Source of the DNA: Petrotoga sp. 9PWA.NaAc.5.4
GTDB taxonomy: Bacteria > Thermotogota > Thermotogae > Petrotogales > Petrotogaceae
Assembly: GCF_002895485.1 (NCBI RefSeq)
Contig: NZ_AZRK01000002.1
Location: forward strand, 1 to 64,000
DNA length: 64,000 nucleotides
Direction of reading: 5' to 3'
In this document: positions 1 to 64,000 of the stretch, piece by piece
Position numbering within the stretch: position 1 is the first letter of the stretch
How the letters are laid out: each line of letters opens with the position of its first letter
Notes under the pieces: model-generated
The model's database searches: none
What the model was told of the DNA's origin: nothing
What the model saw: the letters and a program-made list of their open reading frames with translations, nothing else
Translations under genes and position numbers: made by a program

Positions 1-272
1 CCAAAGATAATAACACCGTCCCAAGAGTTTGAGACCAAGCTAAAGATGCAGTGAAACCCTAAGGAGGTAAAACAGTTAGAGCGAAACAAAGCCAAGGGAA
101 AGATTAAAACGCTGATAAACAAAGGAAAAACACACGATGTGATGACACTTTCAATAAAAAAAGAAAAGGCAAAATCGAATCTTTTCAAATATTCATGCCT
201 ATTTTAAGAATATTACATTCATGTAACTGTCAAAGTCAGGATTGTATATATATGATGGTTTAAAGAGAAGAG
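1..272 (+). other. Left-edge accessory DNA, possible transposase tail
   Basis: The first 54 bases form an open frame ending in TGA at 52-54 whose last residues read PKIITPSQEFETKLKMQ. This could be the C-terminus of a transposase cut by the window edge, but it is too short to identify. A TAAGGAGG ribosome-site-like sequence follows at 60-67 with no convincing gene behind it. No RNA gene or strong repeat is visible in the rest. Given the truncated transposase that follows, I read it as mobile-element debris. Confidence 0.3.
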
Positions 273-482
273 ATGTTCGTTAGAACTAACAAATCAGGCA
301 ACAACAGGTATATGAATATAGTTGAAAGTTACCGGGAAAAAGGAAGTGTAAAGCAAAGGGTACTGTGGAGTCTAGGAAAGTATGAAGAAAAGAGGTACAA
401 AGAGATAAAAGAAAATATCAAAGAGTGGGAAAAGATAGAAGGAGCAGACGAATCGGCCTCACCCCCTGTTATTGGAGAATAA
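273..482 (+). pseudogene. Truncated transposase N-terminus (IS1634/IS4-like)
   Basis: The 69-residue frame begins MFVRTNKSGNNRYMNIVESY and continues with KQRVLWSLGKYEE. This is the usual opening of IS1634-type DDE transposases, which start with a few strands before the catalytic core. A full member has about 500-600 residues, so the DDE domain is entirely missing and the frame ends shortly before the IS3-type element. A weak GAGAAGAG ribosome site precedes the ATG. It is a broken copy and no activity is expected. The assignment rests on recalled family N-termini only. Confidence 0.5.
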
Positions 483-493
483 ATAAAGAAATC

Positions 494-1477
494 TTACTTT
501 TTCACAAAAATGGTTTTGGAATTAAAACAATTATTATCATCAGAAAAGATTCTACTAAATTCACTCGGTGTCATATAATTCAAAGAACCATGTGGTCTTA
601 AGTTATGATAAAAGAACATATATGCGTTGTAAGCTTGAAAAACATCTTCAATATTTTCAAAAGAATTCAGTTGAACAAACTCTCTTTCAAGGCTTGAATG
701 GTGTGATTCAATGAATGCTTGTGAATTAGGATTGTTCTTGTATCCAAACTCATGAGTTATTTCCATTTCATCCATAAATGATTTAGTTGCTTTTGATTTG
801 AATTGAGGGCCATTGTCTGTTCTTATTATGAGTTTTTTAGGGTCAGCTTTTCTGTATGAAATACCGTTGTAAACAGCTTTGATAAAATCTTTTGATTTAC
901 TTGAGTGTCCTATCTGTGAAGAAACTATCGTCTTATCAAAAGCATCAATAATATCCAGTATGGGAACAAAGCCATCTTTCGTTGTAGGAATAAATTTAAT
1001 GTCTCCTTCCCAGAATCTATTGGGAGCATCTATTTCATGATTATTTGGCCTTTTCTTTGGATGTTTGAAATGGTTTCTGTAAGCTCTAACAAAGCCTAGT
1101 TCTTTTCTTAATCTGTAAATCTTTTTGTGGTTAACAATTATTCCAAGTTGGTTCTTAAAGACTACAGATAACTTCTTATCTCCAAGAGATTTAAAGTAAA
1201 AAGTTGGATCGTTTGGATTATTATTAGAATAAATTGAAATTATAATCTTTTTAATACGTTCATCCTCAACAATTTGACCATTGATAGTATAAGAGAACCC
1301 TACGAATCTTTTTTGTTTTGGTTTAGCCTTGATAGTCTCAACAACAAAGAACAACCTTGTTTTGAAGTAAAAAGAGCTTGAACTCATATGAAAATAATCC
1401 AGAAGATAACTCAGGCAAACACCATAATTTTTGTATTTAATAATAAGAATCAATTTACCAATATCTGTATAATTCAC
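494..1477 (-). CDS. IS3-family transposase OrfB (DDE integrase core)
   Basis: This 327-residue protein has the rve integrase fold of IS3-type transposases, which catalyse cut-and-paste or copy-out DNA transfer. The catalytic triad is visible: Asp in WEGDIKF, Asp in IIRTDNGPQ, and Glu in QAFIESHH, which is followed by the usual HNLRPHGSLNYMTP tail. It opens with GTG overlapping the orfA stop (GTGA). A run of nine A residues on the coding strand (plus-strand T run 1490-1498) precedes it in orfA. A -1 slip there would join orfA to orfB in frame, the standard IS3 expression mode. The core looks intact, but the partner orfA seems damaged at its start. Confidence 0.85.
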   Translation of the reverse strand: MNYTDIGKLILIIKYKNYGVCLSYLLDYFHMSSSSFYFKTRLFFVVETIKAKPKQKRFVGFSYTINGQIVEDERIKKIIISIYSNNNPNDPTFYFKSLGDKKLSVVFKNQLGIIVNHKKIYRLRKELGFVRAYRNHFKHPKKRPNNHEIDAPNRFWEGDIKFIPTTKDGFVPILDIIDAFDKTIVSSQIGHSSKSKDFIKAVYNGISYRKADPKKLIIRTDNGPQFKSKATKSFMDEMEITHEFGYKNNPNSQAFIESHHSSLEREFVQLNSFENIEDVFQAYNAYMFFYHNLRPHGSLNYMTPSEFSRIFSDDNNCFNSKTIFVKK

Positions 1478-1713
1478 TTGTGGTTCATATTTTTTTTTAA
1501 AAGTTCTACTTCATCTTGCACTATTCTTAACTGTAATTCTTTTTCAAGAAGTATCTTTTCATAATAATTGAGTTTCCTTTTAAGATAAGCAGAATCATTA
1601 GAATTGTTGGAATCATCAGACCTAATTATTCCGGCTGATTCATAAATGATCGGAGGAATCTTTGAGTAATCAGAAATCATAGACTTAGTTCTTCCTTTTT
1701 TGGTTTTAAACAC
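1474..1713 (-). CDS. IS3-family OrfA (helix-turn-helix/leucine zipper), likely frameshifted N-terminus
   Basis: The 79-residue frame ends in a leucine-zipper-like helix (LNYYEKILLEKELQLRIV...VELL), as in OrfA proteins that bind IS ends and multimerise with OrfB. The in-frame GTG at 1713 has no good ribosome site. A better start is ATG at 1765, preceded by GGGGTGAG. That frame (MKKK...) shifts out at a four-A run (plus 1753-1756). Removing one A joins it to WVQKYKKSNYDDSV and on into this frame. So the gene probably carries a one-base insertion, or uses slippage, near codon 4. It overlaps orfB by 4 bp. Confidence 0.6.
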   Translation of the reverse strand: MFKTKKGRTKSMISDYSKIPPIIYESAGIIRSDDSNNSNDSAYLKRKLNYYEKILLEKELQLRIVQDEVELLKKNMNHK

Positions 1714-1917
1714 AGAATCATCATAATTAGATTTTTTGTACTTTTGAACCCATTTTCTTTTTCATATTCTCACCCCTTATTTTATTTTACCATTTCTTTC
1801 ATTTTTCTCCAATCTCTATGAGGGGTGATTATGCGAATTGATAGACGAGATATGTGAAGTCAGAGGTCCTCTTCAAGGGAAAGGATACCTCATATCGAGA
1901 TATAGATGAGTGTATGG

Positions 1918-1923
1918 TATAAT
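1918..1923 (+). promoter_or_regulatory. Candidate -10 box for the DUF1670-type pair
   Basis: TATAAT lies about 30 bp before the start codon at 1954, in the sequence GGTATAATCGA. The -35 element is not obvious. A GAGGAGG ribosome site follows at about 1940. Confidence 0.4.
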
Positions 1924-1953
1924 CGATTTATCCAAATTTGAGGAGGGCTAACT

Positions 1954-3480
1954 ATGGGGGGAAGTAAAGAGTACAGGCAAAAGCTCAAATACCAGGTTAG
2001 TTGTGCCGAGAATAAGACGCTTGAGAACCAAATAAGGGGAGAGTTGAGGGGAAATTTAGGATTAAGTGAGATAGAGTCTGAGTTATTATCGAAGATACTG
2101 GTTGAATACGTATCGCAAGATGTAGAAATCCGCAATCCTAACCAAATAATAATAAAAGGTGCAGAAACGAAAGAGTCGTTTGCAAGAGGTTATCTAACCA
2201 AAAAAGGTAAAAGGATAAAAGTCACACCGTTTCATATAGACGATTTAGAAGTAGAGATAGAGTTTGGAATAAGTGCTATGCAGTTGAACAGGATAATAAG
2301 GCTGATAGAAGAAAGTGAAAAACAAGACTCGCTAATCTCATCAAAACAGATAAGTTATATATTAAACATAACCCCAACATCTCTGAGGGGGAGACTCCAA
2401 AAGTTGAGAAGTATGGGATTGTGCGTTCCGACAAGGGGGTTAAGTGCAAAAGAAAGGGAGAAAAAAGGGATGTACTGTTCGACGTGGTTACTAAAGAGGT
2501 ACTTCTCGAAAAAAGATACAATAAAAGCAAGAAAAGAAGTGGGTATGTCAGATACAAAATTCAAAGAAATACTCGCTGAATTTGCAACGGTAGTTAAAAA
2601 GGGACAGCTTAGAAATGACGAAGAAAAAAAACAATGGATTGAAGTAGCAAAAGAGATACCGAAAAAGGATATAAAAAGGTTCGTCTCCAAATATCCTGAT
2701 TACGAAGAAAAACCCAATGATATTCAAAGTTTAAAAAAAGTACTGACACAAGATTTCAACTTCTCGCCGATAAAGACAAGAGCGGTAGTTGAATTGGTAG
2801 AAGAGATAAAAGAAAAGTTGAAAAACCAAAGGAAAGATAACCAAGTAATCTACTGGGCGGTAGCGGCAGGGGAACCTGCAGGTAAAGCACTAAAAGAATG
2901 CAAACTCATAGGTGTAACGATAGATTACATAAACGACGAAGAGATGGGAGAAACGGAAAACAACCGTGATTTGAACAGGTTACGAGAAATAAAATTTGAA
3001 AGGATATTGAGGTACACTATCCAAGCCAAAAAAAGCGGAGGATACCTAACGTATGCAGACTTATCTTATCTAATGGGGATAAACGTTGAATCTTTAAGAA
3101 GGATGGTCAAATCCAATCCCAAGATAGTGATTCCATTGAGGGGAAGCGAATGTGACATAGGTCGAGGGATCGCACACAAAAAAGAAATAATAAGTCTGTA
3201 CATGCAAATGTATACAGAAACAGAGATAGTGAACAAGACGGGACATTCCTACGAAGCGATAGAAGATTACATAAAAGAGTTTGCAACGGTATGGATGCTG
3301 ACGAAAAAAGGGATGCCACCAGCGATGATAAGGAAAATAACGAAACGATCAAAAAAACTAATAGACAGTTACATAGAATTGATAAATCGGTATGCGGCTC
3401 CCGAATACGCCTTTAGATACCACCATTTAGAACAGATATTTTACCGAAACCAGGGGGATAAAAAAAAAGGAAGTCTTTAA
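1954..3480 (+). CDS. DUF1670-type protein 1 (helix-turn-helix modules, unknown function)
   Basis: This is a 508-residue protein of unknown function. Its C-terminal half follows the pattern I recall for DUF1670: a GGYLTYADLSYLMG wHTH-like segment, VIPLRG, then DIGRG..HKKEIISLY and a second helix-turn-helix-like stretch (TEIVNKTGHSYEAIEDYI). An earlier segment at about residues 140-220 (SLRGRLQKLRSMGLCVPTRG ... GMSDTKFKEILAEFATV) resembles the later one (SLRRMVKSNPKIVIPLRG ... IKEFATV), so the module appears duplicated. The start ATG has GAGGAGG upstream. The stop is one base from the next gene, so the two form an operon. GC content and codon use (many ACG, GCG) look higher than in neighbours, suggesting transfer. 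Confidence 0.65.
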   Translation: MGGSKEYRQKLKYQVSCAENKTLENQIRGELRGNLGLSEIESELLSKILVEYVSQDVEIRNPNQIIIKGAETKESFARGYLTKKGKRIKVTPFHIDDLEVEIEFGISAMQLNRIIRLIEESEKQDSLISSKQISYILNITPTSLRGRLQKLRSMGLCVPTRGLSAKEREKKGMYCSTWLLKRYFSKKDTIKARKEVGMSDTKFKEILAEFATVVKKGQLRNDEEKKQWIEVAKEIPKKDIKRFVSKYPDYEEKPNDIQSLKKVLTQDFNFSPIKTRAVVELVEEIKEKLKNQRKDNQVIYWAVAAGEPAGKALKECKLIGVTIDYINDEEMGETENNRDLNRLREIKFERILRYTIQAKKSGGYLTYADLSYLMGINVESLRRMVKSNPKIVIPLRGSECDIGRGIAHKKEIISLYMQMYTETEIVNKTGHSYEAIEDYIKEFATVWMLTKKGMPPAMIRKITKRSKKLIDSYIELINRYAAPEYAFRYHHLEQIFYRNQGDKKKGSL

Positions 3481-3481
3481 G

Positions 3482-4780
3482 ATGGTTAACAGGCGAGAGA
3501 TATATGGACCTTTAGAAGAAAGAACGGTTGAAAATTACCAGGTACAGTATCTGGCAAGGAGATACGATTTCGGAAAAGAATCACGGATAGCCACCATGTT
3601 AGTTAAACGGATAAACGAAGAGATAACCAAGGCGGAAAAAGCGGTAGGAATAAGTAGGGTTAAACCTTTTGAGATGTATCTTAAAAAAGGAAAAAAACAA
3701 ATCACGTTACCTCTTTTCAAACCCAGTTATCTAGAACCTATATACGAAGGAGAAACCTTCAACGATTGTAGAAGGTTGATTGAGAAGGAAATCATGGAAA
3801 AGACCGAAGAAATCGATGTGGCGGTAAGTAAAGAAGAGATGATGAGGATAATTAACCCATGGAGTTATGCGAAGAGAAGCGGACCAACAACGTACACGGA
3901 AGGGTTGAAAAAACAACCGAACAATTTTGATGAAACGGATAGTAAAAGATGGGACGAGTTCATACGTAAAATCAATCCAAAACAACCGAAAGAAAGAATG
4001 GAGACACCTGACATATCGGCACCTGAAAGAGTGAATCAAAGGTTAATCAAAATGGTGAGTGAAGAAACGGGGCTAGGTAAAAACGTGTCCAAACATCTAG
4101 TTGAAGATGTGATTCTGTTACGTAACCTGTGTTGTCCAAGAACGGAAAGTCTGAAAAGTGGTGAGATGGTATTACTGGTAACGCATGTCAGGGCGTACCT
4201 ATCCCAAGAGGTTGCGACACGATTTAGAAGGTTAGCCCCCGTGGTAATAACCGTATTAACACAGGAAGAGATGAAAAGGATACCTACAAACGTCCCCGAA
4301 GCTTTGAACCTTTTAAAAAAGCGAATAATACGGGTATGTTTTGAGGCTTACAAACAGAATGGACTGTTGACGATGATGGAACTGCAATGGATATTTCAAA
4401 TAAGTTCAACAAGGATATCAGAACTGATACGAACATTCCAAAACGAACACAACATAGTGGTACCGACACCAGGTACGATATTAGATGCGGGAAGAAGCAT
4501 GACTCACAAAGATATCATAGTCAGGTTACATTTGGAAGGTTACTCGGTGAAGGAGATAGCAAGGATAACACATCACTCACCGAAAGCGGTGGATAACTAT
4601 GTAGGAACGTTTGAATCGGTGCTGATACTGTATCTGTACAACATACCGACACATTTGATGGCCAGGAGTTTAGAAAAGGGAGTAACCTTGATCAAAGAGT
4701 ACCTGAAATTGATAGAAGAGTATTACCGAGACAAAACAGAGATTCGAAAATATCTGATAGCACAGGGGGTGAGGTTTTAA
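3482..4780 (+). CDS. DUF1670-type protein 2 (partner of preceding gene, unknown function)
   Basis: The 432-residue protein is related to the upstream one over its C-terminal part. It has NGLLTMMELQWIFQIS (winged-helix-like), VVPTPGTILDAGRSMTHK, EIARITHHSPKAVDNYV, then an EYLKLIEEYY ending. This is the DUF1670 layout as I recall it, with the conserved D-x-G-R and T-H-K positions. The N-terminal 200 residues are charged and not recognisable. It starts one base after the previous stop, with AAAGGAAG as ribosome site, so the two proteins are probably made together and may form a heteromer. Composition is more GC-rich than in neighbours. A DNA-binding role is suggested by the helix-turn-helix pattern only. 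Confidence 0.65.
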   Translation: MVNRREIYGPLEERTVENYQVQYLARRYDFGKESRIATMLVKRINEEITKAEKAVGISRVKPFEMYLKKGKKQITLPLFKPSYLEPIYEGETFNDCRRLIEKEIMEKTEEIDVAVSKEEMMRIINPWSYAKRSGPTTYTEGLKKQPNNFDETDSKRWDEFIRKINPKQPKERMETPDISAPERVNQRLIKMVSEETGLGKNVSKHLVEDVILLRNLCCPRTESLKSGEMVLLVTHVRAYLSQEVATRFRRLAPVVITVLTQEEMKRIPTNVPEALNLLKKRIIRVCFEAYKQNGLLTMMELQWIFQISSTRISELIRTFQNEHNIVVPTPGTILDAGRSMTHKDIIVRLHLEGYSVKEIARITHHSPKAVDNYVGTFESVLILYLYNIPTHLMARSLEKGVTLIKEYLKLIEEYYRDKTEIRKYLIAQGVRF

Positions 4781-4803
4781 ACTATCGTATGTTGGTTGAA
4801 TAA

Positions 4804-5264
4804 GAAAATATCTTGGGTTTTCTTTCTACCAAAAGTAAGATGGGATTGGAGTAAGAGTCCACCCCAAATCCGTTGCCAAATTCAAGCAGAAACTCAAGCA
4901 AATAACCGGTAGAAGCAATGCTATGAGTATAAGCCAGAAAATGGAAAAGTTAAAACAAATCATTGTAGGATGGGTAAATTACTTTGGCATTGCGGATATG
5001 GGCAGAATTGCCAAAACATTGGATATGTGGGTAAGAAGAAGGGTACGGATGTGCTTTTGGAAACAGTGGAAAAGAATCAAAACAAAACACGATAACCTTG
5101 TATCCCTTGGCATACCGAACCCAAAGGCTTGGGAATATGCCAACACAAGGAAGAGCTACTGGCGAATTGCAGGTAGCCCAATCCTTGCGAAGGCCCTTAC
5201 CAATAAATATCTTAAGAAATCAGGACTGCCATCAATCAGCCTACAATATTCATCAGTCCATTAA
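4804..5264 (+). pseudogene. Group II intron maturase/reverse transcriptase, C-terminal remnant
   Basis: Continuous similarity to group II intron proteins runs from KYLGFSFYQK at 4806 through GVRVHPKSVAKFKQKLKQI to the GIIM maturase domain (LKQIIVGWVNYFGIADM, WKQWKRIKTKH, NPKAWEYANTRKSYWRIAGS). A TAA at 4836-4838 replaces the codon expected after FYQK, so the frame is broken. The reverse-transcriptase domain and the rest of the protein are missing. The intact frame after the stop opens at ATG 4923. A domain V-like hairpin lies just downstream, as in a real intron 3' end. Confidence 0.85.
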
Positions 5265-5270
5265 CTCTAT

Positions 5271-5307
5271 TGAACCGCCGTATACCGAACGGTACGTACG
5301 GTGGTGT
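5271..5307 (+). ncRNA. Group II intron domain V-like hairpin (3' end remnant)
   Basis: The sequence reads ACCGCCGTATACC, a short loop, then CGTACGGTGGT. It forms the paired arms and CGTACGG core typical of bacterial group II intron domain V. It lies seven bases after the maturase stop. The usual domain VI and a clean intron end are not obvious before the next gene, so this is a remnant. Confidence 0.75.
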
Positions 5308-5332
5308 TATGGGAGTAAAGTAGATGAATTAA

Positions 5333-6253
5333 TTATTTACCTTCTATCTGATTAAAAAGTTCGTCTTTAAAATAAACATATCCTCCAATAAGATTCTCTC
5401 GGTAAGTCAATTCAGCTTTTCTAAACTTAATTCTTTCATAAGGTAAAGGTTTTCTTATTTTTTGCATAGTTTTTTCTAAAAGCTCGTTCCATGGAAAACC
5501 GTTTGCTTGAGATACCCCACCTCCAATTAATACTACTTCTGGATCTATAATATTAACAAATGTTGAAATACTAAAACTAAGAGCTTCTATAAATGAATCA
5601 ACTTCTTTTTTCCAATTCTCATCAAAAAAAGTAAAATAATTATCCTGAGAAAGATTCTTATTAAATTTTTCTTTAAACATTTTTGCTCGCTTTTCCAAAC
5701 TTTTTCCAGAGGCATAAAGTTCTACACAGTCTATATTTCCACATTCACAAATTTCTTTTTGACCTTTAGGATAATAAATATGTCCCAATTCAGAAGCAAC
5801 TCCGTGACTTCCTAAAAAAATTTTACCGTTGATTAGTAAGCTTGCTCCTAATCCTGTGCCTATAAATATTCCTAATACATTCCTTATATCTTTAACTGCC
5901 CCTAAGGCATGTTCAGCTAAAATACTAAAATTTACATCTCTACTTACTAATGTGGGGAAACCTGTTTTTTGATAAATTAATTCTGATAAATTTATGTTAT
6001 TAAGAACTTTTAAATTTGGACAAGATATTATTTTATTGCTTTGATAATCTATAGTTCCGGGTATACCTATAGCAATGCCTTTTAAATCTGCGTTTTCAAA
6101 AGATAAATCGCGGATAACATTAACTACAAAACTTAAAATATTTGAGTAAACATTTTTAGTTGCTATGATATTAAAATTTTGAACTTCATGTTTTTCAGTG
6201 ACGATACCATAAGCAATTTTTGTGCCACCAATGTCAAAGATAATTACTGACAT
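5333..6253 (-). CDS. alsK: ROK-family sugar kinase, probable D-allose kinase
   Basis: This 306-residue ROK kinase would phosphorylate a hexose with ATP in the cytoplasm. The phosphate-binding DIGGTK is at residues 7-12, followed by GIAIGIPGTID, then GTGLGASLLINGKIFLGSHG, and the zinc motif CECGNIDCVE. There is no N-terminal helix-turn-helix, so it is an enzyme rather than a NagC-type repressor. E. coli AlsK has about the same length. Its place at the end of a cluster with AlsE- and AlsCAB-like genes argues for D-allose as substrate. It overlaps the upstream cupin gene by 20 bp and has a GGAGGATC ribosome site. Glucokinase or another ROK specificity remains possible. Confidence 0.7.
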   Translation of the reverse strand: MSVIIFDIGGTKIAYGIVTEKHEVQNFNIIATKNVYSNILSFVVNVIRDLSFENADLKGIAIGIPGTIDYQSNKIISCPNLKVLNNINLSELIYQKTGFPTLVSRDVNFSILAEHALGAVKDIRNVLGIFIGTGLGASLLINGKIFLGSHGVASELGHIYYPKGQKEICECGNIDCVELYASGKSLEKRAKMFKEKFNKNLSQDNYFTFFDENWKKEVDSFIEALSFSISTFVNIIDPEVVLIGGGVSQANGFPWNELLEKTMQKIRKPLPYERIKFRKAELTYRENLIGGYVYFKDELFNQIEGK

Positions 6254-6821
6254 TAATAGATCCTCCTATAAGTTCATATTTGTCACTATTATCTTTTTTT
6301 AAGACTTTTGTTGAAAATCCACCTTCTTGTAAAACTTTTTGGTAGTTAAAACCGGCATCTATCGGATAAACAGATAAAAATTTTAAAGTTTCATTTTTAA
6401 TATTTACTACTCTATGAGCGAAATTAGGTTTAATATGAACAATACTACCAGCATAAAAATTATAAATTTCTTCTTTTTCATTATCTTTAAGTAATAATAA
6501 ACCTTCTCCCTTTATACAAATATAATATTCGGCATAATTATTTTGATGATAATGTCCTTGAGTAAAATAAAATTCTTTTCCTATTGTGCCTGGAAAAATT
6601 GTTGTCATGCTAAAAACCAAATCACCTGGTTTTTTTTCAGGTTCAAATTTTTCAACTTTATATAAGATAGGGTCTTTATTTTGCTTTAGAATAAAAGAAA
6701 CTGTCTTTTGATCTAAAAAATGTTCCTTTATTTCACTCATTTTCTTTATGTATATATCAGTTGGGGCTTCTAATTGCAAATATTTCCAATCAAAAAAAGA
6801 AAAAAAATTATTTAGCTCCAT
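6234..6821 (-). CDS. Cupin-type sugar-phosphate isomerase (archaeal-type phosphoglucose isomerase family)
   Basis: The 195-residue protein belongs to the cupin phosphoglucose isomerases known mainly from archaea. The metal ligands are visible at His90, His92 (GHYH), Glu98 (YAEYY) and His136 (NFAHRVV). These match the spacing of the Pyrococcus enzyme (88, 90, 97, 136) as I recall it. The family interconverts aldose and ketose 6-phosphates such as glucose-6-P and fructose-6-P. Here it lies between an allose-type kinase and AlsE, the place where allose-6-phosphate isomerase (RpiB/AlsI) is needed. No rpiB is present, and a classical Pgi is encoded elsewhere in the window. I infer that it may isomerise allose-6-P to allulose-6-P. 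It overlaps both neighbours, so translation is coupled. Confidence 0.75.
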   Translation of the reverse strand: MELNNFFSFFDWKYLQLEAPTDIYIKKMSEIKEHFLDQKTVSFILKQNKDPILYKVEKFEPEKKPGDLVFSMTTIFPGTIGKEFYFTQGHYHQNNYAEYYICIKGEGLLLLKDNEKEEIYNFYAGSIVHIKPNFAHRVVNIKNETLKFLSVYPIDAGFNYQKVLQEGGFSTKVLKKDNSDKYELIGGSINVSNYL

Positions 6822-7497
6822 AGTTATTTTTCACCTCTGGTATATTAGTTATTTTATAAAAAGTGGCTTTTAAACCTTCAGGATTACCAAATAATCCAGA
6901 ATTACCTAAGATTAAGATATCAGGCAAATGTTTCATTATTGTTGGGAGTGTTTTAAGATTTACAGAACCATCAATCATTATGGAATAACTATAATTATTC
7001 TTTTCTTTTACATTTCTTAAAAAATCAATTTTTTTCAAAGTTTCTGGAATAAACTGTTGGCCAGCAAAGCCGGGGTCTACAGTCATAATGGTTATAAAAT
7101 CTAATCTTCCTAAAATAAGTTCTATTAATGTAATAGGAGTTAAAGGAGAAAGAGCAATTCCAGCTTTAATATTATTATTATGAATTAGTTCTACAATTCT
7201 AAAAGCTTCATTAATAGTATTTTCAACGTGAAATGTAATTGAATCTACTTGATAATTTTTAAGAATATTTATAAATTTTGAGGGATTTTCTATCATAAGA
7301 TGAACATCTATAGGCAAAGTACTTATCTTGGTAATATCTTTGATCATATCAAAGCCTAAAGTAATGTTAGGTACAAATTTCCCATCCATAATGTCATAAT
7401 GTAAGCGATTTATTCCTATTTCTTCTATCTCTTTTAGTTGATTACTCAAATTAGAAAAATCCATGCACATAACTGAAGCAGAAAAAAGTAAAGACAT
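6808..7497 (-). CDS. alsE: D-allulose-6-phosphate 3-epimerase
   Basis: This 229-residue TIM-barrel protein of the ribulose-phosphate epimerase superfamily resembles AlsE more than Rpe. Telling segments are SVMCMDFSNL, HYDIMDGKFVPNITLG, DVHLMIENP, ITIMTVDPGFAGQQFIPE, IMIDGSVN and GNSGLFG. In AlsE the enzyme converts allulose-6-P to fructose-6-P with a metal held by His and Asp residues. The catalytic Asp of HYDIMDG and the Asp of MIDGS are present. It overlaps the cupin isomerase by 14 bp and starts two bases after the permease gene, so it lies in one transcription unit with the transporter. AGGTGAAT precedes the start. Confidence 0.8.
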   Translation of the reverse strand: MSLLFSASVMCMDFSNLSNQLKEIEEIGINRLHYDIMDGKFVPNITLGFDMIKDITKISTLPIDVHLMIENPSKFINILKNYQVDSITFHVENTINEAFRIVELIHNNNIKAGIALSPLTPITLIELILGRLDFITIMTVDPGFAGQQFIPETLKKIDFLRNVKEKNNYSYSIMIDGSVNLKTLPTIMKHLPDILILGNSGLFGNPEGLKATFYKITNIPEVKNNYGAK

Positions 7498-7499
7498 TA

Positions 7500-8471
7500 T
7501 TATTCACCTCTTCTTATTAAAACTTTATTCGCATAAACAGTAGATACAATTATTAAGCCTGTAAGAATTTGTTGATAAAATGTAGGAACATTAAAAATAT
7601 TTAAAGCGTTATTTATAACTCCAATAACTAACGCTCCTAGTAAAGTTCCTACTACATTTCCCACTCCTCCAAAAAAGCTTGTACCTCCTATAACGGTAGA
7701 AGCAATGGCAAATAATTCATATCCTGATCCCGAAAGAGGTTCTGCAGCCCCAACCCTTGCTATCATTGCTAATCCAGCTATTCCACTTAAAAGACCAGAT
7801 AGCGTAAAAGCTAAAATTGTAGTTAACTTAATTCGCGTTCCACTTAACCAAGCCGCTTCTTTATTTCCGCCTAAAGCATAAATATTTCGAGCCCAAGTTG
7901 TATACTTTGTAAATACAGCAAATATAAGGGCTGTTACAGCTACTATAATTAAAATATTTGGGATTCCATAAAAAGATCCCGAAAAAATCAAGTTATATTC
8001 ATAGGGATAATTAAAAATGGGTCTAGCATCCGTTAGAACTAACGTTAATCCTCTATAAATATTCATTGTTCCTAATGTGATTATAAAAGGGTGTAAACCA
8101 GTAAGGGCAACTAATAAACCATTTATAGCACCCAATAAAGCTCCAACAAATATTCCAATAATTATAGATAGCCATATAGGTATACCTGTTACCATTAGCT
8201 TTGCTGTAACTACACCTGTTAGAGCTAAAATTGAACCTACTGATAAATCTATTCCTGCAGTTAATATTGCAAATAACTCACCCATACCTATAAGCATAAA
8301 AATTGACGATTGAACTATTATTTGTGTTAAGTTACTCCAAGTGAAAAAAAATGGTGACATTAATGAAAATAATATAATTAAAAATAAAAGAATGCTTAAA
8401 GTTCCAAATTTTTCCCAAAATTTGGAAAAGTCAAAGATTTTTGTTTCTTGCTCTTTTTTTGAACTTTCCAT
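7500..8471 (-). CDS. alsC: Sugar ABC transporter permease (AlsC/RbsC type)
   Basis: This 323-residue membrane protein of the BPD_transp_2 family would be the inner-membrane channel of the allose importer. About nine to ten hydrophobic helices follow a short polar start. Family segments include LTAGIDLSVGSILALTG, GAINGLLVALTGLHPFIITLGTM and SGYELFAIASTVIGG. It probably works as a dimer, fed by AlsB and powered by AlsA. GAGGG precedes the ATG. It lies 22 bp behind alsA and directly ahead of alsE. Confidence 0.85.
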   Translation of the reverse strand: MESSKKEQETKIFDFSKFWEKFGTLSILLFLIILFSLMSPFFFTWSNLTQIIVQSSIFMLIGMGELFAILTAGIDLSVGSILALTGVVTAKLMVTGIPIWLSIIIGIFVGALLGAINGLLVALTGLHPFIITLGTMNIYRGLTLVLTDARPIFNYPYEYNLIFSGSFYGIPNILIIVAVTALIFAVFTKYTTWARNIYALGGNKEAAWLSGTRIKLTTILAFTLSGLLSGIAGLAMIARVGAAEPLSGSGYELFAIASTVIGGTSFFGGVGNVVGTLLGALVIGVINNALNIFNVPTFYQQILTGLIIVSTVYANKVLIRRGE

Positions 8472-8493
8472 TTTTTTCCCTCCATGTTAGATT

Positions 8494-10008
8494 TTATGCA
8501 GTAGCACTTTTTAAAATGTCCTCCTCAGTGACTTCGTTAAGATTAAAGGTGGAAATAGTTTTTCCAGATTTAAATATTGTTACTCTATCACATAGCATCA
8601 TAATTTCTGGCAATTCAGAAGAAATTAGAATAACTGTTATACCCGAATTAGCTAAATCAAAAATAAACCTATATATTTCTTCTTTTGCGCCTACATCTAT
8701 TCCTTTAGTAGGCTCATCAAGAATTAATAATTTTGGATGAGATAAAAAATATTTACTGATGACAACTTTTTGTTGATTTCCTCCACTTAATTCTCTAACT
8801 CCAGATGATACAGAAGGTATTTTAATTTCAAACTTTTTTATCGCTTCATTTGCTAAACTTTTTTCTAAGTTAAAATCAATAAATTTTCTATCTTCTTTAT
8901 TGAATTTAACTAAAGAGATATTACTTTTAAAATCAAAAGTGAATATTAGCCCTTCTTCTCTTCTGTTTTCAGTTGCATATGCTATTCCATTTTTTAAAGC
9001 AGAATAAGGAGATCTAAATCTCACTTCCTTGTCTTCAAAAATTATCTTTCCTGATTTTAAGTCATTAATTCCTAAGACAGACTTTATTGTCTCTGTTCTT
9101 CCAGATCCTATTACACCAAAGAATCCATGAATCTCTCCTTTCCTAACTTCTAAAGAAATGTTTTTAAGATCTTTTTTATTACTTATATTTTCGAATTTTA
9201 ATAAAATTTTTTTATCTTTAAAGTGAGGTCTACTATTTTTTATTTTTTGAAGTTCTTCAGGGTTAGAATACTTAAAATTTAATGTTTTTCCGACCATACT
9301 TGAGATGATTTTTTCAACAGATGCTTCTTCCTTTTTCATTTGATTAGTAATCCTACCATCTTTTAAGACAGTAATTCTATCTGAAATTTCTAATACTTCA
9401 TTTATTTTATGAGATATGTAAACTATAGAGACTTGTTTAGTTTTTAGTTTTGATATTATTTCGAAAAGTTTCCATATTTCATTTTCACTTAAAGAAGAAG
9501 TCGGTTCGTCTAACAAAATAACTTTAGAATTGTAATAGACAGCCCTTGCAATTTCTAATAATTGCTTTTTCCCTATTGGTAAACGGCCAACTTTTTCTTC
9601 AATATTAATTTCAATATTTAAATCTTTTAAAAACTGTGAAATATCACGTTTCATCTTTTTCCAATTCAAAAATCCATTACTTAAAGTTATTTGCGGGTAA
9701 TAAAAACTTTCTACCACAGATTGAGTGTTGATAAGGCTTAATTCTTGATGAACAACTGATATACCTAATTCTTTAGCTTTTATAGGATTTAAATGATCAA
9801 CTTTTTGGCCACTTATGTAAATTTCTCCGGAAGTAGGTTGATAAACACCGCTAATTATTTTTATAAGGGTAGACTTGCCGGAACCATTTTCTCCAACCAA
9901 CGAATGAATTTCACCTTCTCTAATATCAAAATTAACATTATTTAAGGCCGTTACACCTGGGAATATTTTTGTAATATTAACTGCTTTCAAAATTATATTA
10001 TTTCCCAT
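8494..10008 (-). CDS. alsA: Sugar ABC transporter ATP-binding protein (AlsA/RbsA type)
   Basis: The 504-residue protein holds two ABC domains in tandem, the arrangement of monosaccharide importers. The first has Walker A GENGSGKST and Walker B ILLDEPTSSL with a variant signature (PIGKKQLLEIARA). The second has the usual degenerate P-loop GVIGSGRTE, signature LSGGNQQK and LLILDEPTKGIDVG. It would hydrolyse ATP at the cytoplasmic face of AlsC. AGGAGG precedes the ATG. A 390-bp gap separates it from alsB, which is unusual for the family and contains a strong hairpin. Confidence 0.9.
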   Translation of the reverse strand: MGNNIILKAVNITKIFPGVTALNNVNFDIREGEIHSLVGENGSGKSTLIKIISGVYQPTSGEIYISGQKVDHLNPIKAKELGISVVHQELSLINTQSVVESFYYPQITLSNGFLNWKKMKRDISQFLKDLNIEINIEEKVGRLPIGKKQLLEIARAVYYNSKVILLDEPTSSLSENEIWKLFEIISKLKTKQVSIVYISHKINEVLEISDRITVLKDGRITNQMKKEEASVEKIISSMVGKTLNFKYSNPEELQKIKNSRPHFKDKKILLKFENISNKKDLKNISLEVRKGEIHGFFGVIGSGRTETIKSVLGINDLKSGKIIFEDKEVRFRSPYSALKNGIAYATENRREEGLIFTFDFKSNISLVKFNKEDRKFIDFNLEKSLANEAIKKFEIKIPSVSSGVRELSGGNQQKVVISKYFLSHPKLLILDEPTKGIDVGAKEEIYRFIFDLANSGITVILISSELPEIMMLCDRVTIFKSGKTISTFNLNEVTEEDILKSATA

Positions 10009-10357
10009 AAAAGTCCTCCTAAATCATTATTGTCACTATCTTTATCTTTAAAAATTTTAAATCGAGGTTTTATTAATATTTTAGTTTTAAATTTTTTTTA
10101 AAATACTTCTTAACTCGAATTTTAGTCATTTTTATCCTCTATTTTACTTTTTTAACTTCAAGTTAGTCTCTGTTTTATTCGTTTCTAAAGTAGGTGTCTA
10201 ATTTTGATTAACTGTGTTTTTTTGTAATGTATTTGATACTTGTAGTCATGAAAAAAAGTACACTTCATCTCAGAATCAATATAAATCATAGATTTTCAAA
10301 ATTTTCTTCTCTAAAGAGATATCTTAGTATAATAAATAATATTTTATTTTTATCTTA
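10009..10357 (-). other. Long gap between alsB and alsA, possibly a decayed dispersed repeat
   Basis: No gene is visible. The text at 10060-10330 has the flavour of the dispersed repeat seen elsewhere (TTTAGTTTTAAATTTTTT, GATACTTGTAGTC, TTCTCTAAAG), but it is too degraded to assign bounds. If real, its orientation relative to alsA would match the other copies. Confidence 0.3.
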
Positions 10358-10387
10358 TTCAATGGGAGATTGAAACCTCCCATTGAA
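10358..10387 (-). promoter_or_regulatory. Strong hairpin after alsB (transcript-stabilising or partial attenuation)
   Basis: TTCAATGGGAG and CTCCCATTGAA form a perfect 11-bp stem around an 8-base loop, 12 bp after the alsB stop. No run of T follows on the coding strand, so it is not a classical terminator. Such hairpins commonly keep binding-protein mRNA more abundant than that of the downstream transporter genes. Confidence 0.6.
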
Positions 10388-10398
10388 AGAATAAAAAA

Positions 10399-11328
10399 TT
10401 ATTTTGTAATTAATTGCGCTGGAACTTCTCCATCCATAGCATTTAGAGTAAATATAGCTGTTCTCAACGTAGCAATGCCAATCCCTGCAGGATCTTGAGC
10501 TATAGTTGCACTTATTCTTCCATTTTTAACTGCTTCTACTGCTTCTGGGATTCCATCAGTTCCAACAACATGAATTTTTCCGCTTTTTCCTGAATTAATC
10601 ACAGCTTGGGAAGCTCCTAAAGCCATAGTATCATTGCATGCATATATAGCTTTTAAATTGGGAAAGGCTGTTAGCATATTTGTTGCAACATCTAAAGCTT
10701 TTAGCCTATCCCAATTAGCCGGTTGTACAGAAACAACTTTAATATTCGGATAATTTTTTATACCATCTAAAAACCCATTTTTTCTGTTTTCGCTGGATAC
10801 TTCTCCTGATATTCCCTCTATTACAGCTACTTCACCGTCTTTTATTAAATTTGCTATGTATTCCGCAGCCATTTTTCCCACGTTATAATTATTAGTCGAA
10901 ACAAAGCCAACAATATTTCCACCTGCTTCATTTAGTTTTTTGGTATCTATTGCTGCATCTAAATTAGCAACTACAATACCCTTTTTATTTGCTTTAACGA
11001 TAGCTGGAATAAGGTTAGTAGGAGTTATAGGAGCAAAAAGTATTGCATCATAATCTTTTTGAACGATAGATTCCATAATAGCTAATTGACCAGCAATGTC
11101 ACTCTCAGTTTGAGCAGCATAAACATCAAGCGTAATCCCTTGCCTTTCAGCTTCTTCCATAAGGCCATCTCTCATACTAACCCAAAATGGATTTTGTAAA
11201 GTTTTCAACAGAGCAGCAATTTTGTATGGTTTTTCTGCTACAACAGTTTCGGTTCCTTCTAAAGCATTCCATGCAAATAGGGAAAAACTAATCGTTAGTA
11301 ACACTATCATTAAAACAGTTTTTTTCAT
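10399..11328 (-). CDS. alsB: D-allose-type periplasmic sugar-binding protein
   Basis: The 309-residue solute-binding protein has a signal peptide (MKKTVLMIVLLTISFSLFA) and a type I periplasmic fold. Segments close to E. coli AlsB include LLKTLQNPFWVSMRDG, LFAPITPTNL, VVANLDAAID, QPANWDRLKALDVATN, ACNDTMALGASQAV and VVGTDGIPEAVEAV. The PANWDRLKALDVATN match is the best support for allose rather than ribose. It is secreted across the inner membrane and delivers sugar to AlsC. It is the first structural gene of the cluster and has AGGAGG before the ATG. It would be controlled by the LacI-type gene just upstream. Confidence 0.85.
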   Translation of the reverse strand: MKKTVLMIVLLTISFSLFAWNALEGTETVVAEKPYKIAALLKTLQNPFWVSMRDGLMEEAERQGITLDVYAAQTESDIAGQLAIMESIVQKDYDAILFAPITPTNLIPAIVKANKKGIVVANLDAAIDTKKLNEAGGNIVGFVSTNNYNVGKMAAEYIANLIKDGEVAVIEGISGEVSSENRKNGFLDGIKNYPNIKVVSVQPANWDRLKALDVATNMLTAFPNLKAIYACNDTMALGASQAVINSGKSGKIHVVGTDGIPEAVEAVKNGRISATIAQDPAGIGIATLRTAIFTLNAMDGEVPAQLITK

Positions 11329-11446
11329 TTTACATTCCTCCTCGTATAATAGTAATACTCAGTTTAGAAATTCCAAGACATACAATTTAACTTACTTCTT
11401 AAAATCTAAAAACTACACAACGCACATATTACCACCTCCACTTATT

Positions 11447-12457
11447 TTAAGAGCTCATTCTTTCTACCACTTTGACCGATAAAAAAATTTTATTTTTTAT
11501 TAATTTTTCCCCTTTTAACATACTAAAAACGAAGTCAAAAGCAATTTTTCCCATTCCAAATTTATCTTGACGAATAGTGCTTAATTCTGGATCAACAAAC
11601 CTGTCTTCTTTAATATCATCATATCCTAACAGCGATATTTCCTGGCCTATTTTTATATATTTTTTAATTTTTTTAAGAATTCCTAAAGCAAGAAGATCAC
11701 TTAAAGCAAATATTGCGTCATATTTATCAATGTTTTTTAAAATGAGAGTACCTGCATATTCACCTGCATTAATCGAAACTTTTGAAAGCTCATAGGTATC
11801 CATAGTTACTTTTTCATGAGGATTTAGTCTATTATATTCTTCACAAGCTTTTTTACAACCTTCTAATCTTTTTGGAATATTAGTGAATTTTAGTGGGCCA
11901 TGAACAACTAATATATTTTTTCTTCTTTTTGAAATTAAATATTTTAACCCTATATAACCTCCTTTTTCATTATCACTAGTAATTTGAGGAAATGAATCAT
12001 CACTAATCAATCTATCAACAAAAATTGTGGGGATATTTAACTCATTTAAATATTTTGGAAATGTTGAAGTAGTAACTATTATTAATCCATCAACTTTACG
12101 ACTTAAAAATCCTTGAATAATTTCATTTTCCATATCGTCATTTTCAAGAGAATTACCTATAAAAATCGTATAATTATTTTTATGAGCTTTTATTTGAACT
12201 CCTTTTACTAGCTCAGAAAAAAAAGAGTTGGTAATATCTGGGATTACCATTCCAATTGTATTTGTTTTTTTTAGTCTCAAACTTCTTGCAACTACATTAG
12301 GACGAAAGTTAAGTTTGTTAACAACATCATAAATAATTTGTTTAGTAGCCTCCGAAACTTTTTCAGGATGATTAAAAACCCTAGAGACGGTACTTTTGGA
12401 AACACCCGCTAATTTTGCTATTTCATCATATCGAACTTTAAATTCATTGTTCTTCAA
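11447..12457 (-). CDS. LacI-family transcriptional regulator of the allose cluster
   Basis: This 336-residue LacI-type repressor has an N-terminal helix-turn-helix (DEIAKLAGVSKSTVSRVFNH) with the hinge helix NVVARSLRLKKTNTIG, followed by a periplasmic-binding-protein-like effector domain (VIPDITNSFFSELV, DGLIIVTTSTF, AIFALSDLLALG). The start is TTG at 12457, eight bases after AAGGAGAA. It lies immediately upstream of alsB in the same direction and probably senses allose or a phosphate derivative. Operator-like TCGATT repeats lie in its promoter, suggesting autoregulation. Confidence 0.85.
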   Translation of the reverse strand: MKNNEFKVRYDEIAKLAGVSKSTVSRVFNHPEKVSEATKQIIYDVVNKLNFRPNVVARSLRLKKTNTIGMVIPDITNSFFSELVKGVQIKAHKNNYTIFIGNSLENDDMENEIIQGFLSRKVDGLIIVTTSTFPKYLNELNIPTIFVDRLISDDSFPQITSDNEKGGYIGLKYLISKRRKNILVVHGPLKFTNIPKRLEGCKKACEEYNRLNPHEKVTMDTYELSKVSINAGEYAGTLILKNIDKYDAIFALSDLLALGILKKIKKYIKIGQEISLLGYDDIKEDRFVDPELSTIRQDKFGMGKIAFDFVFSMLKGEKLIKNKIFLSVKVVERMSS

Positions 12458-12476
12458 TTTTATTTCTCCTTGTATT

Positions 12477-12563
12477 CGATTTCATAAAAAAATTTATGAT
12501 TTTTACTAAATTATATTAATTTAAATAAAATCGATTGCATACTTTTTTATTCGATTATAGCAT
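12477..12563 (-). promoter_or_regulatory. Operator-like TCGATT repeats upstream of the LacI gene
   Basis: Three related words occur: CGATTTCAT at 12477, TCGATTGCAT at 12531 and TCGATTATAGCAT at 12551. On the minus strand the middle one reads TGCAATCGATTTTA, close to the LacI-type consensus TGnAAnCGnTTnCA. They lie in the presumed promoter of the regulator gene. Confidence 0.45.
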
Positions 12564-12792
12564 AAGTTTTCCAAAATGCAAAATATAGAAAATAATAGAT
12601 TAAATTAGAAATTTCAAATTAAATGACTTTAATCGTTAATAATCGGAAATAATAAAGAATATTTAAAAAATAATTTTCATATGAACTTAGATAGAGTATA
12701 ATTTTATTTAAGGTTAATAATGATATAATAAATACTAAACGATAAGTAAGGAAGACTAACTTTTATTATAACTATATTTTAGAGGTGTTAAA
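12564..12792 (+). promoter_or_regulatory. Promoter region of the DUF401 gene
   Basis: No gene is visible. TATAAT at 12724-12729 is a plausible -10 box, 64 bp before the GTG start, with no clear -35 box. AATCGTTAATAATCG at 12631 resembles the AATCGTTTAWAAT direct repeat found before the pyrophosphatase gene. Confidence 0.35.
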
Positions 12793-13962
12793 GTGGCTGT
12801 TGTAGCTATTTTTTCTGGATTAATTAGTATGGTAATATCTATAAAATTGATTAAAAAAGTGCATTGGGCTATATTAATAGCTACCATAGTTACTGCCTTA
12901 GTTTCTTTGAATTTAGAATATATTGGAAAAAGTTTTTTGCAAACTTTAACTCAAAAAGATTTTTATGAAATAATTATCGTAATATACGGAATTTATTTAC
13001 TATCAGATACAATGAAAGCAAGCGGAAATTCTCAAAGTTTTGCAAATAGTATAAAATACTTGTTTACTCCTAAGCAAGCAATTGGATTAATGCCTATGTT
13101 ATTAGGCTTACTACCAACGCCTGGTGGAGCCATGTTTACTGCACCTATGGTTAAAGATATTGCAGATGAAAATAATTTAAATAGAATAGAAGTTACTGCT
13201 ATGAATTATTGGTTCAGACGTAGTATGGAGTTTTTTTGGATATTATATCCTGCTTTATTGTTAGAAAGTGCTTTGACTGGAATAACGTTAACAAAATTAT
13301 TGATAATTCAATTACCAATAGGATTGTTTGCAATAATTGGAGGATGGATTTATTTCAAAAATGGAAAGATAAGATGGAAGAGCGACAAAACGTTGTGGAA
13401 GCAAGCTATTAAATCAGTCTTCCCTATTTTGATAATCATAGTAGGAGTCATTATTTCTATTCCTGGCTGGTTTGTAGTGCTATTAGTATCTACACTTTAT
13501 TGTGTTTATCATAAAAATTATAAAGATTTTCTAAATATAAGATGGGAAACGATCGCTTTACTTTTGTTTGTGTTTTGGTACAAAAATTTTATATCTGCTT
13601 CTAATTTGTCTAACGATTTCGTTGATAACCTAACAGCCTTCGGTGTAAGCCCTTGGTGGATTATAATATTATCTCCAATAGTTATTGGCTTGATTACCGG
13701 AATAACTCAGGCAGGATTTGCCGTAACTATGCCTATTGCTTTGTCTTTTGTTGAAGCAGGCATTATTCCTTTAATGCCTGTTGCAATTACAACTTATTTC
13801 TTTTCCGTGGTAGGTGTTTTGATTTCCCCCGTTCATTTATGCCTTTTACTTACTTCAAAATACTTTGGTGTCACTATTTTCTCAGTAATTAAAAAAATAA
13901 TGATTCCAATTATTTTTTCTTTAGTAGGATATTTAGTTGTTACCTTGTTTTTAATACTTTAG
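12793..13962 (+). CDS. DUF401-family integral membrane protein (putative transporter)
   Basis: This 389-residue protein has about ten hydrophobic helices. The central signature LGLLPTPGGAMFTAPMVKDI followed by LNRIEVTAMNYWFRRSMEF matches my recollection of DUF401, a family of presumed permeases in thermophiles whose substrate is not known. Its structure recalls gluconate- or citrate-type carriers with paired re-entrant proline-glycine loops. The second such loop may be GITQAGFAVTMPIALSF. The start is GTG with GAGGTG upstream. It is transcribed away from the allose cluster and ends at a shared terminator, so a link to allose is not established. Confidence 0.7.
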   Translation: MAVVAIFSGLISMVISIKLIKKVHWAILIATIVTALVSLNLEYIGKSFLQTLTQKDFYEIIIVIYGIYLLSDTMKASGNSQSFANSIKYLFTPKQAIGLMPMLLGLLPTPGGAMFTAPMVKDIADENNLNRIEVTAMNYWFRRSMEFFWILYPALLLESALTGITLTKLLIIQLPIGLFAIIGGWIYFKNGKIRWKSDKTLWKQAIKSVFPILIIIVGVIISIPGWFVVLLVSTLYCVYHKNYKDFLNIRWETIALLLFVFWYKNFISASNLSNDFVDNLTAFGVSPWWIIILSPIVIGLITGITQAGFAVTMPIALSFVEAGIIPLMPVAITTYFFSVVGVLISPVHLCLLLTSKYFGVTIFSVIKKIMIPIIFSLVGYLVVTLFLIL

Positions 13963-13978
13963 AAAATAATAAAACAAA

Positions 13979-14004
13979 AAAGCCCGCGTTGAGTTGCGAG
14001 CTTT
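13979..14004. terminator. Bidirectional terminator between the DUF401 gene and tal
   Basis: AAAGCCCGC and GCGAGCTTT form a stem with one mismatch, flanked by A-rich sequence on one side and T-rich sequence on the other. It serves the two convergent genes. Confidence 0.75.
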
Positions 14005-14008
14005 AATT

Positions 14009-14671
14009 TTATTTTTTATTAGCCATGTAATCTTGATATTTTTTCCAATCTTGTAAAAATCTTTCAAGTCCTATATCTGTCATAGGATGTTTGAACATCT
14101 TTTCCAATACATCAAACGGCATTGTTACTACATGTGCTCCGATCAACCCTGCTTCTAAAACGTGTTGAGGATGCCTTACACTTGCAACTATTACTTTAGT
14201 GTTGTATCCATAATTGTCAAAAATTTCCATTATTTCCCCAACTATTGTCATGCCAGTGTTGCCTATATCATCCATTCTTCCGATAAATGGACTAACGTAT
14301 GTTGCTCCTGCTTTCGCTGCAAGTAATGCTTGTAAAGGGCTAAAAACGAGAGTCGCATTTGTTTGTATTCCTTTTTTTGATAGTGTTTTGATTGCCTTTA
14401 TTCCATCAGGAATCAGAGGTATTTTTACAACAACAAATTCACTTAATTTTGCTAATGCTTCGGCTTCTTTTACCATTCCTTCATATTTAGTAGATACAAC
14501 TTCAGCACTTACAGGTCCTTGAACTACTTCACAAATTTCTTTTATTCTTTCTTCGAAAATTGCGTTTTCTTTTGAAACTAAGGTAGGATTTGTTGTAACT
14601 CCATCTACTATTCCCCAATCTACTCCTTTTCTAATTTCTTCAATATTCGCTGTGTCTAAAAAGATCTCCAT
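14009..14671 (-). CDS. tal: Transaldolase (TalC/MipB-like)
   Basis: The 220-residue protein is a short-form transaldolase, which moves a dihydroxyacetone unit between sugar phosphates in the pentose phosphate pathway. The Schiff-base lysine is in [12 protein letters not shown]. Other conserved segments are [43 protein letters not shown] and [13 protein letters not shown]. This length is typical of subfamily TalC, which includes some fructose-6-phosphate aldolases. The GRMDD motif favours transaldolase. It stands alone with GGAGG before the ATG and a dispersed repeat directly upstream. Confidence 0.9.
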
Positions 14672-14706
14672 CTATTTAACCTCCTTCAATACTTTTTATT
14701 TTACTC

Positions 14707-14864
14707 ACTTTAGAAATTCTAAAATTTTTCCTAATTCTAATCCTTACTAACTCGGAATTTTTTTAACTTTTTTGGTACTTGTAGCCAAGGAAGGGGAGAG
14801 GGCTGTGCCTTGGACCCATTTTAAATTCAAATGCTTATTTCTAAAAAATTATAATTTCTAAAGT
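14707..14864 (-). repeat. Dispersed intergenic repeat, copy upstream of tal
   Basis: The copy is bounded by ACTTTAGAAAT at its left end and ATTTCTAAAGT at its right end, and includes the core GACCCATTTTAAATTC and a GGTACTTGTAGCC hairpin remnant. A second partial copy in the same orientation follows at 14874-14980. The left end lies 35 bp before the tal start codon. No clear flanking duplication is visible. Confidence 0.8.
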
Positions 14865-14873
14865 CCACATTTA

Positions 14874-14980
14874 ACTCTTTTAACTTTTTTAGGTACTTGT
14901 AGCCAAGAAAGGGGGAGAGGGTTGTGCCCTGAACCCATTTTAAATTCAAAAGATTATTTTCAGAAAGTTTCATTTTTTAA
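14874..14980 (-). repeat. Dispersed intergenic repeat, partial tandem copy
   Basis: This partial copy repeats AGGTACTTGTAGCCAAG, AGAGGGTTGTGCCCTGAACC and ATTTTAAATTCAAAAG from the copy at 14707. It lacks the end nearest tal, so the pair looks like a head-to-tail duplication with loss at the junction. Confidence 0.7.
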
Positions 14981-15010
14981 AATACCTGTGCTTTCTAATT
15001 CTTTATTATA

Positions 15011-15679
15011 TCATATTGGTTTCTTTAAATTATTTAAAATCACTTTATCTCCTTTCTTTTCAAATAAACCTTCCTTTTGCATTTCTGAAATAACTCTTGA
15101 TAAAGAAGGTCTAGCTACGCCAAACAAACTGGCAAGTTCATCCATTGTGAGAGGAATTGTAATCTCTTTAGGTTTATTTTGTTTATTATATAAATTTAAA
15201 AGATACATTGTGATTTTTTCCCTTATAGTATGAAAAGAAGTTATTCGTAATTTTTCCGTTACATAATTGAATTTTTCTCCAACGTCTTCTAAAAAAGACA
15301 ATAAAAAATCAGAGTTTTCTTTGAAAGATTTAATCAAATATTTCTTTTCAATATAAATTAAAATTACATTGGTGGCTGCTATTACATCTACGGGTAAGTA
15401 ATTTTCTTTTGCAAAAAGTAAAGCAGAGGCTAAGATATCAGGTGCTTTTACTCTTTCAATTTCTAAAGATTTTCCATTAAAATCGATCATTTCTGTAATC
15501 ACTTCACCATTGACCAATATCATAAACTCTTCTACCCTTTCTCCAGAATTTCTTATTAAAGTTCCTTTTGAATATTCTTTTACCGAATAAGGTATATTAT
15601 CAAATATTTTAAGTAATTCACCTTTAGTAAAATTTGAAAAAATATTTATTTTACTTATTTTATCGATGACTCTGTCCAT
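15011..15679 (-). CDS. hcpR: Crp/Fnr-family regulator, probable HcpR
   Basis: The regulator has an N-terminal cyclic-nucleotide-binding-like barrel (ELLKIFDNIPYSVKEYSKGT...VNGEVITE) and a C-terminal winged helix (MDELASLFGVARPSLSRVISEMQKEG). The best start is ATG 15679 behind AGGGAGGC, giving 222 residues. An upstream in-frame ATG at 15721 lies inside the operator region. The gene is divergent from a small cupin and close to hcp. HcpR-type regulators control hybrid-cluster protein genes in many anaerobes in response to nitrosative stress, some apparently through GTAAC-type palindromes. A perfect palindrome of that kind lies in the divergent promoter. No clear Fe-S cysteine set is present; heme or another sensor is possible. 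Confidence 0.75.
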   Translation of the reverse strand: MDRVIDKISKINIFSNFTKGELLKIFDNIPYSVKEYSKGTLIRNSGERVEEFMILVNGEVITEMIDFNGKSLEIERVKAPDILASALLFAKENYLPVDVIAATNVILIYIEKKYLIKSFKENSDFLLSFLEDVGEKFNYVTEKLRITSFHTIREKITMYLLNLYNKQNKPKEITIPLTMDELASLFGVARPSLSRVISEMQKEGLFEKKGDKVILNNLKKPI

Positions 15680-15714
15680 ATTTCTTGCCTCCCTAAAATT
15701 CCTAATGAATATGT

Positions 15715-15728
15715 GTAACATATGTTAC
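15715..15728. promoter_or_regulatory. Operator palindrome GTAACATATGTTAC
   Basis: This perfect 14-bp palindrome lies midway between the Crp/Fnr-type gene and the cupin gene, about 36 and 64 bp from their starts. Its half-site GTAAC fits what I recall for HcpR-type operators in Clostridia and Thermotogales. Confidence 0.7.
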
Positions 15729-15791
15729 TGAAAAAAGCATTCATATTTATTATACTTGAATTAAACTAGAAATACAAAAGGGGATAAATAT

Positions 15792-16130
15792 ATGCCTAAT
15801 AAAGAAATCGACAAAGTTTTATTAAATAACGTTTCTATTCTCAAAGATTTAGTTGGTTATCAACAGGGGAATGTTGTCAGTAGAACTATTATTGATAAGC
15901 CAACGGGAACAGTAACATTGTTTGCTTTTACTAAAGAACAAGGATTGAGTGAACACACAGCACCTTATGATGCATTAGTTCATGTTTTAGATGGCGAGGC
16001 AGAAATTATTATAGATGGAAAATTCTATAATGTTAAAGAAGGAGAAGCAATCATAATGCCAGCAAACCACCCTCATCGATTAACTGCAAAAAATGAATTT
16101 AAAATGATTTTAACTATGATAAAGACTTAA
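15792..16130 (+). CDS. Small cupin-domain protein
   Basis: The 112-residue single-domain cupin has the two usual motifs: LSEHTAPYDALVHVLDGEAE (motif 1, with His and Asp in place of the second His and Glu region) and GEAIIMPANHPHRL (motif 2). It is likely a small metal-binding protein. Its reaction is unknown. It shares the operator region with HcpR and lies upstream of hcp in the same direction, separated by a dispersed repeat. I infer a role in nitrosative or oxidative stress. Related cupins are often found beside hcp in anaerobes. Confidence 0.7.
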   Translation: MPNKEIDKVLLNNVSILKDLVGYQQGNVVSRTIIDKPTGTVTLFAFTKEQGLSEHTAPYDALVHVLDGEAEIIIDGKFYNVKEGEAIIMPANHPHRLTAKNEFKMILTMIKT

Positions 16131-16151
16131 AAATATAAATTATTTAATTTT

Positions 16152-16361
16152 TAGGTACCTTAGAAATGATAATTTTCAAAAAATAAGCTTTTGAATTTAA
16201 AATGGGTCCAGGACACAGCCCTCTTCCCTTTCTTTGATACAAGTACTAAAAAAGGTGAAGAAATTAGGAATTAGTAAAGACTAAAAGTAGGAAGGTATTT
16301 TGTAAAAAAATCGGTGTTAAAACATATATATAATAAGGATTTTAGAATTTCTAAAGTAAGT
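16152..16361 (+). repeat. Dispersed intergenic repeat with 13-bp flanking duplication, upstream of hcp
   Basis: The element opens with the variant ACCTTAGAAAT and closes with ATTTCTAAAGT. It is flanked by perfect copies of ATTATTTAATTTT at 16139-16151 and 16362-16374. Inside are GGGTCCAGGACACAGCCC, a TACAAGTA hairpin centre and ATATATATAATAAGG near the end facing hcp, which starts 35 bp away. Confidence 0.85.
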
Positions 16362-16395
16362 ATTATTTAATTTTACAAAGGAGGCTTAAACAACA

Positions 16396-18027
16396 ATGGA
16401 AATGTTTTGCTATCAGTGTCAAGAAGCTTTGAACAACGAAGGATGTGTATTTTCTGGTATTTGTGGAAAAACATTAGAAACTTCTAATTTACAGGATTTA
16501 TTGATTTATATATTAAAAGGAGTATCGTATTGGGCAACTAAGGCTCGAGAATTAAACACAGAAGATCTTGATGTGGATCTTTACGTAGCAGAAGGATTAT
16601 TTGTAACTATAACAAATGTCAATTTTGATGAAGAAAGAATTGTGGAATATATAAATGAAGCTCTTGAAAAAAGAAATATAATAGAAAACAAATTTAAAGA
16701 AGCTTATAAAAGGAAATATGGGAAAATATTTAACGAAGAAGTACCTGGTGCGGCAATATGGACTCCTCAAGAGAAAACAAAAGATGAATACCTTGAAAAA
16801 GCAGAAGAAATTGGTATTTTATCAGAAGAAAACGAAGATATAAGATCTTTAAAGAGTTTTCTATTATTTGGATTAAAAGGTGTTGCAGCTTATACTGATC
16901 ATGCGTATGTATTAAAAAATTCTAACGAAGATATTCTCGCTTTCATTGAAAAGGCTTTAGCCCAAAGTTTGCGTGATGATATAACAGCTGAAGAATTAAC
17001 AAATTTGGTTTTAGAAACCGGTAAATATGCTGTTAATGCTATGGCCTTATTAGATGAAGCAAATACTTCCCGTTTTGGAAATCCAGAAATAACAGAAGTT
17101 TACACAGGAACATATGAAGCACCAGCAATATTAGTAAGTGGACACGATCTTTTGGACCTTTATGAAATTTTAGAACAAACAAAAGGTACAGGAATAAAAG
17201 TATATACTCATGGTGAGATGCTTCCTGCGAATGCTTATCCAGAACTAAAAAAATATGATCATTTGGTTGGAAATTACGGGGGCTCTTGGTGGAAGCAACA
17301 ACAAGAATTTGAGGAATTCGGTGGAGCTATAGTCATGACAACTAATTGTATCCAAAAACCAAGAGAATCTTACAAAGACATAATATTTACAACAGGACTT
17401 GTTGGTTGGCCAGAAGTAACTCATATTCCAAATAGAAAAGATGATGGACATAAAGATTTTTCACCAGTAATAAAAAAGGCATTAGAAATTGGTCCAATTA
17501 AAAAAAGGGAAGGAAAAAAGATTACTATAGGGTTTGCGCATGAACAAACTGTTAAAGTAGCAGACAAAATTGTTGAAGCTGTGAAAACTGGAAAAATATC
17601 AAAGTTCTATGTTATGGGTGGTTGTGACGGAAGAAACAAAGAAAGAAATTACTATACGAATTTTGCAAAAGAACTTCCACAAGATACTGTTATTCTTACA
17701 GCAGGATGTGCTAAGTACAGATACAACATGCTTGATTTAGGAGATATAGATGGAATACCAAGAGTTATAGATGCTGGACAATGCAATGATTCTTACTCGT
17801 TAGTATTAACAGCTCTAAAATTAAAAGAAGCTTTTGGATTAAACGATATTAATGAACTTCCGATTGAATATAACATCGCATGGTACGAACAAAAAGCTGT
17901 AGCAGTTTTACTTGCTCTACTTTATATGGGAGTAAAGGGAATAAGGTTAGGTCCAACATTACCTGCTTTTCTTTCTCCAAATGTCTTAGAAACAGTTGCT
18001 AAAACATTTGATATTAAAACAATATAG
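16396..18027 (+). CDS. hcp: Hybrid-cluster protein (hydroxylamine reductase/NO reductase), class III
   Basis: The 543-residue cytoplasmic Fe-S enzyme reduces NO or hydroxylamine. The N-terminal cubane ligands are Cys5, Cys8, Cys17 and Cys23 (CYQC...GC...GICGK). Hybrid-cluster ligands are visible in [10 protein letters not shown] (His), THGEMLPA (Glu), TTNCIQKP (Cys), AGCAKYRYN (Cys), GQCNDSYS (Cys) and AWYEQKA (Glu/Lys). The short N-terminus without extra helices marks the thermophile/archaeal class III form. AAAGGAGG lies ten bases before the ATG. It would belong to the HcpR regulon, although the nearest palindrome is upstream of the cupin gene and a repeat lies between. Confidence 0.95.
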
Positions 18028-18049
18028 GAAACATCGTATTTGAAAAACA

Positions 18050-18079
18050 AAAGGCTTTGATTTCTTCAAAGCCTTTTTA
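18050..18079 (+). terminator. Rho-independent terminator of hcp
   Basis: AAAGGCTTTGA and TCAAAGCCTTT form an 11-bp stem with a 5-base loop, followed by TTTAT. A group IIC intron fragment begins six bases after it. Confidence 0.9.
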
Positions 18080-18084
18080 TTTGG

Positions 18085-18232
18085 GTGAGCTCTACATGTG
18101 TGATAGCTTGATGGTGAAAGTTTGCTATGGGTTTGACAGTGGCAACAATTAGCCAAAGGCAAGTATGTCCATTGTGAGATGGAATCTGTAAGGAAGATAT
18201 CGGCGAAATCCTGGCCTGATGAACAAGGAGCC
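18085..18232 (+). ncRNA. Group IIC intron 5' (domain I) fragment, copy 1
   Basis: The 148-bp sequence begins GTGAGC and contains GATGGTGAAAGT, AAGGCAAGTATGTCC, AGATGGAATCTG, GGAAGATATCGGCGAAAT and GGCCTGATGAACAAG. These align in order with the 5' third of the Oceanobacillus-type group IIC intron. It ends abruptly and has no maturase or 3' end. It sits directly behind a terminator, the known insertion preference of class C introns. About 90% identical to the copy at 19438. Confidence 0.8.
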
Positions 18233-18343
18233 CATTTTTTAGATTTATAAATCAAAGAAGATTTTTTATTTCTATGATATAATTTAACTAACAAGAAAAT
18301 TGTTATTTATTAATCTCAAAATAACTAAAAGAGAGGACAATTA

Positions 18344-19339
18344 ATGAATGAAATAAACAATCCACACGATGCTTTTTTCAAAAGGAACTTTGGAGACATA
18401 GAAATAGCAAAAGACTTCTTAAAAAACTATCTACCAAAAAATGTAGCACAAGCGATAGACTTAGAACATATAGAAAAAGAAAATGGAAGTTATGTTGATG
18501 AAGAGTTCCAAAATGTGCAATCAGATTTATTATGGAAAACCAAAATAAACAACAATGAAGGATATATATACATATTATTTGAGCACAAGAGTTATAAAGA
18601 CAAGAAAGTCATATTCCAATTATTAAAATACATGCTCAAAATATGGGAAGAAAAATACGACAAAACGAAAAACAAGATACCAATAATAATACCGATAGTA
18701 GTATACCATGGAGAAACGATATGGAACATAGAAACGAATTTAATAAACCTAATTGAAGGAGTCAAAGACATACCCGAAGGAATGAAAAGATACATACCGA
18801 GCTATGAATATGAAATATACGACTTTTCGCCGAAATCGAAAGCAAAAATAGCAGGAGAAGCATACACAAGATTAGTAATAGAAGTGATGAGAAGTGCATT
18901 TGAAAAAGACAAAGAACGATTTTACAAAGCATTTAAGCTAATGGTAGAACTAACGAACAAAATGCAAGACAAAGAAAAAGCTGATGAAGTATTTGAGATA
19001 TGTTTAAAATATTTGTTGGATACAAAAGATGACATTGAGATAGAAGAAATGGAAAAAGTAGCAAAAGAAGAATCAGTTGAAAGGGGTGAATTGATAATGT
19101 CAATAGCTGAAAAGTTGAGAGAAGAAGGTATTAAAAAAGGTATTGAAAAAGGTATTGAGAAGGGCAAACTTGAAGGAGAAAAGGAAACATTAATAAATCT
19201 TCTAAAAGTAAAATATGGCAAAGATTTGACTAAAGAGTTGGAAGAAAAAATAAGAAAAGCAAGCGAAGAAAAGATAAATAAACTAATGGAGAAATTCTTT
19301 GAAATCACATTAGACGAACTAAAAGAAATTCTAAAATAA
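18344..19339 (+). CDS. Rpn/PD-(D/E)XK nuclease family protein (Transposase_31-like)
   Basis: The 331-residue protein opens NPHDAFFKRNFGD, the mark of the Rpn (recombination-promoting nuclease)/PF04754 family. The nuclease core shows Asp in VQSDLLW, Glu and Lys in LFEHKS, and KIPIIIPIVVYHGE. Such proteins cleave DNA and are spread as mobile accessory genes. The C-terminus is a charged helix with three GIEKGIEKGK-type repeats, encoded by 12-bp tandem units at 19127-19162. GAGAGGAC precedes the ATG. The gene is flanked by two copies of a group IIC intron fragment and followed by its own terminator, suggesting acquisition as a cassette. Confidence 0.85.
   Translation: MNEINNPHDAFFKRNFGDIEIAKDFLKNYLPKNVAQAIDLEHIEKENGSYVDEEFQNVQSDLLWKTKINNNEGYIYILFEHKSYKDKKVIFQLLKYMLKIWEEKYDKTKNKIPIIIPIVVYHGETIWNIETNLINLIEGVKDIPEGMKRYIPSYEYEIYDFSPKSKAKIAGEAYTRLVIEVMRSAFEKDKERFYKAFKLMVELTNKMQDKEKADEVFEICLKYLLDTKDDIEIEEMEKVAKEESVERGELIMSIAEKLREEGIKKGIEKGIEKGKLEGEKETLINLLKVKYGKDLTKELEEKIRKASEEKINKLMEKFFEITLDELKEILK
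19127..19162 (+). repeat. Three 12-bp tandem units in the Rpn gene
   Basis: Three consecutive units, GGTATTAAAAAA, GGTATTGAAAAA and GGTATTGAGAAG, encode the repeated G-I-x-K tetrapeptide. Gain or loss of a unit would keep the frame. Confidence 0.8.
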
Positions 19340-19405
19340 AACCAGGAGATGGGCAGATAGCAGGTCCTTTTATGAAAGCACAATTGGTTCTAAGTTTGAA
19401 AGAAA

Positions 19406-19436
19406 AAGACGTCCAACTCGGACGTCTTATTTTTAG
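19406..19436 (+). terminator. Terminator behind the Rpn gene
   Basis: AAGACGTCC and GGACGTCTT form a perfect 9-bp stem with loop AACTC, followed by ATTTTT. The second intron fragment starts about two bases later. Confidence 0.9.
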
Positions 19437-19437
19437 A

Positions 19438-19585
19438 GTGAACTCTACATGTGTGATAGCTTGATGGTGAAAGTCCGCTATGGGTTTGATAGTGACAACA
19501 ATTAGTCAAAGGCAAGTATGTCCATTGTGAGATGGAATCTGGAAGGAAGATATCGGCGAAATCTTGGCCTGATGAACAAGGAGCC
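19438..19585 (+). ncRNA. Group IIC intron 5' (domain I) fragment, copy 2
   Basis: This 148-bp fragment begins GTGAAC and ends at the same internal point (AACAAGGAGCC) as the copy at 18085, with scattered substitutions. It again follows a terminator directly. No intron protein or domain V is seen behind it. The sequence up to tldD at 19707 holds AT-rich promoter text with TATAAT-like words at about 19650-19665. Confidence 0.8.
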
Positions 19586-19706
19586 TTAATAAGACTGAAT
19601 TGGAATGGAATTTAGCTATATAATTTAGATTTATATAGTAATTGTAGTATAATAAGTATAATAAGGAAAGTTAACTATCTTGAAAAGAAGATTGGAGGGA
19701 AAAATA

Positions 19707-21119
19707 GTGAATTTAAGCAAGCAACAGTATTTAGAAATATTGAATAATTCTTTATCTTCAGGTGGAGAATATTCAGAAATCTTTTATGAAGATGTTTTTG
19801 GAACAAATATTTTATATGACAATGGGAAAATAGAAAAAGTTAATTTTTCGAGTAGAAAAGGTGCAAGTATAAGAGTTGTATCAGAAGATGAAACTGTGTT
19901 TGCACATACGAACGACCCAACATTTGAAAATCTTAAAAGTTTGGCTGATACTTTAAAAAAGATAGCTTCTGAAAGGTTTAACAGTGAAAGTATCATAAAG
20001 GTTGAAAATCTTGAAGAAAAAGAAAAAATAGATTTTTCTCCTTTTAAAATACCATTTGATACGGTATCAATCGATGAAAAAATCGAGAAAGTTCTTAAAG
20101 GTGTTAATTTATTAAAAAATGCTGATAAAAGAATAAAACAAATTACTGTTTCTTATTCTGACAGTAGTAGAAAAGTTAAAGTCATAAATTCTGAAGGGAA
20201 AATAGTTGAAGATATAAGAAATTACCCTGTTTATTCGGTGATTGTATACGCAGAAGATAACAATGGGAATTTGTACAGAGGATACTCTTCTGATGCAGCT
20301 AACATGGGATTCGAATTTTTTACGGATGAAATGATTGAAAAATTAACGAAAGATGTTGTGAGACAGGTAGTTTCACAGATAGAAGGAGAAGATGCTCCGG
20401 CAGGTGAGTTTACGGTGGTTCTTTCTTCTGAGGCAGGCGGAACAATGATTCATGAAGCCTGTGGCCATGGAATGGAAGCAGATTTAGTTTTATCTGGTTC
20501 TGTTTACAGAGATAAAGTAGGTAAAAAGATTGCTTCAGAAAAAATTAATGTGGTTGATGATGGAACTGATAAAAATAAAAGAGGGACACTTAATTACGAT
20601 GACGAAGGTACTCCAACAAAAAGGACTGTATTAATAGAAAATGGTATTTTAAAAGGCTATATGCATTCTAAAATAACTGCAAAGAAATTTAATGTTGAAT
20701 CTACAGGAAATGGGAGAAGAGAGTCTTATATGGTATTGCCGATTGTTAGAATGAGAAATACAATGATTTTGCCAGGTAAGGATAATCCTGAAGATATTAT
20801 AAAATCTGTAAAGTATGGTATTTTTGTAAGAAAGATGGGTGGAGGTCAGGTTGATGTTATAAGTGGAGATTTTCAATTTGGTGTTGACGAAGGTTATATT
20901 ATAGAAAATGGAGAATTGAAAAACTCCATTAGGGGAGCAAGTTTAGTAGGTAATGGTTTAAAAGTTCTTGAAAGTATTGATATGGTAGGTAACGATTTGG
21001 GTTATGGAGTTGGAACGTGCGGGAAGGATGGGCAAGGGGCGCCTGTGTCAGATGCTCAGCCTACAATAAGAATTCCAAAACTTATTGTTGGTGGAATTGT
21101 AAAAGGAGGAAGTAAATAA
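19707..21119 (+). CDS. tldD: TldD metalloprotease subunit
   Basis: TldD is the catalytic half of the TldD/TldE zinc protease, which degrades unfolded peptides in the cytoplasm and matures some peptide antibiotics. The metal motif HEACGH (HExxxH) lies in GGTMIHEACGHGMEADLVLSG, and the distal ligand region is RMRNTMILPGKDN. I choose GTG 19707 because GGAGGG lies seven bases upstream; a TTG nine codons earlier lacks a site. The resulting 470 residues fit the family. The stop overlaps the next start (TAATG), so TldD and TldE are made together. Confidence 0.92.
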   Translation: MNLSKQQYLEILNNSLSSGGEYSEIFYEDVFGTNILYDNGKIEKVNFSSRKGASIRVVSEDETVFAHTNDPTFENLKSLADTLKKIASERFNSESIIKVENLEEKEKIDFSPFKIPFDTVSIDEKIEKVLKGVNLLKNADKRIKQITVSYSDSSRKVKVINSEGKIVEDIRNYPVYSVIVYAEDNNGNLYRGYSSDAANMGFEFFTDEMIEKLTKDVVRQVVSQIEGEDAPAGEFTVVLSSEAGGTMIHEACGHGMEADLVLSGSVYRDKVGKKIASEKINVVDDGTDKNKRGTLNYDDEGTPTKRTVLIENGILKGYMHSKITAKKFNVESTGNGRRESYMVLPIVRMRNTMILPGKDNPEDIIKSVKYGIFVRKMGGGQVDVISGDFQFGVDEGYIIENGELKNSIRGASLVGNGLKVLESIDMVGNDLGYGVGTCGKDGQGAPVSDAQPTIRIPKLIVGGIVKGGSK

Positions 21120-22450
21120 TGACTATAAAACAGATACTTGATAAAGCCATAATTAATTTAGTGAATAAGGGATTAAAAGGTCAAATAAACGTATTTTCAG
21201 TTGAAAACAAAATAGCTTCTTTCAGCAATGGAAAATTAGAACAATTAAGTGAAGGCGAAATAGGTAATGTAGGAATTAAAGTTATAACAAAAGACGGAAA
21301 AACATCTACTTCTTCAACAAATATATTGACTCAAGAAGGTATAATGCAAGCATTAGAAAAAGCGATTGATATGGTTAAATATACACAAGAAGATGAAGCG
21401 AACGATATTTCAGATGATAAAGAATTTACATATATTGATTGGGCCTTTGATATGGACACAAAAGATATGAATTTGAATGAAGTTATGAAACTTGCTGAAA
21501 ATTTAGAAAAGAAAGCCAAAAATGCGGACGAAAGGATTAAGTTTGTACGTGGTGCAGAGTATGAAACATCACTTACAAGAATATATTTTGTCAATACTAA
21601 TGGCTTGTATAAAAATGCATTGTTTACAAATGCCTCAAGTTCTGTTAGTTTAGCAGCTATAGAGGGAGAAAAATCTTCTTTCGGTTTTGACTTTGAAGTT
21701 GCACAAAGCGTGAGACTCATTGATATAGATAGAATTGTAAAAAACTCGGTAGAATTTGCTATTTCTGGACTTAATGCCGAAGTTTTAAAATCTGGTAGAT
21801 ATGATATAATTATGAGTCCTTTCGCTTCTGCGAACTTCATAGGAACCTTAGTTACTCCTTTATCAGGTGAAAATGTCTATAAAGGGAAATCTTTTTTGAG
21901 AGAAAAGTTGAATCAAGAAGTTGCAAATAAAAAAGTTACTCTTATTCATGATCCAATGAATGGTTCTGCTCCTATAATAACTTCTTTCGATAACGAAGGA
22001 ACAAATACATCGAGATTTAATGTTATTGAAAAGGGCATCTTAAAAACTTATTTACATAATATATATTCGGCAAATAAGTTTGGTGCTAAACCAACTGGTA
22101 ACGCTTTTTCTTCCGTTAATTCTCCTAATCCTTCGATAGGAACAATTAATTTACACTTTATTGCTAATGAGACAAAAAAAGAAATATTGAATGTTTCAAA
22201 AGCTTTGTATGTAACAAATATAATGGGTATGCATACCACTGATCCAAGTTCAGGCAGATTTTCAGTTCAAATAAGTGGAAGAGTTATAGAAAATGGAGAA
22301 TTTGTAGGTAGTTTTAGAGGGATGACGCTGGCAGGGACTTTATCAGAGTTGTTGAATAATTTAGAAGCTATCGGAACGGATTTTAAATACTTTGGTCCTG
22401 TTTCAGGCTCAACGATGTTGATAAAAGATTTAAGTGTAGGTGGAAAATAA
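21119..22450 (+). CDS. pmbA: TldE/PmbA metalloprotease subunit
   Basis: This 443-residue partner of TldD is homologous to it but lacks the HExxxH motif, as expected for the non-catalytic subunit. Family segments are INVFSVENKIASFSNGKLEQ, VRGAEYETSLTRIYFVNTNG, SPFASANFIGTLVTPLSGE and FVGSFRGMTLAGTL. It completes the heterodimer whose channel admits small unfolded substrates. Its start overlaps the tldD stop by one base and the gene ends at a bidirectional terminator. Confidence 0.92.
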   Translation: MTIKQILDKAIINLVNKGLKGQINVFSVENKIASFSNGKLEQLSEGEIGNVGIKVITKDGKTSTSSTNILTQEGIMQALEKAIDMVKYTQEDEANDISDDKEFTYIDWAFDMDTKDMNLNEVMKLAENLEKKAKNADERIKFVRGAEYETSLTRIYFVNTNGLYKNALFTNASSSVSLAAIEGEKSSFGFDFEVAQSVRLIDIDRIVKNSVEFAISGLNAEVLKSGRYDIIMSPFASANFIGTLVTPLSGENVYKGKSFLREKLNQEVANKKVTLIHDPMNGSAPIITSFDNEGTNTSRFNVIEKGILKTYLHNIYSANKFGAKPTGNAFSSVNSPNPSIGTINLHFIANETKKEILNVSKALYVTNIMGMHTTDPSSGRFSVQISGRVIENGEFVGSFRGMTLAGTLSELLNNLEAIGTDFKYFGPVSGSTMLIKDLSVGGK

Positions 22451-22452
22451 AG

Positions 22453-22478
22453 AAAGGACGGGTAACCGTCCTTTTTTA
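22453..22478. terminator. Bidirectional terminator between tldE and rplT
   Basis: AAAGGACGG, loop GTAA, CCGTCCTTT, followed by TTTATAA. The convergent rplT gene ends seven bases further on. Confidence 0.9.
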
Positions 22479-22484
22479 TAATTA

Positions 22485-22853
22485 TTAAGATTGAGTATTT
22501 GTTGTAAGCGCTTTTTTCGCAATATCTACATATTGATTGAATGTATCTGAATCATAAATTGCGAGTTCTGAAAGCATTTTTCTATTTATATTAACATTCG
22601 CCAATTTTAATCCATGAATAAACTCATTGTATTTCAATCCTTGAGCTCTTGCTGCAGCGTTGATTCTAGTTATCCATAATTTTCTGTAGTTACTTTTTTT
22701 CTCTTTTCTACCTGCAAAAGAATATTTACCAGATTTATAAAATTGTTGTCTTGCTAGCTTATAACGTCTGCTTAAAGTTCCTCTATAACCTTTAGCTGCT
22801 TTTAAAAATTTCTTTCTTTTTTTTCGGGCATTCACAGATCTCTTTATTCTCAT
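22485..22853 (-). CDS. rplT: Ribosomal protein bL20
   Basis: The 122-residue basic protein of the large subunit opens MRIKRSVNARKKRKKFLKAAKGYRG... (conserved RNA-binding N-terminus) and continues with SYRKLWITRINAAAR-type text typical of L20. It binds 23S rRNA early in assembly and in many bacteria also represses its own operon through the leader RNA. It is last in the infC-rpmI-rplT operon. Confidence 0.97.
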   Translation of the reverse strand: MRIKRSVNARKKRKKFLKAAKGYRGTLSRRYKLARQQFYKSGKYSFAGRKEKKSNYRKLWITRINAAARAQGLKYNEFIHGLKLANVNINRKMLSELAIYDSDTFNQYVDIAKKALTTNTQS

Positions 22854-22897
22854 GTTTTGCTCACCTCATTATTTAAGATTTAATTTAAGATAAATTT

Positions 22898-23104
22898 CTA
22901 TCCCTTTAAACCAAGAGCTTTTTTTGCATGTTCTTTTAATTCTTTTGGAACTTCTACCTCTTTAGTCAATCTATTCATATGTTTACTACTTTTAAAACCG
23001 GTATTGTGTCCTACATGACTTCTATGTCTAAAGATTTTACCTGTCTTTGTCACTTTAAATCTCTTTTTTGCAGAACTTTTAGTTTTTATTTTTATTTTTG
23101 CCAT
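22898..23104 (-). CDS. rpmI: Ribosomal protein bL35
   Basis: The 68-residue protein has the conserved KIKTKSSAKKRFKVTKTGK and HRSHVGHNTG text of L35. It lies between infC and rplT, the usual order. A degraded dispersed repeat fills the gap to infC. Confidence 0.97.
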   Translation of the reverse strand: MAKIKIKTKSSAKKRFKVTKTGKIFRHRSHVGHNTGFKSSKHMNRLTKEVEVPKELKEHAKKALGLKG

Positions 23105-23109
23105 TTAAT

Positions 23110-23215
23110 ATCCTCCTTAACATAGGTTTTTACTGATTTTAAAATTCTAAGATGTCATAAACCCATAATAAATTAAAAACCTTATTTTTAGAAAATTCAC
23201 ATTTTTAAAGTCAGA
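23110..23215 (-). repeat. Degraded dispersed repeat between infC and rpmI
   Basis: ACCCATAATAAATTAAAAACC, then TTATTTTTAGAAAATTCAC and ATTTTTAAAGTC follow the order of the dispersed repeat family with many changes. Orientation relative to rpmI agrees with the other copies. Confidence 0.45.
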
Positions 23216-23240
23216 ATAAATTTGTCCATTTCTTTACTAA

Positions 23241-23765
23241 TTAATTTTTTATTTTTTCATTAATAGGTTCTAAAATAACGTCCATGTCTTTTCCTATAAG
23301 TTTTATCTCTCTCGAAACTTTTGCAATATCAGTTGTTTGAGCTATAACCTTCTCTAAAAGTTCTTTTCCTTTATCTTTAAACATAATATCTCTTCCCAAA
23401 AACATTACCACAACTCTGACTTTTTGACCATCTTCCAAGAAATCACGGATCTTTTTTAATTTCGTATTAAAATCATGATCGTCTATTCTTAATCTAAACT
23501 TCATTTCTTTGACTACTTGTTTTTTCTGTTTTTTCTTTGCTAATTTCTCTTTTTTCTCTTTTTCATATAAATATTTTCCGTAGTCCATCATTCTTGCAAC
23601 TGGTGGTTTTGAATCAGGAGAAACAAGAACTAAATCAAGGCCTACTTGCTGTGCCATTTTTAAGGCTTCTTTAGTGCTAACTTCACCTACTTTGTTACCA
23701 TTTTGATCAATCAAAAGAACCTTTCTTGCCTTGATCTCTTCATTTTTAGCGACTTTATCGCTTAT
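23241..23765 (-). CDS. infC: Translation initiation factor IF-3 with probable AUA start
   Basis: IF-3 binds the 30S subunit and checks start-codon pairing. Both domains are present (LIDQNGNKVGEVSTKEAL; KFRLRIDDHDFNTKLKKIRDFL). No ATG/GTG lies upstream of the conserved N-terminus. The frame opens after a TGA at 23774-23772, and the only site matched to a ribosome site (AAGGAAGGTGA) is ATA at 23765, seven bases behind GGTG. This gives ISDKVAKNEEIKARKVLLID, the expected N-terminus, and 174 residues. infC genes classically use AUU as start to allow self-regulation, so AUA here is plausible. A TTG at 23714 would delete conserved residues. Confidence 0.9.
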   Translation of the reverse strand: MSDKVAKNEEIKARKVLLIDQNGNKVGEVSTKEALKMAQQVGLDLVLVSPDSKPPVARMMDYGKYLYEKEKKEKLAKKKQKKQVVKEMKFRLRIDDHDFNTKLKKIRDFLEDGQKVRVVVMFLGRDIMFKDKGKELLEKVIAQTTDIAKVSREIKLIGKDMDVILEPINEKIKN

Positions 23766-23798
23766 ATAGAATCACCTTCCTTTAAAATTTACAAAAAT

Positions 23799-23927
23799 AA
23801 AATGGGTAACATTACGTCACCCATTTCTAATTTGTATTTTGTTTAATAAACTGTTTAAATAATTTTGGGTACCCCTATCGGATATTATTTACTCCGGAGG
23901 TGGGAAGTTCAAATATGGGTGACTTCC
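23799..23927 (-). promoter_or_regulatory. Leader attenuator of the infC-rpmI-rplT operon
   Basis: On the minus strand AATGGGTGAC and GTTACCCATT form a 10-bp terminator stem (23801-23825) followed by TTATTTTT. Further upstream GTCACCCAT (23923-23915) is perfectly complementary to the first arm of that stem and would act as antiterminator. It is itself enclosed by a GGAAGT/ACTTCC hairpin (23903-23927). The three mutually exclusive pairings are the design of a transcription attenuator, as known for L20/infC leaders. Confidence 0.65.
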
Positions 23928-23949
23928 ACTTAATTAATAATATTTTTGT

Positions 23950-24025
23950 TGGTGGGCCATGCGGGATTCGAACCCACGACCTACTGATTAAGAGTCAGCC
24001 GCTCTACCAACTGAGCTAATGGCCC
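23950..24025 (-). tRNA. tRNA-Lys (CTT)
   Basis: GGGCCAT/ATGGCCC acceptor arm, D-arm AGCTCAGTTGGTAGAGC, anticodon loop ACTCTTAAT with CTT, and T-arm GTGGGTTCGAATCCC. The 3' CCA is encoded. It reads AAG codons and lies just upstream of the infC leader in the same direction. Confidence 0.95.
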
Positions 24026-24102
24026 TAAATACCGAAACCAATTATACAATAAAGAATTAAAAATGTCAACCTTAATGATTAAACAACGTTATAACTTAAA
24101 GC

Positions 24103-24347
24103 TTAATTGGTAACTTTTTCATTAGAAGTTTCATTTTTATTATCCTTTAAAGGAGAATTAGAATTTCCTTTTTTGGAATCCGTTAAATAAAAACCACTAC
24201 CTTTAAAAGATATTCCAACTTTACCTATCATTTTTTCTGCTTTTCCACCACATAATTCACATGTTATGTCAGGTTTTTCATTCATAGAATGAAGTATTGT
24301 AAATTCATATCCACAATTTGAACATCGATATTTATATAATGGCAATT
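24103..24347 (-). CDS. FmdB-family zinc ribbon protein
   Basis: This small (81-residue) putative regulatory protein opens MPLYKYRCSNCGYEFTILHS, the FmdB/CxxC zinc-ribbon pattern, with the second knuckle CELCGGKAEKMIGKV. The Lys-rich tail is low in complexity. I choose TTG at 24347 because GGAGGG lies upstream and the family begins MPLY. An upstream ATG frame would place the ribosome site inside the protein. Function in general is unknown; the family was named after a formamidase operon. Confidence 0.85.
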
Positions 24348-24491
24348 TTTTCCCTCCTTTCAATATATGTTATCGTATTATATAATCAGTATTGCATATG
24401 AAATATTTTTTTATTATGTACAAAAAATTCGCTTTCCTGTAGATTTTAGCGAATTTTTATGAATTATATAGTGTAAAAATGTTAAAATTTT

Positions 24492-25145
24492 TCACTTGTC
24501 GATGCTACCTGTTTCTATATACCAAAGATAAAGATCTAATTTTCCTAGAGAAATATGAGAAATTTTAGATAATTCTTTAAGTATATTTTCCATACTTATA
24601 TATTTTTTCTCATTCCACCCACTTTTAGGGAGATCTTCGATCAAATTATAAGATTTCATTATTCTTAAGATATGTTTATCAATTATGGCTATATTTTCAA
24701 AACCAACATTCCTAAGGAAATGACTCGCTTCTTTCCATCCAATTCCTTTTACGTTTTTGACAAGAAATTTTCTTGTTTGATAAACATCTTGCTTTAATAG
24801 ACTTTTTAAATCTTTAATTATCCATCTATTTTGAATAATATATTTTGCACGAGTGTTAGGAAATCTATGACCAATTTCTTTTAATTTTTTAATTAATTCT
24901 TCTTCACTAAACGTTGCAAATCCCGATTTAGAAATAACTTGCTGAGCTTTAATACCGCCTTTTGCTTTCCAGTTTGCCGTCAATATACAAAAACAAAGCT
25001 CGCTATATAAATCTAATTTGTCACCTTTTTCGCCAATATTTTTAAATTCTTGAAATCTTTTTTCAACTTGATCTTCTATGCTTTCTTTTAATTTTTCTAT
25101 TTGTCTTATCAGGGTATAAAATTTATCGGTATCAAAGATTATCAT
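24492..25145 (-). CDS. ogg: N-glycosylase/DNA lyase (archaeal-type Ogg2)
   Basis: The 217-residue enzyme removes 8-oxoguanine from DNA and cleaves the abasic site. The helix-hairpin-helix GPD motif reads VKGIGWKEASHFLRNVGF, with the catalytic Lys in WKEAS and the catalytic Asp in AIIDKHILR. The N-terminal CFCILTANWKAKGG also fits Ogg2. The form is typical of archaea and Thermotogales. It stands between FmdB and a membrane protein on the minus strand with about 60-130 bp gaps. Confidence 0.9.
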   Translation of the reverse strand: MIIFDTDKFYTLIRQIEKLKESIEDQVEKRFQEFKNIGEKGDKLDLYSELCFCILTANWKAKGGIKAQQVISKSGFATFSEEELIKKLKEIGHRFPNTRAKYIIQNRWIIKDLKSLLKQDVYQTRKFLVKNVKGIGWKEASHFLRNVGFENIAIIDKHILRIMKSYNLIEDLPKSGWNEKKYISMENILKELSKISHISLGKLDLYLWYIETGSIDK

Positions 25146-25208
25146 TAAATTTAAATTCCTCCAAAAAAGATACTATCTTAATTCATATTTTTTCAAAAAT
25201 TAAAAGTG

Positions 25209-25916
25209 TTAAGATTTTTGTGTACTTTTATTTGTCCGAAAAGCTAGATAAAAACCTATGGTAATATATATTATTAGAACTATAAATATACTAAGAAATT
25301 CTGGCTGGCTTAAAAAACTCCATCCTTCTAATAAAGAATTGTCACCAATAACGACAGAAGTATATTTTTCTAAAAGGTATATAGTATAAAAAGATAGAAT
25401 AAAAGCTCCAAATATTACAGAAAGAGAAGAAATTATAACATTATAATTTTTTGCAAAAGCTATTGTTATTATTATACCTATTACTGCAAAAATTATCCAA
25501 GGAATATAAGTAGCTGGAAACGGTAAATTATTTATCCATTCTGCCTGTGAAGAAATGATGAGACTTCCAATAAAATATCCAATTAAACCACCAAGTAAAA
25601 ATCCTCCCAAAGCAATTGCAACTTTTACAAGATAGTAGAATACAAAAGCTAACAGTATGCTAAGGATTAAAAATACGATAAAATTATAATCACCTACGGA
25701 ATTAATAAAATTAGCAAAAAAAGGAAGCTTTAATAAATATGGTATAAAAATAGAATAGGACATATATATCCCTAACAGAAAAATGTTGACTTTTGAAGAA
25801 ATTTTTGGAAATAGCAACAAAAAGATTGAAATTGGTAAAAGAATAAAAATAGAGTTCGTGAGTAAATAATAAAAATTTTCAAATGCTCCATTGATAAAAA
25901 AATCAGGTAATTCCAT
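25209..25916 (-). CDS. Integral membrane protein (DUF4203/TMEM198-like)
   Basis: The 235-residue protein has about seven hydrophobic helices. The middle glycine-rich segment GGFLLGGLIGYFIGSLI and the later FGAFILSFYTIYLL fit my recollection of DUF4203, a membrane family with no assigned role. GAGAGATG overlaps the ATG region. Nothing in the flanking genes suggests a substrate. Confidence 0.6.
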   Translation of the reverse strand: MELPDFFINGAFENFYYLLTNSIFILLPISIFLLLFPKISSKVNIFLLGIYMSYSIFIPYLLKLPFFANFINSVGDYNFIVFLILSILLAFVFYYLVKVAIALGGFLLGGLIGYFIGSLIISSQAEWINNLPFPATYIPWIIFAVIGIIITIAFAKNYNVIISSLSVIFGAFILSFYTIYLLEKYTSVVIGDNSLLEGWSFLSQPEFLSIFIVLIIYITIGFYLAFRTNKSTQKS

Positions 25917-26098
25917 CTCTCCTACTCCTTTTTATTTTTAAAGTATCTGTATCTTGAAAACAAAAATTTTATAGAGTCCTTAGTACAATTTTATTTTACC
26001 ATATAACTAAAAAAACTAAAAATTAATCAATTTATTTATGTTATAATTAAATTTGAATGATCAGCTTTTAAAAAATATAAAAGAAGGGAAGATCTAAG

Positions 26099-26551
26099 TT
26101 GGGGAAATTAAAAATATCCATTGATGAAGAATTTATAAATTCTTTGATGGATAAGATGATAGAGGAAAACACACAAATACAGGGGTTAAAGAATCTAAAT
26201 GTTCAATTAAGAGAAAACGGAATAAAATTTCAAATGGAAGTGCGACTTTTAGGTAGAGAATCTAAGCTCGAATCTCTTATCAAAATTTTAGAAAGACCTC
26301 AAGATTTGGAAGACGGTAAATTGATTCTTGCTTTAAGTGGAGATGAAGGGGTTAGAAAGATATTAGAAGGAGTTTTTTATATACTTTCAGAGTACAGTGA
26401 AGCCATTTATTCAAAAGATTATGAAATTTCTGTGGATTTTAAAAAGATTAAAATAAATCCTATCCTTGATTCATTATTAAGATCTATAAAAATTTCCCAA
26501 TTTATTCTTAAAGATGGAAAATTTGAAATTGATCTCGAACTTAGGAAGTAG
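26099..26551 (+). CDS. Conserved hypothetical protein
   Basis: I do not recognise this 150-residue acidic protein. It starts with TTG behind AGAAGGGAAG. No signal peptide, membrane helix or metal motif is visible. It ends ILKDGKFEIDLELRK, and the next gene's product ends MKLEKGKFKLVLNVE, a similar beta-hairpin-like finish. The two may be diverged tandem copies. It is first in a tight run of four genes ending with gatC and yraN. Confidence 0.7.
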   Translation: MGKLKISIDEEFINSLMDKMIEENTQIQGLKNLNVQLRENGIKFQMEVRLLGRESKLESLIKILERPQDLEDGKLILALSGDEGVRKILEGVFYILSEYSEAIYSKDYEISVDFKKIKINPILDSLLRSIKISQFILKDGKFEIDLELRK

Positions 26552-26555
26552 GTAG

Positions 26556-26951
26556 ATGAAGTTGAAAGAGGCAATTTTTGAAGTAGATCAAGAAATGGCA
26601 ATGGAGTTAATTGCTAAACTTTTGGAAAATAGTAAATTTTCATTTTTAAAGAAAATTTTTACTCATATATCTAAAGTTGTATTTGATGAAAATAAAGTTA
26701 TATTGCAGATATTAATGTTTAATTATTACTTGAAAATAAAATCTTATCCGAAAAATATTGCTGGTCGTTTTGTTTTTGAACATAATTTACCTTCAAGAAT
26801 GTTAAAAAGTGAAGATATTCCGGATTTTATAAAAATAGATGAAAAAGAAATTGAAGTTAATGTTCCGGAAAAGCCTTTGATTAAAATTATGAAAATAAAA
26901 GAAATGAAGTTGGAAAAAGGAAAATTTAAATTAGTTTTAAATGTTGAATGA
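26556..26951 (+). CDS. Conserved hypothetical protein (possible diverged copy of upstream gene)
   Basis: The 131-residue protein is unknown. A short helical N-terminus (QEMAMELIAKLLENSKFSFLKKI) is followed by strand-rich text. The C-terminal GKFKLVLNVE ending resembles the neighbour's. The gene starts four bases after the previous stop and is followed 11 bases later by gatC, so it is co-transcribed. No catalytic motif is visible. Confidence 0.7.
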   Translation: MKLKEAIFEVDQEMAMELIAKLLENSKFSFLKKIFTHISKVVFDENKVILQILMFNYYLKIKSYPKNIAGRFVFEHNLPSRMLKSEDIPDFIKIDEKEIEVNVPEKPLIKIMKIKEMKLEKGKFKLVLNVE

Positions 26952-26962
26952 GGTGAGAAAAT

Positions 26963-27253
26963 ATGCAAATAAACGACGAACTTATAAAAAAACTGGAAAA
27001 GTTGTCTAATATTTCATTGAATGAAAAAGAAGAGGAAAGAATAAAAAATGATTTAAATGATTTGCTGAAGTATATGGAAATTCTTAATAATATAAATGTC
27101 GAAGAAGTTGATGAAATGATTTCTCCGATTGAAATTTCTGAGTTTATACTTAGAAAAGACGAAGTTGATAAATTTGAAGATAAAGATCTCATTACAAAAA
27201 ATTTTCCTGAAATTAAGAATGGTTTATTAAGAGTCCCCGGCATACATATATAG
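26963..27253 (+). CDS. gatC: Asp/Glu-tRNA amidotransferase subunit C
   Basis: GatC is the small subunit of the GatCAB amidotransferase, which converts Glu-tRNA(Gln) and Asp-tRNA(Asn) to the amide forms. The 96-residue protein shows LIKKLEKLSNISLNEKEEER near the start and LRKDEV...FPEIKNGLLRVPGI at the end, as usual. Its partners gatA and gatB are not in the window. GAGGTGAG precedes the ATG. Confidence 0.92.
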   Translation: MQINDELIKKLEKLSNISLNEKEEERIKNDLNDLLKYMEILNNINVEEVDEMISPIEISEFILRKDEVDKFEDKDLITKNFPEIKNGLLRVPGIHI

Positions 27254-27276
27254 CAAATAAAAAGATTGTGTTTTTG

Positions 27277-27615
27277 ATGAATCAAAAAGGAGGAAAATAT
27301 GAAGATTTGGCAGCTTCTTATTTGTTAAGCAAAGGTTTTTATATTATAGTTAGAAACTTTTTATGCAAATATGGTGAAATTGATATAATTGCTAAAAAAG
27401 ATGGAATTCTTCATTTTATTGAGGTTAAAGGTGGAATAAATACTTTTGGCGATCCTGCCTATAGAGTAAATGCTAAAAAATTGAATAAGATAATGAAAGT
27501 GGGGAACTTTTTTATTAACACTCATAAAAATATTAACTTTGAAGAAGTTCAAATAGATGTAATCTCAGTAACAAATAGTGGAGAAATCCATTATTATCCA
27601 TCTCAAAGATTATAA
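27277..27615 (+). CDS. UPF0102 (YraN) putative nuclease
   Basis: The small protein has the restriction-endonuclease-like fold. Its active site is GEIDIIAKKDGILHFIEVKGG (Asp, Glu and Lys of the PD-(D/E)xK type), with GDPAYRVNAKKLNKIMKVG following. I prefer ATG 27277 (113 residues); GTG 27268 is also possible. Neither start has a good ribosome site, and an AAGGAGG lies inside the first codons. It closes the gatC run and stops six bases before a tRNA on the other strand. Confidence 0.85.
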   Translation: MNQKGGKYEDLAASYLLSKGFYIIVRNFLCKYGEIDIIAKKDGILHFIEVKGGINTFGDPAYRVNAKKLNKIMKVGNFFINTHKNINFEEVQIDVISVTNSGEIHYYPSQRL

Positions 27616-27620
27616 AAAAG

Positions 27621-27692
27621 TGCCCCTGGAAGGAGTCGAACCTTCATTTGCGGATTAGGAATCCACCGTTCTATCCGTTGAACTACAGGGGC
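27621..27692 (-). tRNA. tRNA-Arg (CCT)
   Basis: GCCCCTG acceptor arm pairs with CAGGGGC. The D-arm is GTTCAACGGATAGAAC, the anticodon loop TTCCTAA holds CCT, and the T-arm is GAAGGTTCGACTCCTTC. CCA is not encoded. It reads AGG codons. Confidence 0.93.
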
Positions 27693-27877
27693 TTTTAAAT
27701 TACAAATTTAATTATAGCAGAATTTTTATTAACTGTCAATTATGAGTGAAAAAGAGACCCTTTTAGCATAATTAGATATATAAGTGGTGCCATATTTTCT
27801 TTTTTTGATACAATGTGTTGAATAGATCAATTTTGAATTTAAAGTGAGAAATAATTTTGCAAAAGGAGGAATTAATT

Positions 27878-28645
27878 TTGAATAATAATGTAATCACATT
27901 ATTTGACAACGGTGAACATAAATTCATTTTTTTGGGCTCTGAAAGAAAAAGTATTGAAAGTATACCTACAAACCAATATTTGATAATTCATAAAGAAGAA
28001 GGCGTGCTGTTAGATCCAGGAGGAGTTCATGTTTTTCCAAGAGTTCTTGCAAGTGTTGTAGAATTTATAGATTTAGGAAAAATCAAACATATTTTCTATA
28101 CTCACCAAGATCCGGACGTATCTTCTGGTATAACTCTTTGGGATACAGTTGTAGATGCAAAATTTTATATATCTAAGTTATGGGAAAGATTTTTACCTCA
28201 CTTTGGTGTTTTCAAAAATGATAAAATAGTGCCGATAGAAGACAAAGGCGGCAAAATAAAGTTCAAAGATGGAGAAGAACTAATAATTATTCCGGCGCAT
28301 TTTCTACATTCAACTGGTAATCTTATTTTATATGATCCATTGTCTAAAATACTTTTTTCTGGAGATATAGGTGTATCTGTATTTCCAAAAAATCAAGAAA
28401 AAATATATGTAGAAAACTTCAATGAACATATAAAATATATAGAAGAATTTCACAAAAGATACATGTCTTCTAATATAGCTTGTAAGAAATTGGCAAGTAT
28501 TATAAAAAAGTATGATATAGATCAAATGGTTCCTCAACATGGAGCTATATACAAAAAACAACAATTCAACGAATTTTTGAAATGGTTTGAGAATATAAAA
28601 TGTGGGATAGATTTAATAGATAGTATATACGGGAATGAAAAATAA
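27878..28645 (+). CDS. Oxygen-binding di-iron protein (ODP; flavodiiron-like beta-lactamase fold)
   Basis: The 256-residue protein has the metallo-beta-lactamase fold of flavodiiron proteins without a flavodoxin domain. Metal-ligand segments are [11 protein letters not shown] (His, Asp, Asp), HFLHSTGN (His), LFSGDIGVS (Asp) and VPQHGAIY (His). ODPs bind O2 or Fe(II) and in Treponema signal to a soluble chemoreceptor. The next gene here is such a receptor, overlapping by one base. TTG 27878 follows AAGGAGG at a good distance; an earlier in-frame TTG would put that site inside the gene. Confidence 0.85.
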
Positions 28646-29493
28646 TGGATGAAATCGAAAAATATAAAGATACTATAAAATTGTTAGCACAAAGTGTTTA
28701 TCATGAGAATCTTTTAATTTCCTTCATAGAAAAGCTTGATGAAGTCTTAGGTGAAAGATTTAAGCAAACAAAAAACATGACAACAGATATAGGAAGTAAT
28801 GTTTTAGAGTTAATTGGAAGCATTAAAGAAACTTCTGATATTATTGATAAAACTGTCAATGAAAGTAATAAAGAAGTTGAAAATATTTCTAATAGAAACA
28901 ATGAAATAATTTCCAAATTTAGTAATATTGGTAATGATTTTAATGAATTGGAAATTAATATTGCTAATTCTTTAAATACTGTTAGTAATGTTTTGGGGAG
29001 TTTTAAAGAAATAGACGACCTTACCGATATAATTAAGAACGTTGCTAAGCAAACAAACATATTATCGATAAATGCCTCAATAGAAGCAGCCAGAGCCGGT
29101 GAAATTGGAAGAGGTTTTGCAGTAGTAGCTGAAGAAATTAAAAAACTTTCAACTGAAACTAACAGTGCTTCAAGTAAAATATCTTCCAAAATATCTAGCA
29201 TAGAGTTGGAAGTTGAAGAAGTTAAAACAATTATTAATAGCTTGAAAAAGATTTTCAGTACTATAACAAAGTCTATAGGATCTGCTCTTGAGGTTTTAGA
29301 TGCTAACTTAGACTTTATGAAAAGGATGGTTAGTGATTTATTAAAAGAAAAAGAAGATTTAATTGAAAGTACTAATAATCTTGAAAAATCAAAAGAAACT
29401 ATCAACGAACTAATAAAAAGTATTAATTCTCTCGAAAAAGTGTTAGAAACAGTTCTTTCTATGCAAATTAAGTTAAAAGACATCAACATTTAA
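28645..29493 (+). CDS. Soluble methyl-accepting chemotaxis protein paired with ODP
   Basis: The 282-residue receptor has no membrane helix or extracytoplasmic domain, so it is cytoplasmic. The coiled-coil hairpin tip is intact: [20 protein letters not shown] followed by [18 protein letters not shown], the CheA/CheW contact. Short helical regions before and after hold possible methylation sites. Translation is coupled to the ODP gene (TAATG). I infer that it transmits the oxygen or iron state of ODP to the flagellar or other CheA pathway. No other che genes are nearby. Confidence 0.88.
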
Positions 29494-29513
29494 ACTGAAA
29501 AGAGGGATCTTTT

Positions 29514-30740
29514 ATGAAAGTTACTGTAATAGGTGGTGGGGCTTCGGGTTTGATGGCTGCAACCATATCTTCATGGAATGGGGCAGAAGTTAGACTCATT
29601 GAAAAAGAAGGTAAACTCGCAAAAAAACTTTTAGCAAGTAGTAATGGAAGAGGGAACTTTTCTAATTTTAATTACGACGAAAGTCATTATTTCAGTAATG
29701 ATATTTCTTTTGTTAGAAAAATTATTCAAAGGTTTGGGATAGTTCAAACTTTAAGTGTTTTTGAAGAATTAGGAGTTATGTCCAAACAAATTGATTCTAA
29801 ACTTTTTCCTTATACAGAAAAGGTGAAGGATATAGTTACTCTTTTTTTATACGAACTAAAAAAGAATAATGTTGAAACTATACTTAATTATGAAATAAAA
29901 AATATCATAAAGGAAACCGATAAGTTTTTATTAAAAAGTATTAACAAAACTTTTGAATCTGACAGAGTTATCGTAGCAACAGGAGGACTTTCTTCTCCGC
30001 AATATGGTTCACATGGAAATATGCTGAATATTCTTGAAAGTTTAGGGCATAGCATCATAAAACCAGTACCGGGTTTAGTTCCATTAAAAATAAAAGAAAA
30101 CTTGTCTAACGAAACATTTGGTGCTAAACTTACAGGCTCAGCAGTTTTAACAGATGAAACTCAACAAGAAATTTCACCCCGCTATTTTGGAGAAGTTCTC
30201 TTTAAAAACAATGCCTTGAGTGGAATTTCTGTATTAGAAATAAGTAATTATGTTCACAATTATTTTGAGGAAAAAAGGCAAATCTTCATAAAAATTGATC
30301 CTTTTTTAAATTTTTCTCTTAAAGAATTGTTAGATATTTTGTTAAAAAAAATGGAAACCAGACCTGAAAAACCGCTAAGATTACTTTTAACGAGTATGAT
30401 AGATGAAAGATTAATCCCATTCTTTTTTCAACGGTTGGGATACGATGATTTAGATATTCCTATAAAGTCTTTGAAGATTAATGATTATGAAACTATCACA
30501 TATCACTTAAAAAATTGGGAATTTGAGATTGTTGGAACCGAAAATTGGGAAAAATCTCAGGTAACTTTAGGTGGTATAAATACAAAAGAAATTAATGCCA
30601 CCACTTTAGAATCCAAGATTGTTCCCGGCATGTATTTTGCCGGTGAAATTATGGATGTAGCAGGAGAAAGCGGTGGCTATAATTTGCAATGGGCTTGGTC
30701 TACCGGTTATATATCAGGAGACAGTGCTTCTATAAGTTGA
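29514..30740 (+). CDS. HI0933/BaiN-family flavoprotein
   Basis: The 408-residue FAD-dependent oxidoreductase of unknown reaction has the N-terminal Rossmann motif VIGGGASGLMAAT, the family segment KLLASSNGRGNFSN, RVIVATGGLSSPQYGS and the C-terminal GEIMDVAGESGGYNLQWAWSTG. These are the standard YhiN/HI0933 marks. It lies 20 bp behind the chemoreceptor, so it is probably co-transcribed with ODP, hinting at a redox role. AGAGGGATC precedes the ATG. Confidence 0.88.
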   Translation: MKVTVIGGGASGLMAATISSWNGAEVRLIEKEGKLAKKLLASSNGRGNFSNFNYDESHYFSNDISFVRKIIQRFGIVQTLSVFEELGVMSKQIDSKLFPYTEKVKDIVTLFLYELKKNNVETILNYEIKNIIKETDKFLLKSINKTFESDRVIVATGGLSSPQYGSHGNMLNILESLGHSIIKPVPGLVPLKIKENLSNETFGAKLTGSAVLTDETQQEISPRYFGEVLFKNNALSGISVLEISNYVHNYFEEKRQIFIKIDPFLNFSLKELLDILLKKMETRPEKPLRLLLTSMIDERLIPFFFQRLGYDDLDIPIKSLKINDYETITYHLKNWEFEIVGTENWEKSQVTLGGINTKEINATTLESKIVPGMYFAGEIMDVAGESGGYNLQWAWSTGYISGDSASIS

Positions 30741-30753
30741 TTTAAAATATCGT

Positions 30754-31845
30754 TTATATTTCTTGAAATAAATAGTTAATTACATCTTTTACGGTAGAAA
30801 TTTTATTTATTTTATATCCGTATTGGCCAGTAAAGACAAATCCTTCGTCTAAATTACCTTTTGCAGCGTTTAAAAGAGCTTGAGCTATACAATAAGGAGC
30901 ATCAAAAACATTACACGTTTTAATACAATGGAAATTACATATAAATGGTTTTCTTATCCCTGCTTCTACTTCTTCTATAAATTTGTTTTTGATAGCTCTT
31001 CCTGGTAAACCAACGGGACTTTCAATAATTACTATATCTTCTTCTTTAGCATTAATTAAAGCTTCTTTAAACTTTATATCTGCATCGCATTCTTTTGTAG
31101 CAATAAATGGTGTGCCTACTTGAATGCCGCTTGCTCCAAGTGAAAACATTTGTCTCACTTTTTCTGGAGTATCTATACCTCCAGCGGCTATTACAGGTAC
31201 TTCTTTACCATAATTTTTCTTTATTTCTTCGGTGAAATCTACTAGTTGAGGAAGTGTTGCCTCTAATTGATATTCTTTTTTATTTAAATTTTCTTTTTTG
31301 TATCCAAGATGTCCCCCGGCTTTTGGTCCTTCCAAAACAAATGCATCCGGAATATATTTGTAGTTATTCCACCATTTTTTAAATATGATTTGAGCTGCTT
31401 TTAGAGATGATACAATTGGAACTAATTTAGTTTTTGAGGTTTCTTCAAGAAAAGAAGGCAAATTTAACGGTAACCCTGCTCCTGAAATGATCAGGTCAAT
31501 TTCTTCTTTTATAGCAGTAGTTACGAGTTCTTTATAATCTGTCAAAACAGTCATTATATTGACACCAATTATGCCTTTAGTTTTTTCCCGAGCTTTTCTA
31601 ATAACTTTCTTTAAACCTTCCATATTAGCTTCTTTAACGTTTTTCACGTGATTATCATCCAATAATCCTATCCCTGCTGTTCCTATTATTCCTATCGCCC
31701 CTTCATTTGCTACTGCTGATGCGAGATTATCCAGTGAAATTCCAACCGACATTCCACCTTGAATAAGAGGTATTTTTGGTATTAATCCGTTTATATTTAA
31801 ACTTTTAATATTATTCACTCTCCTTTTAATCTCTGCACTACTCAC
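30754..31845 (-). CDS. Nitronate monooxygenase/FabK-like flavoprotein
   Basis: This 363-residue FMN TIM-barrel protein has PLIQGGMSVGISLDNLASAV, IGVNIMTVL, ISGAGLPLNLP, AGGHLGYKK, PVIAAGGIDTPEKVRQM and GASGIQVGTPFIATKE. It is related to 2-nitropropane dioxygenases. The extended C-terminal cysteine-containing part (CNFHCIKTCNVFDAPYCI) distinguishes it from the FabK in this window, so I do not call it an enoyl reductase. The start is uncertain: GTG 31845 touches the end of a dispersed repeat, and GTG 31818 has AAGGAGA too close. The repeat insertion may have altered the original 5' region. Confidence 0.8.
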   Translation of the reverse strand: MSSAEIKRRVNNIKSLNINGLIPKIPLIQGGMSVGISLDNLASAVANEGAIGIIGTAGIGLLDDNHVKNVKEANMEGLKKVIRKAREKTKGIIGVNIMTVLTDYKELVTTAIKEEIDLIISGAGLPLNLPSFLEETSKTKLVPIVSSLKAAQIIFKKWWNNYKYIPDAFVLEGPKAGGHLGYKKENLNKKEYQLEATLPQLVDFTEEIKKNYGKEVPVIAAGGIDTPEKVRQMFSLGASGIQVGTPFIATKECDADIKFKEALINAKEEDIVIIESPVGLPGRAIKNKFIEEVEAGIRKPFICNFHCIKTCNVFDAPYCIAQALLNAAKGNLDEGFVFTGQYGYKINKISTVKDVINYLFQEI

Positions 31846-32056
31846 TTTAGAAATTACAAAATCCTTATTATATGTATGTCTTAACGTTGGTTTTTTTACA
31901 AAACATCTCCCCTTCTAATCCTCACTAATTCTTAATTTCTTTAGTTTTTCGATACTTGTACCGAGGGAAGCTCCGCCATTCCTCTTCTACGAAGGGGTAA
32001 ATGTAATAGAAATTCCCCTCAGCTTATTTTCTGAAAATTTTCATTTCTAAAGTCTC
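31843..32056 (-). repeat. Dispersed intergenic repeat with 16-bp flanking duplication
   Basis: The element lies between TAATCTCTGCACTACT (31827-31842) and TAATCTCTACACTACT (32057-32072), 15 of 16 identical. Its ends carry ACTTTAGAAATT and ATTTCTAAAGT. Inside are CCTTATTATATG, a GATACTTGTACCGA hairpin and TCTGAAAATTTTCATTTCT. The element abuts the start of the minus-strand flavoprotein gene. Confidence 0.88.
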
Positions 32057-32219
32057 TAATCTCTACACTACTCTATTATACCACAACAAGGTTTTTTATG
32101 GTATAATATATGTCTGTATTAATAAAATAAAAACTTTAAAAATGAAGACTTTAGAGTAACGGTGTTTTGAATTTATAATGAGTCGAAGGTAATGTTTTGT
32201 AAGTTAAGGAGATTTTATA

Positions 32220-33191
32220 GTGATTGAAAATTCAAAAAAAGAGCAAATTTTTAATAATTCAGAAAGAGAAAAAGCCGCAGTTAAAGCCTCATGGATAGGA
32301 GTATTTATAAATGGTTTATTGGCTTTTTTAAAGTTATTAATAGCTTTCTTTACGGGAAGTATAGCTATTTTGGCTGATGGAATAGATACAGCTACTGATA
32401 TTATGACATCGTTTTTAACTTTGATAGCTTCTAAAATTTCTAGTAAGCCGGCAGATGAAAGCCATCCTTTTGGTCATGAACGTGCTGAAACTATAGTTAC
32501 TAAAGTAATGTCTTTAATAATCATTTATGCTGGTGTCCAAGTTTTAATAGGAGCTATTGAAAGCCTTGTTAAGGGAGAAGCATTTATCGAAAGCCCGTTT
32601 TTGGTTTTTTGGATTTCCTTGATTTCTATCATCACTAAGTTTGCACTGTATAGATATAAGTATGTAATTGGCAATAAAATAAGGAGTTCTTCGTTAGTTG
32701 CTGATGCGTTAAATATGAGAAATGACATCTTAACTTCTTTGTCTGTTTTGATTGGTATATTATGTTATATATTTTTAGACATTAAATGGGTAGATCCAGT
32801 TGTTGCTATAATCGTATCCATTTTTATTTTTAAAGTAGGAATTGAAATGTTTATAGAAACATCTGATGAGTTCATGGGTAGTTCAAGAGAGTTAGGAGAA
32901 ATATATTCTAATATTTTAGAAGTGGTTGAAAAGTTTGAAGATGCACATAATCCTCATAAAATAAGGGTAAGAAAATCTGGATATGTGTATTTTATAGAGA
33001 TGCATATAGAAGTAAATGGTGAAATGACAGTCAAAGAAGCTAATAATTTAGCATATAAAATAGAAAATGAATTGAAAAATATGAATCCATATATAAAAGA
33101 TGTAATAATTCACGTTGAGCCATTGGGAAATGTTGAAGTAGAAGAATTTGGTCTCGATAAAAGTTCTATAAAAAGAATTTTTAACAAATAG
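32220..33191 (+). CDS. Cation diffusion facilitator (metal efflux)
   Basis: The 323-residue CDF transporter would export divalent metal against protons. It has six hydrophobic helices, then a C-terminal ferredoxin-like cytoplasmic domain (HNPHKIRVRKSGYVYFIEMH, HVEPLG). The helix-2 site ADGIDTATD (DxxxD) is intact and HPFGHERAE follows. The helix-5 site reads ALNMRND, with Asn in place of the usual His or Asp of the HxxxD pair, so metal selectivity is uncertain. GTG start with AAGGAGA. It is first in a run with obg and nadD. Confidence 0.88.
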   Translation: MIENSKKEQIFNNSEREKAAVKASWIGVFINGLLAFLKLLIAFFTGSIAILADGIDTATDIMTSFLTLIASKISSKPADESHPFGHERAETIVTKVMSLIIIYAGVQVLIGAIESLVKGEAFIESPFLVFWISLISIITKFALYRYKYVIGNKIRSSSLVADALNMRNDILTSLSVLIGILCYIFLDIKWVDPVVAIIVSIFIFKVGIEMFIETSDEFMGSSRELGEIYSNILEVVEKFEDAHNPHKIRVRKSGYVYFIEMHIEVNGEMTVKEANNLAYKIENELKNMNPYIKDVIIHVEPLGNVEVEEFGLDKSSIKRIFNK

Positions 33192-33206
33192 ATGGAGGTG
33201 TAGTTT

Positions 33207-34532
33207 TTGATTGGAGATTTTTTAGATGAAGCGATTATTAAAGTGCAGGCAGGAAAAGGAGGAGACGGAGCAATAAGTTTTAGAAGAGAAAAGTATGTAG
33301 AAAAAGGTGGGCCTGATGGAGGAGATGGAGGAGATGGAGGCTCTATTATAATAAAATCAACTTTAAATAAAAATACTTTAATAGATTTTAAGTATAAAAA
33401 GATATTCAAAGCTGCAAATGGAGAAAATGGAAAAAACAAAAAGAGATTCGGAAAATCCGGTAAAAATTTAATAATAGAAGTACCAGTTGGTACATGTGTT
33501 TACGATCAAGAAAATAACGCTTTGATTGCAGATATGAAACATCCAGAACAATATGTTGTAGTTGCAGTAGGTGGCAAAGGTGGCCGCGGAAATGCAAAAT
33601 TTGCCACATCTACATTACAAGTTCCACAAATTGCAGAAAAAGGTATAAAAGGTGAATCGAAAACTTTAAAATTAGTTTTGAAAATTGTAGCTGATGTTGG
33701 TTTGATAGGATATCCAAATGTTGGAAAATCTACACTTATATCGAAAATATCTGAAGCAAAGGTAGAAATAGCGGATTATCCTTTCACAACAATAACTCCA
33801 AATCTTGGTGTTGTAAAGCTAAAAGATAACACTTCTTTTGTTGTAGCGGATATACCAGGATTAATAGAAGGCGCACATCTTGGGAAAGGTTTAGGAGACA
33901 AATTTTTGAGACACGTTGAAAGATGTTTGGCAATTGTACATATAATAGATATCTCGGGGTTAGAAAGAGAAGATCCTGTTGAGGATTATTATGCAATAAG
34001 AAAAGAATTGGAAAGTTTTTCTTATGTTCTTTCACAAAAGAAAGAACTAATTGTGGCAAACAAAATGGATACAGTTGAAAAAGAAGAATTAGAAAGGAAA
34101 CTTTCTGACTTTAAAAGTAGAACGGGTAAAGAAATTTTTCCTATTTCTGCTTATACTGGAGAAAATATCAATATTTTTATAGAAAGAGTATGGGATTTAA
34201 TGAAGCAGGAAAAAATTGCTTTACAAAAAAACCTTGAAAGAAAGCTAAAGAAGTTTGAAAAACCCAAGTTAAAAATAACTCCTGTGAAGTTTGAACCTGA
34301 TTCGCATTTTAGAATAAATATTGTAAAATTGGGGGAAGAAGTTTTTGAAGTTGCGGGTGAAAGTGTTGAGAAATTACTTGCAAGATATGATATAAACCAA
34401 AAAGATTCACGATTATTAATTTTAGACACGTTAGAGAAAAATGGATTAACTAAGATACTTATGGAATCAGGTGTAAAAGAAGGAGATACTGTATATATAG
34501 GGGATTTTGCGTTTGAATATATTCCGGATTAA
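33207..34532 (+). CDS. obg: GTPase Obg/CgtA
   Basis: This essential GTPase of 50S assembly and stress control has 441 residues. The N-terminal glycine-rich Obg fold ([20 protein letters not shown], then GGDGGDGG) is followed by the G domain with [32 protein letters not shown] and ISAYTG. The C-terminal OCT domain ends [14 protein letters not shown] start behind GGAGGTG. It follows the CDF gene by 15 bp and precedes nadD. Confidence 0.97.
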
Positions 34533-34547
34533 GTAAGGAGAAATGAT

Positions 34548-35102
34548 ATGATAATTATTTTTGGTGGAAGTTTCAACCCCCCACACATAGCTCATAGAAT
34601 AATTGCTGAGTTTGCTTATGATGAATTTCAACCTGAAAAATTTTTTGTTATACCAGCTTTTTCTCCTCCGCATAAAAAAGAAGAGTTCATAGAAAAGTTT
34701 GATGTTAGATTTTCATGGTGTCAAAAAGTTTTTTACGAAAGTTACTTTGATGTAAGTGACTTAGAAGCAAAATTATCTTCTCCTTCTTACACTATAAAAA
34801 CTGTGGAATATTTATCCAAAACATACAAAAACATAAATCTACTAATAGGAGAAGACTCGTTAAGAAACTTTATGAAATGGTATCGATGGAAAGATATTAT
34901 CAAAAAAGTAGAGTTAATAGTTTATCCAAGGTATTGTGATCATTCTGGCTTTAAAAATTCTAACTTAAACTTCAAAAAATTAGAAAGTCCTATATTAGAG
35001 ATATCTTCGTCATATATAAGAGAAAGAGTAAAAAGACAAAAAACAATAAAAGGATTAGTAGATGATAAAATTTTAGAAGAAGTTGTAAAATCTTACACAT
35101 AA
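34548..35102 (+). CDS. nadD: Nicotinate-nucleotide adenylyltransferase
   Basis: NadD joins ATP and nicotinate mononucleotide in NAD synthesis. The 184-residue protein has the nucleotidyltransferase motif [12 protein letters not shown], then [26 protein letters not shown] and the C-terminal [18 protein letters not shown] precedes the ATG. It is the last gene of the CDF-obg-nadD run. Its TAA lies in the first arm of the terminator. Confidence 0.95.
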
Positions 35103-35128
35103 AAGCCAGCGTTTGAATGCTGGCTTTT
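35101..35128. terminator. Bidirectional terminator after nadD
   Basis: AAAAGCCAGC, loop GTTTGAAT, GCTGGCTTTT: a perfect 10-bp stem. It serves nadD and the convergent 65-codon gene, whose stop overlaps the other arm. Confidence 0.95.
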
Positions 35129-35324
35129 ATGTTTCTAATTCGTTTTCTATTTCATTTAATTTGGATTCTATTTCTTCTAGCTCCTTATTAATTCTTCCCC
35201 ATTCATTTTCTAACGATTCGTCATGTTCATAGGGTCCCATATATTTTTCGATAGATATTTTTTCTGCTTCTAATAGCTTTTTCTTTTTAATTAATTCTTC
35301 TTTAAGCTTCTTTTTATCTTCCAT
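35127..35324 (-). CDS. Small coiled-coil protein
   Basis: This 65-residue charged helical protein is built of KKLKEELIKKKKLLEAEK and NKELEEIESKLNEIENELE heptads, with GPYEHDE between, which suggests a helical hairpin. I do not recognise it. GGAGGGATA before the ATG and a terminator at its end support a real gene. A dispersed repeat lies directly upstream. Confidence 0.7.
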   Translation of the reverse strand: MEDKKKLKEELIKKKKLLEAEKISIEKYMGPYEHDESLENEWGRINKELEEIESKLNEIENELET

Positions 35325-35361
35325 ATTTTTATCCCTCCTTAAGTGATTTTTTTCTCATATA

Positions 35362-35489
35362 CTACCTTTAAAAACATAAAATTACGAACCCTTTGGTACT
35401 TGTGCCGAATAAATGGGGGAGGGCTCCGCCCTGGACCCATTTTAAATTCAAAATCTCATTTTAAAAAATTCTCATTTCTAAATTGTCTA
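35362..35489 (-). repeat. Dispersed intergenic repeat with perfect 18-bp flanking duplication
   Basis: The 128-bp copy lies between two perfect copies of TGATTTTTTTCTCATATA (35344-35361 and 35490-35507). It contains TTGGTACTTGTGCCGAA, GAGGGCTCCGCCCTGGACCC and ATTTTAAATTCAAAATCTC. It is shortened inside and its terminal motifs are degraded (ACCTTTAAAAA, ATTTCTAAATT). Confidence 0.88.
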
Positions 35490-35651
35490 TGATTTTTTTC
35501 TCATATAGTTTTAAAAGACCGCTTCTTTTCCTTATTATACGAAATTTAAATGATTTTTCAAAATTTGATAATATAAGAAAGAGCACGCTAAACAAGAATA
35601 ATTATCTTTATTTAACTTTAAATGCAAATAAATAAAAAAAATTGAGAAAAA

Positions 35652-36269
35652 TTATAAAGTAACTTCCGAAATAATTCTGAGTTCCAAAAAATTTGCTTCG
35701 GTTTCCATATTTTCAATTTTTCTTTTCAATTCTTTGACAAATTCTTGATCTTTTAATAGTGGCAAGTTTATTTTTACATTATAAATTCCACTGATTACAG
35801 CGGTTTTTGCCATTATACCAGCAATTGCTGCATCACTTAAAGCCATTTTATATCCTTTTTTTACTATTATTTCCGTTAATTCCATAACTTCCAAAGCATC
35901 TTGTGCTATTTTTAAAGGAGTTAAGGTAGCTTCTTTAGTAGCTTCTTGAATTTTTTCTTCACGTATTTTTTTCTCTTCTTCCGTGTTTTTAGGCAATTTA
36001 AGTGCTTCGATTACTTTGTTGAAAGCTTTGGCGTCTTCTTCCATTTCCTCTAAAAATTTGTTTTGGTATTCTTCTAACAAACTATAGACTTTTTTTATTT
36101 CTTCTTCTACGTCCATATACTTTTTCTTTCCGATAGTTAGATTTGATACCATACATCCTAAACTTGATGCTAATGCTCCAGCAAGCGCAGCTACACTTCC
36201 TCCCCCTGGTGTTGGTTCTTTTGAAGAAAGTTTTTCTAAAAATTCTTTAATTGTTATGTTTGAGAACAA
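35652..36269 (-). CDS. Formiminotransferase-cyclodeaminase domain protein
   Basis: The 205-residue protein is a stand-alone FTCD_C domain. It is all helical and has SSKEPTPGGGSVAALAGALASSLG, VSNLTIGKKKYM and LSDAAIAGIMAKTAV. These occur in methenyltetrahydrofolate cyclohydrolases and cyclodeaminases of one-carbon metabolism. The formyltransferase half is absent, as in many anaerobes. The TTG start follows AAAGGAGG at eight bases. It stands alone. Confidence 0.85.
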   Translation of the reverse strand: MFSNITIKEFLEKLSSKEPTPGGGSVAALAGALASSLGCMVSNLTIGKKKYMDVEEEIKKVYSLLEEYQNKFLEEMEEDAKAFNKVIEALKLPKNTEEEKKIREEKIQEATKEATLTPLKIAQDALEVMELTEIIVKKGYKMALSDAAIAGIMAKTAVISGIYNVKINLPLLKDQEFVKELKRKIENMETEANFLELRIISEVTL

Positions 36270-36304
36270 ATTGTATTCCTCCTTTTGGGTTATTTTAGTT
36301 TCTC

Positions 36305-36362
36305 AAAAGTTTAACCGCTTGAACTCATTTAAATTCAAAATCTTCTTTTAGAAAAATAAATT
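36305..36362 (-). repeat. Degraded dispersed repeat fragment
   Basis: GAACTCATTTAAATTCAAAAT followed by CTTCTTTTAGAAAAAT corresponds to the conserved core and one end of the family. Only part of the element is left. Confidence 0.45.
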
Positions 36363-36439
36363 AATTTATACTATTTTATCAAATTAAAAGTAATATAAAA
36401 CACTTAGAAAAACTGTGTTATTTTAGAATAATAGGTATT

Positions 36440-36506
36440 AATCGTTTATAATTTATCATAATCGTTTAAAATCAATGATGAATGTTTATCAAATAAATGA
36501 TATAAT
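36440..36506 (+). promoter_or_regulatory. Promoter region of hppA with direct repeat
   Basis: AATCGTTTATAAT (36440-36452) and AATCGTTTAAAAT (36460-36472) form a direct repeat with a 20-bp period. TATAAT at 36501-36506 is a likely -10 box, 89 bp before the chosen GTG start. The repeat may be a regulator site. Confidence 0.45.
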
Positions 36507-36594
36507 AGAATGGGGTATTGTGTTAAATAGTTATCTTAAAGCAGTTTATCTCTGTATAAAACTTACAAAAAAACGGTGTTGTGGAGGTGAAATA

Positions 36595-38769
36595 GTGGGA
36601 GCTCTATGGGTTTTTGCATTAATTCCAGTTTTTGCTTTAATATTCGCACGTATAAATTTTAAGCAAGTTGTAGCTTTAGACGAAGGTACCGAAAGAATGC
36701 AGCATATTGCGCAAGCAATTAGAGTTGGTGCTAATGCCTTTGTCAATCATGAGTTAAGGGTTTTATCGATTTATGGTTTTGTTATCGCTTTAGTTTTAGC
36801 TATTGTGATTGAATGGTATGTTGGTATTGCATTTGTTATGGGAGCTTTTATGAGCGCATTAGCGGGATACATAGGTATGAAAATAGCGACCTATGCTAAC
36901 GTTAGAGTTAGTAATAAAGCCCGGACGGAGAAAGATATCGGTAAAACTTTGAAAGTAGCTTTTCAAGGCGGTAGTGTTATGGGGCTTTGTGTTTCAGGGT
37001 TAGCTCTTTTAGGATTATTTTTGGTTTATATAATTTTTGGAAATTGGTTAGGACAACTTTCACCAGAAAATATTATTATAAAGGTTAATTGGTTGGGGAT
37101 TAATTATATACCTTTTACAATGACAGTTTCTGGGTATGCTCTTGGTTGTTCAATAATAGCTATGTTTGATAGGGTTGGTGGAGGAGTTTATACAAAAGCT
37201 GCGGATATGGGGGCAGACTTGGTAGGTAAAACAGAATTGGCTCTTCCTGAAGACGATCCAAGAAATCCTGCAACTATTGCAGACAATGTTGGAGATAATG
37301 TAGGAGATGTCGCAGGTCTTGGAGCAGATTTATTAGAAAGTTATGTTGGAGCAGTAATATCTGCTATAGTGTTGATTTTATATACTTCCTTTTTGTTGGG
37401 GGTTGAAAATTTAACATATGATTCTACTATAAAATTAACGTATTTTCCAATATTGTTTATTTCCATTGGGTTAATCGCATCTATGATCGGTATTTTATAT
37501 ATTATTGTAAGAAAACCCACAAAAAATCCTCATAAGGATTTGAATACTTCACTTATGACATCTGCATTTTTAACGATAATAATTACATTTTTTCTGTCAC
37601 TTTTTTATCTTAGCAGTATATCATCTTTAGAATTTCAAAATGTTGGATTTAGGTTGGGAGCATTTTCGCCTTGGTTAGCAGCTGTAATAGGAATAGTTGA
37701 TGGAATATTAATGGGATTTGTTGCTGAATACTATACGAACGACGAATACCATCCTACAAAAGAACTCAGTGAATTTGCAAAAGGTGGTCCAGCTATAGTA
37801 ATAACAAAGGGCTTGGCTCTCGGAATGGGAAGTGTACTTCTTCCTGTTTTCCTATTGATGTTAGGTATCTTGATATCGTTTGAAATTGCTGGATTATACG
37901 GCGTAGCTATGGCTGCTTTAGGGATGCTTTCTTTTGTCGCAACAACCGTTTCTGTTGATTCTTATGGACCTATTGCTGATAATGCTGGTGGAATAAGTGA
38001 AATGGCGAAACTGCCACCAGAAGTTAGAGAAATAACAGACAAATTAGATGCTGTAGGAAATACAACAGCTGCGATAGGAAAAGGATTTGCCATAGGTTCT
38101 GCAGCCTTAGCTGCACTTGCTTTATTTGCTTCTTTTGTGTTTTCACAGGCAGGACCTGCTGATGAAGGAATTGGTCATTTAGAAAATATTTTACTTTTGA
38201 ATATGATGGATTCACGAACTATAGCAGGAGCAATTTTTGGAGCTGCGTTACCTTACTTTTTTAGTGCTTATTTGATTAACGCTGTAGTTAACGCTGCTAA
38301 TAAGATGGTTGATGAAGTTAGAAGGCAATTCAGAGAAATTCCAGGATTGATGGAAGGAAAAGTCGACCCTGATTACGAAAGATGTATTAGAATAAGCAGT
38401 GAGGGAGCATTGAGCCAAATCAAAATGCCGGCTTTAATCGCAACTTTGACTCCTATCATTTCTGGTTTTATATTAGGTCCTAATTTTGTTGGAGGTCTTT
38501 TAATAGGTACGACTCTAAGCGGTGTTATGCTGGCAATTTTTACTGCAAATTCTGGCGGTGCTTGGGATAATGCTAAGAAAAGAATCGAATCAGGCGGCGT
38601 TGAGGGCGAAGCTAAAGGGACAGATGCCCATAAGGCAACTGTCGTAGGAGATACAGTGGGAGATCCTTTAAAAGACACAGTTGGTCCTTCGCTTGATATT
38701 TTAATAAAAATAATGGCAGTTACTTCTTTAATAACAGTTTCTATATTTAAAGTTTATCATTTATTTTAA
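36595..38769 (+). CDS. hppA: Membrane-bound ion-pumping pyrophosphatase, K+-dependent type
   Basis: This 724-residue protein with about 16 membrane helices couples PPi hydrolysis to H+ or Na+ export. The active site shows DRVGGGVYTKAADMGADLVG, PEDDPRNPATIADNVGDNVG and GDTVGDPLKDTVGPS. In GNTTAAIGKGFAIGSAAL the residue after NTT is Ala rather than Lys, the mark of K+-requiring enzymes. GTG 36595 follows GGAGGTGA. An ATG 40 codons upstream would extend the frame, but a TATAAT box lies inside it. The Thermotoga enzyme pumps Na+, so Na+ is possible here. Confidence 0.93.
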   Translation: MGALWVFALIPVFALIFARINFKQVVALDEGTERMQHIAQAIRVGANAFVNHELRVLSIYGFVIALVLAIVIEWYVGIAFVMGAFMSALAGYIGMKIATYANVRVSNKARTEKDIGKTLKVAFQGGSVMGLCVSGLALLGLFLVYIIFGNWLGQLSPENIIIKVNWLGINYIPFTMTVSGYALGCSIIAMFDRVGGGVYTKAADMGADLVGKTELALPEDDPRNPATIADNVGDNVGDVAGLGADLLESYVGAVISAIVLILYTSFLLGVENLTYDSTIKLTYFPILFISIGLIASMIGILYIIVRKPTKNPHKDLNTSLMTSAFLTIIITFFLSLFYLSSISSLEFQNVGFRLGAFSPWLAAVIGIVDGILMGFVAEYYTNDEYHPTKELSEFAKGGPAIVITKGLALGMGSVLLPVFLLMLGILISFEIAGLYGVAMAALGMLSFVATTVSVDSYGPIADNAGGISEMAKLPPEVREITDKLDAVGNTTAAIGKGFAIGSAALAALALFASFVFSQAGPADEGIGHLENILLLNMMDSRTIAGAIFGAALPYFFSAYLINAVVNAANKMVDEVRRQFREIPGLMEGKVDPDYERCIRISSEGALSQIKMPALIATLTPIISGFILGPNFVGGLLIGTTLSGVMLAIFTANSGGAWDNAKKRIESGGVEGEAKGTDAHKATVVGDTVGDPLKDTVGPSLDILIKIMAVTSLITVSIFKVYHLF

Positions 38770-38791
38770 GATAAAAAATTGCTTGTAAATA

Positions 38792-38827
38792 AAAACCGGA
38801 TGCCAAAGATTGCATCCGGTTTTTTTA
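38792..38827. terminator. Terminator between hppA and fabG
   Basis: AAAACCGGATGC, loop CAAAGATT, GCATCCGGTTTT with further T residues. It serves the convergent genes on both strands. Confidence 0.95.
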
Positions 38828-38836
38828 AAAATAAAT

Positions 38837-39583
38837 TTATATTCTTAATCCCCCATCTATTCTTATTACTTGACCTGTTATGAAAGATGAGTCGTCACTT
38901 GCTAGGAAAACCGCTAATTTTGCTATGTCTTCTGGTTCCCCAAGTCTTTTCAGGCATGTATTATCAACGACATAATTAATAATTTCTTCTTTTAAACTTT
39001 TTGTCATTCCCGTTCTTACAAAACCAGGAGCGATTGCGTTGACTCTAATATTTTCACCTTTCATTGTTAACTCTTTTGCCCAAGATTTTGTCATTCCAAT
39101 TATTCCAGCTTTTGCGGCAGAATAATTGGTTTGGCCTATATTTCCTTCTATTCCAACAACACTTGCCATGCTTATAATATTTCCATATTTTTGTTTTCTC
39201 ATAGCTCTTGCCACGGCTTTTGTTACTACAAAAGTACCTTTTAAGTTAACCTCTATAACTTTGTCAAAATCTTCTTCTTTCATTATAACAAGGAAATTAT
39301 CTTTAGCCATTCCCGCATTATTTACTAAAATATCTATTCTTTGATATTTATCAACTATTTCATTAATTATCTCATTTATTTTTAATGAATCAGTAATATC
39401 GGCATGATAATAAACAAAGCTGCCTTCTGGAAAATCTGTTTTTTCATTTTCATTTATTTGAGGGGATTCATCAACAGAAATTGCAATTACTTTAGCTCCT
39501 TCTTTTATAAAAAAGCGGGAAATTTCTTTTCCTATTCCAGTGGAACCACCTGTTACAATAGCAATTTTATCTTTTAGTTTCAA
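38837..39583 (-). CDS. fabG: 3-oxoacyl-ACP reductase
   Basis: FabG reduces 3-ketoacyl-ACP with NADPH in fatty-acid elongation. The 248-residue SDR protein has TGGSTGIGKEISRFF for the cofactor, the structural NNAGMAKDN, the active-site Ser in SMASVVG, and YSAAKAG with catalytic Tyr and Lys. It ends in FITGQVIRIDGG. It is the last gene of the fab run on the minus strand, 199 bp after fabD with a dispersed repeat between. Confidence 0.93.
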   Translation of the reverse strand: MKLKDKIAIVTGGSTGIGKEISRFFIKEGAKVIAISVDESPQINENEKTDFPEGSFVYYHADITDSLKINEIINEIVDKYQRIDILVNNAGMAKDNFLVIMKEEDFDKVIEVNLKGTFVVTKAVARAMRKQKYGNIISMASVVGIEGNIGQTNYSAAKAGIIGMTKSWAKELTMKGENIRVNAIAPGFVRTGMTKSLKEEIINYVVDNTCLKRLGEPEDIAKLAVFLASDDSSFITGQVIRIDGGLRI

Positions 39584-39612
39584 AGGATAAACCTCACTTT
39601 CTTTTTAAATAT

Positions 39613-39778
39613 ACTCACTTTAGTTAAGTTTTGCCAATCTTTTAGTTTTAAATTTTTTCAAAAATATCTCCATAACTCTAATACTTACTAACTATGAATT
39701 TCTTTAACTTCTTCGCTACGTGTAGCGAAAGAGAGGGGGAGGGCTCTGCCCTGGACCTGTTATAAAATCAAATACTTA
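39613..39778 (-). repeat. Dispersed intergenic repeat with 11-bp flanking duplication, fabD/fabG gap
   Basis: Flanked by perfect TTTTTAAATAT at 39602-39612 and 39779-39789; the latter spans the fabD stop. The copy holds the perfect palindrome TTCGCTACGTGTAGCGAA and GAGGGCTCTGCCCTGGACC. It faces fabG in the common orientation. Confidence 0.88.
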
Positions 39779-39781
39779 TTT

Positions 39782-40657
39782 TTAAATATTAACCAGTTTA
39801 ACTTCTTTATTTATTTGCTTTATAAATTTGGTTAAAACATTAGTTGGACCAATTTCTATGAATTCATCTACTCCATTTTTTATGCACTCTTCAACACAAT
39901 CGATCCATCTAACAGGTGAAGTTATTTGTCTTATAATGTTTTCTTTTATTATTTCTGGATCAGTTTCAAATTTAGCAGTGACATTCTGAACAACGGGAAC
40001 AATCGGTTTCATAAATTTTATATGGCTTATCTTTTGTCTTAATCTTTCTTCAGCCGCTTTCAAAAATTTGGAATGAAAAGGGCCGCTAACGTTTAGAGGA
40101 ATTACTCTTTTTGCGCCATTTTCTTTAAGTTTTTCCATGGAAATAGTTAATTCTTCCATTTCACCACTTATCACAATTTGAGAAGGAGAATTATAATTTG
40201 CAATTTGGACATTTGGATAATTTTCTAAAACTTTTTCAATTTCATGAGCGTCCATTCCTATGACAGCAGCCATTCCACCTTTTCCAGGTTCGTATGCTTC
40301 ACTCATGTAAAGTCCACGATAATATACCGCTTCGACAGCATCCTCAAAACTTATAACATTAGCTGCCAATATAGCTGTCCACTCTCCTAATGAATGACCA
40401 GCTACGACATCAGGTTTTAAACCTTGCTCAAGGGCATATAAATATTTTATATAACTCACAACGAGAATGGCTATTTGAGCATTTTGAGTTAAAGTTAATT
40501 CTTTTTCATCATTTCCAAATATAATACTTTTAATATCGACTCCTATTTTGTCTTTTACCTTTTCAAAATATATATTATATTCAGGCCTTTTTTCTAAGAT
40601 ATCTTTTCCCATACCTAAATACTGTGATCCTTGTCCTGTAAATACAAAGCATTTCAA
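39782..40657 (-). CDS. fabD: Malonyl-CoA:ACP transacylase
   Basis: FabD loads malonyl groups on ACP. The 291-residue protein has FVFTGQGSQYLGMGKDI, the nucleophile GHSLGEW, the Arg segment YYRGLYMSEA, and the catalytic His region NVSGPFHSKFL. A dispersed repeat fills the gap on each side. GGAGGTGATATTG gives the ribosome site. Confidence 0.95.
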   Translation of the reverse strand: MKCFVFTGQGSQYLGMGKDILEKRPEYNIYFEKVKDKIGVDIKSIIFGNDEKELTLTQNAQIAILVVSYIKYLYALEQGLKPDVVAGHSLGEWTAILAANVISFEDAVEAVYYRGLYMSEAYEPGKGGMAAVIGMDAHEIEKVLENYPNVQIANYNSPSQIVISGEMEELTISMEKLKENGAKRVIPLNVSGPFHSKFLKAAEERLRQKISHIKFMKPIVPVVQNVTAKFETDPEIIKENIIRQITSPVRWIDCVEECIKNGVDEFIEIGPTNVLTKFIKQINKEVKLVNI

Positions 40658-40685
40658 TCAATATCACCTCCAAGGAATACTATTT

Positions 40686-40761
40686 ACTCACTTTGGAAAT
40701 TTTAAAACTCGCTATAAATTCAAAAGATTATTTTACGAAACGCTTCATTTCTAAAGTCTCT
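40686..40761 (-). repeat. Minimal 76-bp dispersed repeat with 10-bp flanking duplication, fabK/fabD gap
   Basis: Flanked by perfect AATACTATTT at 40676-40685 and 40762-40771. It keeps both ends (ACTTTGGAAATT and CATTTCTAAAGT) and part of the AAATTC core, but lacks the hairpin region. It therefore looks like an internally deleted derivative. Confidence 0.85.
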
Positions 40762-40776
40762 AATACTATTTCAAAT

Positions 40777-41721
40777 TTAACGAGTTTCGCTTTCAACAAT
40801 TTGATTTTTTTCAAGATATGACATTATGTCATCTATAACTTCTTTTACACTTTTTATTTCGTTTATCAAGCCAACGGATTGTCCAGCCATAAAAGAGCCG
40901 TGTTCTTCGTCTCCATATACAAAAGCCTTCATTAGACTTCCAACCAATGCTTCTTCAGCTTCTTCAGGAGAAGAGGATTCCAGTTTTGCAATCTTTTTTC
41001 CGAAAGGTGTTTTAATTATTCTAGCTGGATGCCCCATTTTTTGCCCTGTTATAATTGTATCTCTTATTCCAGCTTCTAATATTTTTCTTTTATAAGTTTC
41101 ATGAGCTTCACATTCATAAGTTGCTATGAATCTCGTTCCCATTTGTATAGCTTCAGCCCCTAAAACAAAGGCAGCTAAAGCTCCTGGACCATCAGCAATT
41201 CCCCCGGCAGCTATAACTGGAACAGAAAGTATACTGGCAAGTTTTCTAACTAACACCATTGTTGTAACATCTCCGATGTGTCCACCGCATTCCATTCCTT
41301 CGCCTATAATAGCATCAGCACCAGCGTTTTCTAATCTCAAAGCAAGATTTTCGGATGATACAACAGCTAATGTTGTTATACCATTATCTTTCAATTTAGG
41401 TATATACTTACTTGAATTTCCAGCTCCTAAGATTGCTACAGGTACCTTTTCATTTATTATTAAATCTATTACTTCATCAATATGAGGATTAAGCATGATC
41501 ACATTAACGGCATACGGTTTATCCGTTAATTGTTTTATTGTATCAATCTGTTTTTTTAATAAAGAAGCATCCATATTTCCAGAACCTATAGTACCCAATC
41601 CTCCTGCATTAGAAACAGCTGCCGCTAACTTTGCGGTACCAACCCATGCCATGCCACCTTCTAAAATAGGATATTTTATATTTAATAATTGAACAATTTT
41701 ATTGTTTGTTAATTTCACCAA
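40777..41721 (-). CDS. fabK: Enoyl-ACP reductase II (FMN)
   Basis: The 314-residue FMN TIM-barrel enzyme fits FabK, which reduces enoyl-ACP and replaces FabI. Segments are YPILEGGMAWVGTAKLAAAVSN, GGLGTIGSGNMD, EGMECGGHIGDVTT, PVIAAGGIADGPG and IQMGTRFIATYECEAH. Its position between fabD and fabZ supports the role. No fabI is visible. GGAGG lies before the ATG. Confidence 0.92.
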   Translation of the reverse strand: MVKLTNNKIVQLLNIKYPILEGGMAWVGTAKLAAAVSNAGGLGTIGSGNMDASLLKKQIDTIKQLTDKPYAVNVIMLNPHIDEVIDLIINEKVPVAILGAGNSSKYIPKLKDNGITTLAVVSSENLALRLENAGADAIIGEGMECGGHIGDVTTMVLVRKLASILSVPVIAAGGIADGPGALAAFVLGAEAIQMGTRFIATYECEAHETYKRKILEAGIRDTIITGQKMGHPARIIKTPFGKKIAKLESSSPEEAEEALVGSLMKAFVYGDEEHGSFMAGQSVGLINEIKSVKEVIDDIMSYLEKNQIVESETR

Positions 41722-41745
41722 AATACCTCCTATAAGGCTAACTTT

Positions 41746-41954
41746 ACTTACTTTAGAAATCTCAAAACTTAAGTTTTGCCAATCTTTTAGTTTTAAAGTT
41801 CTTCAAAAATACTTCCATAACTCTAATACTTACTAACTATGAATTTCTTTAACTTCTTCGCTACGTGTAGCGAAAAAGAGGGGAAGGGCTCCGCCCCGGA
41901 CCCATTTTAAATTCAAAATCTCATTTTCTGAAAATTATCATTTCTAAAGTCCAT
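41746..41954 (-). repeat. Dispersed intergenic repeat with 11-bp flanking duplication, fabZ/fabK gap
   Basis: Flanked by perfect AGGCTAACTTT at 41735-41745 and 41955-41965; the latter includes the fabZ stop. Both ends are intact (ACTTTAGAAAT, ATTTCTAAAGT) and the hairpin TTCGCTACGTGTAGCGAA is present. It shares AAGTTTTGCCAATCTTTTAG with the fabD/fabG copy. Confidence 0.9.
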
Positions 41955-41957
41955 AGG

Positions 41958-42377
41958 CTAACTTTTTTTGATTCCAACCATTATTTCGGCTAAGACACAT
42001 ATTTTATCTTCTACCAAAGCTTGACCTTGTAACTTAAACATTCCGGCTTTCTTTTGCAAAACATTCAAAACGTATATAATTTTATCTCCTGGCCGAACTT
42101 CTTTTTTAAATCTTGCCTTATCTATTCCTGTAAAAAGAGGGATAACATTATCTTTCAAATCTTTCAAAAGTAATATTCCAGCAGTTTGTGCCATTCCCTC
42201 AACAATTAAAACACCCGGCATAATAGGATAATTTGGGAAATGCCCTTGAAAAAAAGGTTCATTTATACTAACATTTTTGTATGCCTTTATAGTATTTTCA
42301 GTTACTTCAATTACACCATCTACAAGTAAAAACGGATATCTATGAGGTAGTATGCTCATTATTTCGTCTATATTCAT
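41958..42377 (-). CDS. fabZ: 3-hydroxyacyl-ACP dehydratase
   Basis: FabZ removes water from 3-hydroxyacyl-ACP. The hot-dog protein starts MNIDEIMSILPHRYPFLLVD, with the catalytic His in PHRYPF, and has GHFPNYPIMPGVLIVEGMAQ with the catalytic Glu. ATG 42377 follows GGAGTGA and gives 139 residues, the usual size. A GTG 11 codons earlier would overlap degV. It starts seven bases after the degV stop. Confidence 0.93.
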   Translation of the reverse strand: MNIDEIMSILPHRYPFLLVDGVIEVTENTIKAYKNVSINEPFFQGHFPNYPIMPGVLIVEGMAQTAGILLLKDLKDNVIPLFTGIDKARFKKEVRPGDKIIYVLNVLQKKAGMFKLQGQALVEDKICVLAEIMVGIKKS

Positions 42378-42384
42378 ATATAAG

Positions 42385-43233
42385 TCACTCCCATGTTGTA
42401 ATAATCCCACCTGAAGAAGGTCCTAAATGCATGCCTATAATTATGTCCATAGGTTCAAAAATGATCTTTTCACGAGGTACACCTAATTTAACAACTTCTT
42501 CTAACAAATCTCCTCCAACCTTAAGGTTTCCTGTATGCAAAACAGCGATATTTTTCAGTTCGCCGTTACCTTTATCTTCCATGGCAGAAGTGGCAATTTC
42601 TTTTATGATTTTAGTGTATCCTCGTACTCTCTTTATTGGAATAATTTCACCTTCACTGAGTTGTAAAAGTGGCTTTATATTAAGCATGCTACCTAAAAAT
42701 GCAGAAGCTCTTCCTATTCGTCCACCTTTGTATAAATAGTTTAAGTCTCCTACGGTAAAAAAAACATTTATTTTTTCATGAAAATGCTCAACAAAACTTT
42801 TTAATTCATCTACTGTATAATTTCCTGAATCTATCAATTTTTTCAATTCTAACACTAAGAAACCTAATCCCCAAGTTGCTTCAAAACTTTCTACAATGTG
42901 AATTCTTTTCTCATCTATATTTTTAGCTGCAGTCAATGCGGAGTTGTACGTTCCACTCAATTTAGATGATATATGAACAGAAATTAATTCATCATATTTT
43001 TCAAGCATATTTTTATAGACTACTTCAAAATCCTCAACAGATGGCTGAGAAGTTGATGGAATATAATCAATCTTGCTGAGATTTTCATAGAATTCATCAA
43101 CATCTAAGTCCACAGCTTTTACAAATTTTTCATTTAATCTGACATACAAAGAAACACACCCTATACCCATTTCTTCTAATTTTTTAGGATCTATATCACT
43201 TGTATTATCAGTAACTATACCAATTTTAGGCAT
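42385..43233 (-). CDS. DegV-family fatty-acid-binding protein
   Basis: DegV/FakB proteins bind a single fatty acid, in Firmicutes as partner of fatty-acid kinase. The 282-residue protein has GIVTDNTSDIDPKKLEEMGI, STSQPSVEDFEVVY, ISSKLSGTYNSA and GRIGRASAFLGSMLNIKPLL. It sits inside the fab cluster, between fabF and fabZ, which supports a lipid role. No fakA gene is in the window. Confidence 0.9.
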   Translation of the reverse strand: MPKIGIVTDNTSDIDPKKLEEMGIGCVSLYVRLNEKFVKAVDLDVDEFYENLSKIDYIPSTSQPSVEDFEVVYKNMLEKYDELISVHISSKLSGTYNSALTAAKNIDEKRIHIVESFEATWGLGFLVLELKKLIDSGNYTVDELKSFVEHFHEKINVFFTVGDLNYLYKGGRIGRASAFLGSMLNIKPLLQLSEGEIIPIKRVRGYTKIIKEIATSAMEDKGNGELKNIAVLHTGNLKVGGDLLEEVVKLGVPREKIIFEPMDIIIGMHLGPSSGGIITTWE

Positions 43234-43246
43234 ATTTTAGCCTCCT

Positions 43247-44479
43247 TTAAGCTTTAACGAAAATTATAGATGCATTATGTCCACCAAATCCAAAAGAATT
43301 TTTAAGCACAGTTTTTATTTCTGCTGTTGTCGTTTTTTTGGATATATTCAAATCTTTCATTTCTTCGTCAGGTTCCTCAAGGTTTGGCATACCGTGAACA
43401 AAATTATCGCGACTTTCTAAAATAGCAGCTATTAACTCAATAGCCCCGGCAGCCCCTAAGGTGTGACCTATTAGTGCCTTCGTTGATTGAATATATGGAC
43501 GAACAACTTCTTTGCCAAAGATACTTCGAAGAGCTCTTATTTCTGAATTATCTCCTACTGGGGTACTTGTTGCATGGCAATTAACTAAATCTATTTGAGA
43601 AGGATCCAAATTAGCCATTTCCAGCGCTCTCTTCATAGCCCTTGCAGCACCTTCGCCATTTGGTTCCGATTGACTTATGTGATAAGCATCTCCAGTCATT
43701 CCATATCCGTCTAAATAACCATATATTCTTGCGCCTCGAGTCTTTGCATGCTCTTCTGATTCTAAAATTAAAATGCCTGCCCCTTCGCCCATAACAAAAC
43801 CGTCTCTTTCTTTATCGAAAGGTCTAGAAGCCTTTTTGGGATCATCATTCCTTTGAGATAATGCCATCATATTAGCAAAAGCAGCTATAGGCATTGGATC
43901 TATTACAGCCTCTGATCCACCAGTTACAGCAACTTCTATTTCGCCGTTTTTAATCATCATAGCAGAAGAAATTATAGAATGAACAGCAGATGCACACGCA
44001 CTCACAGTTGAAAAGTTGGGTCCCTTTAACCCATAATGTATGGCTACAACTCCGCTGGCCATATCTGCTATCATCATGGGAATTAAAAAAGGACTGACGT
44101 ATTTAGGACCTTTCTCATTCATAACGTGAAATTCATGGTACAAAGTTTTGAATCCACCTATACCTGATCCTATTATTACAGCAGTATTTTCTTTCCAATC
44201 ATCTTCATCCTTTAATTTCGCATCTTTTATAGCTTCATCGGAAGCGGCTATCGCAAGTTGTAAAAATCTGTCGTATCTTTTAGCTGTTCTTTTGTCTAAA
44301 TACTTTTCAGGATCAAAATCTTTAATTTCTGCAGCAATTTTCACTTTATGATCTGTGGTGTCAAATTGGGTAATAAAATCTATACCGTTTTTCATTTCTT
44401 TTAGCCCTGTTGAAAATTCTTCGATGTCTTTTGCTATAGAATTTACAGTTCCTATCCCAGTTACAGCGACTCTTGGCAT
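43247..44479 (-). CDS. fabF: 3-oxoacyl-ACP synthase II
   Basis: FabF condenses malonyl-ACP with acyl-ACP. The 410-residue thiolase-fold enzyme has the nucleophile Cys162 in STVSACASA, His in NCHATSTPVGD and His in LIGHTLGAAGA, with the glycine-rich FGFGGHNASIIF end. It is the first structural gene of the fab run. fabH and acpP are not in the window. A degraded dispersed repeat lies before it. Confidence 0.95.
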   Translation of the reverse strand: MPRVAVTGIGTVNSIAKDIEEFSTGLKEMKNGIDFITQFDTTDHKVKIAAEIKDFDPEKYLDKRTAKRYDRFLQLAIAASDEAIKDAKLKDEDDWKENTAVIIGSGIGGFKTLYHEFHVMNEKGPKYVSPFLIPMMIADMASGVVAIHYGLKGPNFSTVSACASAVHSIISSAMMIKNGEIEVAVTGGSEAVIDPMPIAAFANMMALSQRNDDPKKASRPFDKERDGFVMGEGAGILILESEEHAKTRGARIYGYLDGYGMTGDAYHISQSEPNGEGAARAMKRALEMANLDPSQIDLVNCHATSTPVGDNSEIRALRSIFGKEVVRPYIQSTKALIGHTLGAAGAIELIAAILESRDNFVHGMPNLEEPDEEMKDLNISKKTTTAEIKTVLKNSFGFGGHNASIIFVKA

Positions 44480-44499
44480 TATTTTACCTCCTATAATTT

Positions 44500-44640
44500 G
44501 TTGTATTCAATTCCTTTAAAATTCTACAACCTAAGTTTTATCAATCTTTAGATTCTAAATTTTTTATAAAGTAACTATCTAATTTTGATTAACTATTTCA
44601 AACTCTTTTTTTAGAAAATTATTCTAACTCATGACGTTCC
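44500..44640 (-). repeat. Degraded dispersed repeat upstream of fabF
   Basis: AACCTAAGTTTTATCAATCTTTAG and later AACTATTTCAAACTCTT recall the copies before fabG and fabK, but the ends and hairpin are gone. I see no other feature in this gap. Confidence 0.4.
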
Positions 44641-44653
44641 TTTGTTATGCTGA

Positions 44654-45280
44654 TTATGATGACAACATTTTTTGAGTAACTTCGATATAATAATCATAAA
44701 TTTCTTTTGGCGTTAAATTTGTCCATTTTTTATATAAACTTCCTCTTAAGTTAATTTGTTGAACTAATCCTGTAATTTCTCCCCATAGAACCATTGAAAT
44801 TTTAACAGGATCTAAATATTTATCTATGGATCCATCTTTTATCCCTTCTTCTATTGAAGATACTAACAATTTAAAAATATCTTCACTTTTTTCATAGGCT
44901 TTTTTCACGTGAGAATCCGATTCGTCAAAATTAAATTCCAATGTTTCATAATTTAAGATAAGCTTATAATAGTTTAGATATTCTAAGCTGAAATATACAT
45001 ATGTTTTTCCCATGGATACAACTTTTTCAAAACCGTTTTTACAATTATCGAAATTTTTAATAATAATATCCTGTAAAGTTTTCAAGGCTCTTTCAACTGA
45101 TGTAAAGTATAAATCCTTTTTACTTGAAAAATATAAATATAATGTGCCTTTAGCTATTTGAACTTTTTTGGCTATTTCAGTCATAGTAGTGTTTGCATAG
45201 CCTTTTTCTACAAATAGTTTTTCAGCTACATCCATTATTAATGTCTTTTTATTTATTTTCGCTTGATTTTTGTGTGACAT
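44654..45280 (-). CDS. TetR-family regulator, probably of fatty-acid synthesis
   Basis: The 208-residue regulator has the N-terminal helix-turn-helix IMDVAEKLFVEKGYANTTMTEIAKKVQIAKGTLYLYFSSKKDLY in the classic TetR layout and a helical ligand domain. It lies 174 bp upstream of fabF in the same direction and has its own operator, so a role in sensing acyl chains and controlling fab genes is likely but inferred. GGGAGGCGCT precedes the ATG. Confidence 0.88.
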   Translation of the reverse strand: MSHKNQAKINKKTLIMDVAEKLFVEKGYANTTMTEIAKKVQIAKGTLYLYFSSKKDLYFTSVERALKTLQDIIIKNFDNCKNGFEKVVSMGKTYVYFSLEYLNYYKLILNYETLEFNFDESDSHVKKAYEKSEDIFKLLVSSIEEGIKDGSIDKYLDPVKISMVLWGEITGLVQQINLRGSLYKKWTNLTPKEIYDYYIEVTQKMLSS

Positions 45281-45302
45281 AGCGCCTCCCAGTAAAATAA
45301 AA

Positions 45303-45340
45303 AATGACCAAAGGTCATTCTTCTGTGAAAATTATATCAT
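45303..45340 (-). promoter_or_regulatory. TetR operator and promoter
   Basis: AATGACCAAAGGTCATT (45303-45319) is a perfect 7+3+7 palindrome, 23 bp before the tetR start. TATAAT (45336-45331, minus) lies just upstream, with TTGCTA 17 bp before it as -35 box. The palindrome sits near the transcription start, suiting autorepression. Confidence 0.75.
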
Positions 45341-45607
45341 AAAAAAAATAATATAGCAAGTTTCAAATGATGTATCAAAAATATAGTTATAAAATCTAAT
45401 GTTCATCTTAATTAAATTCTTTAATAGACGTTATTGTGCTATAATTAAAGAGAAAAGTATTCATTTTGAGTGAGTTAATTAAAATTATATGCAGTATACA
45501 AATTTTTCTTGCGATAATTACTAATTATTAAGTTAAGAGAACGATCAATTTTAAATACGTTAATTTCTAAGGTGAATAAAAAGTTAATAGGAAGGAGAAA
45601 ATAAAAT

Positions 45608-46747
45608 ATGAAAAAAATGTTTTTATTATCATTGTTTTTTCTTATTGTTTTTATAGGTGTTTCAACATATTTTGACAATTTTGTTTATTATACGGATTTT
45701 CAGCAATTACAAGAATCGGATGATCAACATTTACAATTACTTGGTAAATTATTAAAAAGATGGGAGACAGGATCTTCAGCTTCTATTAATAATTTTGATA
45801 TATCACAAATAGAATTAGCTCCTGACGATAAAATTACTGTTGAAATTTTATATCAAATAGAACCTTATGTTTATTTGAAACCGATTCAATTATTTGAGCA
45901 AGCGCTTATAAATTATCAAGATTCCATAATAATAAATTCCATGTATCTATTTTACAATTTTCAATATTGGATAAATACGAAAGATCCAAAAGCAGCTAAT
46001 ATTATTTTTGAATATGTTGATAAAATAGAACGTTTAATAGGAGAAAAAACACCTTTAACTGTTTATTATAAGGCACAGGTTTTAACAAAATCTAACATAT
46101 ATATAGATTTTCAAACTGCATATGAAGAATTATTAAAAATGCATTATGTGCACCCAAAAGATAAAAATATTATAGAAGCCTTAGTTGAAATAATTTATCA
46201 CATTGGGGAAACTTCTGAAATAGAAAAAATATACAACGATTATATAGAAATAAAAGGTAATAATCCAGAAACTTATCTCTATTTTTCGAAAATTTTCTAT
46301 AATCTTGGTCAGAACCAAAAGTCTAAGGAAATTGCTAAATATGCCATTTCATTAACAAAAAACACTTCAATTTTAACTCAAATATACGAGTTTTTAGGAG
46401 ACATAGAAGAAGATTATTCGGAAAAAATCGAATATTATAGAAAAGCTTTAAATAATGACAGAGAAAACGGAAGATTAATGGCAAAAATAGGAACAGCTTA
46501 TTACGAATTAGATAAAAAAGAAAATGCTGATTTGGCAAGATACTTTCTTAATGCCGCAGAAAGTAGAAACTATATTAATGACGAGATAGAAAGTATGTTA
46601 AAGTCTTTAAGAAGTAAGGTAATCTTGGAAAATTTTTTCAAGTTTTTATTACCCATAATAATTCTGGTTATTTTTGGTTTATGGTTATTAAATTATTTAG
46701 ATAAAAGGAAAAATAGAAAAGAAAACGACTTATTGAACAAAGATTAA
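45608..46747 (+). CDS. Membrane-anchored TPR protein
   Basis: The 379-residue protein has an N-terminal hydrophobic segment (KKMFLLSLFFLIVFIGVSTYF) and a C-terminal one (FFKFLLPIIILVIFGLWLL) followed by a basic tail, so the middle probably faces outside the membrane. Several TPR-like helical pairs are visible (SKIFYNLGQNQKSKEIAKYA, EYYRKALNNDRENGRLMAK). The role is unknown; TPR arrays bind partner proteins. AGGAAGGAG precedes the ATG. Confidence 0.75.
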   Translation: MKKMFLLSLFFLIVFIGVSTYFDNFVYYTDFQQLQESDDQHLQLLGKLLKRWETGSSASINNFDISQIELAPDDKITVEILYQIEPYVYLKPIQLFEQALINYQDSIIINSMYLFYNFQYWINTKDPKAANIIFEYVDKIERLIGEKTPLTVYYKAQVLTKSNIYIDFQTAYEELLKMHYVHPKDKNIIEALVEIIYHIGETSEIEKIYNDYIEIKGNNPETYLYFSKIFYNLGQNQKSKEIAKYAISLTKNTSILTQIYEFLGDIEEDYSEKIEYYRKALNNDRENGRLMAKIGTAYYELDKKENADLARYFLNAAESRNYINDEIESMLKSLRSKVILENFFKFLLPIIILVIFGLWLLNYLDKRKNRKENDLLNKD

Positions 46748-47040
46748 AAGAATTAATAAATTGGAGTTTCGTTTAAGAGACAAAATTAAAAATAAAATCA
46801 TAGAACGTGCATAAAACTTGTTTCTAAAATAATATTAATAAAAGCTAAGTTTTAGAATTTCTAAAGGGAATATTTTAAAGAGATAGGGACTTTAGAAAAG
46901 GAGATTTCTGAAAATAAGTTTTTTGAATTTAAAGTGGATTTAGGGTTAAAAAAGTATTTTTTAAAAACTAAAATTCAAAGCATTTATAGAATCTGTGTTT
47001 TAGAATTTTTGAAGACAGCGTTCTAAAGTGAGTTTAGGAG
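46748..47040 (+). repeat. Gap with a degraded dispersed repeat upstream of mazG
   Basis: From 46887 the order ACTTTAGAAAAGG, TTTCTGAAAATAAG, TTGAATTTAAAGTGG, AAAATTCAAAGCATTTATAG and TTCTAAAGTGAG follows the family with many changes. An older fragment (TTTTAGAATTTCTAAAGGG) ends at 46867. No gene is seen. Confidence 0.5.
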
Positions 47041-47047
47041 GAATATA

Positions 47048-47809
47048 ATGAAATCAAATGAAAAATTCGAAGAATTATTAAATGTAATGAGAACTTTAAG
47101 AGGAGAAAATGGCTGTGATTGGGATAAAGCACAAACGCACGAGAGTTTAAAACCTTACGTGATTGAGGAGGCTTACGAATTAGTAGAAGCGATAGATGAA
47201 AAGGATAATATTAAGATAAAGGAAGAATTAGGAGATATTTTACTTCAAGTTATTTTTCATACTATAATAGCTGAAGAAAACAAAGAATTTACAACGGAAG
47301 AAGTAATAGATTATTTAATAAAAAAGCTTATAAGAAGGCATCCACATGTTTTTGGGAACAGTGAAGGATATTCTTATGCCCAATGGGAAAAGATTAAAGC
47401 CGAGGAAAAAGGTGAGGAAACTTATAGCAGAATTGGTAAATTAAATAAAGCCTTACCAGCATTATCCTTAGCAAGGAGAGTACAAGAAAATGCAGCTGCC
47501 GTTGGATTTGACTGGGTTGAAATTATTGATGTGATAGATAAAGTAAGAGAAGAAATTGGGGAGTTAAAAGAAGCAAAAAATCAATCAGAAGTGGAAGAAG
47601 AATTTGGAGATTTGTTATTTGCTTTGGTTAATTTAGGCAGGTTTTTAAATATAGATCCTGAAGTTTCTTTAAGAAAAGCCACAGAAAAGTTTATAAGAAG
47701 ATTTAATCAAATGGAAAAAAAGATAAAAAAAGAAGGAAAAGAGTTTGAAAGAATGGATTTAAAAGAATTAGATACTTATTGGAACATAGTTAAAAAGGAA
47801 GAAAAATAG
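47048..47809 (+). CDS. mazG: Nucleoside triphosphate pyrophosphohydrolase MazG
   Basis: MazG hydrolyses (d)NTPs to monophosphates as a house-cleaning enzyme. The 253-residue protein holds two MazG domains. The first has the metal motif EEAYELVEAIDEKDNIKIKE and LGDILLQVIFH; the second has EEIGELKEAK...EEEFGDLLFALVN. The N-terminal ENGCDWDKAQTHESLKPY is standard. TAGGAGG lies before the ATG. Confidence 0.95.
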   Translation: MKSNEKFEELLNVMRTLRGENGCDWDKAQTHESLKPYVIEEAYELVEAIDEKDNIKIKEELGDILLQVIFHTIIAEENKEFTTEEVIDYLIKKLIRRHPHVFGNSEGYSYAQWEKIKAEEKGEETYSRIGKLNKALPALSLARRVQENAAAVGFDWVEIIDVIDKVREEIGELKEAKNQSEVEEEFGDLLFALVNLGRFLNIDPEVSLRKATEKFIRRFNQMEKKIKKEGKEFERMDLKELDTYWNIVKKEEK

Positions 47810-47885
47810 GAGTTAAAGTTATTTAAGGAATTTTTTTGTCTTTTATTTTCTTTGTGTTATAATATCTGAAGAAATGTAAAATTTT

Positions 47886-47922
47886 CGGCAGAAGTATTAA
47901 TTAAGCTTCTGCCGCATTTTAT
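47886..47922 (+). terminator. Hairpin between mazG and the YchF-like gene
   Basis: CGGCAGAAG and CTTCTGCCG form a 9-bp stem with an 11-base loop, followed by CATTTTATTTG. The T run is imperfect. It could end mazG or lie in the next leader. Confidence 0.55.
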
Positions 47923-48054
47923 TTGATTATTTTGCTAATTGACGAATCTTTTTGAAATGTAAATATTCAAAAAAATTTAAAATATTTAAATCTAAGTTTT
48001 ATAATTTTCTATGGATAAACATATATCAAGCAAGAAAAAGAGAGGTGAAATTAT

Positions 48055-49137
48055 ATGGAAATAGGTTTGTTTGGTCTTCCTTTAACTGGAAAAACAACCA
48101 TATTTTCACTTCTAACAAATACTAAAATAGAAGATGGTTTTAAAAGAGAAGCAATAAAAAGGACGGCCCAAATAAAAGATAAAAGGTTAGAAACGCTTTC
48201 TAAGATGTATAATCCTGAGAGAACAATATATGCTACATTAGAATTTATAGATATTCCGAGTTATGATCACACGGGAGATTCTAAAGAAAAAACCCGTATA
48301 CTTCAAATGATACAAAATGTTGATGCACTTCTTTTAGTTATAAGGGCTTTTAATAATGATTCTGTGCCTTGGCCACAAGGTGCAGAAGATGCTATAAAAC
48401 AACTAAAAATCTTAGAAACGGAGCTTATGATTAGAGATTTACAAGTAATTGAAAATAGATTAGAGAGATTAGAAAATCAAAAAAAGAAAACAAAAATTTC
48501 TTCTTTGGAAGAAAAAGAAGAAGAAATACTTAAAAAAATAAGGGAAAACCTTGAAAATGAGATATTTGTTTCAAAGATAGAATTAAATGAAGAAGACAAA
48601 AAATTGATTGGCTCGATGGCATTATTTACATTAAAACCAATAATTGTTTGCGTTAATGTTGATGATGAGCAATTTGGTAACAAAAGATATCCATTCAAAG
48701 AAAAAGTTTTGGAGGAATGTCAAAATCAGAATTTTGCTTATATAGAAATTGACGGAAAGATCGAAGTTGAGATAAATGAATTTGAAGATCCGCAAGAGAA
48801 AAAAATGTTTATGGAAGAATTATCAATAGATGAACCTGGTATTGAAAGATTGGCAAAAATTGTATATAATCATGTAGGATTAATATCTTTTTTTACTGTT
48901 GGAAAAGATGAAGTTCGTGCTTGGACAATAAAAAAAGGTACTACTATGAAAGAAGCGGCGGGAAAAATACATTCAGATTTTGAAAAAAATTTTATAAGAG
49001 CGGAAGTTATGAAATATGAAGATTTAATCAATTATGGAAGTGAGGAAAAAGTAAAAGAACATGGATTATGGAAATTAGCTGGAAAAGATGAAATAGTTGA
49101 AGATGGAGAAATATTAAACATTAGAGCCAATGCTTAA
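48055..49137 (+). CDS. ychF: YchF/Obg-like GTP/ATP-binding protein (divergent)
   Basis: The 360-residue P-loop protein of the YchF/OLA1 group binds ribosomes and prefers ATP. The P-loop is GLPLTGKTT instead of the usual GLPNVGKST. Further marks are FIDIPSYDHTGD in place of DIAGL, and a helical insert (LERLENQKKKTKISSLEEKEEE). The C-terminal TGS/DUF933 part has ISFFTVGKDEVRAWTIKKGT, GKIHSDFEKNFIRAEV and GEILNIRANA. The changed switch motifs are odd but may be usual in Thermotogales. It is followed 14 bp later by galE. Confidence 0.85.
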   Translation: MEIGLFGLPLTGKTTIFSLLTNTKIEDGFKREAIKRTAQIKDKRLETLSKMYNPERTIYATLEFIDIPSYDHTGDSKEKTRILQMIQNVDALLLVIRAFNNDSVPWPQGAEDAIKQLKILETELMIRDLQVIENRLERLENQKKKTKISSLEEKEEEILKKIRENLENEIFVSKIELNEEDKKLIGSMALFTLKPIIVCVNVDDEQFGNKRYPFKEKVLEECQNQNFAYIEIDGKIEVEINEFEDPQEKKMFMEELSIDEPGIERLAKIVYNHVGLISFFTVGKDEVRAWTIKKGTTMKEAAGKIHSDFEKNFIRAEVMKYEDLINYGSEEKVKEHGLWKLAGKDEIVEDGEILNIRANA

Positions 49138-49151
49138 ATCGAGGTGATAAA

Positions 49152-50120
49152 GTGATACTTGTTACGGGAGGAGCAGGATATATAGGGTCCCATTTAGTAA
49201 AAGTATTGCAGGAACAAAACAAAGAAGTAGTTGTGTTCGATAATTTTGAAAAAGGTCATCAATGGGCAGTAAAAGGTGCACATATTGTGAATGGAGATTT
49301 AAGAAATCAAGAAGATATTGATCAAGTTTTTGAGAGATATAATATCGAAGAAGTATATCATTTTGCTGCGTATTCATTAGTTGGTGAGTCGATGCAAGAA
49401 CCGACAAAATATTTTAAAAATAATGTATGTGGTACTTTAAATTTAATAAATAGTATGCTGAATAATCAGGTAAAATATATAGTATTTTCTTCTACGGCAG
49501 CAGTTTATGGGGATCCTAAAACAATACCTATTACAGAAGATCAACCAAAGGAACCTACAAATGTTTATGGACAGACAAAGCTTATGATAGAAGAAACGTT
49601 AGAGTGGTTTTCAAGATTAAATAAAATTAGATATGTTGCCTTAAGATATTTTAATGCAGCTGGAGCTTATTATGATGGAAGTATTGGTGAAGCGCATGAT
49701 CCAGAAACTCATCTAATTCCAATTATACTTGAGACAGCTTTGGGTAAAAGAGAAAAATTGTTTGTTTATGGAAATGATTATCCAACAAAGGATGGGACTC
49801 CGGTAAGAGACTATATCCATGTTATGGATTTAATAGATGCACATATTAAAGCTATGCAATGGATGAAAGAGAACGATAAATCAAATGTTTTTAACCTTGG
49901 CAATGGAAGTGGGTTTACTGTTTTAGAGGTTATAAAAGCTGTGGAAAGAGTTACGTCTAAAAAGATAAATTATGAAATAACTTTTAGGAGGCCTGGAGAT
50001 CCAGCAGTGCTGGTAGCTTCATCGGAAAAAGCTAAAAAAACATTAAATTGGTTACCTAAATATCAGGATTTGGAAAAAATTATATCAGATGCATGGAATT
50101 GGCATATAAGTTATAAATAG
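49152..50120 (+). CDS. galE: UDP-glucose 4-epimerase
   Basis: GalE interconverts UDP-glucose and UDP-galactose. The 322-residue SDR protein has TGGAGYIGSHLVKVL for NAD, FAAYSLVGESMQEP, SSTAAVYGDP, and the catalytic Tyr and Lys in YGQTKLMIEE. LRYFNAAGA and GTPVRDYIHVMDL follow. GTG start behind GAGGTGAT. galM lies at the other end of the window, not in the same operon. Confidence 0.95.
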   Translation: MILVTGGAGYIGSHLVKVLQEQNKEVVVFDNFEKGHQWAVKGAHIVNGDLRNQEDIDQVFERYNIEEVYHFAAYSLVGESMQEPTKYFKNNVCGTLNLINSMLNNQVKYIVFSSTAAVYGDPKTIPITEDQPKEPTNVYGQTKLMIEETLEWFSRLNKIRYVALRYFNAAGAYYDGSIGEAHDPETHLIPIILETALGKREKLFVYGNDYPTKDGTPVRDYIHVMDLIDAHIKAMQWMKENDKSNVFNLGNGSGFTVLEVIKAVERVTSKKINYEITFRRPGDPAVLVASSEKAKKTLNWLPKYQDLEKIISDAWNWHISYK

Positions 50121-50121
50121 C

Positions 50122-50410
50122 GACTTTAGAAATTAGAATTTTCTAAAAACGCAGTTTTGAATTTTAAAAGGGTTTGTGGCGAAGCCTTCTACCTCTCTTT
50201 AGGTAAAAATATCGAAGAAGTAAAAAAATTCGTATTTTGTGAGAATTAGAGTTACGAAGGTATTTTTGAAAAAACTAAATATTAAAACATTTATATAATA
50301 AGGTAAAGAAATTAGGAATTAGTAAGGGTTAGAAGTAGGTAGGTATTTTGTAAAAAAATTAACGCTAAAACATATATATAATAAGGATTTTGGAATTTCT
50401 AAAATAGGTA
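50122..50410 (+). repeat. Dispersed intergenic repeat, composite copy between galE and the IS
   Basis: It opens GACTTTAGAAATTAG and includes AAGGTATTTTTGAAAAAAC and two occurrences of a TATAATAAGG-type end. It closes TTTTGGAATTTCTAAAATAGG. Two overlapping partial copies seem fused. A further start (CACTTTAGAAATGAC) follows at 50422. Confidence 0.7.
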
Positions 50411-50421
50411 TATATATAATA

Positions 50422-50659
50422 CCCACTTTAGAAATGACAAAAAATTTAGGATAAAAAAGTGTAAAAGAAGTAAATAAAAAGAAAAAAGTATTAAAATAAA
50501 TGGTTAGAATCAAAAAAGTTCTTTGAAAATTACAAAAAAGATGAAGAAAAAGTAAAAATTAAAAGAAGTAGAGAATTTTGACAGAAAAACAGGAATAAAA
50601 ACGATACAGTTAATGAATAACTGTATATTTGAAAGAATTAAATTAAGTGAGAGTATCAA
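50422..50659 (+). other. Gap between a repeat start and the transposase gene
   Basis: A repeat-type start (ACTTTAGAAATGAC) at about 50423 loses similarity after roughly 30 bp. The rest is purine-rich AT text with the hairpin ACAGTTA/TAACTGT at 50607-50625, which may end the minus-strand transposase transcript. The matching repeat end lies on the far side of the IS at about 52015-52035. Confidence 0.45.
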
Positions 50660-51913
50660 TTACAAGCAAGCAGTTTCATACATTAATGTTTTAGGTGAAC
50701 CAAGCAAATCATCTCTACCCATATTATGAGCTAAGAAAGCTGAAGCAATAAGATAAAGATTAGAAAGATTACACTCAACTTCAACAGCATTGATAAATCT
50801 CAAAGAAGTAGAATTAGTCATATCAGCCAACTTAGAAAATATAGATTCAATGAGGGTACGTTTGTTGTAAACCTTTTTAAAAGAAGAAGAATCTCTGTTC
50901 AAAGAACTACGAAAATCATCTTTAGAAAAGTTTTTGTAAGCATAACAATTATGTTTGTTTAAAGGGCAATTGGAAGGATCATCACAAACATACTTATCTC
51001 TAAAGATATTCCTTTTAGATTCAAAGTAATGAGAATGAAGAGAAAGAGAATTACCGCAATCACCTACTAAAGGTTTCTTAGAAGAAATTCTAAGAGGAAT
51101 AAAAGCGGTAGAATCAGTCTCTAAATGTACAAAATCGTAAACATCATGAGAATCATAAGCAGCATCAGCCAACAAATTAAAACCATGAAGATTCAAAAGA
51201 TCGATGGTCTTATGCAACAAAGGGAAAGCATAATTCTTATCGTGATGACTAGCAGGAGAAACAAAGGTAAAAATAGGGACATTAAAAAAAGAAAGTGTAT
51301 GAGCTTTAAAACCGAAATAAGAAATAGATTGCTTTTGATTACCGTGTTTATCGTAAACAGGTTTAGAGTTAGAAACAGGTTTAACGCCAAAGTTAGCTTG
51401 GATAGGATGAGAATAATACTCTTTTTGATTCTTGAATTTACCGTGACTCTTTTTGTTGTTAAAGAAAGAATGAAAAGAAATAGGATAAGAATCGATACAC
51501 AGATTATTAGGATCGAAAATGCCCTCATCAATACCCATTTGAATAGACCGAGCAATAATCTCAAACAAATAAAAAGAATTAAATTTCTTTTTAAAGACAG
51601 AGAAAGTAGCCTCAGAAGGGACAAAGTTATTGATAGGATCAAATCCAATAGCTTGGGCGAATTGAGGATTAGTTCTAAGGAAATAAATCAATTCTCGAGT
51701 GTTAAACCCTTTAACCTTTTGTACGAACAAAGCTTTAAGAATAGACTGATTAGAATAACCTAGTCTACCGCGCTTATGGATAAAATTAGGAACAACAGAC
51801 CACTCGATAACATTGATTAAATCAAGAAGATATTTAAAATCAGAATGTTCATTAAGATAATGATCATAAACGAAATCGAAATAAAGTTGAGAAGCATTAG
51901 AGTAGTAAGACAT
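50660..51913 (-). CDS. IS1182/IS5-like transposase
   Basis: The 417-residue DDE transposase has the N-terminal DUF772-type segment (GRLGYSNQSILKALFVQKVKG, LIYFLRTNPQFAQAIGFD), the first Asp in LCIDSYPIS, the second in LLADAAYDS, and the Glu region NKRTLIESIFSKL. A cysteine-rich part (CDDPSNCPLNKHNCYAY) precedes the last motif. ATG 51913 follows AAGGAGG by eight bases. A hairpin covering that site lies upstream. The frame is intact, so the element may be active. Its inverted repeats were not resolved. Confidence 0.85.
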   Translation of the reverse strand: MSYYSNASQLYFDFVYDHYLNEHSDFKYLLDLINVIEWSVVPNFIHKRGRLGYSNQSILKALFVQKVKGFNTRELIYFLRTNPQFAQAIGFDPINNFVPSEATFSVFKKKFNSFYLFEIIARSIQMGIDEGIFDPNNLCIDSYPISFHSFFNNKKSHGKFKNQKEYYSHPIQANFGVKPVSNSKPVYDKHGNQKQSISYFGFKAHTLSFFNVPIFTFVSPASHHDKNYAFPLLHKTIDLLNLHGFNLLADAAYDSHDVYDFVHLETDSTAFIPLRISSKKPLVGDCGNSLSLHSHYFESKRNIFRDKYVCDDPSNCPLNKHNCYAYKNFSKDDFRSSLNRDSSSFKKVYNKRTLIESIFSKLADMTNSTSLRFINAVEVECNLSNLYLIASAFLAHNMGRDDLLGSPKTLMYETACL

Positions 51914-51920
51914 TTGTAAA

Positions 51921-51985
51921 ACCTCCTTACGATTTAGTGAATTAATGTTGTCAAAGAGATTATATCGTAAGGAGGTAAATGTCAA
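51921..51985 (-). promoter_or_regulatory. Hairpin masking the transposase ribosome site, with internal promoter
   Basis: ACCTCCTTACGAT (minus strand 51976-51964) pairs perfectly with ATCGTAAGGAGGT (51933-51921), hiding the ribosome site. TTGACA (51985-51980) and TATAAT (51964-51959) flank the first arm, so transcripts from this promoter would lack that arm. Only read-through RNA from outside would fold. Confidence 0.7.
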
Positions 51986-52014
51986 CAATATAAAGGATTA
52001 AACATACGTTAAAT

Positions 52015-52037
52015 TGTTCGTTTTAGAATTTCTAAAG
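52015..52037 (+). repeat. Dispersed repeat end, separated from its start by the IS
   Basis: TTCGTTTTAGAATTTCTAAAG is the closing end of the repeat family, about 33 bp before apt. The AT-rich word ATATATATAA occurs both before 50422 and after 52037, consistent with one element later split by the IS. Confidence 0.55.
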
Positions 52038-52069
52038 TGACTAATATATATAAAATTAGGAGGATAAAA

Positions 52070-52591
52070 ATGAATGTAAACGAAATAAAAAAAATAATAA
52101 GAGATATACCAGATTTTCCTGAAAAAGGAGTTATATTTAAGGATATTACCCCTCTTTTGAAAAAACCTCGTGTCTTCAAATATGCTTTAGATAGTATCGC
52201 AGAATTGATAAATAACTGGGATTTTTCATGTATAGTTTCTCCTGAGTCCAGAGGGTTTATATTTGCTTCTCCTTTGGCATATAAATTAGAAAAAGAACTT
52301 GTACCTATAAGAAAACCCGGAAAACTTCCATATAAAACTTATTCTATTTCCTATGAATTAGAATATGGTAGTTCAATTTTAGAAATGCACATCGATGCTA
52401 TAGAAAAAGGCGAAAAAGTGGTAATAGTTGATGATGTTTTAGCGACGGGAGGTACTACTAAAGCTATAAAAAAATTAGTTGAAGATGCGGGAGGAATTGT
52501 TGTTGGTGTTGCATGTCTTGCTGAATTAGGTTATCTAAATCCTCGTGAAAATCTTGATGATTTAAAAGTCGCAAGTGTAATTGTATATTAA
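52070..52591 (+). CDS. apt: Adenine phosphoribosyltransferase
   Basis: Apt makes AMP from adenine and PRPP in purine salvage. The 173-residue protein has FPEKGVIFKDITPLLKKP near the start, SPESRGFIFASPLAY, KPGKLPYKT and the PRPP motif VVIVDDVLATGGTT. ATG 52070 follows TTAGGAGG; an in-frame ATG 11 codons earlier precedes that site and is unlikely. Confidence 0.95.
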   Translation: MNVNEIKKIIRDIPDFPEKGVIFKDITPLLKKPRVFKYALDSIAELINNWDFSCIVSPESRGFIFASPLAYKLEKELVPIRKPGKLPYKTYSISYELEYGSSILEMHIDAIEKGEKVVIVDDVLATGGTTKAIKKLVEDAGGIVVGVACLAELGYLNPRENLDDLKVASVIVY

Positions 52592-52737
52592 TTTCAATAA
52601 TAAACATTAAAAACTTATTAGCTAATTTTTTAAAATAAAAGATGAAACGATTTAGAAGCTATTTTATAAAAAATTAAACATTAGAATATTGATAAAATAG
52701 TAATTTTAGAATTCGTAAAGAGAGTAATATTATAAAG

Positions 52738-53066
52738 TAGGTACTTTAGAAATGATAATTTTCAGAAAATGAGCATTTGAATTTAAAATGGGTTCAGGGC
52801 AGAGCCCTCTCCCTTCTTTAGCTACATGTAGCGAAGAAGTTAAAAAAATTCTTAGTTAGACAGGAACTTTAGAAATGATAATTTTCAGAAAATGAGCATT
52901 TGAATTTAAAATGGGTTCAGGGCAGAGCCCTCCCCCCTTCCTTGGTTACAAGTACCGAAAAAGGTAAAGAAAAATAGGAATTAGTAAGGACTAGAAGTGG
53001 GAAGGTATTTTATAAAAAAATCAACGCTAAAATATACATATAATAAGGATTTTGGAATTTCTAAAG
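52738..53066 (+). repeat. Two tandem dispersed repeats upstream of pgi
   Basis: ACTTTAGAAATGATAATTTT occurs at 52743 and again at 52866, each followed by ATTTGAATTTAAAATGGG and CAGGGCAGAGCCCT. The first copy breaks off after the palindrome CTACATGTAG; the second is full length with TAATAAGGATTTTGGAATTTC at its end. An imperfect 10/12 direct repeat (near TATAAAG) flanks the pair. The end faces pgi, 40 bp away. Confidence 0.88.
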
Positions 53067-53105
53067 ACAGCATATTATATAATATAAAGATAAAGGAGGC
53101 AGATC

Positions 53106-54479
53106 ATGAAAGGATTAAAATTTGATTTTTCCAATGTTTTTCAACCAAATTTGGAAACAGGTTTAACAGAAGAAGAAATCAATGAAAATGTTGATAAAAT
53201 AAAAGAAATTGTGGAACACATTGTTGAAAGCAAACCGGGATTTTTAAGTTTACCTTTTACAAGAGTTTATATTGATAGAGTTTTAGATTTAAAAACATGG
53301 GTACAAAGTTTTGAGAGCGTGGTAGTTTTAGGTATAGGTGGCTCTGCTTTAGGAAATCAAGCTTTGCAAACATCACTCAACCCTTTAAATTACAATGTAC
53401 TTCCAAAAGAAATACGAAAAACACCAAAAATTTTTATATTAGATAATGTTGATCCAGATTTTATCGCTGCAAATTTAGATCAGATTGACCCACGAACAAC
53501 ATTATTCAACGTTATTTCAAAGTCTGGAACTACTGCCGAAGCTATGGCTAACTATTTAGTCGCAAGGGGAATAATAGAAAGTTATGGTTTAGATCCAAAA
53601 GATCATTTCTTGTTTACAACTGATCCAGAAAAAGGAATACTAAGAAAAATAGCAGATGAAGAAGGTATAAGAAGCTTAGACATTCCTCCGCAAATAGGTG
53701 GAAGGTTTAGTGTACTCACTCCGGTAGGTCTGTTATCCGCTTTAGCAAGTGGTATTGATATTATAGATTTATACAATGGCGCAAAAGACATGCATCAACG
53801 AGTTGTAAATCCTAATGTATGGGAAAATCCAGCAGCATTAAATGCATTGGTTCACTATATTTATTACCAGAAAGGCTATAATATGTCTGTCATGTTGGCT
53901 TATTCAAATAAATTGTTTTTATTAGCCGATTGGTATAGACAACTGTGGGCAGAAAGTATAGGAAAAAAGTATAATTTAAAAGGGGAAGTAGTGAATGTTG
54001 GGCAAACCCCTATAAAAGCGTTAGGTACTACAGATCAACATTCTCAAGTTCAACTATATAATGAAGGGCCTTATGATAAAGTTATAACTTTTTTACAATT
54101 AGAGAATTTTCAAAGGAACATAGTAATTCCAAAGATACATTCAGATCTTCCTGAATTATCTTATTTAGGAGGAAAAAATCTTTCTACTCTTTTGAATACA
54201 GAATTAGCTGGTACAGAATACGCTCTTACTCAGAATAACAGACCTAATTTAAAGATAATTTTTCCTCAAATAAATCCATATAATATTGGACAATTTCTTT
54301 TTGCATATGAATTTCAAACAGCTGTTATGGGAATGTTATTAGAAATAAATCCGTATGATCAACCTGGTGTAGAATTGGGGAAAAAAGTCACATATGCTTT
54401 AATGAATAGAAAAGGGTATGAAGATTTAAAACAAGAGGTAGAGGATAAATTACAAAACAAAAAGAAAGTACAGTTATAA
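53106..54479 (+). CDS. pgi: Glucose-6-phosphate isomerase (classical type)
   Basis: This enzyme interconverts glucose-6-P and fructose-6-P. The 457-residue SIS-fold protein has [45 protein letters not shown] and [16 protein letters not shown], and the active-site Glu, His and Lys environment looks normal. Its presence makes the cupin-type isomerase in the allose cluster redundant for glycolysis. GGAGGCAGATC precedes the ATG. coaE starts four bases after its stop. Confidence 0.96.
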
Positions 54480-54483
54480 TTAT

Positions 54484-55083
54484 ATGGTTATAGGAATAAC
54501 TGGACCAGCAGGTTCTGGAAAAAGTACGGTAGCTCATTTTATAAAAAAATTATTATTAAAAAACGTTCAAATAGTCGAAGTTGATAGGGTTGGACATCAA
54601 GTCCTAACCCTTTTTTTTGTTCAAGAAGAATTAAGGGAAGTTTTTGGAGAAGAAATATTCGATGAAAATAATATTTTATCGAGAAAAAAATTGGGAGAAA
54701 TTGTTTTTAAAGACAAAGAAAAGTTAGAAATCTTGAATAAAATAGTTCATCCAGAAATATTTAAAAAGACTAAAGAAATACTAAATAAATCTTTAAAAAA
54801 AAGTGATATAATAATTTTGGATGCAGCTTTGTTATACAAAATAGGATTGCACATATTATGTGATAAAGTTATATTTGTAGATGCTCCAAAGGAGATTCGA
54901 ATAAAAAGACTTACTGGATCAAGAAAAATACCTTATCAAAAAGCAAAAAGTATAGTCGATTCTCAAGAAGGCGAATATTTTGGTCCTTATGATTTTATAA
55001 TTTATCACGACAATGGTTTTGAAAAATTAGAAAAACAAATAAGAGAAATACTAAAGAAATTAGGATATTTAAAAGAAGATTAA
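54484..55083 (+). CDS. coaE: Dephospho-CoA kinase
   Basis: CoaE performs the last step of coenzyme A synthesis. The 199-residue kinase has the P-loop GITGPAGSGKSTVA, then VDRVGHQV, FDENNILSRKKLGEIVF and LDAALLYKIGL. It is coupled to pgi by a four-base gap and has no separate ribosome site of note. Confidence 0.93.
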   Translation: MVIGITGPAGSGKSTVAHFIKKLLLKNVQIVEVDRVGHQVLTLFFVQEELREVFGEEIFDENNILSRKKLGEIVFKDKEKLEILNKIVHPEIFKKTKEILNKSLKKSDIIILDAALLYKIGLHILCDKVIFVDAPKEIRIKRLTGSRKIPYQKAKSIVDSQEGEYFGPYDFIIYHDNGFEKLEKQIREILKKLGYLKED

Positions 55084-55104
55084 AATGTTAAAAAGTATGA
55101 GTGT

Positions 55105-55405
55105 AGATATTTCATAAAATAAGCATTTGAATTTAAAATGGGTTCAGGTCACAGCCCCTTTCCTTTCTTGGTACAAGTACCGATAAGAATATAAATAAGA
55201 ACTTTATAAACGAAACGTTTCTAAAAATAGAATTTTGAATTTAAAATAGGTCCAGGGCGGAGCCCTCTCTCCCTTCCTTCGGTAAAAGTACCGAAAATGG
55301 TGAATAAATTAAGAATTAGTAAGAATTAGAAGTTGGCAAATATTTTACAAAAATTTCAAATCTAAAACATATATAAAATGTAATTTTTTAAATTTTCCAA
55401 GACAG
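55105..55405 (+). repeat. Two dispersed repeats (one partial) upstream of the binding-protein gene
   Basis: The first, 55119-55180, keeps ATTTGAATTTAAAATGGG and the palindrome GGTACAAGTACC. The second, from about 55215, has TTTGAATTTAAAATAGG, CCAGGGCGGAGCCCT and the stem TTCGGTA/TACCGAA. Its end is degraded (TAAATTTTCCAAGAC). No clear flanking duplication. It faces the gene 32 bp away. Confidence 0.75.
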
Positions 55406-55436
55406 TAAGCATTAAAAATCTTAGGAGGTGTTTTTT

Positions 55437-56726
55437 GTGAAGAAATTTTTAATTGTATCTGCTTTGATTCTTACAATTGCTTTCAGTTTTTCTCAAGTAA
55501 AGATAGAATTTTGGCATGCTATGGGCGGTCAACTCGGGCAAACTCTGAATTCTTTGGTAGAAACTTTTAATAGAGAAAATCCTGATGTACAGGTAACTGC
55601 TGTGTATGTTGGTAACTATAGCGCTTTGAATCAAAAGCTACTTTCTACCATAACTGCTTATAGCCAAGGAAGTATGACAGATCTTCCGGCTATTTCTCAA
55701 GCTTACGCAAACTGGACCGCAAAATATTTGTTTTCTGGTGTAGTCGAACCTTTGAACGAATATATTGAAAATGATCCAGAAATAAAAGATGCTTGGGAAA
55801 ACCAAATATATCCGGTTTTAAAAGAATTAGCCTCCTGGGGAGACACTGTTTATGCTATTCCGTTTAACAAATCTGTCTATACATATTATTATAATCCTGA
55901 GTTATTCGATTTATTTGGAGTAGAACCACCTAAAACTATGGAAGAATTATTAGAAGTTAGTGAAATATTAACTATGGATTTAGATTTAGATGGTAAAACA
56001 GATCAATATGGTTTGGGAGTAAGAACTTTCATAGATGATTTACAAATATTTTTATATGCCCATAATATTACTTTCTTAGAATATGTGGGAAACGGAAAAT
56101 ATAAAATAGTTTTGAATGAAAATGGTACAAAAGATGTATTAAGGTATATAAAAACATTAAAAGACTCAGGATACGCTATTTTTCAAAATGCATATTTAGA
56201 TCAACCGTTTGGTTCTGGTGAAATAGCAGCATACATGGGAACAGTGGCTGGCTTAACTTATGCCGAACAGTCTTCACGAGGTAAGCATAGTGTCGCTTGG
56301 GCACCTCTTCCATCAGTAGATGGTGTTCCTCATTCTCCAATAGCAGGTACAGATTTAATTATGTTTAGCTGGATAAGTCAAGAGCAGAAAGAAGCTTCAT
56401 GGAGATTTTTAAAATTTTTATTAGATCCTGTTAATGTTGCGTATTGGTCTATAAATACTGGGTATATTCCAGTAAGAAGAGATGTAATCAATGTTCCTCA
56501 ATGGCAAGCATACACTGCTAACGATGTAAAACCTGTAATAGCTTTAAATGAATTAGAAACAGCTATAGCTGATCCAAAACCATCTGCATGGGAAGAAATA
56601 AGGAATCAGATCAGTACAGTATTCGCTAATTTCTTAAATGATTTTGCCGATGTTGATGAAACTTATAACGCTATTATAAAAGCTTTAGAAAGTCTTTTAA
56701 GAGAAAGTGGAGAATTAGCTGAATAA
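55437..56726 (+). CDS. ABC transporter sugar/glycerol-phosphate-binding protein (UgpB-like)
   Basis: This 429-residue extracellular solute-binding protein (family 1) has the signal peptide KKFLIVSALILTIAFSFS and no lipobox Cys. IEFWHAMGGQLGQTLNSLVE, VTAVYVGNYSALNQKLLS and GVVEPLNEYI resemble UgpB-type glycerol-3-phosphate or related binding proteins. GTG 55437 follows TAGGAGGTG. No permease or ATPase genes follow: a terminator and a tRNA on the other strand come next, so it must work with a transporter encoded elsewhere. Substrate not determined. Confidence 0.85.
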   Translation: MKKFLIVSALILTIAFSFSQVKIEFWHAMGGQLGQTLNSLVETFNRENPDVQVTAVYVGNYSALNQKLLSTITAYSQGSMTDLPAISQAYANWTAKYLFSGVVEPLNEYIENDPEIKDAWENQIYPVLKELASWGDTVYAIPFNKSVYTYYYNPELFDLFGVEPPKTMEELLEVSEILTMDLDLDGKTDQYGLGVRTFIDDLQIFLYAHNITFLEYVGNGKYKIVLNENGTKDVLRYIKTLKDSGYAIFQNAYLDQPFGSGEIAAYMGTVAGLTYAEQSSRGKHSVAWAPLPSVDGVPHSPIAGTDLIMFSWISQEQKEASWRFLKFLLDPVNVAYWSINTGYIPVRRDVINVPQWQAYTANDVKPVIALNELETAIADPKPSAWEEIRNQISTVFANFLNDFADVDETYNAIIKALESLLRESGELAE

Positions 56727-56767
56727 CAAAAAATTAAAATTAGCAATAAGTAATAAATGATTTAAAA

Positions 56768-56805
56768 ACACCCCAGCTCAATTGTAAAAGTTGGGGTGTT
56801 TTTTA
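56768..56805 (+). terminator. Terminator of the binding-protein gene
   Basis: ACACCCCAGCT, loop, AGTTGGGGTGT (one G-U pair) followed by TTTTTTATT. Confidence 0.92.
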
Positions 56806-56808
56806 TTA

Positions 56809-56883
56809 TGGTGGAGTTGATGGGATTTGAACCCACGGCCTTTGCCTTGCGAAGGCAACGCGCTCCCGCTGCGCTACAACCCC
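56809..56883 (-). tRNA. tRNA-Ala (CGC)
   Basis: GGGGTTG/CAACTCC acceptor arm, D-arm GCGCAGCGGGAGCGC, anticodon stem TTGCC/GGCAA with loop TTCGCAA (CGC), and T-arm GTGGGTTCAAATCCC. The 3' CCA is encoded. It reads GCG codons. Confidence 0.93.
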
Positions 56884-56911
56884 ATTCTAATTTTTACTAA
56901 TTACACGAATA

Positions 56912-57595
56912 TTATATAATAGTACCATCTTTTATATTGATAATTCTATCAGCTCTCTTAGCAATATTTATATCATGAGTAACGACTACAAGTGTTGTAC
57001 CTTTTTCTTTTCTAATACTTTCCAATAAGTTTATAATTATTTCACCATTTTCTGAATCAAGATTCCCAGTTGGTTCATCTGCCCAAATAACTTGTGGAGA
57101 GTGTATTATAGCTCTTGCTATAGCAACTCTTTGTTGTTCTCCCCCAGAAAGTTCGTAGGGAAAACGGTCAGCTTTATTTTCAAGTCGAACTTCTTTTAAA
57201 GCTTCATAAGCTTTAATTTTTGACTCTTTACTTTTATATCCCAAGATCATTAGAGGTATTTCAACATTTTCTAAAACGGTAAAAACAGGTACAAGATTAA
57301 AAAATTGAAAAACAAACCCCATATTGGTAGCTCTAAAAGACGCCCTATCTTCTTCTGTTAGATTGTGAAAAGGAATGCTATTAAAGTAAATTTCCCCTTT
57401 TGTTGGGTTATCTATAGCTGATAAACAATTTAGAAGAGTCGTTTTTCCTGAACCTGATGGACCTAAAATTGCTATGAATTCACCTTTATCTATAGTTAAG
57501 TTTATATTTTTTAATGCCTCTACCTTTACTCTTTTATCATTGTACGTTTTACATAATTCAAAAGTTCTTATCAAAACAGAATTGCTGTTGTTCAT
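56912..57595 (-). CDS. ABC transporter ATP-binding protein (LolD/MacB type)
   Basis: The 227-residue ATPase has Walker A GPSGSGKTT, Q-loop FVFQFFNLVP, signature LSGGEQQRVAIARA and Walker B VIWADEPTGNLD. These are marks of the MacB/LolD class that works with FtsX-type permeases in lipoprotein release, peptide export or mechanical signalling. Its start overlaps the stop of the permease gene by one base, so the two form one complex. Confidence 0.92.
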   Translation of the reverse strand: MNNSNSVLIRTFELCKTYNDKRVKVEALKNINLTIDKGEFIAILGPSGSGKTTLLNCLSAIDNPTKGEIYFNSIPFHNLTEEDRASFRATNMGFVFQFFNLVPVFTVLENVEIPLMILGYKSKESKIKAYEALKEVRLENKADRFPYELSGGEQQRVAIARAIIHSPQVIWADEPTGNLDSENGEIIINLLESIRKEKGTTLVVVTHDINIAKRADRIINIKDGTII

Positions 57596-60195
57596 TATTC
57601 AATCTCCTTCATGCTTTCAGCTGGTGATATTTTTGAGACTAAAAAAGATGGAAACAAAAGAGTTAGAAATGACATCAAAAACACTGATAATATTATACTA
57701 CCAATTTGCATTACAGGAAAATAAAAATCTACGGTGCCTAAAAATTGGAATATTGCAAATATTAGATCTCTTGCTACCAAGTAACCACCAAATAGTCCAA
57801 TCAAAGAACCTATAGAAACAATACTAAAATTTTCAATTAGAAAACCAATTATTATGTCATTAGAATGAGAGCCAATAGCTCTAAGAGTACCTATTATACG
57901 TTTTCTAAGTATGTAAGACCTTACAGAATAAAGTGCCAAGCCTGAAAAACCACTTATAAGGCCGATATAAAGCATATTTGTAGCTAAAGTAACTATGTTG
58001 TCTACCCCTGCAAAAATAATTTTTAGTTCTTTTTCTAAAAATATTGGATAATAAAAATTTGACATATAAAGCTCATTCAAGCGACTTGCTGTTTGTTCGT
58101 CTACTTTTCCCATAAGTAAATTTACAGTTTTAACATTATTTGGTTTGTTGTTAATATGGGCAACATATTTAACTGGAAGAATTATATCTTTTAATTCGAA
58201 ATAACCTATGACTTCGTAAGAAATTCGAGAATTTCCTCCGAATGGGAAAAAAGAAGTATAACTCCCCTCAACTTTTTCAGGAATATTTTCATCATCTCTG
58301 AATTTTCCAAACATTATAGTTCCTTTCTCCTTTAGTTGTTCTCTCCAATCGGTATAAGACTCTGAAGGTATAGTTGCAGATTCAAGGAATGTATCATCTA
58401 CAAAGACAATAAGCTCAGAATCAAGTAAAGCTGCTTGAACCTTCGAAGGGTTTTGTATACCATCATAAACTTCTATATCTTGACTGACAAAAAGATTTTT
58501 AAAAGGATTAGAAACAACAACATAATTATAGCCAAATAATCCTTCTTCAGTAATAGAATCAACAAATTTTACCAAATTTGAAGGTATAGAAGCAATAACT
58601 ATCAAACCGAATATAACTATTCCAAACATCAAAGATAACATTAAAATTTTTATTGGGAACCTTTCGATGTAGGAAAAACCTAAAAGAAAAGGGAACGATT
58701 TTTTTGATACGAATAATTTAGTTAATTTTTTTAAAATAGGTATTATAGAAGTGAAAAAAAGAATAGAAATAACCGCAAACAAAATAGCTCTTTGAAAAAT
58801 AAAATTAAAAGATAGAGAATTTGAAGACAAACTAAAAAGTGTCTTACTTAAAAGCATTAGAGTTAAAGAAATAGTTATGTTAAGAAAAGGATTTTTAAAT
58901 AAAAATGTACAACCTAAAGAAATTAATATGATTCCTAATAATGCAAATGATTTACCAAATATTAAAGTTATAATACCAGAAATCAATAAAATAACGGCAA
59001 AAAAAGTAGTTCCTGAAACAGGTACATATTCTTCAACATCTTTTCTTAGAGATTCTATAGGAGGATTTTTCGTGATAATTATAGCTTTTCTTAGAAAAAT
59101 GAAAAATGGTATTAAAATGCCTATTAAAATGCCAATTATAATTGTTCTTGCATTTACAACGTACGGAATAGAAGTAAAACTGCCTAAGGATTCAAACATT
59201 ATTCCAGAGGCTATTCCAGAAAAACTATTTAAAAGTAATTTCCCTATCTGAGTTCCTAAAAGACACCCTATAACAGAAGCTAACCCAAAATATAGAAATA
59301 CTTGAATAATAAAAATATTCAAAAGCCGATTTCTTTTTAATCCAAAAATTCTTAAAATTCCTATATTTTTTTCTTGTTCATTAACAAAAGTATTTCCAAA
59401 AACTATAATTAAAATTATTCCCGCTAAAAGCGAAAAAGAATTGAAAGCGAAAACAATATATCCTAATATTACATTCGTCGTTGAATTCATAAAATTTTCT
59501 TTCATATTAACTAAAACCATATTTGCAGGTAAATTAAATTCAGAATAAGAAAAATTTGTATCGTCTATAAAATCTATATAAGCTTTTGAGGGATAAATAG
59601 TATTTCCTTGAAAATCTTCTAAAGATACAAAAACAGAACCCGGGTACTGTGCTAACTCTCCTCTAAAGTTTAAAAAGCCTTCTTCTCCTATATAGGAAAC
59701 TTTTAAATTAGCACTTCCACCTGGCATATGAAGAATTATTGAGTCTCCTTCTTTTAAGCCAAGATCCAAAGCAATTTTCTCGCTTATAACAGCATTTCCC
59801 GGAGTTAGATCAATTTCTTTGCCCGTAAAATTTGATATGTCGTCTTTATTTGTAGCTATAACTAATGTTTCTAAAAAAGCGCCTTCTTTTTCAATTCTTC
59901 CCATACTTTCAGAAACAGGCAAAATGTTTTTAACCAATCGATTTTCTTTTAGATCATTCAATAAAAATTCAGATAAAGGAAAAGAAAAAAACAAAGAAGA
60001 CCTTGAATTCATTATATAAGAATCGGCTTCACCAAAATTTTCTTTTAATTGAAAAGCTCTATATGATGCTATTGAATCATTAAGAGAAAGGGAGGAGACA
60101 GTTAGAAGAGAAGGAATTATAGCTCCTAAAATTAATAGAAAACTGACGAATCCCTTCTTTTTAAAACTTCTTAACACGAATTTCAGTTCAAACAC
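57595..60195 (-). CDS. FtsX-type ABC permease, large (866 residues)
   Basis: The membrane protein has an N-terminal helix (KKGFVSFLLILGAIIPSLLT), a long extracytoplasmic segment, a first FtsX block of helices at about 250-375, a run of helices at 390-535, a second extracytoplasmic part and a final FtsX block at about 730-855 (GTLRAIGSHSNDIIIGFLIENF, GGYLVARD). It is thus the double-FtsX form. It pairs with the adjacent ATPase. The substrate is unknown; no adaptor (HlyD-like) gene is nearby. TAGGAGATG precedes the start. Confidence 0.85.
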   Translation of the reverse strand: MFELKFVLRSFKKKGFVSFLLILGAIIPSLLTVSSLSLNDSIASYRAFQLKENFGEADSYIMNSRSSLFFSFPLSEFLLNDLKENRLVKNILPVSESMGRIEKEGAFLETLVIATNKDDISNFTGKEIDLTPGNAVISEKIALDLGLKEGDSIILHMPGGSANLKVSYIGEEGFLNFRGELAQYPGSVFVSLEDFQGNTIYPSKAYIDFIDDTNFSYSEFNLPANMVLVNMKENFMNSTTNVILGYIVFAFNSFSLLAGIILIIVFGNTFVNEQEKNIGILRIFGLKRNRLLNIFIIQVFLYFGLASVIGCLLGTQIGKLLLNSFSGIASGIMFESLGSFTSIPYVVNARTIIIGILIGILIPFFIFLRKAIIITKNPPIESLRKDVEEYVPVSGTTFFAVILLISGIITLIFGKSFALLGIILISLGCTFLFKNPFLNITISLTLMLLSKTLFSLSSNSLSFNFIFQRAILFAVISILFFTSIIPILKKLTKLFVSKKSFPFLLGFSYIERFPIKILMLSLMFGIVIFGLIVIASIPSNLVKFVDSITEEGLFGYNYVVVSNPFKNLFVSQDIEVYDGIQNPSKVQAALLDSELIVFVDDTFLESATIPSESYTDWREQLKEKGTIMFGKFRDDENIPEKVEGSYTSFFPFGGNSRISYEVIGYFELKDIILPVKYVAHINNKPNNVKTVNLLMGKVDEQTASRLNELYMSNFYYPIFLEKELKIIFAGVDNIVTLATNMLYIGLISGFSGLALYSVRSYILRKRIIGTLRAIGSHSNDIIIGFLIENFSIVSIGSLIGLFGGYLVARDLIFAIFQFLGTVDFYFPVMQIGSIILSVFLMSFLTLLFPSFLVSKISPAESMKEIE

Positions 60196-60466
60196 TAAAT
60201 CATCTCCTAAATAATCAAATAAGCTATCTATTATTTTATCAAATTAATCACAAAAATTCTACAGTTTAATAATAAAAATCAAAAAATAAATATAAATTAT
60301 TTGTAAATAAAAAATTAATTTTATTAAAAATAAAGTTATGAAATATTTAAAATAAATTAAAGTAGCTAACATTATGATATAATTATTATTAGCAAATAAT
60401 GGTTAAGAGTGATAAAATTTCCAAAAGTAAGCATTTGAATTTAAAGTGGGTTTAGTATTAACTGTA
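60196..60466 (+). other. AT-rich gap with a partial dispersed repeat
   Basis: Most of 60240-60400 is A/T text with no gene or RNA that I can see. At 60412-60455 a partial copy of the dispersed repeat (TTCCAAAAGTAAGC, ATTTGAATTTAAAGTGGG) lies ahead of the full one. TATTAACTGTA at 60456-60466 is the left flanking duplication of that element. Confidence 0.5.
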
Positions 60467-60680
60467 TAGGTACTTTAGAAATGAGAAGTTTTTAAAAATG
60501 AGCTTTTGAATTTAAAAAGGGTCCAGGGCGGAGCCCTCTCCCCTCTCCTTAGATATACGTAGCAAAAAAGTTAAAGAAATTCATATTCTGTAAGGATTAG
60601 AGTTGAGGAGGTATTTTTGAAAAAACTAAACGTCAAAACATTTATAGAATATGAATTTTATAATTTATAACTAAAGTGAC
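60467..60680 (+). repeat. Dispersed intergenic repeat with 11-bp flanking duplication, upstream of htpG
   Basis: Flanked by perfect TATTAACTGTA at 60456-60466 and 60681-60691. It starts TAGGTACTTTAGAAATGAG, holds GTCCAGGGCGGAGCCCT and GAGGTATTTTTGAAAAAAC, and ends with a degraded ATTTATAACTAAAGTGAC. htpG starts 30 bp on. Confidence 0.88.
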
Positions 60681-60710
60681 TATTAACTGTAAATTAGGAG
60701 GTAATAAAAA

Positions 60711-62588
60711 ATGCCAGAAGTAAAAGAGTTTCAAACAGAGACCAAACAATTACTCAATCTTATGATAAATTCTATATATACTCATAAAGACATCTTTTTA
60801 AGAGAATTGATTTCTAACGCTTCTGATGCGTTGGATAAGATGCGGTTTGAATCTTTGAAAGATCCTTCTATTTTAGACGGAGATACTGAACTCCAAATTA
60901 AAATTCAAATTGATAAAGAAAATAAAAGATTAATAATAGAAGATAATGGGATAGGCATGTCTTACGATGAGGTAATTGAAAATTTAGGAACCATTGCAAA
61001 ATCTGGAACTCAAAGCTTTCTTAAGAAATTAAAAGAAGCAGAATCCGAAAAAGTTGCCCTTGATTTAATAGGACAATTTGGAGTAGGATTTTATTCTGCT
61101 TTCATGGTTGCTAAAAAAGTAACTGTAGAAACGCGAAAATGGAATGAAGAAAAAGCCGTTAGATGGGAATCAGACGGAAGTGGAACGTATTCTATAGAAG
61201 AATGTGAAAAAAGTACAAGAGGGACAAAAATTATTTTAGATTTAAAAGATGATTTAGAAGAAGATGAAAATTACTTAGACCAATATAAAATCCAAGAATT
61301 AGTTAAAAAGTATTCGAATTATATAAAGTATCCAATAAAGATGAAATGGGAAGAAGAAATCGAAGAAGGTAAGACAAAAATTAGCGAAAGAATACTCAAC
61401 TCAATGATTCCTCTTTGGAACAAAAATAAAGAAGAAATCACACAAGAAGAATATAACGAATTTTACAAAGAAACGTTTTATGATTGGAACGATCCCTTTG
61501 AAGTAATTCACTTTAAAGCTGAAGGTACTACTATTCAGTTCGTTGCTTTATTGTATATACCCTCAAAGTTACCTTTTACCTTTTACAGCAAAGAATACAA
61601 AAAAGGTTTAAGTCTTTATTCAAAGAACGTATTTATCATGGAAAACTGCGAAGAATTGATTCCTGATTACTTATCATTTGTTAAAGGTTTAGTTGATTCA
61701 CCTGACTTTTCTTTAAATATTTCAAGAGAGATACTCCAAAAAAGTAAGCAGTTAAGCATAATTAGAAAAAATATCGAAAAAAAGATCTTAGAAACACTTA
61801 AATCAAAATTAGAAAATCAAAGAGATAAATACATAGAATTTTGGAATGAATTCGGAAGAGTTATAAAAGCGGGATTATATCAAAACATCCAGGAAAGAGA
61901 AAAGATTCAAGATCTTCTTTTATTCGATAGTTCTTTATCAGATAAAGAAAAAATTACTTTAAAAGAATATGTTGAGAGAATAAAGGAAGATCAAGGAAAT
62001 TATATATATTACGCTGTTGGACAAACTATAGAAGATATAGAAAAGTTACCTCAAATGGAGGCAATAAGAGATAAAGGTTATGAAGTTTTGTATTTAACAG
62101 ATGAAATAGACGAATTTTTAATAAAATTAATGCATGATTACCAAGGAAAAGAGTTTAAATCGATAAGTAGTGCAGACATTAAAGATGAAAATATTCAAAA
62201 AAAGCAAGAAGAAAGTAAAGATTTACTAAGCAAGATAAAAGAACATTTAAAAGATAAAGTAAAAGAAGTTAGACTGACGAATAAACTTAAAGAATCGCCC
62301 GCTTGTATAGTGAGTGCGAATGAAGCGATATCTTTAAAAATGGAAAGAACGTTGAAAAATTTAGAGCAATTGCCCTTTGAAGCAGAAAAAGTTTTAGAAT
62401 TGAACCCCAACCATGAGATTTTTAGGATTTTGCAAGAAATTTATCAAAAAGATCCAGATTCGCAAGAGTTAAAAGATTATTCAGAGATATTGTATAACCA
62501 AGCCTTACTAAGAGAAGGGTTAGATATAGATGACAAACATCAATTTGCTAAATTGATAACAGATTTGATAGTAAAAGCTAACAAATAA
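60711..62588 (+). CDS. htpG: Chaperone HtpG (Hsp90)
   Basis: Bacterial Hsp90 is an ATP-driven homodimeric chaperone in the cytoplasm. The 625-residue protein has the GHKL ATPase motifs ELISNASDALDKMRFE, EDNGIGMSYDEV, LIGQFGVGFYSAFMVA and GTKIILDL. The middle domain has FYSKEYKKGLSLYSKNVFI and DFSLNISREILQ, and the dimerisation domain reads IVSANEAISLKMERTLKN. AGGAGG precedes the ATG. No heat-shock operator is evident; the promoter region is occupied by a dispersed repeat. Confidence 0.97.
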   Translation: MPEVKEFQTETKQLLNLMINSIYTHKDIFLRELISNASDALDKMRFESLKDPSILDGDTELQIKIQIDKENKRLIIEDNGIGMSYDEVIENLGTIAKSGTQSFLKKLKEAESEKVALDLIGQFGVGFYSAFMVAKKVTVETRKWNEEKAVRWESDGSGTYSIEECEKSTRGTKIILDLKDDLEEDENYLDQYKIQELVKKYSNYIKYPIKMKWEEEIEEGKTKISERILNSMIPLWNKNKEEITQEEYNEFYKETFYDWNDPFEVIHFKAEGTTIQFVALLYIPSKLPFTFYSKEYKKGLSLYSKNVFIMENCEELIPDYLSFVKGLVDSPDFSLNISREILQKSKQLSIIRKNIEKKILETLKSKLENQRDKYIEFWNEFGRVIKAGLYQNIQEREKIQDLLLFDSSLSDKEKITLKEYVERIKEDQGNYIYYAVGQTIEDIEKLPQMEAIRDKGYEVLYLTDEIDEFLIKLMHDYQGKEFKSISSADIKDENIQKKQEESKDLLSKIKEHLKDKVKEVRLTNKLKESPACIVSANEAISLKMERTLKNLEQLPFEAEKVLELNPNHEIFRILQEIYQKDPDSQELKDYSEILYNQALLREGLDIDDKHQFAKLITDLIVKANK

Positions 62589-62612
62589 GCCGCTCAGAAA
62601 GAGCGGCTTTCG
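62587..62612. terminator. Bidirectional terminator between htpG and galM
   Basis: AAGCCGCTC, loop AGAAA, GAGCGGCTT, then TCGTATCATTTT. The convergent galM ends at 62615. Confidence 0.9.
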
Positions 62613-62614
62613 TA

Positions 62615-63691
62615 TCATTTTATTAAAAATTTGTATACTGTTACCGATTGATATACTTCATCGGGTTTCAAAACTGTTGAAGGGAAATTAGGTTTGTTAG
62701 GAGAGTCAGGAAAATGTTGAGTTTCTACAGCAAATCCAGAATATTTAGCATAAAATTTTCCTTCTTTTCCCCACGTATTAACCTTGTTACCTGTGTAAAA
62801 TTGCAATCCTGGCTCAGTTGTGTATATTTCCATAATTCTTCCACTAATAGGTTCTTCTACTCTTGCCGCTAATCCAAAAACATTTTGTTTTTTATTAAGA
62901 ACAAAATTATGGTCAAAACCTTTTGAAGAATCACCTTCTAATTTTTCAATCTGATTTCCAATGATTTTAGAGGTTGTGAAGTCAAAAGGTGTACCTTTTA
63001 CAGACTTAATTTCACCAGTAGGAATTAAAGAAGCGTTTACTGGTGTATAGTTGTCAGCTTCTAATAATAATTTATGTTCAAGAATATTACCGTTGCCTTC
63101 TCCTGCTAAATTAAAATAACTATGGTTAGTTAAATTAATAATAGTTGTTTTATCAGTAGTAGCGTAATAACAAATCTTTAACTCATTATTGTTGGTTAAA
63201 GTATAGGTTATGCTTGCTTTTAAATTTCCAGGGTATCCTTCATCCCCGTCGTGACTTAAATATTTAAATCGAATTGATGGACCTTCTGGTGATAACATAG
63301 GAATAGCTTGAAATACATGTTTTTGAAAACCTTTTAAACCACCATGCAAGTGATTAGAACCGTCATTTTGTGCCAAAGTGTAAGTTTTTCCATTCAATAC
63401 AAATTGTCCATTAGCAATCCTATTGGCGTATCTTCCAACAGTTGCCCCAAAATAAGGATTTTGAGGGGTGAACTTCTCATAATCACTAACAGAATCAAAT
63501 CCCAAAACTATATCTTCTAAATACCCTTTTTTATCAGGGACATATAATCCCACCAATGTAGCACCATAATTAGTAATTTTAGCTATTAGTCCGTTGTTGT
63601 TAGTTAAAGTGAATAATTCTACCGGAATTCCTTCTGTAGTTATCCCCCACGGAGAGTTTAGTATCTTTTGGATGATTGAACCATTCTCCAT
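62615..63691 (-). CDS. galM: Aldose 1-epimerase (mutarotase)
   Basis: GalM interconverts alpha and beta anomers of hexoses. The 358-residue beta-sandwich protein has ITNYGATLVGLYVPDKKG, YFGATVGRYANRIANGQF, DGSNHLHGG (His), INLTNHSYFNL (catalytic His) and GFAVETQHFPDSPN (catalytic Glu). GGAGGCGG precedes the ATG. No signal peptide is present, so it acts in the cytoplasm. The next gene upstream is unknown. Confidence 0.95.
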   Translation of the reverse strand: MENGSIIQKILNSPWGITTEGIPVELFTLTNNNGLIAKITNYGATLVGLYVPDKKGYLEDIVLGFDSVSDYEKFTPQNPYFGATVGRYANRIANGQFVLNGKTYTLAQNDGSNHLHGGLKGFQKHVFQAIPMLSPEGPSIRFKYLSHDGDEGYPGNLKASITYTLTNNNELKICYYATTDKTTIINLTNHSYFNLAGEGNGNILEHKLLLEADNYTPVNASLIPTGEIKSVKGTPFDFTTSKIIGNQIEKLEGDSSKGFDHNFVLNKKQNVFGLAARVEEPISGRIMEIYTTEPGLQFYTGNKVNTWGKEGKFYAKYSGFAVETQHFPDSPNKPNFPSTVLKPDEVYQSVTVYKFLIK

Positions 63692-63712
63692 ATGTTACCG
63701 CCTCCAATATAA

Positions 63713-63997
63713 TTAAAGATTTTTAAAAAATTTCTTTTTATTTTTCAATACCCCATCTTCAATATTTATATCAAAATTTTTTGAGCTTATTGTTGTTAAG
63801 ACTTCTTTTTTATTTTTAAATGTTTTATGATTTTTTAAAAACTCCAAAATATTCATTTTTGTAATTTCAGTTAAATTGTGAAAATGAATAAAAAAACAAC
63901 AGTTCCTTAACCCAATTTTCCACACCAAAGGAACATTTTTATATAATTTTTCATGATTTTCAAGATACTCTTTAATTATATATTCTCTTAGATTCAT
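63713..63997 (-). CDS. Hypothetical protein (at window edge)
   Basis: The frame encodes 94 residues from an ATG two codons from the window edge, so the gene may be longer. It is Lys/Asn-rich, with KEYLENHEKLYKN, VPLVWKIGLRNCCFFIHFHN and ILEFLKNHKTFKNKKEV. I do not recognise it. It ends 21 bp before the galM start and probably shares its transcript. Confidence 0.5.
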   Translation of the reverse strand: MNLREYIIKEYLENHEKLYKNVPLVWKIGLRNCCFFIHFHNLTEITKMNILEFLKNHKTFKNKKEVLTTISSKNFDINIEDGVLKNKKKFFKNL

Positions 63998-64000
63998 ATG

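What the first reader, a model, noticed from the sequence alone, without database searches (positions are those of the whole stretch)
1954..4780. Two-gene DUF1670-type unit of foreign composition and unknown function
Two related proteins of 508 and 432 residues with helix-turn-helix-like modules are encoded one base apart, within a patch of IS and intron remnants. Their codons look richer in G and C than surrounding genes. The strict pairing suggests a two-component complex, possibly a DNA-binding system moving with mobile elements. No catalytic motif is evident.
Basis: partly seen in the sequence, partly recalled or inferred. Interest (0 to 1): 0.6.

Follow-up and report, generated by a model that had tools for sequence, protein, structure and literature searches.

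The report
New transposon family encoding only DUF1670 pairs
The two odd genes are the core of a small jumping DNA element, found in at least fifteen bacterial and archaeal phyla, whose movement proteins resemble no known transposase, so it is probably a new class of mobile DNA whose cutting chemistry is unknown.

Summary
Two DUF1670 (PF07900) genes lie one base apart at 1954-3480 (A, 508 aa) and 3482-4780 (B, 432 aa). They are far richer in GC than 46 neighbouring ORFs, and DUF1670 is absent above cut-off from 102 other Thermotogota genomes.

Relatives show what the pair is. A degenerate pattern pulled 115 genome stretches from at least 15 bacterial and archaeal phyla; 82 of 116 loci hold an intact A-then-B pair. 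In well-resolved groups the pair is the whole content of a 1.7-2.3 kb element, multicopy in single genomes, with terminal inverted repeats built on a subfamily-specific palindrome (GGACAWWTGTCC, GTATCAWWTGATAC and others).

A Halanaerobium copy has empty sites in ten other genomes; removing it leaves a single AA that is present at both junctions. In Bacteroidota-type and Poribacteria hosts the element sits exactly at the stop codon of genes for sorting-domain (NYPNPFNP) proteins and supplies the stop.

Confident AlphaFold models match no DDE, HUH, serine- or tyrosine-recombinase fold. Best reading: a new transposable-element family whose A/B pair is the transposition machinery. Catalysis by A/B is inferred, not shown. 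The window copy is a three-gene variant whose small first gene is split by an IS3 element.

The parts
218..264 (.). Left terminal repeat of the long-type element (exact outer end uncertain, 218-240); contains CTGTCAAAGTCAG and GATTGTATATATATGATGGTTTAAA
   Evidence: Matches the right ends of long-type relatives L020, L022, L069, L099 better than all 500 shuffles, L044 beaten by 2 of 500; 15-bp core matches the window's own right end (25 of 2000 shuffles as good)
273..458 (+). 5' part of orf0, a small conserved gene of long-type elements (IS1634-transposase N-terminus-like)
   Evidence: 31% identical over 61 aa to the ORF just before A in L100 (E=2e-11); similar to the N-terminus of an IS1634-like transposase (E=5e-5); equivalents in L098 and L099
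459..1828 (-). IS3-family insertion sequence splitting orf0 (transposase ORFs 494-1477 and 1474-1713)
   Evidence: NCBIfam transpos_IS3 E=2e-51; inverted ends TCACCCC..ATTGGAGAA
1829..1909 (+). 3' part of orf0 (..EVRGPLQGKGYLISRYR*)
   Evidence: resembles the orf0 C-terminus in L099 (..VSGPVQGKSYFSKFYRWGRK*)
1954..3480 (+). gene A: 508 aa, degenerate N-terminal plus full C-terminal DUF1670
   Evidence: AF2 model pLDDT 90.8
3482..4780 (+). gene B: 432 aa, one DUF1670
   Evidence: AF2 model pLDDT 89.1
4776..4804 (.). Right terminal repeat TTTAAACTATCGTATGTTGGTTGAATAAG and right end of the element
   Evidence: resembles the long-type CTTCTTCAACC..GATATGATGG ends of L020/L099/L100; homology to group II intron RTs of three relatives begins exactly at 4805/4806
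4805..5345 (+). 3' part of a group II intron (RT/maturase C-terminus, domain V/VI) abutting the element
   Evidence: GIIM E=7.5e-17; Rfam Intron_gpII 5273-5345; 92% identical copies with an uninterrupted junction in G012/G016

Best explanation
The pair is the protein-coding core of a transposable element of a previously undescribed family (DUF1670 elements). Shown: A and B, always in that order, are the only genes of compact 1.7-2.3 kb elements (plus a small orf0 in the long type seen here), bounded by inverted repeats built on a palindrome, multicopy and at variable sites, with empty sites in relatives. Shown: an AA dinucleotide at both junctions, the two ends keeping fixed spacing (4 bp at one, 7 bp at the other) between palindrome and AA. 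Inferred: A and B form a hetero-oligomer whose HTH arrays bind the end palindromes and target DNA, pair the two ends and carry out exchange at the AA step, using an active site built on the residues invariant in both subunits (Arg, His-Lys, His, Tyr). In sorting-domain hosts insertion occurs at the terminal Lys codon (AA|A) and the element supplies A+TAG/TAA, so the host protein keeps its C-terminus: a safe-harbour strategy like Tn7 at glmS. The window copy is a long-type element horizontally acquired by a Petrotogaceae-like host, probably from anaerobic Clostridia; its orf0 is broken by IS3, so it may be immobile although A and B are intact.
For: Pairing and order. Sharp ends and 82-96% identity up to the boundary among Poribacteria copies, with unique left flanks. 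8 and 5 pairs in single genomes, 3 in H. congolense. Exact ends of 13 Poribacteria and 4 Halanaerobium copies, the latter all 1730 bp. Empty sites in ten Halanaerobium genomes. Subfamily-specific palindromes at the ends. 35 of 47 junctions end exactly at the stop of an ORF carrying the sorting motif. Remnants at the same kind of target. Purifying selection on both genes, median dN/dS about 0.1. Invariant R/H/H/Y also in genes not selected by the search pattern. Absence from 102 Thermotogota genomes and atypical GC.
Against: No transposition, excision or circular form has been observed. No known nuclease or recombinase fold was found, so catalysis by A/B rests on their being the only genes. For the window copy the left flank is not the intron RT sequence, so its insertion is not a clean one; its left end is placed only within about 20 bp. 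The AA rule was measured in the short type; the window's right junction is merely compatible with it. The invariant residues could be DNA-contacting, as most lie in an HTH. Many loci come from MAGs.
Confidence: 0.62

Rival explanations
1. A and B are end-binding and target-choosing proteins only; strand exchange is done by a host enzyme (as XerC/XerD-dependent elements do) or by a common recombinase in trans.
For: Models show only HTH-rich helical domains and no known catalytic fold; most of the invariant residues sit in an HTH.
Against: Hosts span at least 15 phyla of Bacteria and Archaea, so the partner would have to be universal; the target is not dif-like; Arg, His-Lys, His and Tyr invariant in both subunits look like more than DNA contacts.
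Confidence: 0.22
2. The elements are non-autonomous and A/B are passenger regulators; another transposase (for instance IS1634, found beside several long-type copies) moves them.
For: IS1634 transposases lie 39-120 bp from three long-type pairs; orf0 resembles the IS1634 N-terminus.
Against: Short types show no consistent IS1634 association; the only shared genes over about 100 loci are A and B; end sequence changes with the A/B subfamily.
Confidence: 0.1
3. A chromosomal transcription-factor pair, defence or toxin-antitoxin system that is merely transferred often.
For: HTH content; weak PADLOC hits, mostly limited to wHTH segments of CARF/WYL regulators.
Against: Precise ends, terminal repeats, multicopy state and empty sites.
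Confidence: 0.03

Closest known systems
Tn7 and its attTn7 site
   Same: Inserts at the 3' end of a conserved gene class without breaking its product
   Different: None of TnsA-E; two DUF1670 genes only; AA step instead of a 5-bp duplication; targets are many sorting-domain genes
IS21 (IstA/IstB) and other two-gene insertion sequences
   Same: Compact element with two adjacent genes and terminal inverted repeats
   Different: No DDE transposase, no AAA+ ATPase; A and B are paralogues
IS110/IS1111 and IS607-type elements
   Same: A dinucleotide is found at both junctions; ends of unequal form
   Different: No DEDD/RuvC or serine recombinase; short types have only about 65 and 40 bp of non-coding DNA, leaving little room for a bridge RNA; true inverted repeats
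IS200/IS605
   Same: Imperfect palindromes near both ends
   Different: No HUH Y1 protein; the palindromes belong to longer inverted repeats; an AA at both junctions
Tyrosine recombinases
   Same: Invariant R, H and Y; spacing G-x5-I-x5-H resembles box II
   Different: No Pfam or fold match; the HxxR motif is replaced by HK; H and Y lie in an HTH with 8-residue spacing; only a 2-bp step

Membership tests
DUF1670 (PF07900) | Profile match above the curated cut-off | tested here: met
   192 and 139 bits against cut-off 25
Insertion sequence / transposon (general) | Discrete ends with terminal inverted repeats | tested here: met
   weaker for the window copy
Insertion sequence / transposon (general) | Occupied and empty sites in related genomes | tested here: met
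   Halanaerobium, ten empty sites; window right junction against three relatives
Insertion sequence / transposon (general) | Demonstrated transposition by an encoded enzyme | not testable with these tools
   needs a mobility assay
DDE/DEDD transposases | RNase H-like catalytic domain | tested here: not met
   no Pfam/NCBIfam transposase catalytic-domain match; no fold match at E<=0.001
Tyrosine recombinases | Catalytic domain with R, K, HxxR, H/W, Y | tested here: not met
   no profile or fold match; only R, H, Y and spacing are reminiscent
Serine recombinases | Resolvase fold with catalytic serine | tested here: not met
   no invariant serine; no fold match
HUH transposases (IS200/IS605) | HUH motif and Y1 fold | tested here: not met
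   no fold match; no HUH among invariant residues
Tn7-like transposons | TnsABC plus targeting protein | tested here: not met
   the elements hold no such genes; only the targeting logic is shared

The most novel reading that the evidence does not exclude
A/B is a two-subunit DNA recombinase of a new structural class, outside the DDE, DEDD, HUH, serine and tyrosine families, that moves its own element at AA steps and, in many phyla, homes to the stop codons of sorting-domain genes while restoring the stop.
Probability: 0.45. Interest if true: 0.95.

Novelty: categorically new. Interest (0 to 1): 0.85.

Why it matters
Known prokaryotic transposable elements are classed by a handful of catalytic folds. 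An element family present in at least 15 phyla of Bacteria and Archaea that encodes only two HTH-rich paralogues with none of those folds would add a new recombinase class. It also gives a function to a large unknown family (no held paper names DUF1670). Its habit of landing precisely at the stop codons of secreted-protein genes, and restoring the stop, is a new safe-harbour strategy that can be tested and possibly used for targeted insertion.

Tried and rejected
Scans with plain peptide words from P1 or P2 found no relatives in genomes or viruses; plasmid and phage tblastn found none or only weak tyrosine-recombinase hits at E about 0.4-0.8, not pursued as homology. A degenerate DNA pattern of the HTH motif worked; its selection bias was checked with genes that do not match it. 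The idea that the sorting-domain C-terminus travels as cargo was rejected: it differs strongly between copies whose elements are about 96% identical. The idea of a hidden tyrosine recombinase was lowered by the models. Searching the window for the short-type palindromic ends failed until long-type relatives were compared. The group II intron has no second full copy in the own genome, so relatives served as the empty site. Defence (PADLOC) and phage (PHROGs) libraries gave only HTH-level or weak hits. Paper searches for DUF1670 and PF07900 gave nothing, and searches for such elements nothing relevant.

Full report
What is there. The window is the start of contig C2 of a 2.22 Mb genome whose relatives are Thermotogota (I judge it Petrotogaceae-like). 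Genes A (1954-3480) and B (3482-4780) are one base apart and both belong to PF07900, DUF1670. Gene A holds two copies of the domain, B one. The two families are homologous. GC and GC3 exceed all 46 neighbouring ORFs tested. DUF1670 over the cut-off is absent from 102 other genomes of the phylum, so the pair was acquired horizontally.

Finding relatives. Plain peptide words failed. By their record titles these come from Poribacteria, Methanosarcinales and other methanogens/ANME, Bacteroidota/Ignavibacteria, Cloacimonadota, Halanaerobium and Clostridia, Aerophobetes, Neomarinimicrobia, Chloroflexi, Delongbacteria, Calditrichota, KSB1, Elusimicrobia, Zixibacteria, Verrucomicrobia, Spirochaetes, Trueperaceae and others.

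Pairing. In 82 of 116 loci there are exactly two DUF1670 genes, adjacent, on the same strand, often overlapping by a few bases; 22 singles lie at locus edges, 5 are other singles, and 7 loci have broken, extra or two converging pairs. Gene A precedes gene B. dN/dS is about 0.1 in both in the Poribacteria and Halanaerobium sets.

A mobile element. Poribacteria copies align at roughly 82-96% from 91-95 bp before A to about 227 bp after B, then stop abruptly on the left into unrelated DNA. One genome holds eight pairs, another five, H. congolense three. The ends carry inverted repeats around a palindrome, and the palindrome differs by subfamily: TATCAAATGACC (Poribacteria, Calditrichota), GTATCAAATGATAC (Ignavibacteria), GGACATTTGTCC (Halanaerobium, Melioribacter), GTGACAAATGTCCCC (Cloacimonadota), GGAAAATCTTCC (Bacteroidota, Chloroflexi). 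Nothing else is encoded. Four Halanaerobium copies are all 1730 bp by the same end markers.

Empty sites. The two flanks of one H. congolense copy are contiguous in other Halanaerobium genomes, ten with a match outside the donor genome, one of them partial. Comparison gives: empty ATATA-AA-GTTC; occupied ATATA-AA|ATAAGGACATTTGTCC ... GGACAAATGTCCTAAATGT|AA-GTTC. The element thus sits at an AA that is present at both junctions. Two more H. congolense copies lie inside reading frames that become continuous when the element is removed leaving one AA (inference).

Target choice. In the Bacteroidota-type and Poribacteria groups the 4-bp end (AA|ATAG or AA|ATAA plus palindrome) falls exactly on the last Lys codon of another gene, so the element completes AAA and supplies the stop. 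In 35 of 47 scored junctions the ORF ending there carries the NYPNPFNP-type C-terminal sorting motif and ends in K-K/R-M-x-x-x-K or similar. Truncated remnants at the same kind of site occur in the same genomes. The sorting domain itself is target, not cargo, because it differs strongly between nearly identical copies.

The window copy. It belongs to a long type (A about 510 aa with two DUF1670, B about 430 aa) otherwise seen in Desulfovirgula, Desulfofundulus, Peptococcaceae, Syntrophomonadaceae, a Spirochaete and Elusimicrobia. B is up to 59% identical to these. Long-type ends have two flavours, CTTCTTCAACC..GATATGATGG and GATTGTCAAGATATAATGG; the window has one of each, at about 218-264 and 4776-4804. 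A small gene orf0, similar to the N-terminus of IS1634 transposases, lies between the left end and A in L098, L099 and L100. In the window it starts at 273, is split by an IS3-family element (about 459-1828), and its tail is at 1829-1909. The right end abuts a group II intron RT gene; three relatives carry the same gene without an insertion at this point, and their homology starts exactly at 4805/4806. The left flank is not the RT, so a rearrangement followed, or the insertion was not simple.

Mechanism. Models are confident (pLDDT 89 and 91): helical proteins with one beta hairpin and several HTHs. Neither matches any solved structure at E<=0.001; the only recognisable local matches are wHTH/HTH domains of MntR/DtxR and NarL type. 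The viral library gives no significant match for B. Residues invariant in A are R353, D369, R396, G397, G403, H408, H431, Y439, F443 (window numbering), in B G227, R284, P328, G331, H342, K343, I359, H365, Y373. The R, H, H and Y are also invariant in genes the search pattern did not select. Because A and B are the only genes, I infer they are the transposition proteins; whether they hold the active site is open.

Level of claim. A mobile element: about 0.9. A/B required for its movement: about 0.8. A/B themselves catalytic and thus a new class: about 0.45-0.5. I rate novelty categorically new because every known catalytic class I could test was not met and no held paper mentions the family; subscription literature and ISfinder were not searchable.

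Noticed in passing
L103 (JAKIZM010000015.1), about 6140-6230: One element lies directly against the end sequence of a second, different DUF1670 subfamily (AAATAGTATCAAATGATACC): two subfamilies apparently landed at the same sorting-gene stop; another element of that second subfamily is on a different contig of the same MAG (L095).
   Followed up: partly
L006 9071-9625 and L029: A DUF1670 gene lies on an IMG/VR contig with what look like terminase and portal genes; the contig is 100% identical over 7.9 kb to a Methanosarcinales bin, possibly a provirus carrying the element.
   Followed up: no
L203, L204, L205 (G103, G105): Truncated DUF1670-element ends without intact genes, again exactly at sorting-domain gene stops.
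   Followed up: yes
L099, L022, L105: IS1634-family transposase genes convergent with the long-type pair, 39-120 bp from its end; relation to orf0 unclear.
   Followed up: partly
L032 801-4181: Two converging DUF1670 pairs of different subfamilies in one locus of a Neomarinimicrobiota MAG.
   Followed up: no
window 18168-18265 and 19521-19679: Two further group II intron D1-D4 matches in the window.
   Followed up: no
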